Below are positions 1-64,000 of a DNA stretch of 64,000 bases, one piece after another. The DNA lies in contig NC_133219.1 of the NCBI RefSeq assembly GCF_040436345.1, forward strand, positions 23,038,709 to 23,102,708, written 5' to 3'. The DNA comes from Pagrus major. Its lineage: Eukaryota; Chordata; Actinopteri; Spariformes; Sparidae. The notes beneath the pieces are model-generated. The model saw nothing but the letters and a program-made list of their open reading frames with translations. It was not told the DNA's origin and did no database searches. A program made the position numbers and the translations under genes. Every line of letters starts with the position of its first letter. Position 1 is the stretch's first letter.

Positions 1-2454
1 GGAATTTGTATTTTTGGCGAATATTTTAGTGAAAAGGGACAGTGTTTCAGGAGACTGGCTTAAGGCTGGGGTTAGGGTTAGGGTTAGGGTTAGGGTTATG
101 GGGCTAGGGTTAGGGTTAGGGTTCCGCTTGGCCGATTGACTCCAAATTGACCACAAATGTCGGCGGTGCTGGCGGAAAGAAAAAAAAGCAGTTTTTATTG
201 GATTCCGGTGGAATTTGTATTTTTGGTGAATATTTTAAAGAAAAAAGTGGCCATTTTTCATGAAAACCTCGGGCCATTTTTTCAATAGCTTCCAACTCTT
301 TGGACCGATTGACTCAAAATCGCTCCCAAATGTGGTCCTATAGCGGCTGAACGAGACACAGCAGTCCCCACCGGATTCCGGTGGAATTTGTATTTTTGGC
401 GAATATTTTAAAGAAAAAAGTGGCCATTTTTCATGAAAACCTCGGGCCATTTTTTCAATAGCTTCCAGGTCTTTGGACCGATTGACTCGAAATCGCTCCC
501 AAATGTGGTCCTATAGCGGCTGAACGAGACACAGCAGTCCCCACCGGATTCCGGTGGAATTTGTATTTTTGGCGAATATTTTAGTGAAAAGGGACAGTGT
601 TTCAGGAGACTGGCTTAAGGCTGGGGTTAGGGTTAGGGTTAGGGTTAGGGTTATGGGGCTAGGGTTAGGGTTAGGGTTCCGCTTGGCCGATTGACTCCAA
701 ATTGACCACAAATGTCGGCGGTGCTGGCGGAAAGAAAAAAAAGCAGTTTTTATTGGATTCCGGTGGAATTTGTATTTTTGGTGAATATTTTAAAGAAAAA
801 AGTGACCATTTTTCATGAAAACCTCGGGCCATTTTTTCAATAGCTTCCAACTCTTTGGACCGATTGACTCAAAATCGCTCCCAAATGTGGTCCTATAGCG
901 GCTGAACGAGACACAGCAGTCCCCACCGGATTCCGGTGGAATTTGTATTTTTGGCGAATATTTTAAAGAAAAAAGTGGCCATTTTTCATGAAAACCTCGG
1001 GCCATTTTTTCAATAGCTTCCAGGTCTTTGGACCGATTGACTCGAAATCGCTCCCAAATGTGGTCCTATAGCGGCTGAACGAGACACAGCAGTCCCCACC
1101 GGATTCCGGTGGAATTTGTATTTTTGGCGAATATTTTAGTGAAAAGGGACAGTGTTTCAGGAGACTGGCTTAAGGCTGGGGTTAGGGTTAGGGTTAGGGT
1201 TAGGGTTATGGGGCTAGGGTTAGGGTTAGGGTTCCGCTTGGCCGATTGACTCCAAATTGACCACAAATGTCGGCGGTGCTGGCGGAAAGAAAAAAAAGCA
1301 GTTTTTATTGGATTCCGGTGGAATTTGTATTTTTGGTGAATATTTTAAAGAAAAAAGTGGCCATTTTTCATGAAAACCTCGGGCCATTTTTTCAATAGCT
1401 TCCAACTCTTTGGACCGATTGACTCAAAATCGCTCCCAAATGTGGTCCTATAGCGGCTGAACGAGACACAGCAGTCCCCACCGGATTCCGGTGGAATTTG
1501 TATTTTTGGCGAATATTTTAAAGAAAAAAGTGGCCATTTTTCATGAAAACCTCGGGCCATTTTTTCAATAGCTTCCAGGTCTTTGGACCGATTGACTCGA
1601 AATCGCTCCCAAATGTGGTCCTATAGCGGCTGAACGAGACACAGCAGTCCCCACCGGATTCCGGTGGAATTTGTATTTTTGGCGAATATTTTAGTGAAAA
1701 GGGACAGTGTTTCAGGAGACTGGCTTAAGGCTGGGGTTAGGGTTAGGGTTAGGGTTAGGGTTATGGGGCTAGGGTTAGGGTTAGGGTTCCGCTTGGCCGA
1801 TTGACTCCAAATTGACCACAAATGTCGGCGGTGCTGGCGGAAAGAAAAAAAAGCAGTTTTTATTGGATTCCGGTGGAATTTGTATTTTTGGTGAATATTT
1901 TAAAGAAAAAAGTGGCCATTTTTCATGAAAACCTCGGGCCATTTTTTCAATAGCTTCCAACTCTTTGGACCGATTGACTCAAAATCGCTCCCAAATGTGG
2001 TCCTATAGCGGCTGAACGAGACACAGCAGTCCCCACCGGATTCCGGTGGAATTTGTATTTTTGGCGAATATTTTAAAGAAAAAAGTGGCCATTTTTCATG
2101 AAAACCTCGGGCCATTTTTTCAATAGCTTCCAGGTCTTTGGACCGATTGACTCGAAATCGCTCCCAAATGTGGTCCTATAGCGGCTGAACGAGACACAGC
2201 AGTCCCCACCGGATTCCGGTGGAATTTGTATTTTTGGCGAATATTTTAGTGAAAAGGGACAGTGTTTCAGGAGACTGGCTTAAGGCTGGGGTTAGGGTTA
2301 GGGTTAGGGTTAGGGTTATGGGGCTAGGGTTAGGGTTAGGGTTCCGCTTGGCCGATTGACTCCAAATTGACCACAAATGTCGGCGGTGCTGGCGGAAAGA
2401 AAAAAAAGCAGTTTTTATTGGATTCCGGTGGAATTTGTATTTTTGGTGAATATT
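1..2454. repeat. Satellite sub-array, 555-bp period
   Basis: Tandem units repeat with a period of exactly 555 bp (the same phrase recurs at 1, 556, 1111, 1666 and 2221) and are nearly identical. Each unit holds three related monomers of about 175 bp that share the phrase ggattccggtggaatttgta followed by a tttttgg-aatatttta core. One monomer is lengthened by a TTAGGG block. A unit is equivalent to a 382-bp dimer plus a 173-bp monomer. The open frames here are by-products of tandem repetition and are not genes. The array continues past the left edge. Confidence 0.97.
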
Positions 2455-5400
2455 TTAAAGAAAAAAGTGGTCATTTTTCATGAAAACCTCGGGCCATTTT
2501 TTCAATAGCTTCCAGGTCTTTGGACCGATTGACTCGAAATCGCTCCCAAATGTGGTCCTATAGCGGCTGAACGAGACACAGCAGTCCCCACCGGATTCCG
2601 GTGGAATTTGTATTTTTGGCGAATATTTTAAAGAAAAAAGTGGCCATTTTTCATGAAAACCTCGGGCCATTTTTTCAATAGCTTCCAGGTCTTTGGACCG
2701 ATTGACTCGAAATCGCTCCCAAATGTGGTCCTATAGCGGCTGAACGAGACACAGCAGTCCCCACCGGATTCCGGTGGAATTTGTATTTTTGGCGAATATT
2801 TTAGTGAAAAGGGACAGTGTTTCAGGAGACTGGCTTAAGGCTGGGGTTAGGGTTAGGGTTATGGGGCTAGGGTTAGGGTTAGGGTTCCGCTTGGCCGATT
2901 GACTCCAAATTGACCACAAATGTCGGCGGTGCTGGCGGAAAGAAAAAAAAGCAGTTTTTATTGGATTCCGGTGGAATTTGTATTTTTGGTGAATATTTTA
3001 AAGAAAAAAGTGGCCATTTTTCATGAAAACCTCGGGCCATTTTTTCAATAGCTTCCAGGTCTTTGGACCGATTGACTCGAAATCGCTCCCAAATGTGGTC
3101 CTATAGAGGCTGAACGAGACACAGCAGTCCCCACCGGATTCCGGTGGAATTTGTATTTTTGGCGAATATTTTAGTGAAAAGGGACAGTGTTTCAGGAGAC
3201 TGGCTTAAGGCTGGGGTTAGGGTTAGGGTTAGGGTTAGGGTTATGGGGCTAGGGTTAGGGTTAGGGTTCCGCTTGGCCGATTGACTCCAAATTGACCACA
3301 AATGTCGGCGGTGCTGGCGGAAAGAAAAAAAAGCAGTTTTTATTGGATTCCGGTGGAATTTGTATTTTTGGTGAATATTTTAAAGAAAAAAGTGGCCATT
3401 TTTCATGAAAACCTCGGGCCATTTTTTCAATAGCTTCCAGGTCTTTGGACCGATTGACTCGAAATCGCTCCCAAATGTGGTCCTATAGCGGCTGAACGAG
3501 ACAAAGCAGTCCCCACCGGATTCCGGTGGAATTTGTATTTTTGGCGAATATTTTAAAGAAAAAAGTGGCCATTTTTCATGAAAACCTCGGGCCATTTTTT
3601 CAATAGCTTCCAGGTCTTTGGACCGATTGACTCGAAATCGCTCCCAAATGTGGTCCTATAGCGGCTGAACGAGACACAGCAGTCCCCACCGGATTCCGGT
3701 GGAATTTGTATTTTTGGCGAATATTTTAGTGAAAAGGGACAGTGTTTCAGGAGACTGGCTTAAGGCTGGGGTTAGGGTTAGGGTTATGGGGCTAGGGTTA
3801 GGGTTAGGGTTCCGCTTGGCCGATTGACTCCAAATTGACCACAAATGTCGGCGGTGCTGGCGGAAAGAAAAAAAAGCAGTTTTTATTGGATTCCGGTGGA
3901 ATTTGTATTTTTGGTGAATATTTTAAAGAAAAAAGTGGCCATTTTTCATGAAAACCTCGGGCCATTTTTTCAATAGCTTCCAGGTCTTTGGACCGATTGA
4001 CTCGAAATCGCTCCCAAATGTGGTCCTATAGAGGCTGAACGAGACACAGCAGTCCCCACCGGATTCCGGTGGAATTTGTATTTTTGGCGAATATTTTAGT
4101 GAAAAGGGACAGTGTTTCAGGAGACTGGCTTAAGGCTGGGGTTAGGGTTAGGGTTAGGGTTAGGGTTATGGGGCTAGGGTTAGGGTTAGGGTTCCGCTTG
4201 GCCGATTGACTCCAAATTGACCACAAATGTCGGCGGTGCTGGCGGAAAGAAAAAAAAGCAGTTTTTATTGGATTCCGGTGGAATTTGTATTTTTGGTGAA
4301 TATTTTAAAGAAAAAAGTGGCCATTTTTCATGAAAACCTCGGGCCATTTTTTCAATAGCTTCCAGGTCTTTGGACCGATTGACTCGAAATCGCTCCCAAA
4401 TGTGGTCCTATAGCGGCTGAACGAGACAAAGCAGTCCCCACCGGATTCCGGTGGAATTTGTATTTTTGGCGAATATTTTAAAGAAAAAAGTGGCCATTTT
4501 TCATGAAAACCTCGGGCCATTTTTTCAATAGCTTCCAGGTCTTTGGACCGATTGACTCGAAATCGCTCCCAAATGTGGTCCTATAGCGGCTGAACGAGAC
4601 ACAGCAGTCCCCACCGGATTCCGGTGGAATTTGTATTTTTGGCGAATATTTTAGTGAAAAGGGACAGTGTTTCAGGAGACTGGCTTAAGGCTGGGGTTAG
4701 GGTTAGGGTTATGGGGCTAGGGTTAGGGTTAGGGTTCCGCTTGGCCGATTGACTCCAAATTGACCACAAATGTCGGCGGTGCTGGCGGAAAGAAAAAAAA
4801 GCAGTTTTTATTGGATTCCGGTGGAATTTGTATTTTTGGTGAATATTTTAAAGAAAAAAGTGGCCATTTTTCATGAAAACCTCGGGCCATTTTTTCAATA
4901 GCTTCCAGGTCTTTGGACCGATTGACTCGAAATCGCTCCCAAATGTGGTCCTATAGAGGCTGAACGAGACACAGCAGTCCCCACCGGATTCCGGTGGAAT
5001 TTGTATTTTTGGCGAATATTTTAGTGAAAAGGGACAGTGTTTCAGGAGACTGGCTTAAGGCTGGGGTTAGGGTTAGGGTTAGGGTTAGGGTTATGGGGCT
5101 AGGGTTAGGGTTAGGGTTCCGCTTGGCCGATTGACTCCAAATTGACCACAAATGTCGGCGGTGCTGGCGGAAAGAAAAAAAAGCAGTTTTTATTGGATTC
5201 CGGTGGAATTTGTATTTTTGGTGAATATTTTAAAGAAAAAAGTGGCCATTTTTCATGAAAACCTCGGGCCATTTTTTCAATAGCTTCCAGGTCTTTGGAC
5301 CGATTGACTCGAAATCGCTCCCAAATGTGGTCCTATAGCGGCTGAACGAGACACAGCAGTCCCCACCGGATTCCGGTGGAATTTGTATTTTTGGCGAATA

Positions 5401-5505
5401 TTTTAAAGAAAAAAGTGGCCATTTTTCATGAAAACCTCGGGCCATTTTTTCAATAGCTTCCAGGTCTTTGGACCGATTGACTCGAAATCGCTCCCAAATG
5501 TGGTC
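2455..5505. repeat. Satellite sub-array, 925-bp period
   Basis: The same monomers are arranged with a 925-bp period: the same variant site recurs at 3380, 4305 and 5230. The unit equals a 555-bp trimer plus a 370-bp dimer. The 370-bp dimer is the 382-bp dimer with two fewer TTAGGG hexamers (12 bp). Diagnostic substitutions, such as gaggctgaac for gcggctgaac near 3106, 4031 and 4956, recur at this period. That indicates amplification as a block rather than independent mutation. Confidence 0.93.
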
Positions 5506-8500
5506 CTATAGCGGCTGAACGAGACACAGCAGTCCCCACCGGATTCCGGTGGAATTTGTATTTTTGGCGAATATTTTAGTGAAAAGGGACAGTGTTTCAG
5601 GAGACTGGCTTAAGGCTGGGCTTAGGGTTAGGGTTAGGGTTAGGGTTATGGGGCTAGGGTTAGGGTTAGGGTTCCGCTTGGCCGATTGACTCCAAATTGA
5701 CCACAAATGTCGGCGGTGCTGGCGGAAAGAAAAAAAAGCAGTTTTTATTGGATTCCGGTGGAATTTGTATTTTTGGTGAATATTTTAAAGAAAAAAGTGG
5801 CCATTTTTCATGAAAACCTCGGGCCATTTTTTCAATAGCTTCCAGGTCTTTGGACCGATTGACTCGAAATCGCTCCCAAATGTGGTCCTATAGCGGCTGA
5901 ACGAGACACAGCAGTCCCCACCGGATTCCGGTGGAATTTGTATTTTTGGCGAATATTTTAGTGAAAAGGGACAGTGTTTCAGGAGACTGGCTTAAGGCTG
6001 GGGTTAGGGTTAGGGTTAGGGTTAGGGTTATGGGGCTAGGGTTAGGGTTAGGGTTGTCTTTTGACCGATTGACTCGAAATTGATCACAATTGTCGTCGAT
6101 ACTGGCGGCAAGAAAAGACAGCAGTTTTTATTGGATTCTGGTGGAATTTGTATTTTTGGTGAATATTTTAAAGAAAAAAGTGGCCATTTTTCATGAAAAC
6201 CTCGGGCCATTTTTTCAATAGCTTCCAGGTCTTTGGACCGATTGACTCGAAATCGCTCCCAAATGTGGTCCTATGGCGGCTGAACAAGACACAGCAGTCC
6301 CCACCGGATTCCGGTGGAATTTGTATTTTTGGTGAATATTTTAGTGAAAAGGGACAGTGTTTCAGGAGACTGGCTTAAGGCTGGGGTTAGGGTTAGGGTT
6401 AGGGTTAGGGTTAGGGTTATGGGGCTAGGGTTAGGGTTAGGGTTCCGCTTGGCCGATTGACTCCAAATTGACCACAAATGTCAGCGGTGCTGGCGGAAAG
6501 AAAAAAAAGCAGTTTTTACTGGATTCCGGTGGAATTTGTATTTTTGGTGAATATTTTAAAGAAAAAAGTGGCCATTTTTCATGAAAACCTCGGGCCATTT
6601 TTTCAATAGCTTCCAGGTCTTTGGACCGATTGACTCGAAATCGCTCCCAAATGTGGTCCTATAGCGGCTGAACGAGACACAGCAGTCCCCACCGGATTCC
6701 GGTGGAATTTGTATTTTTGGCGAATATTTTAGTGAAAAGGGACAGTGTTTCAGGAGACTGGCTTAAGGCTGGGCTTAGGGTTAGGGTTAGGGTTAGGGTT
6801 ATGGGGCTAGGGTTAGGGTTAGGGTTAGGGTTCCGCTTGGCCGATTGACTCCAAATTGACCACAAATGTCGGCGGTGCTGGCGGAAAGAAAAAAAAGCAG
6901 TTTTTATTGGATTCCGGTGGAATTTGTATTTTTGGTGAATATTTTAAAGAAAAAAGTGGCCATTTTTCATGAAAACCTCGGGCCATTTTTTCAATAGCTT
7001 CCAGGTCTTTGGACCGATTGACTCGAAATCGCTCCCAAATGTGGTCCTATAGCGGCTGAACGAGACACAGCAGTCCCCACCGGATTCCGGTGGAATTTGT
7101 ATTTTTGGCGAATATTTTAGTGAAAAGGGACAGTGTTTCAGGAGACTGGCTTAAGGCTGGGGTTAGGGTTAGGGTTAGGGTTAGGGTTATGGGGCTAGGG
7201 TTAGGGTTAGGGTTCCGCTTGGCCGATTGACTCCAAATTGACCACAAATGTCGGCGGTGCTGGCGGAAAGAAAAAAAAGCAGTTTTTACTGGATTCCGGT
7301 GGAATTTGTATTTTTGGTGAATATTTTAAAGAAAAAAGTGGCCATTTTTCATGAAAACCTCGGGCCATTTTTTCAATAGCTTCCAGGTCTTTGGACCGAT
7401 TGACTCGAAATCGCTCCCAAATGTGGTCCTATAGCGGCTGAACGAGACACAGCAGTCCCCACCGGATTCCGGTGGAATTTGTATTTTTGGCGAATATTTT
7501 AGTGAAAAGGGACAGTGTTTCAGGAGACTGGCTTAAGGCTGGGCTTAGGGTTAGGGTTAGGGTTAGGGTTATGGGGCTAGGGTTAGGGTTAGGGTTCCGC
7601 TTGGCCGATTGACTCCAAATTGACCACAAATGTCGGCGGTGCTGGCGGAAAGAAAAAAAAGCAGTTTTTATTGGATTCCGGTGGAATTTGTATTTTTGGT
7701 GAATATTTTAAAGAAAAAAGTGGCCATTTTTCATGAAAACCTCGGGCCATTTTTTCAATAGCTTCCAGGTCTTTGGACCGATTGACTCGAAATCGCTCCC
7801 AAATGTGGTCCTATGGCGGCTGAACAAGACACAGCAGTCCCCACCGGATTCCGGTGGAATTTGTATTTTTGGCGAATATTTTAGTGAAAAGGGACAGTGT
7901 TTCAGGAGACTGGCTTAAGGCTGGGGTTAGGGTTAGGGTTAGGGTTAGGGTTAGGGTTATGGGGCTAGGGTTAGGGTTAGGGTTCCGCTTGGCCGATTGA
8001 CTCCAAATTGACCACAAATGTCAGCGGTGCTGGCGGAAAGAAAAAAAAGCAGTTTTTACTGGATTCCGGTGGAATTTGTATTTTTGGTGAATATTTTAAA
8101 GAAAAAAGTGGCCATTTTTCATGAAAACCTCGGGCCATTTTTTCAATAGCTTCCAGGTCTTTGGACCGATTGACTCGAAATCGCTCCCAAATGTGGTCCT
8201 ATAGCGGCTGAACGAGACACAGCAGTCCCCACCGGATTCCGGTGGAATTTGTATTTTTGGCGAATATTTTAGTGAAAAGGGACAGTGTTTCAGGAGACTG
8301 GCTTAAGGCTGGGCTTAGGGTTAGGGTTAGGGTTAGGGTTATGGGGCTAGGGTTAGGGTTAGGGTTCCGCTTGGCCGATTGACTCCAAATTGACCACAAA
8401 TGTCGGCGGTGCTGGCGGAAAGAAAAAAAAGCAGTTTTTATTGGATTCCGGTGGAATTTGTATTTTTGGTGAATATTTTAAAGAAAAAAGTGGCCATTTT

Positions 8501-11500
8501 TCATGAAAACCTCGGGCCATTTTTTCAATAGCTTCCAGGTCTTTGGACCGATTGACTCGAAATCGCTCCCAAATGTGGTCCTATGGCGGCTGAACAAGAC
8601 ACAGCAGTCCCCACCGGATTCCGGTGGAATTTGTATTTTTGGTGAATATTTTAGTGAAAAGGGACAGTGTTTCAGGAGACTGGCTTAAGGCTGGGGTTAG
8701 GGTTAGGGTTAGGGTTAGGGTTAGGGTTATGGGGCTAGGGTTAGGGTTAGGGTTCCGCTTGGCCGATTGACTCCAAATTGACCACAAATGTCAGCGGTGC
8801 TGGCGGAAAGAAAAAAAAGCAGTTTTTACTGGATTCCGGTGGAATTTGTATTTTTGGTGAATATTTTAAAGAAAAAAGTGGCCATTTTTCATGAAAACCT
8901 CGGGCCATTTTTTCAATAGCTTCCAGGTCTTTGGACCGATTGACTCGAAATCGCTCCCAAATGTGGTCCTATAGCGGCTGAACGAGACACAGCAGTCCCC
9001 ACCGGATTCCGGTGGAATTTGTATTTTTGGCGAATATTTTAGTGAAAAGGGACAGTGTTTCAGGAGACTGGCTTAAGGCTGGGTTTAGGGTTAGGGTTAG
9101 GGTTAGGGTTATGGGGCTAGGGTTAGGGTTAGGGTTCCGCTTGGCCGATTGACTCCAAATTGACCACAAATGTCGGCGGTGCTGGCGGAAAGAAAAAAAA
9201 GCAGTTTTTATTGGATTCCGGTGGAATTTGTATTTTTGGTGAATATTTTAAAGAAAAAAGTGGCCATTTTTCATGAAAACCTCGGGCCATTTTTTCAATA
9301 GCTTCCAGGTCTTTGGACCGATTGACTCGAAATCGCTCCCAAATGTGGTCCTATAGCGGCTGAACGAGACACAGCAGTCCCCACCGGATTCCGGTGGAAT
9401 TTGTATTTTTGGCGAATATTTTAGTGAAAAGGGACAGTGTTTCAGGAGACTGGCTTAAGGCTGGGGTTATGGTTAGGGTTAGGGTTAGGGTTATGGGGCT
9501 AGGGTTAGGGTTAGGGTTCCGCTTGGCCGATTGACTCCAAATTGACCACAAATGTCGGCGGTGCTGGCGGAAAGAAAAAAAAGCAGTTTTTACTGGATTC
9601 CGGTGGAATTTGTATTTTTGGTGAATATTTTAAAGAAAAAAGTGGCCATTTTTCATGAAAACCTCGGGCCATTTTTTCAATAGCTTCCAGGTCTTTGGAC
9701 CGATTGACTCGAAATCGCTCCCAAATGTGGTCCTATAGCGGCTGAACGAGACACAGCAGTCCCCACCGGATTCCGGTGGAATTTGTATTTTTGGCGAATA
9801 TTTTAGTGAAAAGGGACAGTGTTTCAGGAGACTGGCTTAAGGCTGGGGTTAGGGTTAGGGTTAGGGTTAGGGTTATGGGGCTAGGGTTAGGGTTAGGGTT
9901 CCGCTTGGCCGATTGACTCCAAATTGACCACAAATGTCGGCGGTGCTGGCGGAAAGAAAAAAAAGCAGTTTTTATTGGATTCCGGTGGAATTTGTATTTT
10001 TGGTGAATATTTTAAAGAAAAAAGTGGCCATTTTTCATGAAAACCTCGGGCCATTTTTTCAATAGCTTCCAGGTCTTTGGACCGATTGACTCGAAATCGC
10101 TCCCAAATGTGGTCCTATAGCGGCTGAACGAGACACAGCAGTCCCCACCGGATTCCGGTGGAATTTGTATTTTTGGCGAATATTTTAGTGAAAAGGGACA
10201 GTGTTTCAGGAGACTGGCTTAAGGCTGGGGTTAGGGTTAGGGTTAGGGTTAGGGTTATGGGGCTAGGGTTAGGGTTAGGGTTCCGCTTGGCCGATTGACT
10301 CCAAATTGACCACAAATGTCGGCGGTGCTGGCGGAAAGAAAAAAAAGCAGTTTTTACTGGATTCCGGTGGAATTTGTATTTTTGGTGAATATTTTAAAGA
10401 AAAAAGTGGCCATTTTTCATGAAAACCTCGGGCCATTTTTTCAATAGCTTCCAGGTCTTTGGACCGATTGACTCGAAATCGCTCCCAAATGTGGTCCTAT
10501 AGCGGCTGAACGAGACACAGCAGTCCCCACCGGATTCCGGTGGAATTTGTATTTTTGGCGAATATTTTAGTGAAAAGGGACAGTGTTTCAGGAGACTGGC
10601 TTAAGGCTGGGGTTAGGGTTAGGGTTAGGGTTAGGGTTATGGGGCTAGGGTTAGGGTTAGGGTTCCGCTTGGCCGATTGACTCCAAATTGACCACAAATG
10701 TCGGCGGTGCTGGCGGAAAGAAAAAAAAGCAGTTTTTATTGGATTCCGGTGGAATTTGTATTTTTGGTGAATATTTTAAAGAAAAAAGTGGCCATTTTTC
10801 ATGAAAACCTCGGGCCATTTTTTCAATAGCTTCCAGGTCTTTGGACCGATTGACTCGAAATCGCTCCCAAATGTGGTCCTATGGCGGCTGAACAAGACAC
10901 AGCAGTCCCCACCGGATTCCGGTGGAATTTGTATTTTTGGCGAATATTTTAGTGAAAAGGGACAGTGTTTCAGGAGACTGGCTTAAGGCTGGGGTTAGGG
11001 TTAGGGTTAGGGTTAGGGTTAGGGTTATGGGGCTAGGGTTAGGGTTAGGGTTCCGCTTGGCCGATTGACTCCAAATTGACCACAAATGTCAGCGGTGCTG
11101 GCGGAAAGAAAAAAAAGCAGTTTTTACTGGATTCCGGTGGAATTTGTATTTTTGGTGAATATTTTAAAGAAAAAAGTGGCCATTTTTCATGAAAACCTCG
11201 GGCCATTTTTTCAATAGCTTCCAGGTCTTTGGACCGATTGACTCGAAATCGCTCCCAAATGTGGTCCTATAGCGGCTGAACGAGACACAGCAGTCCCCAC
11301 CGGATTCCGGTGGAATTTGTATTTTTGGCGAATATTTTAGTGAAAAGGGACAGTGTTTCAGGAGACTGGCTTAAGGCTGGGCTTAGGGTTAGGGTTAGGG
11401 TTAGGGTTATGGGGCTAGGGTTAGGGTTAGGGTTCCGCTTGGCCGATTGACTCCAAATTGACCACAAATGTCGGCGGTGCTGGCGGAAAGAAAAAAAAGC

Positions 11501-14500
11501 AGTTTTTATTGGATTCCGGTGGAATTTGTATTTTTGGTGAATATTTTAAAGAAAAAAGTGGCCATTTTTCATGAAAACCTCGGGCCATTTTTTCAATAGC
11601 TTCCAGGTCTTTGGACCGATTGACTCGAAATCGCTCCCAAATGTGGTCCTATAGAGGCTGAACGAGACACAGCAGTCCCCACCGGATTCCGGTGGAATTT
11701 GTATTTTTGGTGAATATTTTAAAGAAAAAAGTGGCCATTTTTCATGAAAACCTCGGGCCATTTTTTCAATAGCTTCCAGGTCTTTGGACCGATTGACTCG
11801 AAATCGCTCCCAAATGTGGTCCTATAGCGGCTGAACGAGACACAGCAGTCCCCACCGGATTCCGGTGGAATTTGTATTTTTGGCGAATATTTTAGTGAAA
11901 AGGGACAGTGTTTCAGGAGACTGGCTTAAGGCTGGGCTTTGGGTTAGGGTTAGGGTTAGGGTTATGGGGCTAGGGTTAGGGTTAGGGTTCCGCTTGGCCG
12001 ATTGACTCCAAATTGACCACAAATGTCGGCGGTGCTGGCGGAAAGAAAAAAAAGCAGTTTTTATTGGATTCCGGTGGAATTTGTATTTTTGGTGAATATT
12101 TTAAAGAAAAAAGTGGCCATTTTTCATGAAAACCTCGGGCCATTTTTTCAATAGCTTCCAGGTCTTTGGACCGATTGACTCGAAATCGCTCCCAAATGTG
12201 GTCCTATAGCGGCTGAACGAGACACAGCAGTCCCCACCGGATTCCGGTGGAATTTGTATTTTTGGCGAATATTTTAGTGAAAAGGGACAGTGTTTCAGGA
12301 GACTGGCTTAAGGCTGGGCTTAGGGTTAGGGTTAGGGTTAGGGTTATGGGGCTAGGGTTAGGGTTAGGGTTCCGCTTGGCCGATTGACTCCAAATTGACC
12401 ACAAATGTCGGCGGTGCTGGCGGAAAGAAAAAAAAGCAGTTTTTATTGGATTCCGGTGGAATTTGTATTTTTGGTGAATATTTTAAAGAAAAAAGTGGCC
12501 ATTTTTCATGAAAACCTCGGGCCATTTTTTCAATAGCTTCCAGGTCTTTGGACCGATTGACTCGAAATCGCTCCCAAATGTGGTCCTATGGCGGCTGAAC
12601 AAGACACAGCAGTCCCCACCGGATTCCGGTGGAATTTGTATTTTTGGCGAATATTTTAGTGAAAAGGGACAGTGTTTCAGGAGACTGGCTTAAGGCTGGG
12701 GTTAGGGTTAGGGTTAGGGTTAGGGTTAGGGTTATGGGGCTAGGGTTAGGGTTAGGGTTCCGCTTGGCCGATTGACTCCAAATTGACCACAAATGTCAGC
12801 GGTGCTGGCGGAAAGAAAAAAAAGCAGTTTTTACTGGATTCCGGTGGAATTTGTATTTTTGGTGAATATTTTAAAGAAAAAAGTGGCCATTTTTCATGAA
12901 AACCTCGGGCCATTTTTTCAATAGCTTCCAGGTCTTTGGACCGATTGACTCGAAATCGCTCCCAAATGTGGTCCTATAGCGGCTGAACGAGACACAGCAG
13001 TCCCCACCGGATTCCGGTGGAATTTGTATTTTTGGCGAATATTTTAGTGAAAAGGGACAGTGTTTCAGGAGACTGGCTTAAGGCTGGGCTTAGGGTTAGG
13101 GTTAGGGTTAGGGTTATGGGGCTAGGGTTAGGGTTAGGGTTCCGCTTGGCCGATTGACTCCAAATTGACCACAAATGTCGGCGGTGCTGGCGGAAAGAAA
13201 AAAAAGCAGTTTTTATTGGATTCCGGTGGAATTTGTATTTTTGGTGAATATTTTAAAGAAAAAAGTGGCCATTTTTCATGAAAACCTCGGGCCATTTTTT
13301 CAATAGCTTCCAGGTCTTTGGACCGATTGACTCGAAATCGCTCCCAAATGTGGTCCTATGGCGGCTGAACAAGACACAGCAGTCCCCACCGGATTCCGGT
13401 GGAATTTGTATTTTTGGTGAATATTTTAGTGAAAAGGGACAGTGTTTCAGGAGACTGGCTTAAGGCTGGGGTTAGGGTTAGGGTTAGGGTTAGGGTTAGG
13501 GTTATGGGGCTAGGGTTAGGGTTAGGGTTCCGCTTGGCCGATTGACTCCAAATTGACCACAAATGTCAGCGGTGCTGGCGGAAAGAAAAAAAAGCAGTTT
13601 TTACTGGATTCCGGTGGAATTTGTATTTTTGGTGAATATTTTAAAGAAAAAAGTGGCCATTTTTCATGAAAACCTCGGGCCATTTTTTCAATAGCTTCCA
13701 GGTCTTTGGACCGATTGACTCGAAATCGCTCCCAAATGTGGTCCTATAGCGGCTGAACGAGACACAGCAGTCCCCACCGGATTCCGGTGGAATTTGTATT
13801 TTTGGCGAATATTTTAGTGAAAAGGGACAGTGTTTCAGGAGACTGGCTTAAGGCTGGGCTTTGGGTTAGGGTTAGGGTTAGGGTTATGGGGCTAGGGTTA
13901 GGGTTAGGGTTCCGCTTGGCCGATTGACTCCAAATTGACCACAAATGTCGGCGGTGCTGGCGGAAAGAAAAAAAAGCAGTTTTTATTGGATTCCGGTGGA
14001 ATTTGTATTTTTGGTGAATATTTTAAAGAAAAAAGTGGCCATTTTTCATGAAAACCTCGGGCCATTTTTTCAATAGCTTCCAGGTCTTTGGACCGATTGA
14101 CTCGAAATCGCTCCCAAATGTGGTCCTATAGCGGCTGAACGAGACACAGCAGTCCCCACCGGATTCCGGTGGAATTTGTATTTTTGGCGAATATTTTAGT
14201 GAAAAGGGACAGTGTTTCAGGAGACTGGCTTAAGGCTGGGGTTAGGGTTAGGGTTAGGGTTAGGGTTATGGGGCTAGGGTTAGGGTTAGGGTTCCGCTTG
14301 GCCGATTGACTCCAAATTGACCACAAATGTCGGCGGTGCTGGCGGAAAGAAAAAAAAGCAGTTTTTACTGGATTCCGGTGGAATTTGTATTTTTGGTGAA
14401 TATTTTAAAGAAAAAAGTGGCCATTTTTCATGAAAACCTCGGGCCATTTTTTCAATAGCTTCCAGGTCTTTGGACCGATTGACTCGAAATCGCTCCCAAA

Positions 14501-17500
14501 TGTGGTCCTATAGCGGCTGAACGAGACACAGCAGTCCCCACCGGATTCCGGTGGAATTTGTATTTTTGGCGAATATTTTAGTGAAAAGGGACAGTGTTTC
14601 AGGAGACTGGCTTAAGGCTGGGCTTAGGGTTAGGGTTAGGGTTAGGGTTATGGGGCTAGGGTTAGGGTTAGGGTTCCGCTTGGCCGATTGACTCCAAATT
14701 GACCACAAATGTCAGCGGTGCTGGCGGAAAGAAAAAAAAGCAGTTTTTACTGGATTCCGGTGGAATTTGTATTTTTGGTGAATATTTTAAAGAAAAAAGT
14801 GGCCATTTTTCATGAAAACCTCGGGCCATTTTTTCAATAGCTTCCAGGTCTTTGGACCGATTGACTCGAAATCGCTCCCAAATGTGGTCCTATAGCGGCT
14901 GAACGAGACACAGCAGTCCCCACCGGATTCCGGTGGAATTTGTATTTTTGGCGAATATTTTAGTGAAAAGGGACAGTGTTTCAGGAGACTGGCTTAAGGC
15001 TGGGCTTAGGGTTAGGGTTAGGGTTAGGGTTATGGGGCTAGGGTTAGGGTTAGGGTTCCGCTTGGCCGATTGACTCCAAATTGACCACAAATGTCGGCGG
15101 TGCTGGCGGAAAGAAAAAAAAGCAGTTTTTATTGGATTCCGGTGGAATTTGTATTTTTGGTGAATATTTTAAAGAAAAAAGTGGCCATTTTTCATGAAAA
15201 CCTCGGGCCATTTTTTCAATAGCTTCCAGGTCTTTGGACCGATTGACTCGAAATCGCTCCCAAATGTGGTCCTATAGCGGCTGAACGAGACACAGCAGTC
15301 CCCACCGGATTCCGGTGGAATTTGTATTTTTGGCGAATATTTTAGTGAAAAGGGACAGTGTTTCAGGAGACTGGCTTAAGGCTGGGGTTAGGGTTAGGGT
15401 TAGGGTTAGGGTTATGGGGCTAGGGTTAGGGTTAGGGTTGTCTTTTGACCGATTGACTCGAAATTGATCACAATTGTCGTCGATACTGGCGGCAAGAAAA
15501 GACAGCAGTTTTTATTGGATTCTGGTGGAATTTGTATTTTTGGTGAATATTTTAAAGAAAAAAGTGGCCATTTTTCATGAAAACCTCGGGCCATTTTTTC
15601 AATAGCTTCCAGGTCTTTGGACCGATTGACTCGAAATCGCTCCCAAATGTGGTCCTATGGCGGCTGAACAAGACACAGCAGTCCCCACCGGATTCCGGTG
15701 GAATTTGTATTTTTGGTGAATATTTTAGTGAAAAGGGACAGTGTTTCAGGAGACTGGCTTAAGGCTGGGGTTAGGGTTAGGGTTAGGGTTAGGGTTAGGG
15801 TTATGGGGCTAGGGTTAGGGTTAGGGTTCCGCTTGGCCGATTGACTCCAAATTGACCACAAATGTCAGCGGTGCTGGCGGAAAGAAAAAAAAGCAGTTTT
15901 TACTGGATTCCGGTGGAATTTGTATTTTTGGTGAATATTTTAAAGAAAAAAGTGGCCATTTTTCATGAAAACCTCGGGCCATTTTTTCAATAGCTTCCAG
16001 GTCTTTGGACCGATTGACTCGAAATCGCTCCCAAATGTGGTCCTATAGCGGCTGAACGAGACACAGCAGTCCCCACCGGATTCCGGTGGAATTTGTATTT
16101 TTGGCGAATATTTTAGTGAAAAGGGACAGTGTTTCAGGAGACTGGCTTAAGGCTGGGCTTAGGGTTAGGGTTAGGGTTAGGGTTATGGGGCTAGGGTTAG
16201 GGTTAGGGTTCCGCTTGGCCGATTGACTCCAAATTGACCACAAATGTCGGCGGTGCTGGCGGAAAGAAAAAAAAGCAGTTTTTATTGGATTCCGGTGGAA
16301 TTTGTATTTTTGGTGAATATTTTAAAGAAAAAAGTGGCCATTTTTCATGAAAACCTCGGGCCATTTTTTCAATAGCTTCCAGGTCTTTGGACCGATTGAC
16401 TCGAAATCGCTCCCAAATGTGGTCCTATAGCGGCTGAACGAGACACAGCAGTCCCCACCGGATTCCGGTGGAATTTGTATTTTTGGCGAATATTTTAGTG
16501 AAAAGGGACAGTGTTTCAGGAGACTGGCTTAAGGCTGGGGTTAGGGTTAGGGTTAGGGTTAGGGTTATGGGGCTAGGGTTAGGGTTAGGGTTCCGCTTGG
16601 CCGATTGACTCCAAATTGACCACAAATGTCGGCGGTGCTGGCGGAAAGAAAAAAAAGCAGTTTTTACTGGATTCCGGTGGAATTTGTATTTTTGGTGAAT
16701 ATTTTAAAGAAAAAAGTGGCCATTTTTCATGAAAACCTCGGGCCATTTTTTCAATAGCTTCCAGGTCTTTGGACCGATTGACTCGAAATCGCTCCCAAAT
16801 GTGGTCCTATAGCGGCTGAACGAGACACAGCAGTCCCCACCGGATTCCGGTGGAATTTGTATTTTTGGCGAATATTTTAGTGAAAAGGGACAGTGTTTCA
16901 GGAGACTGGCTTAAGGCTGGGCTTAGGGTTAGGGTTAGGGTTAGGGTTATGGGGCTAGGGTTAGGGTTAGGGTTCCGCTTGGCCGATTGACTCCAAATTG
17001 ACCACAAATGTCGGCGGTGCTGGCGGAAAGAAAAAAAAGCAGTTTTTATTGGATTCCGGTGGAATTTGTATTTTTGGTGAATATTTTAAAGAAAAAAGTG
17101 GCCATTTTTCATGAAAACCTCGGGCCATTTTTTCAATAGCTTCCAGGTCTTTGGACCGATTGACTCGAAATCGCTCCCAAATGTGGTCCTATAGCGGCTG
17201 AACGAGACACAGCAGTCCCCACCGGATTCCGGTGGAATTTGTATTTTTGGCGAATATTTTAGTGAAAAGGGACAGTGTTTCAGGAGACTGGCTTAAGGCT
17301 GGGGTTAGGGTTAGGGTTAGGGTTAGGGTTATGGGGCTAGGGTTAGGGTTAGGGTTCCGCTTGGCCGATTGACTCCAAATTGACCACAAATGTCGGCGGT
17401 GCTGGCGGAAAGAAAAAAAAGCAGTTTTTACTGGATTCCGGTGGAATTTGTATTTTTGGTGAATATTTTAAAGAAAAAAGTGGCCATTTTTCATGAAAAC

Positions 17501-20500
17501 CTCGGGCCATTTTTTCAATAGCTTCCAGGTCTTTGGACCGATTGACTCGAAATCGCTCCCAAATGTGGTCCTATAGCGGCTGAACGAGACACAGCAGTCC
17601 CCACCGGATTCCGGTGGAATTTGTATTTTTGGCGAATATTTTAGTGAAAAGGGACAGTGTTTCAGGAGACTGGCTTAAGGCTGGGCTTAGGGTTAGGGTT
17701 AGGGTTAGGGTTATGGGGCTAGGGTTAGGGTTAGGGTTCCGCTTGGCCGATTGACTCCAAATTGACCACAAATGTCGGCGGTGCTGGCGGAAAGAAAAAA
17801 AAGCAGTTTTTATTGGATTCCGGTGGAATTTGTATTTTTGGTGAATATTTTAAAGAAAAAAGTGGCCATTTTTCATGAAAACCTCGGGCCATTTTTTCAA
17901 TAGCTTCCAGGTCTTTGGACCGATTGACTCGAAATCGCTCCCAAATGTGGTCCTATGGCGGCTGAACAAGACACAGCAGTCCCCACCGGATTCCGGTGGA
18001 ATTTGTATTTTTGGCGAATATTTTAGTGAAAAGGGACAGTGTTTCAGGAGACTGGCTTAAGGCTGGGGTTAGGGTTAGGGTTAGGGTTAGGGTTAGGGTT
18101 ATGGGGCTAGGGTTAGGGTTAGGGTTCCGCTTGGCCGATTGACTCCAAATTGACCACAAATGTCAGCGGTGCTGGCGGAAAGAAAAAAAAGCAGTTTTTA
18201 CTGGATTCCGGTGGAATTTGTATTTTTGGTGAATATTTTAATGAAAAAAGTGGCCATTTTTCATGAAAACCTCGGGCCATTTTTTCAATAGCTTCCAGGT
18301 CTTTGGACCGATTGACTCGAAATCGCTCCCAAATGTGGTCCTATAGCGGCTGAACGAGACACAGCAGTCCCCACCGGATTCCGGTGGAATTTGTATTTTT
18401 GGCGAATATTTTAGTGAAAAGGGACAGTGTTTCAGGAGACTGGCTTAAGGCTGGGCTTAGGGTTAGGGTTAGGGTTAGGGTTATGGGGCTAGGGTTAGGG
18501 TTAGGGTTCCGCTTGGCCGATTGACTCCAAATTGACCACAAATGTCGGCGGTGCTGGCGGAAAGAAAAAAAAGCAGTTTTTATTGGATTCCGGTGGAATT
18601 TGTATTTTTGGTGAATATTTTAAAGAAAAAAGTGGCCATTTTTCATGAAAACCTCGGGCCATTTTTTCAATAGCTTCCAGGTCTTTGGACCGATTGACTC
18701 GAAATCGCTCCCAAATGTGGTCCTATAGCGGCTGAACGAGACACAGCAGTCCCCACCGGATTCCGGTGGAATTTGTATTTTTGGCGAATATTTTAGTGAA
18801 AAGGGACAGTGTTTCAGGAGACTGGCTTAAGGCTGGGGTTAGGGTTAGGGTTAGGGTTAGGGTTATTGGGCTAGGGTTAGGGTTAGGGTTGTCTTTTGAC
18901 CGATTGACTCGAAATTGATCACAATTGTCGTCGATACTGGCGGCAAGAAAAGACAGCAGTTTTTATTGGATTCTGGTGGAATTTGTATTTTTGGTGAATA
19001 TTTTAAAGAAAAAAGTGGCCATTTTTCATGAAAACCTCGGGCCATTTTTTCAATAGCTTCCAGGTCTTTGGACCGATTGACTCGAAATCGCTCCCAAATG
19101 TGGTCCTATGGCGGCTGAACAAGACACAGCAGTCCCCACCGGATTCCGGTGGAATTTGTATTTTTGGCGAATATTTTAGTGAAAAGGGACAGTGTTTCAG
19201 GAGACTGGCTTAAGGCTGGGGTTAGGGTTAGGGTTAGGGTTAGGGTTAGGGTTATGGGGCTAGGGTTAGGGTTAGGGTTCCGCTTGGCCGATTGACTCCA
19301 AATTGACCACAAATGTCAGCGGTGCTGGCGGAAAGAAAAAAAAGCAGTTTTTACTGGATTCCGGTGGAATTTGTATTTTTGGTGAATATTTTAAAGAAAA
19401 AAGTGGCCATTTTTCATGAAAACCTCGGGCCATTTTTTCAATAGCTTCCAGGTCTTTGGACCGATTGACTCGAAATCGCTCCCAAATGTGGTCCTATAGC
19501 GGCTGAACGAGACACAGCAGTCCCCACCGGATTCCGGTGGAATTTGTATTTTTGGCGAATATTTTAGTGAAAAGGGACAGTGTTTCAGGAGACTGGCTTA
19601 AGGCTGGGCTTAGGGTTAGGGTTAGGGTTAGGGTTATGGGGCTAGGGTTAGGGTTAGGGTTCCGCTTGGCCGATTGACTCCAAATTGACCACAAATGTCG
19701 GCGGTGCTGGCGGAAAGAAAAAAAAGCAGTTTTTATTGGATTCCGGTGGAATTTGTATTTTTGGTGAATATTTTAAAGAAAAAAGTGGCCATTTTTCATG
19801 AAAACCTCGGGCCATTTTTTCAATAGCTTCCAGGTCTTTGGACCGATTGACTCGAAATCGCTCCCAAATGTGGTCCTATGGCGGCTGAACAAGACACAGC
19901 AGTCCCCACCGGATTCCGGTGGAATTTGTATTTTTGGTGAATATTTTAGTGAAAAGGGACAGTGTTTCAGGAGACTGGCTTAAGGCTGGGGTTAGGGTTA
20001 GGGTTAGGGTTAGGGTTAGGGTTATGGGGCTAGGGTTAGGGTTAGGGTTCCGCTTGGCCGATTGACTCCAAATTGACCACAAATGTCAGCGGTGCTGGCG
20101 GAAAGAAAAAAAAGCAGTTTTTACTGGATTCCGGTGGAATTTGTATTTTTGGTGAATATTTTAAAGAAAAAAGTGGCCATTTTTCATGAAAACCTCGGGC
20201 CATTTTTTCAATAGCTTCCAGGTCTTTGGACCGATTGACTCGAAATCGCTCCCAAATGTGGTCCTATAGCGGCTGAACGAGACACAGCAGTCCCCACCGG
20301 ATTCCGGTGGAATTTGTATTTTTGGCGAATATTTTAGTGAAAAGGGACAGTGTTTCAGGAGACTGGCTTAAGGCTGGGCTTAGGGTTAGGGTTAGGGTTA
20401 GGGTTATGGGGCTAGGGTTAGGGTTAGGGTTCCGCTTGGCCGATTGACTCCAAATTGACCACAAATGTCGGCGGTGCTGGCGGAAAGAAAAAAAAGCAGT

Positions 20501-23500
20501 TTTTATTGGATTCCGGTGGAATTTGTATTTTTGGTGAATATTTTAAAGAAAAAAGTGGCCATTTTTCATGAAAACCTCGGGCCATTTTTTCAATAGCTTC
20601 CAGGTCTTTGGACCGATTGACTCGAAATCGCTCCCAAATGTGGTCCTATAGCGGCTGAACGAGACACAGCAGTCCCCACCGGATTCCGGTGGAATTTGTA
20701 TTTTTGGCGAATATTTTAGTGAAAAGGGACAGTGTTTCAGGAGACTGGCTTAAGGCTGGGGTTAGGGTTAGGGTTAGGGTTAGGGTTATGGGGCTAGGGT
20801 TAGGGTTAGGGTTCCGCTTGGCCGATTGACTCCAAATTGACCACAAATGTCGGCGGTGCTGGCGGAAAGAAAAAAAAGCAGTTTTTACTGGATTCCGGTG
20901 GAATTTGTATTTTTGGTGAATATTTTAAAGAAAAAAGTGGCCATTTTTCATGAAAACCTCGGGCCATTTTTTCAATAGCTTCCAGGTCTTTGGACCGATT
21001 GACTCGAAATCGCTCCCAAATGTGGTCCTATAGCGGCTGAACGAGACACAGCAGTCCCCACCGGATTCCGGTGGAATTTGTATTTTTGGCGAATATTTTA
21101 GTGAAAAGGGACAGTGTTTCAGGAGACTGGCTTAAGGCTGGGCTTAGGGTTAGGGTTAGGGTTAGGGTTATGGGGCTAGGGTTAGGGTTAGGGTTCCGCT
21201 TGGCCGATTGACTCCAAATTGACCACAAATGTCGGCGGTGCTGGCGGAAAGAAAAAAAAGCAGTTTTTATTGGATTCCGGTGGAATTTGTATTTTTGGTG
21301 AATATTTTAAAGAAAAAAGTGGCCATTTTTCATGAAAACCTCGGGCCATTTTTTCAATAGCTTCCAGGTCTTTGGACCGATTGACTCGAAATCGCTCCCA
21401 AATGTGGTCCTATGGCGGCTGAACAAGACACAGCAGTCCCCACCGGATTCCGGTGGAATTTGTATTTTTGGCGAATATTTTAGTGAAAAGGGACAGTGTT
21501 TCAGGAGACTGGCTTAAGGCTGGGGTTAGGGTTAGGGTTAGGGTTAGGGTTAGGGTTATGGGGCTAGGGTTAGGGTTAGGGTTCCGCTTGGCCGATTGAC
21601 TCCAAATTGACCACAAATGTCAGCGGTGCTGGCGGAAAGAAAAAAAAGCAGTTTTTACTGGATTCCGGTGGAATTTGTATTTTTGGTGAATATTTTAAAG
21701 AAAAAAGTGGCCATTTTTCATGAAAACCTCGGGCCATTTTTTCAATAGCTTCCAGGTCTTTGGACCGATTGACTCGAAATCGCTCCCAAATGTGGTCCTA
21801 TAGCGGCTGAACGAGACACAGCAGTCCCCACCGGATTCCGGTGGAATTTGTATTTTTGGCGAATATTTTAGTGAAAAGGGACAGTGTTTCAGGAGACTGG
21901 CTTAAGGCTGGGCTTAGGGTTAGGGTTAGGGTTAGGGTTATGGGGCTAGGGTTAGGGTTAGGGTTCCGCTTGGCCGATTGACTCCAAATTGACCACAAAT
22001 GTCGGCGGTGCTGGCGGAAAGAAAAAAAAGCAGTTTTTACTGGATTCCGGTGGAATTTGTATTTTTGGTGAATATTTTAAAGAAAAAAGTGGCCATTTTT
22101 CATGAAAACCTCGGGCCATTTTTTCAATAGCTTCCAGGTCTTTGGACCGATTGACTCGAAATCGCTCCCAAATGTGGTCCTATAGCGGCTGAACGAGACA
22201 CAGCAGTCCCCACCGGATTCCGGTGGAATTTGTATTTTTGGCGAATATTTTAGTGAAAAGGGACAGTGTTTCAGGAGACTGGCTTAAGGCTGGGGTTAGG
22301 GTTAGGGTTAGGGTTAGGGTTATGGGGCTAGGGTTAGGGTTAGGGTTGTCTTTTGACCGATTGACTCGAAATTGATCACAATTGTCGTCGATACTGGCGG
22401 CAAGAAAAGACAGCAGTTTTTATTGGATTCTGGTGGAATTTGTATTTTTGGTGAATATTTTAAAGAAAAAAGTGGCCATTTTTCATGAAAACCTCGGGCC
22501 ATTTTTTCAATAGCTTCCAGGTCTTTGGACCGATTGACTCGAAATCGCTCCCAAATGTGGTCCTATAGCGGCTGAACGAGACACAGCAGTCCCCACCGGA
22601 TTCCGGTGGAATTTGTATTTTTGGCGAATATTTTAGTGAAAAGGGACAGTGTTTCAGGAGACTGGCTTAAGGCTGGGCTTAGGGTTAGGGTTAGGGTTAG
22701 GGTTATGGGGCTAGGGTTAGGGTTAGGGTTCCGCTTGGCCGATTGACTCCAAATTGACCACAAATGTCGGCGGTGCTGGCGGAAAGAAAAAAAAGCAGTT
22801 TTTACTGGATTCCGGTGGAATTTGTATTTTTGGTGAATATTTTAAAGAAAAAAGTGGCCATTTTTCATGAAAACCTCGGGCCATTTTTTCAATAGCTTCC
22901 AGGTCTTTGGACCGATTGACTCGAAATCGCTCCCAAATGTGGTCCTATAGCGGCTGAACGAGACACAGCAGTCCCCACCGGATTCCGGTGGAATTTGTAT
23001 TTTTGGCGAATATTTTAGTGAAAAGGGACAGTGTTTCAGGAGACTGGCTTAAGGCTGGGCTTAGGGTTAGGGTTAGGGTTAGGGTTATGGGGCTAGGGTT
23101 AGGGTTAGGGTTCCGCTTGGCCGATTGACTCCAAATTGACCACAAATGTCGGCGGTGCTGGCGGAAAGAAAAAAAAGCAGTTTTTATTGGATTCCGGTGG
23201 AATTTGTATTTTTGGTGAATATTTTAAAGAAAAAAGTGGCCATTTTTCATGAAAACCTCGGGCCATTTTTTCAATAGCTTCCAGGTCTTTGGACCGATTG
23301 ACTCGAAATCGCTCCCAAATGTGGTCCTATGGCGGCTGAACAAGACACAGCAGTCCCCACCGGATTCCGGTGGAATTTGTATTTTTGGCGAATATTTTAG
23401 TGAAAAGGGACAGTGTTTCAGGAGACTGGCTTAAGGCTGGGGTTAGGGTTAGGGTTAGGGTTAGGGTTAGGGTTATGGGGCTAGGGTTAGGGTTAGGGTT

Positions 23501-26500
23501 CCGCTTGGCCGATTGACTCCAAATTGACCACAAATGTCAGCGGTGCTGGCGGAAAGAAAAAAAAGCAGTTTTTACTGGATTCCGGTGGAATTTGTATTTT
23601 TGGTGAATATTTTAAAGAAAAAAGTGGCCATTTTTCATGAAAACCTCGGGCCATTTTTTCAATAGCTTCCAGGTCTTTGGACCGATTGACTCGAAATCGC
23701 TCCCAAATGTGGTCCTATAGCGGCTGAACGAGACACAGCAGTCCCCACCGGATTCCGGTGGAATTTGTATTTTTGGCGAATATTTTAGTGAAAAGGGACA
23801 GTGTTTCAGGAGACTGGCTTAAGGCTGGGCTTAGGGTTAGGGTTAGGGTTAGGGTTATGGGGCTAGGGTTAGGGTTAGGGTTCCGCTTGGCCGATTGACT
23901 CCAAATTGACCACAAATGTCGGCGGTGCTGGCGGAAAGAAAAAAAAGCAGTTTTTATTGGATTCCGGTGGAATTTGTATTTTTGGTGAATATTTTAAAGA
24001 AAAAAGTGGCCATTTTTCATGAAAACCTCGGGCCATTTTTTCAATAGCTTCCAGGTCTTTGGACCGATTGACTCGAAATCGCTCCCAAATGTGGTCCTAT
24101 GGCGGCTGAACAAGACACAGCAGTCCCCACCGGATTCCGGTGGAATTTGTATTTTTGGCGAATATTTTAGTGAAAAGGGACAGTGTTTCAGGAGACTGGC
24201 TTAAGGCTGGGGTTAGGGTTAGGGTTAGGGTTAGGGTTAGGGTTATGGGGCTAGGGTTAGGGTTAGGGTTCCGCTTGGCCGATTGACTCCAAATTGACCA
24301 CAAATGTCAGCGGTGCTGGCGGAAAGAAAAAAAAGCAGTTTTTACTGGATTCCGGTGGAATTTGTATTTTTGGTGAATATTTTAAAGAAAAAAGTGGCCA
24401 TTTTTCATGAAAACCTCGGGCCATTTTTTCAATAGCTTCCAGGTCTTTGGACCGATTGACTCGAAATCGCTCCCAAATGTGGTCCTATAGCGGCTGAACG
24501 AGACACAGCAGTCCCCACCGGATTCCGGTGGAATTTGTATTTTTGGCGAATATTTTAGTGAAAAGGGACAGTGTTTCAGGAGACTGGCTTAAGGCTGGGC
24601 TTAGGGTTAGGGTTAGGGTTAGGGTTATGGGGCTAGGGTTAGGGTTAGGGTTCCGCTTGGCCGATTGACTCCAAATTGACCACAAATGTCGGCGGTGCTG
24701 GCGGAAAGAAAAAAAAGCAGTTTTTATTGGATTCCGGTGGAATTTGTATTTTTGGTGAATATTTTAAAGAAAAAAGTGGCCATTTTTCATGAAAACCTCG
24801 GGCCATTTTTTCAATAGCTTCCAGGTCTTTGGACCGATTGACTCGAAATCGCTCCCAAATGTGGTCCTATAGCGGCTGAACGAGACACAGCAGTCCCCAC
24901 CGGATTCCGGTGGAATTTGTATTTTTGGCGAATATTTTAGTGAAAAGGGACAGTGTTTCAGGAGACTGGCTTAAGGCTGGGGTTAGGGTTAGGGTTAGGG
25001 TTAGGGTTATGGGGCTAGGGTTAGGGTTAGGGTTCCGCTTGGCCGATTGACTCCAAATTGACCACAAATGTCGGCGGTGCTGGCGGAAAGAAAAAAAAGC
25101 AGTTTTTACTGGATTCCGGTGGAATTTGTATTTTTGGTGAATATTTTAAAGAAAAAAGTGGCCATTTTTCATGAAAACCTCGGGCCATTTTTTCAATAGC
25201 TTCCAGGTCTTTGGACCGATTGACTCGAAATCGCTCCCAAATGTGGTCCTATAGCGGCTGAACGAGACACAGCAGTCCCCACCGGATTCCGGTGGAATTT
25301 GTATTTTTGGCGAATATTTTAGTGAAAAGGGACAGTGTTTCAGGAGACTGGCTTAAGGCTGGGCTTAGGGTTAGGGTTAGGGTTAGGGTTATGGGGCTAG
25401 GGTTAGGGTTAGGGTTCCGCTTGGCCGATTGACTCCAAATTGACCACAAATGTCGGCGGTGCTGGCGGAAAGAAAAAAAAGCAGTTTTTATTGGATTCCG
25501 GTGGAATTTGTATTTTTGGTGAATATTTTAAAGAAAAAAGTGGCCATTTTTCATGAAAACCTCGGGCCATTTTTTCAATAGCTTCCAGGTCTTTGGACCG
25601 ATTGACTCGAAATCGCTCCCAAATGTGGTCCTATAGCGGCTGAACGAGACACAGCAGTCCCCACCGGATTCCGGTGGAATTTGTATTTTTGGCGAATATT
25701 TTAGTGAAAAGGGACAGTGTTTCAGGAGACTGGCTTAAGGCTGGGCTTAGGGTTAGGGTTATGGGGCTAGGGTTAGGGTTCCGCTTGGCCTATTGACTCC
25801 AAATTGACCACAAATGTCGGCGGTGCTGGCGGAAAGAAAAAAAAGCAGTTTTTATTGGATTCCGGTGGAATTTGTATTTTTGGTGAATATTTTAAAGAAA
25901 AAAGTGGCCATTTTTCATGAAAACCTCGGGCCATTTTTTCAATAGCTTCCAGGTCTTTGGACCGATTGACTCGAAATCGCTCCCAAATGTGGTCCTATAG
26001 CGGCTGAACGAGACACAGCAGTCCCCACCGGATTCCGGTGGAATTTGTATTTTTGGCGAATATTTTAGTGAAAAGGGACAGTGTTTCAGGAGACTGGCTT
26101 AAGGCTGGGGTTAGGGTTAGGGTTAGGGTTAGGGTTATGGGGCTAGGGTTAGGGTTAGGGTTCCGCTTGGCCGATTGACTCCAAATTGACCACAAATGTC
26201 GGCGGTGCTGGTGGAAAGAAAAAAAAGCAGTTTTTATTGGATTCCGGTGGAATTTGTATTTTTGGTGAATATTTTAAAGAAAAAAGTGGCCATTTTTCAT
26301 GAAAACCTCGGGCCATTTTTTCAATAGCTTCCAGGTCTTTGGACCGATTGACTCGAAATCGCTCCCAAATGTGGTCCTATAGCGGCTGAACGAGACACAG
26401 CAGTCCCCACCGGATTCCGGTGGAATTTGTATTTTTGGCGAATATTTTAGTGAAAAGGGACAGTGTTTCAGGAGACTGGCTTAAGGCTGGGGTTAGGGTT

Positions 26501-26516
26501 AGGGTTAGGGTTAGGG
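5506..26516. repeat. Satellite sub-array, 382/388-bp dimers
   Basis: About 21 kb of dimers mostly 382 or 388 bp long. The 6-bp difference is one telomeric hexamer. Dimer variants form larger blocks: a marked variant (ctatggcggctgaacaagac) recurs 770 bp apart (388+382) at 7733/8503, 12508/13278, 19028/19798 and 23249/24019. A distinct monomer with gatcacaattgtcgtcgata recurs near 6,085, 15,470, 18,920 and 22,375, the last three about 3.45 kb apart. A single trimer-like unit lies at 11,546-12,022. The unit near 25,741-25,790 has the shortest telomeric block. Confidence 0.95.
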
Positions 26517-29500
26517 TTATGGGGCTAGGGTTAGGGTTAGGGTTAGGGTTATGGGGCTAGGGTTAGGGTTACGGCCGTCTTTTGACCGATTGACTCGAAA
26601 TTCGTCACAAATATGGTCCTCTACTGGCTGAACGAGAGTCAGACGTTCCCATTGGATTCCGGTGGAATTCGTATTTTTGGTGAATATTTTAAAGGAAAAA
26701 GTGGCCATTTTTCATGAGAACCTCGGCCCATTTTTTCAATAGCTTCCAGGTCTTTAGACCGATTGACTCGAAATCGCTCTCAAATGTGGTCCTATACTGG
26801 CTGAACGAGAGTCAGAAGTTCCCATTGGATTCCGGTGGAATTTGTATTTTTGGTGAATATTTTAAAGGAAAAAGTGGCCATTTTTCATGAAAACCTTGGC
26901 CCATTTTTTCAATAGCTTCCAGGTCTTTGGACCGATTGACTCGAAATCGCTCCCAAATGTGGTCCTATACTGGCTGAACGAGACACAGCAGTTCCCATTG
27001 GATTCCGGTGAAATTTGTATTTTTGGTGAATATTTTAGTGAAAAGGGACAATGTTTCATGAGACTGCCTTAAGGCTGGGGTTAGGGTTAGGGTTATGGGG
27101 CTAGGGTTAGGGTTACGGCCGTCTTTTGACCGATTGACTCGAAATTCGTCACAAATGTGGTCCTCTACTGGCTGAACGAGAGTCAGAAGTTCCCATTGGA
27201 TTCCGGTGGAATTTGTATTTTTGGTGAATATTTTAAAGGAAAAAGTGGCCATTTTTCATGAAAACCTCGGCCCATTTTTTCAATAGCTTCCAGGTCTTTG
27301 GACCGATTGACTCAAAATCGCTCCCAAATGTGGTCCTATACTGGCTGAACGAGACACAGCAGTTCCCATTGGATTCCGATGGAATTTGTATTTTTGGTGA
27401 ATATTTTAGTGAAAAGGGAGAATGTTTCATGAGACTGGCTTAAGGCTGGGGTTAGGGTTAGGGTTAGGGTTAGGGTTACGGTCGTCTTTGGACCGATTGA
27501 CTCAAAATTCGTCACGAATGTGGTCCTCTACTGGCTGAACGAGACACAGCAGTTCCCATTGGATTCCGGTGGAATTTGTATTTTTGGTGAATATTTTAAA
27601 GGAAAAAGTGGCCATTTTTCATGAAAACCTCGGCCCATTTTTTCAATAGCTTCCAGGTCTTTGGACCGATTGACTCGAAATCGCTCCCAAATGTGGTCCT
27701 ATACTGGCTGAACGAGACACAGCAGTTCCCATTGGATTCCGGTGGAATTTGTATTTTTGGTGAATATTTTAGTGAAAAGGGACAATGTTTCATGAGACTG
27801 GCTTAAGGCTGGGGTTAGGGTTAGGGTTATGGGGCTAGGGTTAGGGTTAGGGTTGTCTTTTGACCGATTGACTCGAAATTGATCACAATTGTCGTCGATA
27901 CTGGCGGCAAGAAAAGACAGCAGTTTTTATTGGATTCTGGTGGAATTTGTATTTTTGGTGAATATTTTAAAGAAAAAAGTGGCCATTTTTCATGAAAACC
28001 TCGGGCCATTTTTTCAATAGCTTCCAGGTCTTTGGACCGATTGACTCGAAATCGCTCCCAAATGTGGTCCTATAGCGGCTGAACGAGACACAGCAGTCCC
28101 CACCGGATTCCGGTGGAATTTGTATTTTTGGCGAATATTTTAGTGAAAAGGGACAGTGTTTCAGGAGACTGGCTTAAGGCTGGGGTTAGGGTTAGGGTTA
28201 GGGTTAGGGTTATGGGGCTAGGGTTAGGGTTAGGGTTATGGGGCTAGGGTTAGGGTTACGGTCGTCTTTTGACCGATTGACTCGAAATTCGTCACAAATA
28301 TGGTCCTCTACTGGCTGAACGAGAGTCAGACGTTCCCATTGGATTCCGGTGGAATTCGTATTTTTGGTGAATATTTTAAAGGAAAAAGTGGCCATTTTTC
28401 ATGAGAACCTCGGCCCATTTTTTCAATAGCTTCCAGGTCTTTAGACCGATTGACTCGAAATCGCTCTCAAATGTGGTCCTATACTGGCTGAACGAGAGTC
28501 AGAAGTTCCCATTGGATTCCGGTGGAATTTGTATTTTTGGTGAATATTTTAAAGGAAAAAGTGGCCATTTTTCATGAAAACCTTGGCCCATTTTTTCAAT
28601 AGCTTCCAGGTCTTTGGACCGATTGACTCGAAATCGCTCCCAAATGTGGTCCTATACTGGCTGAACGAGACACAGCAGTTCCCATTGGATTCCGGTGAAA
28701 TTTGTATTTTTGGTGAATATTTTAGTGAAAAGGGACAATGTTTCATGAGACTGCCTTAAGGCTGGGGTTAGGGTTAGGGTTATGGGGCTAGGGTTAGGGT
28801 TACGGCCGTCTTTTGACCGATTGACTCGAAATTCGTCACAAATGTGGTCCTCTACTGGCTGAACGAGAGTCAGAAGTTCCCATTGGATTCCGGTGGAATT
28901 TGTATTTTTGGTGAATATTTTAAAGGAAAAAGTGGCCATTTTTCATGAAAACCTCGGCCCATTTTTTCAATAGCTTCCAGGTCTTTGGACCGATTGACTC
29001 AAAATCGCTCCCAAATGTGGTCCTATACTGGCTGAACGAGACACAGCAGTTCCCATTGGATTCCGATGGAATTTGTATTTTTGGTGAATATTTTAGTGAA
29101 AAGGGAGAATGTTTCATGAGACTGGCTTAAGGCTGGGGTTAGGGTTAGGGTTAGGGTTAGGGTTAGGGTTACGGTCGTCTTTGGACCGATTGACTCAAAA
29201 TTCGTCACGAATGTGGTCCTCTACTGGCTGAACGAGACACAGCAGTTCCCATTGGATTCCGGTGGAATTTGTATTTTTGGTGAATATTTTAAAGGAAAAA
29301 GTGGCCATTTTTCATGAAAACCTCGGCCCATTTTTTCAATAGCTTCCAGGTCTTTGGACCGATTGACTCGAAATCGCTCCCAAATGTGGTCCTATACTGG
29401 CTGAACAAGACACAGCAGTTCCCATTGGATTCCGGTGGAATTTGTATTTTTGGTGAATATTTTAGTGAAAAGGGACAATGTTTCATGAGACTGGCTTAAG

Positions 29501-31395
29501 GCTGGGGTTAGGGTTAGGGTTATGGGGCTAGGGTTAGGGTTAGGGTTGTCTTTTGACCGATTGACTCGAAATTGATCACAATTGTCGTCGATACTGGCGG
29601 CAAGAAAAGACAGCAGTTTTTATTGGATTCTGGTGGAATTTGTATTTTTGGTGAATATTTTAAAGAAAAAAGTGGCCATTTTTCATGAAAACCTCGGGCC
29701 ATTTTTTCAATAGCTTCCAGGTCTTTGGACCGATTGACTCGAAATCGCTCCCAAATGTGGTCCTATAGCGGCTGAACGAGACACAGCAGTCCCCACCGGA
29801 TTCCGGTGGAATTTGTATTTTTGGCAAATATTTTAGTGAAAAGGGACAGTGTTTCAGGAGACTGGCTTAAGGCTGGGGTTAGGGTTAGGGTTAGGGTTAG
29901 GGTTATGGGGCTAGGGTTAGGGTTAGGGTTATGGGGCTAGGGTTAGGGTTACGGCCGTCTTTTGACCGATTGACTCGAAATTCGTCACAAATATGGTCCT
30001 CTACTGGCTGAACGAGAGTCAGACGTTCCCATTGGATTCCGGTGGAATTCGTATTTTTGGTGAATATTTTAAAGGAAAAAGTGGCCATTTTTCATGAGAA
30101 CCTCGGCCCATTTTTTCAATAGCTTCCAGGTCTTTAGACCGATTGACTCGAAATCGCTCTCAAATGTGGTCCTATACTGGCTGAACGAGAGTCAGAAGTT
30201 CCCATTGGATTCCGGTGGAATTTGTATTTTTGGTGAATATTTTAAAGGAAAAAGTGGCCATTTTTCATGAAAACCTTGGCCCATTTTTTCAATAGCTTCC
30301 AGGTCTTTGGACCGATTGACTCGAAATCGCTCCCAAATGTGGTCCTATACTGGCTGAACGAGACACAGCAGTTCCCATTGGATTCCGGTGAAATTTGTAT
30401 TTTTGGTGAATATTTTAGTGAAAAGGGACAATGTTTCATGAGACTGCCTTAAGGCTGGGGTTAGGGTTAGGGTTATGGGGCTAGGGTTAGGGTTACGGCC
30501 GTCTTTTGACCGATTGACTCGAAATTCGTCACAAATGTGGTCCTCTACTGGCTGAACGAGAGTCAGAAGTTCCCATTGGATTCCGGTGGAATTTGTATTT
30601 TTGGTGAATATTTTAAAGGAAAAAGTGGCCATTTTTCATGAAAACCTCGGCCCATTTTTTCAATAGCTTCCAGGTCTTTGGACCGATTGACTCAAAATCG
30701 CTCCCAAATGTGGTCCTATACTGGCTGAACGAGACACAGCAGTTCCCATTGGATTCCGATGGAATTTGTATTTTTGGTGAATATTTTAGTGAAAAGGGAG
30801 AATGTTTCATGAGACTGGCTTAAGGCTGGGGTTAGGGTTAGGGTTAGGGTTAGGGTTAGGGTTACGGTCGTCTTTGGACCGATTGACTCAAAATTCGTCA
30901 CGAATGTGGTCCTCTACTGGCTGAACGAGACACAGCAGTTCCCATTGGATTCCGGTGGAATTTGTATTTTTGGTGAATATTTTAAAGGAAAAAGTGGCCA
31001 TTTTTCATGAAAACCTCGGCCCATTTTTTCAATAGCTTCCAGGTCTTTGGACCGATTGACTCGAAATCGCTCCCAAATGTGGTCCTATACTGGCTGAACG
31101 AGACACAGCAGTTCCCATTGGATTCCGGTGGAATTTGTATTTTTGGTGAATATTTTAGTGAAAAGGGACAATGTTTCATGAGACTGGCTTAAGGCTGGGG
31201 TTAGGGTTAGGGTTATGGGGCTAGGGTTAGGGTTAGGGTTGTCTTTTGACCGATTGACTCGAAATTGATCACAATTGTCGTCGATACTGGCGGCAAGAAA
31301 AGACAGCAGTTTTTATTGGATTCTGGTGGAATTTGTATTTTTGGTGAATATTTTAAAGAAAAAAGTGGCCATTTTTCATGAAAACCTCGGCCCAT
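26517..31395. repeat. Satellite higher-order repeat, 1,693-bp unit, about 2.9 copies
   Basis: Three consecutive units start at 26517, 28210 and 29903, exactly 1,693 bp apart, and are nearly identical to each other. Each contains several ~175-bp monomers that are more diverged from one another than in the array to the left, with actggctgaacgag in place of agcggctgaacgag and cccattggattccgg in place of ccccaccggattccgg. The telomeric blocks are shorter and often end in ttacggccgtc or ttacggtcgtc. The variant monomer with the gtcgtcgata motif is present once per unit (27,880, 29,575, 31,270). Confidence 0.95.
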
Positions 31396-31689
31396 TTTTT
31401 CAATAGCTTCCAGGTCTTTGGACCAATTGACTCAAAATCGCTCCCAAATGTGGTCCTATACTGGCTGAATGAGACACAGCAGTTGTTTTTGGATTTTAGT
31501 GGAATTTGTATTTTTCATGAATATTTTTTTTAAAAGTCACTATTTTTCATTAAAAAAAAACATCGGCCGATTTCGTCAATAGCTTCCAGGTCATTTGACC
31601 GATTGACTCAAAAATCGATCAGAAATGTCATCCTATACTGGCTGAACGAGACACAGCAATTTTTATTGGATTTTAGTGGAATTTGTTTT
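31396..31689. repeat. Decayed satellite edge left of the LINE
   Basis: This stretch still aligns with the monomer (attttttcaatagcttccag, gaccgattgactc, gctgaacgagacacagca) but with many substitutions, expanded T and A runs and no telomeric block. It ends at ggaatttgt, where the L1 insertion begins. The matching continuation of the monomer is found on the other side of the L1 at 35,336. Confidence 0.85.
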
Positions 31690-31870
31690 GTATTGTTTTT
31701 TTTAATACTTTTATTTTTTTTGCTTTTATGTAAACATAGAAAGGGTGAGGTCTGGGATTTTTACATATACAAAGTAAAGGTAAGCCAAAAGAAAAAGTAC
31801 AAGTACAGATCATTGATAGGTCTAGTTAAAAAAAATAAAAACAAAAAATTACAGTACACATACGTATATA

Positions 31871-33312
31871 TTATAGATCTATATGGTTGTAACAGTCCCA
31901 TTTTTCCCAATATTTGTCTCCCTTCTCCTTTTGTAATCGGATAGTGAAAGTCATTTTCTCCATAATGCGTATAGAGTTGATTATATTGATAAGAAGGGTG
32001 ATGGTAGGAGGGGTCCTCTGGAGCCAACATTTTGTAATCGCCTTTTTACTGGCAGTCAGAAAGATCGAAAGAAGGTATGAGTCACTCTTATTGACATCTT
32101 TAGGGATATGTCCAAGGTACATTGAGGTAAAAGAGAAGTCAAATCTCAAATCCAGGATATCTGAGATCAATCGGCCTACTTCTTTCCAGACAGGCACAAC
32201 ATAAGGGCATGACCAGAACCTGTGAGCATGATCTGCTGAAACTGATCCACACTCCCTCCAGCAGGAGCACTGAGACCCACTAAATTTGGATTTTTGGTTG
32301 GGGGTAATAAAAAAACGAGTGAGATTTTTCCAACTGAAATCCCTCCAAAACAAGGAGTTAGTAAAGGTAGACTGAGTCTCCAATATTTGAAGCCACACAT
32401 CCTCTGAGGTTACTATATTGGTTTCCTTTTCCCAGCGCTCCCTTATACAGTTACTTGAATTTTTCTTCATAAAGGAAAAACCCTTGTATAATTTGCCTAT
32501 GATACCTTTCATGTTTTTTGAATTATAAGCATCCATAAATATCTGGGTTATTCTTGAGGGCTCAGTGGGATCAGAGGGCTTTATTTCCTTTAAAAAAAAG
32601 TTTCGAATCTGTAGGTACCGGTAGAAGTCCTCTTTGTCCAGCTCATACGCCTGGCATAAGTCCTCAAAACTATTAAGTCTTCCATTTGTTAATATTCGGC
32701 AGAAGGCAGTGATACCTCGCTTAGCCCATTGTCTGTACCTGTGGTCCTGTGACACTGGGAGGAACTGTGGATCATATGCCGGCCAGCTCAATAATCTCAT
32801 CTCTCCATGTAGCTGAAATCTCTTCACCACCTCCAACCATACCCTCATAGAGAAAGCAAAAAACTGATTTTGAAGCTGGAGAGCCTTGTTACCTCTGCCG
32901 GCGCAACCCAGTACTGACTGTATAGGTATGTCCATTAAAGACAGCTCAATGTCTTTCCATCTAGCCTCATATGCCGGATTACACCAGCACACAAGAGGCC
33001 TCAGCTGAGCAGACAGGTAGTAATCTTTAAGACATGCCCCCCCCCCCCCCCACCCCCCGGCAGCTGTAATGTTGAGTATCTCACTCTGGGTTTTTTATTA
33101 TTCCAGATAAATCTTGACAGGTTTTTGTCCCATTCCCTGAACTGTTTAAGAGGCACCTCGACTGGAAGTGCTGTGAATATGTATAATAATCTTGGAAGAA
33201 GGTTCATTTTAATTGTCCTTATTCTGCCACTGAGGTCGAGGGGGAGCAAGCCCCACCTATCCAAGTCATCATACACTGTCCTGTTAACCTGTTTATAATT
33301 AACTTCAAACAA
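31871..33312 (-). pseudogene. L1 ORF2 C-terminal region, frameshifted at a homopolymer
   Basis: Two open segments (33,001-33,312 and 31,871-32,992) together form the post-RT region of fish L1 elements, including a Cys/His cluster (CSCWRECG then H-x-FWSCP). They are in different frames. The break coincides with a run of C on the + strand at about 33,039-33,056, which reads as a glycine run on the minus strand. Expansion of this homopolymer is the likely cause of the frameshift. An assembly error at the homopolymer is also possible. Confidence 0.85.
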
Positions 33313-33516
33313 CTATGACATGTCTTTCGTAAGAAGGACTCCCAGATATTTAATGTGCTGCTGATGCCAATGAAACTGATGTTCCTCCATCAGTTTTGGA
33401 GAAGGGGTAAAATTAAAAGCTAAAACTTGAGTTTTCTGCTTGTTTAATTTGTAACCTGAGAATCTCCCATAGTTCCCGAGAATCTTCATCAGCAGTGAGA
33501 CTCCATATTCAGGATT

Positions 33517-34563
33517 TTAAAGTGTTATAAGCACGTCGTCCGCATATAAGCAAATTTTGTTTTCTACTCCCTCTATGGAAATACCCTCCAGGGCTGACTC
33601 CTCCCTGATAGCCTGGGCCAGAGGTTCAATAAAAAGGTTGAAAAGTAATGGGCTGAGTGGGCAACCTTGTCTACATCCTCGTTGTAACGTTATCGAGTTT
33701 GAGAGACTCCCATTAATTTTTATCCTCGCTGATGGGGAGGAGTAAAGTGTTCTTATACACTGTATAAAAATTTCACAAAAGCCAAATCTTCTCATAACTT
33801 GAAATAAGAAGTCCCATCCAACCAAATCAAAGGCCTTCTCAGCATCAAGGCTGAGAAGAACCACACTCAATTTTGTATCAGAGATGTGGTTAATAATATG
33901 GAGGACTCTCCTTATGTTGTCATGTGTTTGCCTGTTTCTTACAAAGCCCGTCTGGTCCTCATCAATCAAGAAAGGCATCACTGTATCCAATCTCCTGGCC
34001 AGTATGGTTGCATATAATTTATAATTTGTATTTAAAACACTGATTGGTCTATAGCTCTTACATTCTGCTTTATCTTTTCCCTCTTTTGGTGTGACTGATA
34101 TAAATGCTTCCCTCCATGATGGTGGGAGGGCTCCTCCCTTAAGTATATAATTAAAGGAGGATTTTAACAAGGGGAGCAATGCCTCTTTCATGCATTTATA
34201 CCATTCTGATGGGAATCCATCACAGCCCGCCGATTTGTTAGTCCTGAGGCCTGAAATTGCACTATCAATTTCTTCTGTTGAGATTTCAGACACAAGTTTT
34301 TCATTTTGGTCTTTGCCGATAGAGGGGAGATCTAATGAGGTCAGAAATTTTTGAATTGTTGACTCGTCTGTCTCATCAAACTGTGTGTATAATGAGTTGT
34401 AGTATGTTTCAAATGCTTTCTGAATACCCTCCAATTTAGTAGTTACCTTATTTGTTACGGGATCCTTGATTGTGTGAACTGTACTTTCTACTTGTTGTTT
34501 ATTAAATCTCCATGCAAGTAGTTTAGATGCTTTAGGACCCGCCTCATAATGGCTTTGCTTCAT
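33517..34563 (-). pseudogene. L1 ORF2 reverse transcriptase domain
   Basis: This is a long open stretch (348 codons) of non-LTR reverse transcriptase. Visible blocks in order are SAGCDGFPSEWY, YRPISVLNTNYKL, LDAEKAFDLVGW, QRGCRQGCPLSPLLFNL and the catalytic CLYADDVLIT (the YADD box). Block spacing fits the L1 clade. A TAA just after the catalytic box (near 33,517) interrupts the frame. The next segment resumes downstream with only short open stretches up to 33,312. Confidence 0.93.
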
Positions 34564-34621
34564 GAAAGTTTTTTCTCAATTTCCTCACTAAGAATCTTGT
34601 CGATCTCCTGCTTAACTGGTC

Positions 34622-35302
34622 TCATTTGTTCAAGTATATTGACGCCTTTACTGTTACTGTGGACTTCTGTAATTGTTTTTGTAGGCCTAGCAACTTTTCA
34701 GCTTTAATCTTTTTTAGTCTTGCAGACTTAGCTATGATTTTCCCTCTAAGGCTGGCTTTCGATGCATCCCACAGAATGGCTGGGTTAACCTCCCCATTAT
34801 CATTATGTTCCAAGTACATTTTTAATTCATCAGCCATTTCACTTTTAAATGTGCTGTTGTTCAATAAGCTCAAATTTAGTCTCCATAGAGTAGTTTTTGG
34901 TTTCCCATCTAAATTCATTTTCAGGTTTAATCCAGAATGATCAGAAATGTCCCTCTGTCCAATTGTGCAGTCTTTCACTTTATGATAGTCTTTGTTAAAC
35001 ATAAAAAAGTAGTCGATTCTTGAGTGATTATTATGCCTTGCAGAGTAAAATGGGAATTCTTTATCGGATTGGTGTAGGTGCCGCCAGATATCTATCAGTC
35101 CTAATTCCTGCAGCATCTTGTATATTTGTTTTTCTATGAGACTCTTTTTCCTCATTCTATTAGTTGTGTCTAGTCTGGGATTCAAAAGCATATTGAAGTC
35201 TCCTGCGCAAATAAGCGTGCCATATGTTTCTGCTGCAATCAGACTGAATATCTTCTTGAAGAAGGTAAGATCGCTACCTGGTGGGGCGTATACATTACAC
35301 AA
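34622..35302 (-). pseudogene. L1 ORF2 endonuclease domain, partial
   Basis: This is the C-terminal half of an AP-like endonuclease, the nickase used in target-primed reverse transcription. Recognisable motifs in order are CNVYAPPGS, CAGDFNMLL, SRIDYFF and the SDHSGL segment carrying the terminal catalytic Asp-His. The N-terminal half with the first catalytic Asn and Glu is missing. The frame is lost near 34,622. Sequence resuming in other frames between there and the RT segment shows at least one frameshift and a stop. Confidence 0.88.
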
Positions 35303-35335
35303 AGTAATTTCTTTATGTCCCAGTTTGCCCCTTTT

Positions 35336-35834
35336 GTATTTTTCATGAATATTTTAATGAAGAGTCACCATTTTTCATGAAGACATTGGGGATAGGGCTA
35401 GGGTTAGGGTTATGGTCAGGGGGTTGACCGATTGACTCGTAATCGATCACACATGTCGTCCTATGCTGGTGGAATGAGAGACAGCAGTTTTTATTGGATT
35501 TTTAGTGGAATTTCTTTTTTTCATGAATATTTTTTTCAAGAAATCACCATTTTAGCGAATACACGCCCAATTTTTTCAATAGCTCCCAGGTCATTTGAGC
35601 CATTGACTCAAAATCAATGGCCAAATGTCTTGTTATACTGGTAGAATGAGACACAGCTGTTTTTATTGGATTTTAGAGGAATTTGTATTTTTCATGAATA
35701 TTTTCAAGAAAAGTCACCATTTTTCCTGAAAACATGACCCAACTTTTTTCAATAGGTGTAACCATTCAGCAACAACTACTTCAGAAAATGAATGTTGCCA
35801 ATTTTGTCCAGTGTCTCTTGGATGTTCAGGACAA
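35336..35834. repeat. Decayed satellite right of the LINE
   Basis: Three degraded monomers are recognisable by gaccgattgactcg, ctatgctggtggaatgagag, ttggatttttagtggaattt and tttttcaatag. One short telomeric remnant (gctagggttagggttatgg, 35,397-35,415) remains. Divergence is much higher than in the main array. Confidence 0.85.
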
Positions 35835-36003
35835 ATTTAAACCCGATCCAGTGCAAAATGTGCAATGTGCAGTGCAATTGGTTAAGTTCTGAATACCCAT
35901 AAAGCAAAGGGCCTCAGGTTGGACTTGAACCAGGGGCCACTGCATTAAGGACAAAACCTCTGTATGTGGGACACCAACCCTACCAACTGAGATAATGGGC
36001 TTC
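35835..36003 (-). mobile_element. tRNA-derived SINE
   Basis: On the minus strand the head reads tatctcagttggtaggg (+ strand about 35,978-35,995), resembling an RNA polymerase III A box, and ggttcaagtcc (+ strand 35,921-35,931), a B box. Their spacing suits a tRNA. The tail continues into gccctttgctttatgggtat. The anticodon-arm region does not fold as a canonical tRNA, so this is a SINE head and not a tRNA gene. It interrupts decayed satellite on both sides. Confidence 0.75.
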
Positions 36004-36340
36004 TGTTTTTTCATGAATTTTTTAGACACAAATCACCATTTTTCATGAAAACATTGGCCGATTTTTTCAATAGCTTCCAGGTCATTTGACCGATTGACTC
36101 GAAATCAATGGGGAAAAGTCTTGTTATACTGGTGGAATGAGACACACCTGTTTTTATTGGATTTTAGTGGAAATTTTATTTTAGATGAGCATTCTTTGTG
36201 AAAATTCTGCATTTCTTTTCAATAGCTTCCATGTCATGTGACCCAGTGACTCCAAACCAATGCAGAATTTTATTACTACACAGGCCACAGCGCTTTTTAA
36301 TGGATTTCACTGCTTTTTATTTCATATCAATATTTTCATC
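36004..36340. repeat. Decayed satellite monomers
   Basis: The monomer is still visible as tttttcaatagcttccagg, gaccgattgactcg and tggtggaatgagacac. After 36,200 it grades into a shifted consensus (caatagcttccatgtcatgt, then gacccagtgac) that also occurs in the foldback just to the right. Confidence 0.75.
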
Positions 36341-36488
36341 AAATTCAGCATTTCTTTTCAATAGCTTCCATGTCATGTGACCCAGTGACCCCAAACCAAT
36401 AATAATAGTAACTGTATTATAATTCGGCATTGGTTTAGGGTCACTGGGTCACATGACATGGAAGCCATTGAAAAGAAATGCTGAATTT
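36341..36488. repeat. Foldback: 60-bp inverted repeat, 28-bp loop
   Basis: The arm 36,341-36,400 is the reverse complement of 36,429-36,488 with two mismatches, separated by an AT-rich 28-bp loop. The arm sequence is the diverged satellite phrase caatagcttccatgtcatgt followed by gacccagtgac. A third, direct copy of part of the arm lies at about 36,213-36,265. The foldback therefore grew out of satellite-derived sequence. Confidence 0.9.
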
Positions 36489-36489
36489 T

Positions 36490-37513
36490 CATAATAAATA
36501 TGCATCTCTAACAATCTCTTACACAAACAGCAAAGCAGTTTCTCGTCAAATACATTAATAGTGCAGTTGTGTTTACTGCCTTCTGTACTGGCTAAAATGA
36601 GAGACGACCAAATAGTTTGATATTTTTAAACACACACACAAAAAAAACCAAACATTACACACTGGGATTTGATTTCAGTTTAATGAATTCTTTGAGACAC
36701 AGAATGGATTGCAAGCCAACCTATCCTGGTAGGATCGGGGTTCTTCAATAACAAACTAAACCTCCCATTTGAGTCCAACAAAAGAAATGCATTAAGGCTG
36801 GCCATTAAAACAAAGCTACTTTAAAATGAGAAAAATTTGCTTACAACATCAACAACACAATTATTTTATAAAAGTCAGCCATATTAGGACAACAATAAAG
36901 CAAGACAGTCCGTATTTGTAGTTGAATGATAAGCAGGTCTTTGAGACATTAACTAGCAGCAACGTAATTAAAAGGGCATGGACCCTCACAGTGCAGCTAC
37001 CAATCTGTGGCACCATTACAACAAATGAAGCCTTTGTGGCAAATAAATACATTTATCTCTCCACTGAGCTAGCTGAGATTGCCTATAGTTTCGTTTTAGA
37101 GTAGGTGAACAGTGTTTGCAGCAGTGTACGGCTTACCGCTGAGTGTAAGCATGAAACCTTTTGCCCAACTTTCCGGACTATATGTTCTTGCCCTGTAGTT
37201 ACAACACTTCCTAGCATGTGTGGAGACAGATACAGGCCAGGGTTAGCAGAGGACGTACCGTTAACACTAGTTGAGGGACAGTATGTATCTATGAAATAGG
37301 GGTGGATCAGCAGTCTCTAAAAACTAAACATTGATCCTGAAAAAATATCTACAGAATGGTTTCTCTAACACAGAGACACATAAACACACACTGTAGGTAG
37401 AAGGAGAGCTGCTTTCAAGGCTGAACGACGGACTGATGGACGTCAGTGCAGAGGACAAATTAAAGAGGATCTAAAAGAAATTCAATAAAAATAAAAAATC
37501 CTATTATGAAAAG
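36490..37513. other. Non-coding stretch, nothing recognised
   Basis: About 1 kb of AT-rich sequence. Small open frames (for example 36,861-37,052 and 37,105-37,299) have no recognisable motifs and no splice context. Confidence 0.6.
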
Positions 37514-38010
37514 GTACACTGCCATTCAAAAAGTTTTTAAACAACCGATAGAATTTTTTGGTAAAATCTCAAGAAACAATTTATCCTAAAAACCTGGCCA
37601 TTATAAAATAAGGAATAAATGAAATGAGTGAGTTTTTGGTTTAATTTGAAATGGCCTTGATGACAAAGCAGACAACACACCATATCATCACTACGTCCAT
37701 TTGTCTTAATGTGGTCTTTGCGCTTTAGATCATGCGCTATAGACCGTCTAAATAGGGCCCTAGGTCTTACCTGACTGTTAGACCTGTTGAGCCTATACAA
37801 ATTTATTTAAGACAAATTCTGTATATCATATGTTGTCTGCAAATAAGCTATGTTTTATGGGGATCAAGATCTAATCATTTACAGTTAGTCATGTAATAAA
37901 CAATTCTCATTTGCTTGCAACTTCTAATTTAAGAGATTTCTCACTGAATCTGCAATGACATTGGTTTAAATGGGTTAAAAAAAACAAAAACAACTTGACT
38001 GGCAGTGCAG
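37514..38010. mobile_element. Tc1/mariner-like non-autonomous relic
   Basis: The left end reads acactgccattcaaaaagt (37,515-37,533). The right end, reverse-complemented, reads cactgccagtcaagttgttt (about 37,990-38,008). Both resemble the actgccagtcaaaagttt terminal repeats of fish Tc1-like elements. No transposase is recognisable between them, so this is a deleted copy. Confidence 0.55.
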
Positions 38011-38520
38011 GTAAACAAAGACGTGAGGTGCATGCATAATGGCTTGTCTTGTTAAAATGAAAGCTTTAAAAAGCTCCTCTGAGGAGGAGAGCTTTGGGGG
38101 CGGGGGGGACAACACACATAAAAAGGCCCTATTTGGCTTCAAGTCAAGGCGTCCTGGCTTTGGCTTTTAACGGGCTCCCATTGGCCCAACAGTCCCATTC
38201 AGATTTCAGGGTTTTTGGACTTTGGGTTGCTGTCTGCCTGGACAAGAGTTGAACCTTGTGGTTTGTGTAGCCACAGCTGCTGCTCATTCCACTGGGCTCT
38301 TCCTGTGACCAGAGCGACCCAAATTTCGGCAGGCTAAACTACCTAAAAAACAAACAAGAATGCAATTGTAAAAATGTATTCCAAAACAAGTTGTTTTTTT
38401 TTTTTAACCTGCACAGGTCACTTATACAACTGACAAATCACGGCAGATTGCCTCATCCTAACAAACTGACCAGCGTATTTTTGCTTTATTTGCTTTATTT
38501 CAGGTTACAAGTTTGATCAG

Positions 38521-39916
38521 TCACAGAATTTTTTCTTGGACTATATAGAAAACAACAGATGCAAAAATTAGCCAAGCAGTAAACTTTAGCCAAAACATCA
38601 GCAAGTTTGGAATCCAGAGTCCAGAGAAAGAAGGCTGAACCTGAGGCGAACTTTCTTTGCTCGGATTCTTTCTCCTCACTAATTCTGGACACTTATTCTC
38701 CTCCAGCCCTAAAACAACACAGTTGACCCAAAATACACACAGGTAGAAAGTATACAGAGCACCTCATCTACGTTAAATATAAACCTATTTAAGTTGCTGT
38801 GGTTGGGAAGATTACTACAAAACACTGGCTTTGTATGCAGCCTTGAAGGATTTTTTTTTTTTTTTTTTTTTAAATCATTGAAGTCCTTTAAATTACTTCC
38901 TACATTCTAGTAAAAGTAATTTAAACCTGATAATCCATTTTGAAATCAATGACATGTTAAATTGGCTAAACAAAACTTTAATGTGTCTGGACTGGAGAAG
39001 ACAGTAAATTTACATACCTGCTTGTGGACTTAATATCACGTTTTGTTGCTTTCTCTTCTTATTCTCTTCTTGAATGGGTGAACCCTGGAATAGGGAGATA
39101 AACATGGGACAGGTGTTGTGTTGCAGTGAACAACAGTTTACCACAGTGTCGGTAAAATCACACTTTAAAAGAATATTTTCCATTGACTAATGAAACCCAG
39201 ATCATACCTGTCTCTCCTTTTCTCTCAAATTCCTCAAGTGGGCTGAAGAGGAGGAACTGAAGTTTTCCATCTTCATATTACCTGCAGAATGGCAATCCAA
39301 GATTAAAGAAGGAAACAACTGACTTCTCTCCATTTTTATAAAACATTAATTTATTATAACGTCTCGTAATTCAGAGTCAAACTGCAATTAAAAAGGAATC
39401 TTAGAAAAAAGAGCCAGTTCTACTTCCGAGATTTAAGAAATATCTTTGAGAAGGGCTTGACAATGCAATTAAAAAAAAACAAAACAAAAAACTTTTCATG
39501 AACCTGCAGGGCTTCTGTACAGCTGACAGTCCTTCTTGATGTGAGCACTTGATCCACACAGGAAGCAGCAGCGCATCTCCAGTGCATCTCTTTTCCTCCA
39601 GTGCTCACTCTTGTGTCTGACCTGATCCCTGGCGTCCTCTCCTGTGTCCTTTCTGTCTCGCAGGTGCTCAGGCCTTCTGTCCGAGTCCTTTCTATGCCTT
39701 GACCTGAGCCAAAATGTTCACCATTATAATAATAATCATAATAATACAGACATGTGGTTATGTGGTGATAAATTCTGACATGTGCTGAGATTATACCTAC
39801 TTCTTACGCATGGGGCAGTCCTTCATGAAGTGGCCAATCTTGCCGCAGATGCGGCAGCAGCGGTCGTTGGGAGCCACTTCTCCCTCAGTGAGGACTTCAG
39901 GATCAAAGAAGTACTC
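38521..39916 (-). other. tut7: tut7 C-terminal zinc knuckles and tail
   Basis: Exon 39916-39801 carries a CCHC knuckle (C1182, C1185, H1190, C1195). Exon 39703-39504 carries another (C1246, C1249, H1254, C1259), preceded by an Arg/Lys/Asp-rich stretch. Two short exons (39281-39208, 39084-39018) follow. Two terminal exons are then possible from the same phase-1 donor. Exon 38708-38521 adds 62 residues ending in a hydrophobic stretch, with two AATAAA signals on the minus strand at about 38,484-38,498. Exon 38333-38284 adds 16 residues ending RKSPVE. Confidence 0.75.
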
Positions 39917-42900
39917 CTGCAACAGGTGAAGATAAATCACAATTTCAAAGCTCACTTCCCCCACAATAATGCAAATATGGCATTTAGACAGCAAATACCA
40001 ACCATCTGACTGGGGTACACAGGAGGAAAGGCTTTGACTGGTGTGCCAAACACTGTTCTGCCATTGATGAAAGCCTTCATGATGAAGTTAGTCACTGTTT
40101 TAGTGAGAGAGAGATGTGAGAGGACCGGACAATACATTTGAAAAGAAAGAGACAGCAGGATTAAGGCTATGAGACAACAGAAGACAGATAAACAGAAATA
40201 ATCTTACTTTTCCTGGACAGACCAGCACCAAGATTATGATTCAGGTCAAATGGATCTGTAATAGGAACGGAGGAGAGAGAGCAACAAATTAAACAATTAA
40301 AAATCAATTTCCAAGCAACCATACACAAGTCATTTCAATTCAGAAAACAACCCAACAATAATAATCATTAATAGTGATAAGTATTTAATGAACTGAATGG
40401 ACAGCAGCATGTAATGATGATTCAAAAAGTGCCAAAACAATAATTTCAGTCGTTGCATCTGCCGGTTGGAATAATTGTTTGGACCGCGAGTTTGTCCCAT
40501 AAGCTGACCTTCAATGACAATGTATTTGGACGTCCACTGTTTGTTGAAGGTGGTGAGACGGCCATGCTGACGGATACAGACAACATGCTCTCTGAAGTCA
40601 AAATCCTCAGTGTAGAAGCGGAGCAGGCCAAGCCACAGCTCGCCCACCGTCTCAGTGTTCTTCCCTTGCTGTGGCCAGCGACTGGGCTGCAGGTTGAAGA
40701 TGACAAGATTGACACGTTAATAAAATATGGTGTGACCGGCAAATTCACTAAAGCATGTATGTGAAATGTACAAAACACTCACTAGTGTTTTTAAATCATC
40801 AAAGAAGTACACGTTCCAGCCATCAACCAGCACCTCCGGCTTTTTCTTTCCATCATAAATCTGAAACAAAAAAGGACAGTGGAGAGAAGTTGAAGTTCAT
40901 GGTTATATTAACATTCTATAATTGCTCACATTTGCATTAGTATGCTTGGGTATATTTTATGTTTTGTCTAGACAGAAAAAGTATTTAGTAACATTCAAAT
41001 TCAAGTTTGAACGAAAAGAAACCTCAAGTTTTAATCTTTTTTGCAAACATGTCATCTGTACCTCTTGCAGCACAGGGATAACTGGTGGGTTCCTCTGCTG
41101 GAGAAAGAACAGCACCATGAGGGTGTAAGCGTAGGACGACAGGCTGCCACGGGAAGCATCCCCAATGTCACACATCTGTAATGGGACAAAAATTAACATG
41201 TAAATACAGTAATGGAATACAATCTACAGTATAATATTATCCTATGTTGTGTGTTTGTGTGTGTGAGAATGAAGCACACTCACTTTGGCAAAAACCTTCA
41301 TGACGTAACAGAGGATCTTCACTCGCCTGTCAATGGCAGCATATGAAGCTAGCAGGTGTGTGTTGTGCAGGGCCTGAAAACAAAAAGGTTTGTCTTAAAG
41401 CACACCTATTTAAGTTATTCAACATCATCCAAGACAAAATTAAACAAAAAAGAGGGAGAAAGATCCCTACCAGAGTGTTGTAGAGACTAATGTCTCCCTC
41501 AAGGCCGGTGCGAACGTGGTAGAACTTCACGATGGGTACTTTTGCTGTCGTGATTGGCAGGATGTTCTTCAGGCCTGGTGACACAATACATTTAACATCA
41601 AGAACCTTGTGTGAGCCACTTAAGCACATAAATGCCAAATCTTCTGTAAATGCAGCTGAAATCTGTTATCAAACAGAAGTTAAAAAGGTATTTAGGGGAG
41701 TTGAGGTGAGGCTCTAAGGCTATAAACTGCACAGACTATGAAGTCCTTTGAGACAAATGTGTGATATTGGGCTGCATCAATAAAACTACTACTTTATTAT
41801 TACTAACCTGGGTGTTTCTTCAGCAGTCTCGCCAGGCTTTCGATTATAGTGATGCAGTCAACATCCTGTGGAAGAAATTCAGGAATCACGCCAAACGAAT
41901 CACAATTAAAACAAAGAATTTCATTCAATCCCCAACGATTGTAAGAAAAATGAATGAATACCAACGAATAAATATTACTCCATTACAACGTTTTCAGACT
42001 TGAATAGGTTACAAAATTACATCTCACTACTTTGTCCATTTTCAAATTCCTTGTACAGTCAAATAAGGCTAATGCTAAACAAGAGCATACATGACCACAA
42101 ATACAGGTTGACACCTCCTTATGTGACTACTATTAAGGTTTATTTTGTATAGAAAGCTAACTTACATCTATGCTCTCCTGCCCCTCCAGCACCATACAGA
42201 TGTCTAGGTCACTCTGTCTGAAGCCAAAGCCATTTTTGGAGGATCCAAATAGTTTCAACCGAGCTCCTGTCCATCAGAAAACATGACTGTCAGCTTCATC
42301 ATAAACGTGAACATCTTAGTGGTGAATTTGCAAGCCAATTAAATGCAATATCAAGCATTATTGGGTAGGTTAAGTCTGAAAATATAAAGATGCTAAACAA
42401 GAGTGAACGTGGTGGTTTACTTCACCTGCAAACTGTCGTCTGACGAACGTCTCCAGGTCTTGAAGGATGTGCTCCCTTACACCCACTTCCAGTTCATCTG
42501 GGGCAAAGTCGGCTAAAAAAGAAAGACACAGTCATACACTTATTATCATCTTTGAACACAACAGTCAATATGAAAGTGTAACCACCACCTGCTTGATAAT
42601 ATTCTACATATTTTCCATTTTAAGTCATGTTTCCCCAAAAGCAACTTCTGACACTGCTACATTTCTGTTTTCCCTCTTCTGATTTTTGACAGCAGGAATA
42701 GAAGCCCCATCTTTTTTAGCCTTATATAGAAATTTGAGGGTGTCGTTTATGCTAATTTTTTAAGTTCACTAGTGCACGCCTACTCATGAACAGGTGGGAT
42801 TAATCAAGGTGATCCAAGCAATTTTCATTAAGGTTTTGCAATTAAGAGTTTCTTGAATCCCACTCGAACACCTAAGCAAGATTAAGATAAGGATAAGAAT

Positions 42901-45900
42901 ATGAAAATATTCTTGCATGAGCCCCACTCTTCATCACATATGTTTATGCCACATGTAAAAGATAATCAAGTGCCTTGAAAGCCTAATTCAATTGAAACCA
43001 TTCCTTCTATAAAAAGAAATACAAAAAAGTATGATGTTTTACTATTGGTATTGCACTTGTAATACTTGTCAACTGGCAAATTTTAGAAATCTAATGTCTG
43101 TAGTATACAGGTGGTGGTATATTCATTCTTGCAGTTAATGTGATCACCTCTGAAGCAACATACTCATGCAATCACATAATACTCACAGTAGCACTGCTCA
43201 CAGACTTTGTTAAGGACACTGAGAAACTCTGGTGTTATTGTTGGCAAAGGATCCAGCTGCACTTTCTTGAAGTCTTCTGGACAGTCTTTCTTCAGGTGTC
43301 CATCACGCTTACACAAGCTGCACACGACCATGTGTGACTGAAAGAGATTGAGAGGAGTTTAACTGATGTACAGACATCAGGAAGCTTATTTGCCTTCCAG
43401 TCACCTACAACTCAAATGATTACTACATAACTTTAAAATGTTCAGTTTGAAATTAAGATGAAGAGCATTGCTTTCCAGAGAGGTTTTCATGACTACTGAA
43501 CATAAAGTTAACACAAACATGAGGCTATACTGACCTTCCCTCTGGTGAAAGCTTGCCTTGTGAAGTCATAAGACTTTTTCCTCTGTTCTTGGATCTTATT
43601 TTCTGGGCTCCCATCTTTGATTGTATCCTCTAAAAGATGTGGTACAGAAATATCCTCTGGTGCCAACTCCACCTCCTCCTCTTCCTCATCCATTGAGCCA
43701 GGTGTGTCCAAAGCTGGGCCCTCCTCATCAGACAAAAGCTCCTCCCCTGAGATCTCATCTACTGGGAAAATATCCTCATCCTCTGTGGTGAAGCTGTCCA
43801 AGTGGTGTCTGTTATGCATGTCCACATCAACATCCTCATCCTCCTCATCCTCAGACAGGCTGCTTTTGCCCAGGTCCACTTTTTCCTTTTCTCTCTCTTC
43901 ATCAGAGTCACTGTACTCCTCAACTTCCTCCTCATCCTCAATAATGCAATCAGAGTCTTCAGGACCACTCTCTGCAGCTTTATTTGCATGTTGTGATTCG
44001 ATGCTGAGCTGACTGAAATCTGATGCAATTTCTTCATTCAAAGCATTTGCGTTTGCCCCTTTAACAGGTCCACGCTGTGCCTGTGTCTTGCGACCAGCAG
44101 CCGGCGTGTTGAGCGGCATTGCAAAGTACTTGTATGTGGTTTTGAGGCAGTGGATGATGTACTCGTACATTTGCTGGCTGTTCAGCGTGCGGGCCACATT
44201 TCGCTTCACAGCAAATGGGTCTGAAAAGAGAAATTGGTATTAGCTGCAATTAAACCATGTAAGAGTAATAAATCTCTTCATGTATTAAACAGAGACAGGA
44301 TTTTGTCCATCATTTAAAAAGCTATTAGACACATTAATGGATATGCTAATATCCATTAATGGCTGGGCTTCGTGAAGTCAAAACTAAAGAAACAACTTAC
44401 AATAGAATGGATTTTCTATGGCTCTAATGGATCCTATTCACAACCATCAATGCATTGAAAGTATGTGTGATTTTTTTTCAGTACCCAAAAGTGAAAACGT
44501 TTCGAATTCATACAACAAAAAATGAGAAAGCTGCAGACCCTCCACAGCGATGCGTTTCTTGGGCCAGTCTTTCATCTCTCGGGATAGGACAACACTGGTC
44601 CGCACGCTGATCACATTGTCAGCCAAGTTGAACTCCAGCGAGTAGAAGCGAAGCATTTCAACCCAGAGAAGCCCAACTTCCACAGGCCTGTGAGGGCTCT
44701 GAAACACCAGTGGCACCTGCAAGGAAACATCAGGACAGTACTTTCAGGCACTAGTTAGGATAGTGGATTAAAATAGACACGTATGTTATTACCAGTTTCA
44801 AAAAGCAGTGTGCCTTATTAAATGCCAACATGATCAATGTTTCATTACGAACTATTTTCTGTGTTTTGGTCGCCTTCAGATGTATCTGAGCGATTACCTT
44901 TAACAACAATAACGGGCAAGGTGTTCATTATGATACACTACCTGTTGTATTAGATGGTTTAAAGTCTCTTTTTTTTTTTAACTGAGGTGAAAAGATTGAA
45001 AGTATCTGATCTATAAAAAGCATATTCATCAACCAACACATTCTTTTCAGCCAAAACATGAGTCTTCAGGATTACCTTTCCCTTTATAGAGGAACCATCT
45101 GCTGGCTGTGACGACTCTTTTGTGGAAGGGTTGTAAGCCCAGTGTAAATATCCATCCTCTGCATGCGTGAGATTGAAGTCTGACAGCCTGCTGAGTGAAA
45201 ACACCTTAATCTAAAGACAATCAGAGGATTAGATTCTATTGACAACAGCTAACCAATACTGAAATTAATACTGTTTATTTAATTTCAGGGTCAAAATGGG
45301 AAGAAACACACACCTCTTGTTTCAGGTAAGCAGGCAAGAGGGGCTCTTTGCGCTGCTGTAAGAAGTAGATCACCATGAGGGCAAAGACGTATGGTGGTAG
45401 CCCACCTTCCTCCGCACGGTCGATCACACAGATCTAAGTGAGAAGCAGGAACAACACGTTAAAAATAAAAGGGATATTTCACCCCAAAAAAAAAAAAGGT
45501 ACGCATATTTAGCCCCTTTTGATAGCCGCCTGGCTAATGTGAGCGACATGTCAGGTTCTCAGCTGGGAACATACCTGGGCCCAGCGTCTGAGGCCCAAAA
45601 CTAGTGGGAGGAGGAGTTGCTCGCGACTGGATAGAGCAGAAAGATAGGAGGTGGTCTGGAACGCGTTTTCATTCCCTGCACTGACTTTGCAGAGGAGGCC
45701 ACTGTTGAGAAAAATAACAGTTTCACTTTTCATTAGTGGTTTGCGGCTCTTGTGCTTGTGTGTGAACAATTATCTTTTTTCTCTTTGCATGTAGAGTTTG
45801 ATTTATACATTTACATGAAAATCAAGTGACCCAGTAACGGTCGGAAATACCCACCTGCTTTTCTCTTTGCAGATGACCACGGGCACCCTGGCATGAAAAT

Positions 45901-48181
45901 CAGCTTCCAGATCAATAAAAAGAGCTGAGGACACAACAGGACATGTTGTTTTAAAACTGACAGTCTAGCACATATGGTGGAATTTCTTAAGCAAGGAAAG
46001 AAATCTTGCAGTTTAATGAATAAGAGATGACTCACGGCACACAGTGAGGCTCTCCTTGACCAACAACAAGACGTCTGGCTGATGCATCTGTGAATACATT
46101 CCATTTCAAAGCCTTCATACAACATAAATATGATATAAAAAAGGACAAATGAACGTGGTGCATCCACAAATTATTCACCTTAATACAAGAATGTTAAATA
46201 ATTGCAATATAAATATTTTTACAACCAGAATGTCAAAACAGTTCCTATGAAGTTATACTGGAGCTGATTATTCTGAGTATCTGATAAACATATGATATGA
46301 ATTATCCTGAACCTTATTATTGAACTATATTATTTTATTCTCATCTGAATTGCATCCTTGTTTTAGAAAAAGTAAGAAACCTAATTAGAAACAGTTAAAA
46401 AAACAACAACAGTAGTATTCACACTGGGCTACTCACGTGAGGTGGATACTGAATGTCAATGTTGACATCAGAATCCTTAAATCCAAACTTAGTGCAAGAT
46501 GATCCATATAGCCTGAGCTTGATCTCTACAGATGACAGAAAGAGAAAGGGAATCATGTTATTAACATTAAAATGTATCTGGCAGAGTAATGAAATGATGT
46601 AAAATATAAGAACCAGCAGTCTGTCCACTACAAGGCAATATCAGCCTCAGGATAAATTTTAAAACATGTCTGAGTCACCAAACAATATTTCGTCCTTGGG
46701 TGACTTACCTGGCAGGACGGACAGAAGGAGGTCTTGCATGATGGTGACAGCATGTTGTCTCCTCTCAACATCCTCATCATTCATCCCATGTTCCTGCACT
46801 ACAGCCTCTAGTGCAGCACTCACTGCGCTGATCTGCTCTGGACCCGGAGGGAGAATCTCAGTCAGCATCACCTGCTCTTGTCTCTCCTATGAACACAAAC
46901 AAGCAAATTGGTTTCATCAAGACCTTTTCTGCTCAATGACAGGGTTGTGGTTTCATTATCATTAAATGTAATCATGGAAATTGACAGGACAACTTCTCAC
47001 CTTGGCCTTCTTCTTGTGCCGTTTGTCTCTGATATGCCTGTAAGCTTCAGACAGCGATTCCAGGAGAACTTCACATAGAGCGCAGGTGTAAAGAGCAGCG
47101 GGGTTGCTGTGGGCCCTCTGAACCAATATCAAAAAGGAGGAACGTACAGATATCAGAACATAGCTGCAATAACAATCCATTTCATTTTTTCATCCAAAAA
47201 TGCCCATCTTCTTAGCGATAAATCAACAAAATAAATATTCCTGAGGCTGTATATATGGACTACCACAGTTCGAGCCTGTACCTTCTTCAGGCTGTAGATC
47301 TCTTCTTTGTTAAGCCGCCTCTCTGCCTGTTGTAGGCTTTGAAGCTCTTTGGCTGAGAGTGTGGACTCTTCAAGGCCCCTGTTCTCTTCAGCAAAAGCCT
47401 TCTTCTTGTTTCTGTTTCTCCGTCTTCTCCCTTAAAAACAGAAGAAATACGTGTCAAAGATGTGATGACTGTTTTTGTAAGGCGTAATGTGAATCAGTAA
47501 TGTGTAAATGTCATGGATGATGGAGTAAAGCCAGTTCTTAACAGTCAGACTTGAGCTAGATACAGTACATCCTGTGATCAGGATCGGAGATGTAGGGGAA
47601 TAAAGAATCACGGTGGACCCCATTTTTAAAAAGGTGTTCGTTGAGGCTGCCGCCTGCCTTCGATTTTTCTTCGCTGAGGATAATCCTACAAGTGTTTCAC
47701 TCTTTCCCCAGAGTCTGTTTTCCAAATCCTCACCTGATTTATGAGCACTGCCATCGGTGGCCTCTCTCCTCCCTTGCTCCCTGTCCTCTCTTGGACCTTC
47801 TCCTTGCGAACTCCTCCTCCAGTGCTGCTGCTGCTGCTGTTGCTGCTGCTGTTGTTGTTGTTGTTGCGAGCGCTCTCTCCAGTTATCTTCTCGACTCCCA
47901 CCACTGTTCTCAGGGCCTGAGTACCACCGGAGGTCATCCTTTTGTGAGGGGCTGTGACCACCCCTGAAACCACCAGGGGAGTAGCTCATGGGCCCCAGTC
48001 CTCCCTTCTTGGGACTGGCCCGGTAGGGCCCACCTTGGTTCTTGCCCTGCTGACCTCCCTCTGATCTGAAGTTCTGTCCTCGACCCTGGTCCTGGATCCT
48101 CCAGCTCTCTGCCTTGTCTGCTGTTGCTCCCCGCTCCCAGCCGCCTTGCCTAGCCCGGTAAGGCCTGCCCGAGTTATCCAT
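38521..48181 (-). CDS. tut7: Terminal uridylyltransferase 7 (28 coding exons)
   Basis: TUT7/ZCCHC6 is a cytoplasmic enzyme that adds uridines to RNA 3' ends, including let-7 precursors (with Lin28) and deadenylated mRNAs. Reconstructed exons on the minus strand, 5' to 3': 48181-47701, 47430-47282, 47117-47001, 46886-46709, 46525-46437, 46087-46036, 45924-45855, 45701-45575, 45433-45314, 45210-45076, 44716-44539, 44220-43535, 43337-43187, 42512-42426, 42266-42166, 41865-41808, 41574-41471, 41373-41284, 41175-41062, 40860-40783, 40686-40509, 40255-40208, 40094-40003, 39916-39801, 39703-39504, 39281-39208, 39084-39018, and a last exon 38708-38521. All phases agree and every junction is GT-AG. 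The product is about 1,375 residues (human 1,495). The short C-terminus and the [19 protein letters not shown] segment favour TUT7 over TUT4. The start is the ATG at 48181 in [10 protein letters not shown], 18 nt after an acceptor. The last exon is uncertain; an alternative ends at 38,284. Confidence 0.93.
40003..43337 (-). other. tut7: tut7 catalytic module with first zinc knuckle
   Basis: Exon 43337-43187 carries a CCHC knuckle (C800, C803, H808, C813). The nucleotidyltransferase core follows. [19 protein letters not shown] supplies D893 and D895, and [12 protein letters not shown] supplies D954, so the catalytic triad of carboxylates is complete. Further family blocks are [32 protein letters not shown] and [17 protein letters not shown], with [20 protein letters not shown] near the end. 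This half should perform uridylation. Confidence 0.92.
43535..44220 (-). other. tut7: tut7 large exon encoding the acidic linker
   Basis: A single 686-nt exon (residues about 566-794) joins the two halves of the protein. It opens with [20 protein letters not shown], the end of the first PAP-associated domain. It continues into a long Asp/Glu/Ser-rich, low-complexity linker and closes with [10 protein letters not shown] just before the first zinc knuckle. An acidic insert at this place is typical of TUT7. The opposite strand shows a serine-rich open frame, an artefact of the repeated Glu/Asp codons. Confidence 0.9.
44539..46886 (-). other. tut7: tut7 N-terminal nucleotidyltransferase module, catalytically dead
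   Basis: Exons from 46886 down to 44539 encode a nucleotidyltransferase fold plus a PAP-associated domain (about residues 250-565). In the family this module is the Lin28-interacting half. The fold signature is [19 protein letters not shown], where the catalytic DxD has become D328-V-N330. The third carboxylate position lies in [11 protein letters not shown], without an Asp. It is therefore predicted inactive, as known for TUT4/TUT7. The PAP-associated part includes [18 protein letters not shown] and [13 protein letters not shown]. Confidence 0.88.
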
Positions 48182-48199
48182 TGTTTGCTTGAGCTAGAA
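47001..48199 (-). other. tut7: tut7 N-terminal part: Gly/Arg/Gln-rich region and C2H2 finger
   Basis: The first coding exon (residues 1-160) encodes a low-complexity Gly/Arg/Ser/Gln-rich tail with a run of 14 Gln at about 47,825-47,866. The run mixes CAG and CAA codons. The next exon starts with a basic patch ([10 protein letters not shown]). Exon 47117-47001 encodes a C2H2 finger with C222, C225, H238 and H244, the N-terminal finger of TUT4/TUT7 proteins. The tail is poorly conserved in the family and probably disordered. Confidence 0.85.
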
Positions 48200-48265
48200 C
48201 TGCAGGATGAAATGTTCAGTTAATATGGAAATAGTCATTATGATCAAAACATCCAAGGCACAAAC

Positions 48266-48684
48266 TAGGGGTCGACAGATAACCAATATTTGAAAGCGAT
48301 ATACATTTGAAGTGAAAATAAAATTCTTAGTGTCAAAGTTGAGAATAACCAGTAAATGTAACTAACGAAAATGTACTCAAGTACTGTACGTAAGTACAAT
48401 TTCGAGGTCCTTGAGCATTTCCTTTTTCTGCTACTTAATATTTCCACTCCACTAAATGTATTTGACAACTTTAGTTACTCTGCAGATTCACTTCTGATGT
48501 GTCAAACAGTGTTGTGGGCGGGATATGGAGTGACTAGAGACCGAAAGGATGCTGCATCAGAGCCAAAGTAGTGCATTTTTTAAAATGAATTTATTATATC
48601 GGCAATCAGACACAAAAAACAACCTCACTGATACCGATAATCAGAAAATGCTTAATATCAGCCCCTGTTAACCGGTGTACCCCT
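48266..48684. mobile_element. hAT-like MITE with a second fish repeat nested inside (tut7 first intron)
   Basis: The ends read taggggtcgacagataacc (48,266) and aaccggtgtacccctaa (to 48,684), imperfect inverted ends with internal ataccgataatcag. Nested inside, at about 48,350-48,500, is a repeat with gtactcaagtactgtacgta and cactccactaaatgtatttg, a family widespread in spiny-rayed fish genomes. No transposase is present. It lies between the likely first exon and the coding start of tut7. Confidence 0.6.
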
Positions 48685-49231
48685 AACACAAACTGTGAAT
48701 CAAGATTATCTGCCAAACTTGTGACTTTAGCCACTGTTCAGCTGCCCGTGTAACCTTTTGTGCAGAAACTTTCACAACGTATCCTGTGACTCAGACCGGA
48801 CTGCTGCAGAACTTTGCAGGTGAATAAAAGATCATCTTAACAAAGCGACAGTTTAACAAGATAGTTTAATAAAGTTTGATCGACAAAACAACAGCGAGCT
48901 GGCGATTGAAGTGTTATCTTACTGTTGTGTTTTATAGCTGTCTGACTTCCGCAAACTGCAGGTAGCTGACTTTTATTATGAACGCTGACAGTTCTACAAA
49001 CTAACGTTAACACCGGTGCTTCTCATGTTACCACATCGCCAATATAACAACCCGCTAGGTCAATTACGGTGACTTGTGCACGTACAGATGTATCCTCAAC
49101 ATAAGGTTATCCAACGACCCAAGTCACGTTACAAACCGTAACGTTACCCAGCAGTCCTGTCTGACTTTAGGAGCTTGTTGTGCCATGGTGTTAGCGTGAG
49201 CTAGCTTACTAGCTCCTGCAGTCTGACTTAC

Positions 49232-49700
49232 TTCTTCCTCTTCCTCGAGGTAGCGGCGTGTTAACTTTACCACGCGTGTGCCTGGCGCACCGGCAACAAA
49301 TTATGATTAGTCACTAAATTTAACGTCAGCTAAATTGCCACATGATGATATGATAACAAAAAAATAATGCCCGGCTAACGCTAACGCTAGCTGCTGCTAT
49401 TTAGCTAGTAGCTAGGACACCTAACACCTAGCTACCCAGCTAGCAGCAGCTACTGGACCGTTACTGTTTATTTCACAGCGTTTGTTGAGCCGTTCAACCT
49501 GCAGCTGAGGCAAAGGCAAGCTAGTGAGTAAACTGTCAGCGATCATGATCCACAAATAATATTAAAGTCATTTAAATACCTTGTGTGCGTGCACAGAGGG
49601 CATACTTGAAGGCTTGTTGTTCAGGTCTGACTGGGCATGATCGCTTGTCTCGCACCGGAGTTTGAAAGGTGACGCACAGGCAGTCTGTTTTGTAGTCGTC
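49232..49700 (-). promoter_or_regulatory. tut7: tut7 5' end: alternative non-coding first exons and promoter
   Basis: On the minus strand two good donors lie upstream of the coding start: gaagaa|gtaagt (exon edge 49,232) and cacaag|gtattt (exon edge 49,580). Either could splice to the acceptor at 48,199 that precedes the ATG. The surrounding sequence has more CpG than its neighbours. Exact transcription starts cannot be read from sequence alone. Confidence 0.45.
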
Positions 49701-50328
49701 AGCGATAAAGTTCCGCCCACCGCAAACAAACATTACACAAAATAATCTTTAAAATGGTGTTACATTATTATGAGGTGAATTTAGGCAGCATTTTCAAGCG
49801 AAGTCATTCTGGAAAACTTCTGAAACAAAAAACTGGGGAAACATTTTTTTTGGGGGGGGGGGGATAAACAATGATGTCACTCTGCACCCTGCACACAGCT
49901 GTTTGTTTACATGCGTTAACCTACTTTTACTTTTTAAGACCTTTCTGCGTCATCATCATCATCATCATCATCAAGAAGAAGAAGAAGACACTTGATATTT
50001 TACTCATTTATAACAAGCCCAACTTCTCCCCAGATTAATTTAATAATTATTGTATTATTTTATTTTGTTGCTGTTTGGTTGTGCTGAGAATGGACTGGAA
50101 TTTTGAACTTGTATGAATTGTTTTTATGTAGGCCTATTTGAAGTTCTTGAATTTAAAAAAAAAAGGAAAGAAAAGAAAAGGACGAGAAGAAGAAGAGTTT
50201 CTCAGATAAAAACACTAACAAGTAACATTTTCATTCATCCCCAGTGCAACCACAGCATTTCACATGGGGAATTTCACAAGTGTGAAATGTCAGACAAAAC
50301 ACCAGTTTTTCACACAATATCACAAGTT
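49701..50328. other. Intergenic: simple repeats between tut7 and ccno
   Basis: Contains a G run (49,852-49,862), a (TCA)n-(AGA)n tract (49,950-49,988) and A/G-rich low-complexity sequence (50,152-50,210). No gene is recognisable. Confidence 0.6.
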
Positions 50329-50691
50329 ATCAATGAAGTGTTTTAATATGTTCTATTTACTTTGATTATTTGAAATCAAAGTCATTATTTACTGTGTGTG
50401 CAGTGACTGCAGGTTTATTTAAGTTATGTAATAAATGATAAGTACAATTCATTTTTGTTGGTCTCTGAATGGAGAATAAAATGTGAAGCAATGATTCAAG
50501 GTAGGGCTGAACGATATGGCCTTAGAATAATAGTCGATTATTATTAGAATAATAATAGATGTTTTGATAAATAATCATTAGTAATGGGGACATAATGACT
50601 AAGTGGGTGAAGACAAACATTAGTACAAGTAAAACAGTCTGGTAAGTTTAGAAAATGACATCACCTTACTGTACAGCAGCCTTTAAAACCA
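50329..50691 (+). repeat. Duplicated copy of the ccno 3' end with MITE remnant
   Basis: This stretch aligns with 53,137-53,596. Shared phrases are tatcaatgaagtgttttaat, tgttggtctctgaatggaga followed by ataaaatgtgaagcaatgat, and caaagtgggtgaagacaa (with small differences) up to agcagcctttaaaacc. It includes the start of a MITE (tagggctgaacgatatggcc at 50,504). The partner is the ccno 3' UTR and following sequence, so this is a relic of a local duplication placed upstream of ccno. Confidence 0.8.
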
Positions 50692-50936
50692 GTGAGAGTG
50701 ATTTCAGTTCATTCATGTGAAATGTTAAACATCGACATCAGTTTCACACACAGTATCACAAGTTTCCAGTGAGACATCAGGACACAGCTCACCTGCGAAG
50801 ACATATTTTTCCACCTTCTTTCTGTAAGGATAGATTTATTGAGCCTGTTCTGTTTCATGAAAATTGGCCTACAGACGTGAAAATGTAGGCTACTACAACA
50901 TATGGTTGAGGGTAATTAGCTCCTAGTTAAGCCTCG

Positions 50937-50950
50937 GTTGCCTTGGTGAT
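50937..50950 (+). promoter_or_regulatory. Candidate RFX X-box upstream of ccno
   Basis: The sequence GTTGCC-TT-GGTGAT matches the X-box layout (GTTGCC, 1-3 nt, RGYAAC) with a perfect left half and a weaker right half. It lies about 136 bp upstream of the ccno start codon. RFX factors act on multiciliogenesis genes, so the position is sensible, but the match is imperfect. Confidence 0.4.
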
Positions 50951-50993
50951 GGGAGAAAGGTGAGCTGAAGGAGCGGGGGAGACCCCGGGAAAC

Positions 50994-51001
50994 TGACGTC
51001 A
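50994..51001 (+). promoter_or_regulatory. Perfect CRE (TGACGTCA) in the ccno promoter
   Basis: A palindromic TGACGTCA lies about 85 bp upstream of the ccno start codon in a GC-richer stretch. CREB/ATF proteins bind this motif. No clear TATA box was seen. Confidence 0.5.
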
Positions 51002-51085
51002 CCAGACGAAACTCCGCTCCACATCCAGGACGCACACTCAGCCAGTGGACTGGTGGCCGGTGTGCAGACAGGCTCCGGTACAGTT

Positions 51086-52189
51086 ATGGTTTCCTTTGTG
51101 CACAGTGACGCTGTTCACAAGAGGAGACGGACAGACGCGCTCACACCGGTCCAGCAGCGGCAGACCGCCCGGCACAGGAAACAGACTCTCATGTCCAAGT
51201 TGGGTGACTCCGGTTTCGAGGAAGACTTGGGCACCCCTGCGCTTTCCTCCCCTGCTCGGATAGATGTGTCCCCGCTGCGTTCAGACGAGCCTCCAGCAGG
51301 GCAGCTCTCCACCTGGTACCTCCAGTACGGGGACATCGGTTACAGGATCCAGAGGGGGAAAGAGGCGCAGTTTGATCCCTGCAAAAGCCTGGCACGCCAA
51401 CCACAAGTAGGCTACAAGACACTTTATACAGTGACCGCGTCAGAAATGATATATTTTACTGAATGGAAGTATGAAAATGTGTGTGGCCTGTTTTTTTTTT
51501 CTTCTTTTTTTGCCAAAAAAATGTGTCTTACTTTTTATATTTCCATCAGAAGCAAATCCAAAACAAAAATATGACCTTTTAATCTAAGATAATTGTTGAC
51601 TTGATCGCCTTTTGGTGTTTCAAACCAATTACATTTTCTAAAACCCACTGCATTGTTTAGAATTTATCAAAGCACCACTTCCTCCAGCAGATCTCTGTTA
51701 ATTTCCGCTATCTACCTCTCAATATCTCTGCATATATTGTCAATAACATCCAATAGTCTTCTGAAAGTGACACAAAAATCCTGCCTCAGTGGAAGAAACA
51801 GTAGTGGTGACTGAATGCAAATATTTGTGACTTGCTGCCATTGAAGTGCAAAATCAGGCAACAGAGAGGGAGTTTATACTTTCATGCACCTCAAGAGGAC
51901 AAACACATGCCATACCTCTCCCTTTTTTTCATGTAATGTACTCTGTTGTATTCCCAGTTGACAGCGGAGGCGAGGTGTACACTCATCAGCTGGCTCATCC
52001 CTGTACACAAACATTTCCGTCTGTCCTTTGAGTGCTGCTGTCTGGCGGTGAACATCATGGACAGGTTCCTGGCATCCACACCGGTGGCTGCTGACTGCTT
52101 CCAGCTGCTGGGTATCACTGCACTCCTGCTGGCCAGTAAACAGGTGTGTTTTTGTGTGTGGCAAGTGGTTGGGGAACAGATTTTGTCTT

Positions 52190-52285
<96 letters not shown>

Positions 52286-52949
52286 GAGGTAGATGTGAAC
52301 AAGAATTTAAGTATAGTATAACTCATTCCCTTTCTCCTTGTCCACCCAGGTGGAGGTGTGCTCACCGCGGATCAGCCATCTCTTGTCGTTCTGCTGCGAT
52401 GCCTTCACTAAGGAGCAGCTCTGCAACCTGGAGTGCCTCATCCTCGTCCGTCTCAACTTCCGCCTCGACGCACCCACCCTGGCCTTCTTCCTGGACTATT
52501 ACACCAACTGCATTGAGGCTACCCAGCTCGTGTCTGAGAGTGCAGGTGGTGAAAGGTGTGCGAGAATGAATCCAGACAGAAAAACACCCAGGCGGTGCAG
52601 CAACCTCGCACGAAAGGTGTGCGAGTTGAGTCTAGCAGACTATGCCTTCAACAAATACCCACCATCTCTGACTGCGAGCTGTGCACTGAGGCTGGCTTGT
52701 GACTTACTGAAATCTGAACAAGGGCTCGTTGAGCATGCGATCATCCAGTCACAGGAAGAGCAGCGGGGCAGTTTTGTGGATGAACTATGTCCCCAACCAG
52801 TTTGTGCTCAACCATCTGAGAGCCCTGAGCTTTCTCGGCCTGTGAGTCAGGGGGGCTACAACCACAATCTGGCCCAGGAATGCAGAGAGAACCTGAAGCT
52901 TTTAGTGTCATTAAACCAGGAGGCACTGGAAGTGATGTCCACCATGTGA
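51086..52949 (+). CDS. ccno: Cyclin O (3 exons)
   Basis: Cyclin O is an atypical cyclin needed for mass centriole amplification in multiciliated cells. Exons are 51086-51406, 51958-52143 and 52350-52949 (stop 52947-52949), all phase 0, giving 368 residues (human 350). Exon 1 encodes a basic N-terminal tail and the lead-in [19 protein letters not shown]. Exon 2 (residues 108-169) encodes the first half of the cyclin box: [21 protein letters not shown] and [21 protein letters not shown], the last nearly diagnostic for CCNO. Exon 3 completes the fold, with [11 protein letters not shown] and [15 protein letters not shown]. The start is the first ATG (51086); upstream open sequence in frame has only GTG codons. 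The first donor (acaa|gtaggc) is slightly weak. Next on the same strand is mcidas, as in tetrapods. Confidence 0.95.
52191..52285 (+). repeat. (AGAT)n microsatellite in ccno intron 2
   Basis: About 95 bp of nearly perfect AGAT tetranucleotide repeats lie within the 206-bp second intron of ccno, ending about 65 bp before the exon 3 acceptor. Likely length-polymorphic. Confidence 0.97.
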
Positions 52950-53371
52950 CGACAAGTGTGCCACAGTTCAGAAATGGTTCCCCTCCACTCCTGTTGATAT
53001 TCTTGGGGTTACTTTAAGATGATGTTCAGAAGTAAAGCAGACCGATCTTAACCTCATGTTTACCTCATAGACAACCTGTTGATTGCAGCCACTGAATGTT
53101 TTACAGCGTAGCATAGGTTTATATTTATGAATGTTTATCAATGAAGTATTTTAATATATTCTGTTGAATGAATTTGAAGTCATTATTAACTGTATGTGCA
53201 CTGACTTGCTGCAGGTTTATGGTTGTTCCGTCTCTAATGAAGGACCTGGAAAAATGTGCTGTAATTTATTGATTTTCTTTTTAAATGATGTAATAAATGA
53301 TGAGTAAAATGAATTTGTGTTGGTCTCTGAATGGAGAATAAAATGTGAAGCAATGATTCAAGCCTCAGAAT
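52950..53371 (+). other. ccno: ccno 3' UTR
   Basis: Non-coding sequence after the stop codon. Candidate polyadenylation signals are AATAAA in gtaataaatgatg (about 53,293) and gagaataaaatg (about 53,335). The distal part from 53,137 is duplicated upstream of the gene. Confidence 0.6.
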
Positions 53372-53713
53372 AATACTGTGATATTTTTTAGGCCATATCT
53401 CGAGTCAATATTGATATTGCACAATACCGTAGGGATGACTCAGTTCTTTCACAAAATGAGCACAATGAGATTTTTTGATAAATAATCATCAGTAATGTGA
53501 ATATAATGACAAAGTGGGTGAAGACAAGGATTAGTACAAGTAGAACAGTGTGGTAAGTTCAGAAAATTACATCATGTGACTGTATAGCAGCCTTTAAAAC
53601 CTGGAAAGAAAACACTTGTGCCATTACACGATATAACGATATCCAAAATCTAAGATGATATATAGTCTGATATCATGATAACGATATAATATCGATACAT
53701 CACCCAGCCCTAA
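53372..53713 (-). mobile_element. MITE with ATATCG-rich ends downstream of ccno
   Basis: The right end reads gatacatcacccagcccta (to 53,713), the complement of the tagggctg-type end seen at 50,504. The body contains tgatatatagtctgatatca, acgatataacgatatcc and aaataatcatcagtaatgtg. This matches a very common non-autonomous DNA transposon of spiny-rayed fishes. No coding capacity. A partial copy lies within 50,504-50,691. Confidence 0.75.
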
Positions 53714-54400
53714 TTCAAACTCAGCTGAGTCAGTTTGATGGGAAACCAGAGAGGTGTGTCCAGATGTAATGGACGCTGGATGATATGAAGAAGAAATCAT
53801 GAAATTAGAGGTTTGTAGTCTCAGTCTTGTCTCCATCGCAGTGTTTGGACTGGGCTCAATACAAATAAATGACTGCTCCACTACAGACTGACAAATGTGA
53901 GGTTATAGGCTTCAGGGATAACAAAAGAAATAAAGTGTGGCCTACAGGCTATTGTAGCCGTTTACCTGGAGGTCAGCTTACCCGCATCACTATTTGAACT
54001 GTGCCAACACAGCCTGGTCAACTGAGTGTTTTTCTCTGATAATCCATTACGCGTGGCATCTCGACCTGCTGACACAGTGTCGACCACACAGGTGCATTCA
54101 GCGTTAAGGGCCAACAAGGCTTACTCTGTTTGTTTACTAATCGAGGCATTTGTCACCAGTGTTTACTGAGCTGTCTGCTGTAATTGCCCTTTTCCTTTTC
54201 CACTTCGCTCTAAATGTGGCAACAGGCCTTGACCTAATTTGGCTATTTTACGCACAGTTGGATATAAATTACGCGATGAACGCCGTGGCCATATGAAACA
54301 AATACACATTGATAATGATATAAAATTAGATGACCGGCCATCCAAAGAGTGAAAACGCACTGGTCTGTCTGATGAAGGTGTTTGATTTCATAAATCAGGC
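53714..54400. other. Intergenic between ccno and mcidas
   Basis: No gene or repeat is recognised. The short open frames here have no motifs. Confidence 0.5.
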
Positions 54401-54716
54401 ATGGTTGGAGCCCACATGCGCCTCTGGCAGGGCGCAGGGAATACTTGGCCGCAGGCGGAGGGAGGGCACACAGGGAGCACCTGCTGTAATGGCGCCGTTA
54501 CGCGCGGTACCACTTTACACTTCAGAGCAGAAAACCGTTAGCCTGCACCAGTTTAATCTCTCAGGACGCCGTCGCTCCCTGGAGACCAAACAAGTCCCTT
54601 TGATTGGGCCAAAACTCCGAGGCCGCGGCATGGAGAGACACAAACCGGGAGAATTTCGTCTATATCAGCTCTGAATCAAACCATGGTGCGTCAGTCCTGC
54701 AGCCAGAGGCGAGCTG
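54401..54716 (+). promoter_or_regulatory. mcidas: mcidas promoter and 5' leader region
   Basis: Immediately upstream of the mcidas start the sequence becomes richer in CpG (ggcgccgttacgcgcgg near 54,489). An inverted CCAAT box (attgg, 54,603-54,607) is present. An ATG at 54,683 in strong context (aaccATGG) opens a different frame that overlaps the coding start. No clear TATA box. Confidence 0.45.
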
Positions 54717-57604
54717 ATGAAGATGCAAAGAGACAGAAAGGTGTTTGGTGCCATGTGCCCCAATCAAATGGGCCAACAGGGGAGGAGAGCTGCGGTGAGC
54801 AGAAAGGTATGAAATCTTTCTCCCATCTCTTCTCTTCTGTTCAGCTCTGTTGTTCAGTGGTGTTAACAGTTGTTCCCTGCAGGTGCCAAGAAGCAGCAGT
54901 CCAGTCGCCATGTACGTGGAGCTCCCCTGTATCATCGAACAAGGTATGCGCACCTCTGCCATTCTGACTGAACTTCAAGCATAAAGACAGCATGTGACAA
55001 TAAATAAATTCCGTGGATTGACTCATGCAGACACACTTTTCTCGTTTCAGCTTTTTCAACAATTGCATGGGATGATTTGGAGGACTGCGCGTCTGTGGTG
55101 AGAAGAGAGAGCGACTCCCTCGGCTCTCAGGTGAGGAGAAAAACTCAAGAAAGAACCAGAAAAAAACACTTTTTTCATGCTTTTGTGACACCTGACTTTA
55201 ATGTAAATCCACGCGTTTAGAGAGATATAACATGGTGGCAGATCTTTATCACTCCCAGGCTGTTAATGTTTGACACGATGTGCTGGAATTCTGCACAGGA
55301 GAGATTGATGTTTACCCATGACACGCAGGCTACCGCTAATTGGGCGGACCTCACACGTTTTATCCACAGGCAGCCTCTTTTGGCACAGCTCGCCGTGCGC
55401 ACAAAACACATTACGCTCCGGCACACTCGCTGACATGACCACCGAGACATATTCTGCCATAAGGCCACATTACCCTGCCTGGTCGTGGTGGGATTATCAG
55501 GTGTGGGGAAGCTACGATTTGTTTGTCCTCCAGTGAGATTTTAACACATGTATGTCTTTTAATAGTCAATTTGATTTGTCTGCAGGTGAATGAATCTGAT
55601 GCAGATGACCAGGACTTTGGAGATTATGCGCTGGACTTCATGGCAGGTGAGCAAAGACATTTAGATTTTTGCACTGATGTTGTGTGCTGTGTTGTTACGG
55701 CTACTATGATAGTAATAATCTTATCATCATCACCATCATCATCATCAACCCCTTGTGTTTGTCTCCTCTGTCAGACTCTCCTGCCACTCTGGAGAGCAGT
55801 CTGTCTCCAGATGAACTGGTACCCTTTCAGGGATGTGTCATACCTCCCCTCACCCCTCAGCGGTTCTCCTCTTCAGAAGACTGTCTGGTTCGCTCCTCCA
55901 CAGAAGCAGGTAATCCACCTGCCCAAGATGGAGCTCTGTGGCGAGGCATCACCCAGTGCCAGGGCAGGGCGTTGGGAGAATCCATGGAAGTCAACAATCA
56001 GGTAAATCCTTATTATAAGATTCATGACTAGCGTGACTTGACTTGATGAGGCAGTATTTATATGTGATTTATGTCATGAATGATCCAATTTGTGCTTTTT
56101 TGGATATGTTTGAGTTAGACAAATCCAAAATTTCTGCTCATCACCTTTGAGAAAACTGACACTTTCGGTCTTTCACTGACTCTGACTCAAGATGTCTCCA
56201 AAACGATGCTCATAAATATACCTTGAGTTTTTTTCGTTATATTTAACCTGGTTTGATCTAAAAATGTGTGGAGAGTTTGTATAAATCAGGAAAACATTAA
56301 AGGTGCCCTGCAGAGTTTTCTCATAAATAAACAACATCAGTATTTTATAGGTCTAACAAATGTGTTGAATGCATTTCCTTCCTCACAAAACATTTGCAAA
56401 GCCAAATTCTTTCAACACTTTGAAACCTGCATTGTTTACATCCATGTTTACTTCCTATAGCAGTTTTATTTTCCGTGCCTTTGTTGGTGCTTCGCTGCTT
56501 TTGTCGATGGCCTTTCCTTGACCACCATCAGTAGATCAGAGAATAATGTGAAACCACTGTCAAGAAGGAAGCCCACTCATAAAAAGACTGGCCCATAATG
56601 CTAACAATGGTCAAAAGTTATTAAATAAGGACTTATTCTTCAGTTTTTCAACAAATACTGGTTGTTGAATCAAGGTGCACTGAAACGTCTGTGTGTCTAT
56701 ATTTTGTGATAGTGACAGTAGTTATTTGGCGATGTGTACCTGCAAATCATGCAAAAAAATTCCACATAGTGCCCTTGAAAACATCACTAAAAGTGCACTT
56801 TGTGGTTGTCATGTGACAGGTGCAATAGTGCTTTGAAATAACTGAATATTCATACAGTGAAGACTGTTATCGTTGTACATGAAGTGGTCACAGTGCGGTA
56901 AAGCAAAGGGCTGTCATTGGAAGTTAACACATTTGTCTGTGTGTCTGCAGCTTCATGAGACTCTCCACAGAAGAAAGGAAGAGATCGACTCCCTTCAGGA
57001 GAGAAACCTTCACCTCAGGCAGCTGGCCAGTCGTGCGAAGCACCTAGCCTCAGTTCTTGAAGTGAGTACATGACTGAACACACACTTTCATCCTGGATTC
57101 AATATAACCTCTTATCCCTGACCCCTTATCTTTATTTCTTGCACTTCCACTATGTTCTTTCAGAAACTGATGACAGTCAGAGACCCTCATGTGAGAGAGG
57201 CAGTGATGCCCTGTGGTGATAAAACTTCACTGAGTCCCTGTAAGAGGCAGCGACTGGATGAAGGATATGAAACAGAGTCCTCTGACTCGGTGGAGGACAT
57301 GCTGAGGGACATCAGCACACGCTGCAACGCTGTCCTGCATGGTGCCGCTGCTGGAACAAAACTCCAGCAGGAACCAGAGACTATACGCATGTACGGTTCA
57401 TTCTCAGGCCTACAGACTTCTACTTCCAAAGGCAGCAGCACAGCAACAGATGGAGCAGAGTCAGAAGAGATCGCCTCGTCTTTCAGAACTTCTGTTAGAG
57501 ATCACTGCACCATAAGGACTCAGGTGTTTCCTCACGGACGAGCCTTCACCTCGAGGACTCAGCAGGGAGGATACCGCTTTCGCTGGGTTCCAAACCACAG
57601 CTGA
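54717..57604 (+). CDS. mcidas: Multicilin (7 exons)
   Basis: Multicilin is a geminin-family nuclear coregulator that joins E2F4/5-DP1 to switch on the multiciliated-cell programme. Exons are 54717-54806, 54883-54943, 55051-55130, 55586-55646, 55775-56001, 56951-57061 and 57164-57604. All phases agree; the product is 354-356 residues (human 385). The frame is fixed by exon 2 and gives an N-terminus with [11 protein letters not shown], matching the family's ICPNR segment. Both 54717 and 54723 are possible ATGs; 54723 has the better context. Exons 3-4 are acidic ([24 protein letters not shown]). The end of exon 5 and exon 6 encode the geminin-type coiled coil ([19 protein letters not shown], about residues 166-212). 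The last 32 residues form the E2F-binding TIRT domain ([23 protein letters not shown]). An AATAAA lies at 57,973. Confidence 0.94.
56297..56777. mobile_element. MITE in mcidas intron 5
   Basis: The left end is ttaaaggtgccctgcagag and the right end is ttccacatagtgcccttga. Reverse-complemented, the right end gives an imperfect match to the left. The internal part has aaacctgcattgtttacatc and tttgttggtgcttcgctgct, typical of a family found across spiny-rayed fishes. No coding capacity. It accounts for about half of intron 5. Confidence 0.6.
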
Positions 57605-59315
57605 AGCCCGGGTTAACAATGTAAAACTGAACTCGACCCTGCTTTTTATAAGTGGTTTGAAAGTGCCAAATGTCTGCTCAAGACTGGAAGGATGTGTGGG
57701 TGGGCAGGGCCTGTTAATGCTTAACTAATAATCTATAGTGATATCTGTGAATGATTAAATGATGTCTTCCTCAGGTAGCTTGTAAGCTAATCAGTCAGAG
57801 GCGGTGCCTGACAAAGGAAATAATACTGCCTCAGCTTTTGTTTTCTTTGTGTTTCTGTTTACATGCCTCAAAATGTAATGATCTGACCAAACAATGTGGA
57901 AATGTCGTGTTTATTTTAACGCCTTATAATTTGTTTTGTCTCGGAAAATGATAATGACTTTAAAAGTTTGAAAATAAAAGTTATGTTTTATAAAGCTAAC
58001 TTAAAGGGATTTCTGTCATGGAAAGTGGTCTCGGGTGACATTCAAACAAATGGAAAGAAACTGTTTTCAACGTGAACTTTTCTTGTTTGAGCAGTGAAAC
58101 AAATGTGACCCCCTGACCTCCTTTAAGAAGCAGGGACTTCCTTTCCTTTTGTCTCTGTCTGAGTGACTGTGTGGTCTGAGAAAGGGCTTCGCTCATGATT
58201 CATTACGGCCAACATCCTTGTTTATATCCTTCTTTTTGGAAATTGAAATTGATTTTTTTGTTCCAGATTGATGATTTATGGTCCTCTCAACCATGCTGCT
58301 AAAAGCTTCAGCTGTATGAACAATATTCCCAGTGGAAAAATAATCTAAAAGAGGACCTAAAATCTCAGATACAAAAACATTTTTAAACATCAACATATGA
58401 AAGTTAAGGCAATATCATTGTGAGATTGTATGTGGACAGAGTCGATAATTACAGTATGGGTACATGACATTACTTTGGCAGATATTGCAGTATACAGTAT
58501 GCTGATAACATCTTTTATCCTATGAACAACAATTGTTTTCCTGCACGTTGAAGGCTTTTTCTTAGCCTTAGCATAGGCTACTGGTCGTTCATTAAAAGTT
58601 TGTCATATTATGGACCAGAACCAGCAGCAGGTGCAGAAAAGAAAAGAAAACAAGGACAAGAAAACAATAAGATGATGAACTTATCTTAAGAGGATGTGAC
58701 CGTCTGACCTTTGGGTATCTGTGATGTAATCTTCCTTCACCCTCACTGCTGAGTGGGTTTGTTTGAGGCAGACCGGTCAACAAGACAATGTCGAACCTCA
58801 GGTCAGACACCTGGTTAAACTTCCCAAACCTGGGCCTGTTTACTTTAGAGCAGTGAAGGCAGCACTGCAGCCCACGAGCTGAGGATAATTTACAGTACTG
58901 CTGCTGCTGCTGCTGTCATGAACACTGGCTTTAATGACACATATGAAGATAAGAAGAACCTGATAGTGAGATGGAGGTCTGATTAACACAGGCCTGATGT
59001 TTCATTTAACATCAAGGAAAGATGCATCACTAAGGGAAGGTATGCTCATTTGGGAAATCTGGATGATGAATTTCTGAAATAAATAAAAAAATGTCCCTGT
59101 TAAACTCTTGACTCCACAAGTTAAATGGTGCGGTGATATTTTATGTCAGTGCTGTCAAAAATGTGTATACACATGCCTGAATCAACTTTCTGTTACACAA
59201 TACATCCAAGAATAGAGCTGTGTTTATCCTGATGTTAATCAGGCATTAGCTGGAAGGGCAAATCCCACACAAACCAGTGCATTAGTCACTGGTTTAGTCA
59301 GATGTGTTAGTGTGA
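57605..59315. other. mcidas 3' UTR and intergenic sequence
   Basis: The 3' UTR probably ends shortly after the AATAAA at 57,973. Beyond it lie a purine-rich tract (58,630-58,675) and a short (CTG)n run (58,898-58,915). No gene is recognised. Confidence 0.5.
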
Positions 59316-59580
59316 TGAGTGGGGAACAAAACCACACACATGCATTTTTCAAGTGTCCAACACTGGACCGCTTTTAGGAAGATGTTGACAAAACTCTAAA
59401 CTATATTTTTGACCTAAAAGAACGTCTGAAACTAGAAAGTATTTTGGGCGTCAATCCATTGGGAACAATAAAATTAGCTGATATACATCTCTTTAACTTA
59501 TTGAAGCAGGTGACATCATGAACTCATGGATACTGTATAAGCAACAGAACAAATTTTAGACATGGGAAAGTTAACTTTCA
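59316..59580 (+). pseudogene. L1 LINE fragment, C-terminal region
   Basis: On the + strand the translation reads HAFFKCPTLDRF, a stop, EDVDKTLNYIFDLKERLKLE, then ILGVNPLGTIKLADIHLFNLL. This is the pattern of the post-RT region of fish L1 elements (H-x-FF-x-CP followed by a D/E-rich helix). At least two in-frame stops. A short dead fragment in the mcidas-cdc20b interval. Confidence 0.6.
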
Positions 59581-62240
<2,660 letters not shown>

Positions 62241-62358
62241 AGAGTATTTAGGAGCGGAGTCCGTCCAGGAGGCCAGACAGCAGGTGCACCGGGCATGACC
62301 GGTGCTTCAAGACTGAGAGGAAGCTGATGGTGTTTTACTTTTGTATCAAGAACTGAAG
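62241..62358 (+). promoter_or_regulatory. Core promoter and leader of the cdc20b-like gene
   Basis: A TATA-like TATTTA (62,245-62,250) sits in a GC-rich context (ccgcccggggagagtatt). Two short upstream reading frames follow: the ATG at 62,295 (10 codons) and the ATG at 62,327 (9 codons). Both stop before the ATG at 62,359. Confidence 0.45.
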
Positions 62359-64000
62359 ATGCGTCTGAGAAGTGGAGATTCAGATGACTGGGTGAGTCAT
62401 TTTATAATTTATTTAATAATATATAAACAGCCTTAAAGGTGGACTATTTCCTGACTATCACTTGCTGACCTGTTGCAACCTGGCAACCACTTCAAACTGT
62501 AAACACATGGCTGTCTCTCTGGTCAACTGCAACCATAATTAATGGAAATACTGATGGAAATTCTGCACCATCTTGTACATATTAGTCTTAATTTTTCAAG
62601 TATTATTATGTTTCTCAGATTTAATGTTTAATAACTATTCCCTGTACAACTTAACCGGAGTCAAATTCCTTGTTTGTGTACACATACTTACCAATAAAGC
62701 TGATTCTGATCTTAATTTACTCTTAAGTTGTTTAAAATAACACCTGCTTTTACTTTCTTACTGCTCTTCTTTATAACATTCATTAAAAAATCCAAAACTC
62801 TCTGAAGATCCCAATATTTTTTTACATATTTTTTTTATTGTGCATCACCTTGACTGAACTCTTTGTGTTTCTATCACCAGGACAACATGAGGAGAAGGCT
62901 GAGAGACCTTGTGGGAAAGAGAGGACACTGTCCCTTCAAGGTAAGCGAGCAAATAAAGGGACAATTCTGCAGGAAAACAATCCAAACTTTCGGGTTAATC
63001 GAGCCAGCTGCATCCACTCCAGCCTCCATCCTCTGAGCTGGTGGTGACAGTGTGGCAGTGTACTGCTGCTGGCTGTGTTATCTTGAGTGACAGCTGTCAG
63101 CTACACTCCTCACTGCTGCTGCCACAGACATCCAACCGACGCTCTGAGTCAGCTGCAGGATAAAAAGTCAAACAGTCAAAATAGCCAAAGTCAAATAAAG
63201 TCAGGAGGAGGAACGGAACAGGCAGTAAAGTCTACATTCAGCTCAGTGTCACATTATATTATATCATAACAGTCAAATTAATTCATTTGCATGCAGCAGG
63301 CCGGTGAGCTGTGACTGGTTGGGAGGCAGTGTAATGTTAGCTGACGTTTGTGTTGCCAGCTCACACTGCTCTGCTACCCGAACGGTTACATTTGACTATT
63401 TTTATATTTATCATTCTGATGAAGAGATACAAGAATCCCACAAGATCTTCAGACGTTTATTTTCAGTGTTTGAGCTTCTGGTATCACAAAGAGCTCGAGT
63501 AGAAGAATTTAGACGGATAAAAATCGCCTGCTTTTACAGTTTTTTCAGCTCTCTTATCGTGGGTGGCTGGAAGGCAGTGTCTTGTTAGCTGGTTGATTGT
63601 GTGTGTGTGCCAGCTTACCTGCTGCTGCCCTCCAGCTGTCCATATAAATCCACACCAGCAACACCAGAGGACTTCTGCAACTTCAGTCAGTTTAAAAGAG
63701 CGGGCTCGGTTTCAGGGCAGCGGTTGTATATTTTATGAAATTTTTTCAAGTAAGTATTTAGACTCAGTCGTAACCAGTAACCAGTCAAGTTATTGTTCCT
63801 GAGCTATGCCATTGACTAATTTTTTTGACATTTGTGCAAAGTTTTGTTGTAATTGTCACATGATTTGTTGAGTATTGGTAAAAAAAAAAAAAAAAGGGTT
63901 TTGTGAGGTCACACCGACCTTCGACCACCAAAATCTAATCAGTTCATCTTTGAGTCCAAGTGGATGTTTGTGCTAAATTTGAAGAAATTCCCTAAAAAGT
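62359..64000 (+). CDS. cdc20b: Probable CDC20B, first two exons (gene continues beyond the window)
   Basis: Exon 1 is 62359-62391 (MRLRSGDSDDW) with donor gtgagt. Exon 2 is 62881-62940 (DNMRRRLRDLVGKRGHCPFK, 20 codons) with acceptor atcaccag and donor gtaagc. Both are phase 0. The pattern W-D-N-M-R-x-x-L-x-x-L-x-x-K-R fits the N-terminus of CDC20B (W-E-S-I-M-R-V-L-x-x-D-L-x-x-K-R), a WD40 CDC20 relative. The assignment also rests on position: same strand and order after ccno and mcidas as in tetrapods, and a mir-449 cluster in the second intron, where it lies in mammalian CDC20B. The WD40 part is not in the window. The peptide is short, so identity alone would be weak. Confidence 0.68.
62472..62487 (+). 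promoter_or_regulatory. Possible RFX site in cdc20b-like intron 1
   Basis: GTTGC-AACCT-GGCAAC has X-box-like half sites, a perfect GGCAAC and an opposing GTTGC, but the spacing is longer than usual. A weak candidate. Confidence 0.25.
63048..63128 (+). ncRNA. mir449: miR-449/34 family hairpin 1
   Basis: The predicted mature strand starts at 63,053 (UGGCAGUGUACUG...) with seed GGCAGUG at positions 2-8. The 3' arm (cactgctgctgccacag) pairs with the 5' base (tgtggcag, 8 bp). Internal pairing is weaker than in the two hairpins that follow. It lies 113 nt after the exon 2 donor of the cdc20b-like gene, sense strand. Confidence 0.72.
63315..63385 (+). ncRNA. mir449: miR-449/34 family hairpin 2
   Basis: The mature strand is predicted at 63,324-63,345 (AGGCAGUGUAAUGUUAGCUG...), with the family seed GGCAGUG and the UUAGCUG 3' half characteristic of miR-449/34. 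The 3' arm (ccagctcacactgctctgct) pairs with it: gcagtgt with acactgc, and agctg with cagct. The base is closed by ggttggg/cccgaac. Confidence 0.87.
63564..63638 (+). ncRNA. mir449: miR-449/34 family hairpin 3
   Basis: The mature strand is predicted at 63,572-63,593 (AGGCAGUGUCUUGUUAGCUG...), seed GGCAGUG. The 3' arm (ccagcttacctgctgctgcc, then ctccagc) forms a long basal stem (gctggaaggcag with ctgccctccagc) and an apical stem (ttagctgg with ccagctta) around a GT-rich loop. This is the strongest of the three hairpins. Confidence 0.88.
63642..64000 (+). other. Rest of cdc20b-like intron 2 in the window
   Basis: AT-rich intronic sequence with an A run (63,881-63,896). No further hairpin with the miR-449 seed was seen before the right edge. 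Confidence 0.5.

Follow-up and report, generated by a model that had tools for sequence, protein, structure and literature searches.

A predicted cluster of three conserved mir-449 hairpins in the second intron of a cdc20b-like gene of Pagrus major

In human, miR-449 is described as lying in the second intron of CDC20B (PMC6220262). MCIDAS, CCNO, and CDC20B have been reported together in coelacanth, elephant shark, and certain Euteleosteomorpha, and the loss of CDC20B and mir-449 has been inferred for Otomorpha, zebrafish included (PMC8470418). The question addressed is whether a stretch of Pagrus major DNA in which GGCAGUG recurs three times holds a true mir-449 cluster and, if so, whether it lies in its expected setting. 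The stretch analyzed, referred to here as the window, is 64,000 nucleotides long (contig C5, positions 23038709-23102708).

On the plus strand, GGCAGTG is found at 63054, 63325, and 63573, with spacings of 271 and 248 bp, which agrees with the original prediction of three segments about 250-270 bp apart. By itself, this heptamer is not remarkable, as the window holds 9 copies versus 5.49 expected, and at least 9 were obtained in 8 of 100 shuffles. Because the heptamer is common in the window, the weight of the argument rests on the hairpins. A second element, UUAGCUG, had been predicted in two of the three segments and is indeed present in copies 2 and 3 and absent from copy 1. An extended motif, GGCAGTGNNNTGNTNNCTG, which was picked post hoc after inspection of the sequence, occurs twice (copies 2 and 3) versus 0.06 expected when one mismatch is allowed; copy 1 lacks it.

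All three sites can be assigned to plus-strand hairpins that match the Rfam mir-449 model (RF00711). Copy 1 spans 63039-63124 (44.2 bits, E 8.4e-9; fold of -43.6 kcal/mol), and its predicted 5p arm, UGGCAGUGUACUGCUGCUGGCUG, begins at 63053. Copy 2 spans 63310-63390 (42.9 bits, E 2e-8), with a predicted 5p arm, AGGCAGUGUAAUGUUAGCUGACG, from 63324; copy 3 spans 63558-63644 (60.3 bits, E 1.2e-13), with a predicted 5p arm, AGGCAGUGUCUUGUUAGCUGGUU, from 63572. Thus, the span first proposed, 63048-63638, gave the place of the cluster correctly but clipped bases of the hairpins, whose precursors together occupy 63039-63644. An alignment of the three copies has 33 invariant columns out of 88, including those of the seed.

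Folding of each segment, suggested earlier as a check, gives hairpins of -37.8 to -43.6 kcal/mol with the GGCAGUG seed in the 5' arm at each of the three sites. For copies 1, 2, and 3, respectively, the fold z-scores are -1.87, -2.18, and -3.07, and among 200 dinucleotide shuffles 10, 6, and 1 equal or surpass the native fold; for copies 1 and 2, these z-scores are modest. A complementary 3' arm had also been claimed at each site, and it is there: in one common frame, 17 of the 22 mature-arm bases are paired in each copy, with energies of -38.5 to -42.6 kcal/mol. One could argue that these are simply chance hairpins around a common heptamer, given that the count of 9 in the window is close to expectation. 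However, the other 6 GGCAGTG sites fold differently, with 2-14 of 22 bases paired and energies of -6.2 to -28.0 kcal/mol in the same frame; the three hairpins are consecutive and lie in the expected intron; and the Rfam E-values range from 2e-8 to 1e-13. The E-values and the fold comparison refute a chance origin, whose probability is negligible.

The orientation of the hairpins is not fixed by folding alone, since the minus strands of copies 2 and 3 also fold (z-scores of -2.11 and -4.09, the latter versus -3.07 for the plus strand of copy 3). It is fixed by the Rfam bit scores, which are 60.3 (plus) versus 20.0 (minus) for copy 3 and 42.9 versus 28.0 for copy 2. For copy 1, the clan match listed on the minus strand is mir-34, at 15.5 bits.

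The original prediction had named a mir-449 cluster on the basis of a miR-449/34 signature, and this choice of family is supported. RF00711 aligns with each of the three hairpins over 86 of 86 model positions. None of them reaches the gathering score of 60.4 bits, copy 3 falling short by 0.1 bit; consequently, a scan at gathering thresholds lists no mir-449 here. Within clan CL00087, the member kept on the plus strand is nevertheless mir-449, rather than mir-34, at all three sites. In a search of the 786-Mb genome (25 contigs), in which 57 of 113,925 first-look candidates were scored, the matches listed at E<=1e-3 include three to mir-449, all in the cluster, and no second mir-449 cluster elsewhere. 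As 1 of 14 prokaryote genomes used as controls (Bacillus subtilis) also gave a match at E<=1e-3, below the cut-off, such an E-value alone is no proof. No further mir-449 hairpin was found at E<=1 in the rest of the intron covered by L004:1-6500 (63293-69792 in window numbering), where nothing but copy 2 (on both strands) and copy 3 matched.

A mir-34 origin, either as mir-34-type genes or as strays of a mir-34b/c cluster, deserves a hearing, because the seed is identical and both families belong to the same clan. Yet mir-34 matches (RF00456) are listed elsewhere, on contigs C13 and C7 only, at 62.1 and 58.3 bits, both above the cut-off (63 of 139,691 candidates scored; no match in 14 controls). 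In these loci, the spacer between the seed and UUAGCUG is 3 nt (C13) and 2 nt (C7), whereas it is 5 nt in copies 2 and 3, the two copies to which this measure applies, since copy 1 does not have UUAGCUG. We take the 5-nt spacer to be a mark of mir-449 as opposed to mir-34, and the difference thus tells the two families apart within one genome. The C13 locus (L010:4818-4885) is presumably mir-34b-like. No second mir-34 hairpin was found within about 5 kb on either side of it at E<=0.1, and so a clustered mir-34c is not seen there. Taken together with the retention of mir-449 as the clan member and with a cdc20b intron being the place of mir-449, the separate C13 and C7 loci and their different spacers lead to the rejection of a mir-34 identity, which we consider highly improbable. 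The cluster has its seed and clan in common with mir-34a and mir-34b/c, which also have a related role in multiciliated cells, and differs from them in location (C7 and C13 for the mir-34 loci) and in UUAGCUG spacing.

The placement of this mir-449 cluster in the second intron of a cdc20b-like gene, as had been proposed, is borne out by an exon model built without transcripts and by the WD40 exons that follow. In the model, the ATG lies at 62359, and standard splice sites allow exons 1-3 to be read through in a single frame. The coding part of exon 1 (MRLRSGDSDDW; 62359-62391, plus strand) ends in a GTGAGT donor and is in frame with exons 2 and 3; exon 2 (DNMRRRLRDLVGKRGHCPFK; 62881-62940, plus strand) has the acceptor ATCACCAG and the donor GTAAGC. 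Intron 2 would then occupy 62941-64000 (plus strand) within the window and extend to 67341 in window numbering, with exon 3 beginning at 67342 in phase 0. The cluster begins about 100 nt into this intron. About 6-9 kb downstream on the same strand are CDC20/Fizzy WD40 exons (C5:23108138, 23109051, and 23109747; best score 57.4 bits), the last blade being at L004:8836-8988. In the search that gave the three C5 exons, 134 of 324 candidates were scored, and 3 of 14 controls gave matches, none above the cut-off. Because they are single exons, each scores far below the Pfam whole-protein cut-off. Stronger Fizzy-type loci are present on C21 and C11.

Two further observations concern the host gene. 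Just 3' of hairpin 3, the segment 63643-63749 may hold an alternative first exon of cdc20b, with a possible promoter at about 63643. Its features are a TATAAAT, the short frame MKFFQ, and a CAA|GTAAGT donor whose phase agrees with exon 3; the plus strand of the window has 4 GTAAGT in all. In addition, the window has 3 TTCCCGC sites, each of them no more than 1.8 kb upstream of the ATG of cdc20b. TTCCCGC and TTSSCGC are E2F-type motifs, but since their totals are below chance (3 versus 5.48 expected and 11 versus 17.24 expected, respectively), no inference is drawn from them.

The original prediction also held that ccno and mcidas adjoin the cluster, and both are identified upstream of cdc20b/mir-449 by their domains. 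Frames with the N and C cyclin domains of ccno lie at 51937-52949 on the plus strand (Cyclin_N, E 1.4e-18, 51937-52200; Cyclin_C, E 9.9e-8, 52317-52949). A plus-strand frame at 56861-57073 with a coiled coil is assigned to mcidas; its best PDB match is 4bry_B 'MULTICILIN' (E 3.8e-9), and it scores 17.1 bits with Pfam Geminin, below the 22.2-bit cut-off. A glutathione-peroxidase exon lies antisense within cdc20b intron 2 (C5:23104347-23104604, 79.5 bits), which, going by position only, would be gpx8; human GPX8 is presumably likewise nested antisense in a CDC20B intron.

Other features of the window lie farther upstream. Adjoining ccno, at 39797-46886, is a minus-strand gene of the terminal uridylyltransferase type (TUTase, PAP_assoc, and CCHC zinc-knuckle), which by its domain make-up we take to be of the TUT4/TUT7 type. 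Positions 1-31527 form a satellite array of about 31.5 kb, with units of about 173 bp and of 370-382 bp, within which telomere-type repeats (GGGTTA) occur in runs of about 6-13. As the array is internal to a contig of 42.4 Mb, a centromere or an old chromosome fusion is a possible explanation. Some 2 kb from the array, a LINE-type element at 33520-35353 on the minus strand encodes an RVT_1 reverse transcriptase (E 3.2e-36) and has weak endonuclease-like frames, below the Pfam cut-offs.

The three hairpins almost certainly represent a conserved miR-449 cluster within cdc20b intron 2. In the proposed mechanism, the hairpins would be transcribed as part of the cdc20b pre-mRNA while multiciliated cells differentiate. 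Drosha and Dicer would then excise them, and the 5p arms, with their GGCAGUG seed, would enter Argonaute. As in frog and mammals, the miRNAs would repress targets in the Notch pathway and the cell cycle as well as Cp110-type targets, leading to cell-cycle exit and the formation of many cilia. Such repression in multiciliated cells, with Notch, cell-cycle, and Cp110 targets, is summarized from primary work in PMC11545745 and PMC8470418. For the processing of copies 2 and 3, and for expression in Pagrus major, targets, and function, we infer by analogy a likeness to these systems. The idea that targets may differ among the copies through 3' pairing, which was part of the original prediction, is a guess from their sequences.

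It could be postulated instead that decay has put an end to the processing of one or two of the hairpins. Copies 1 and 2 score 16-17 bits below copy 3, and the UG and CNNC motifs, which are features of Drosha sites, are unevenly distributed: UG is present at -14/-13 in copies 1 and 2 and is not at -14 in copy 3, and CNNC is present at +17 in copy 1 and +18 in copy 3 and missing in copy 2. (Within 62941-64000, the background rate of TG is 0.082, and that of CNNC in a 3-nt range is 0.176.) However, all copies have retained the seed and the 17 of 22 paired mature bases, and the 5p arm of copy 1 matches an miRNA expressed in silver pomfret. Decay of this kind is thus unlikely, and a conserved cluster of three hairpins is the preferred reading.

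The match to silver pomfret (Pampus argenteus) involves miR-449-z, a brain miRNA measured by sequencing and qRT-PCR (PMC12467872). Its qRT-PCR primer contains TGGCAGTGTACTGCTGCTGG, which is identical to nucleotides 1-20 of the copy 1 5p arm and has one exact place in the Pagrus major genome, copy 1. Over these 20 nt, then, copy 1, although it is the least canonical copy, corresponds to a miRNA expressed in another fish. Under the spellings searched, PMC12467872 is the sole paper found to contain TGGCAGTGTACTGCTGCTGG, and the same kind of literature search found no printed 5p sequence for copy 2 or copy 3.

For other fish, the comparison is by name. Labeo rohita is an otomorph. Its gill miRNAs, as listed, include one under the tilapia name oni-miR-449b-5p (PMC10278310), an entry that sits uneasily with the published loss of mir-449 in Otomorpha (PMC8470418) and that may be a database-match look-alike. 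miR-449 has been reported in Atlantic cod (PMC4403832), and ssa-miR-449a/b-5p appear as table entries for Atlantic salmon (PMC6356880, PMC7565298); for both, the likeness to the Pagrus major cluster is one of name. Statements on tilapia mir-449 in PMC11324953 are predictions and a review of the work of others. The main text of PMC10778745 and PMC7574432 contains no mir-449, PMC12060346 has one miR-34a entry and no mir-449, and in PMC4159003 and PMC9511750 mir-449 occurs in the reference lists.

One of the closest known systems is the human mir-449a/b/c cluster, which is reported to have the same family, three copies, the second intron of CDC20B, and MCIDAS and CCNO as neighbors (PMC6220262, PMC8470418). 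The two differ in bases outside the seed and in the absence of UUAGCUG from fish copy 1. Human 449c likewise departs from UUAGCUG and, like copy 1, ends in GGCUGU, and the human order of transcription is c-b-a, which fits copies 1-2-3. These likenesses suggest a tentative hypothesis, somewhat doubtful at present: copies 1-3 might correspond one-to-one to tetrapod 449c, b, and a, in which case the trio would predate the split of ray-finned and lobe-finned fishes, and copy 1, being of the 449c type with an altered 3' half, would have retained a target set of its own ever since.

Taken together, these results describe a miR-449 cluster that is real but ordinary, its sequence facts following published work. 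It is a conserved orthologue, already known in the sense that the kept locus is published for certain Euteleosteomorpha (PMC8470418). What is indicated for the organism is that Pagrus major keeps the ccno-mcidas-cdc20b/mir-449 block, unlike zebrafish and its kin, for which PMC8470418 infers the loss of cdc20b and mir-449. A species with this block is suited to tests of what mir-449 contributes to multiciliated cells beyond mir-34.
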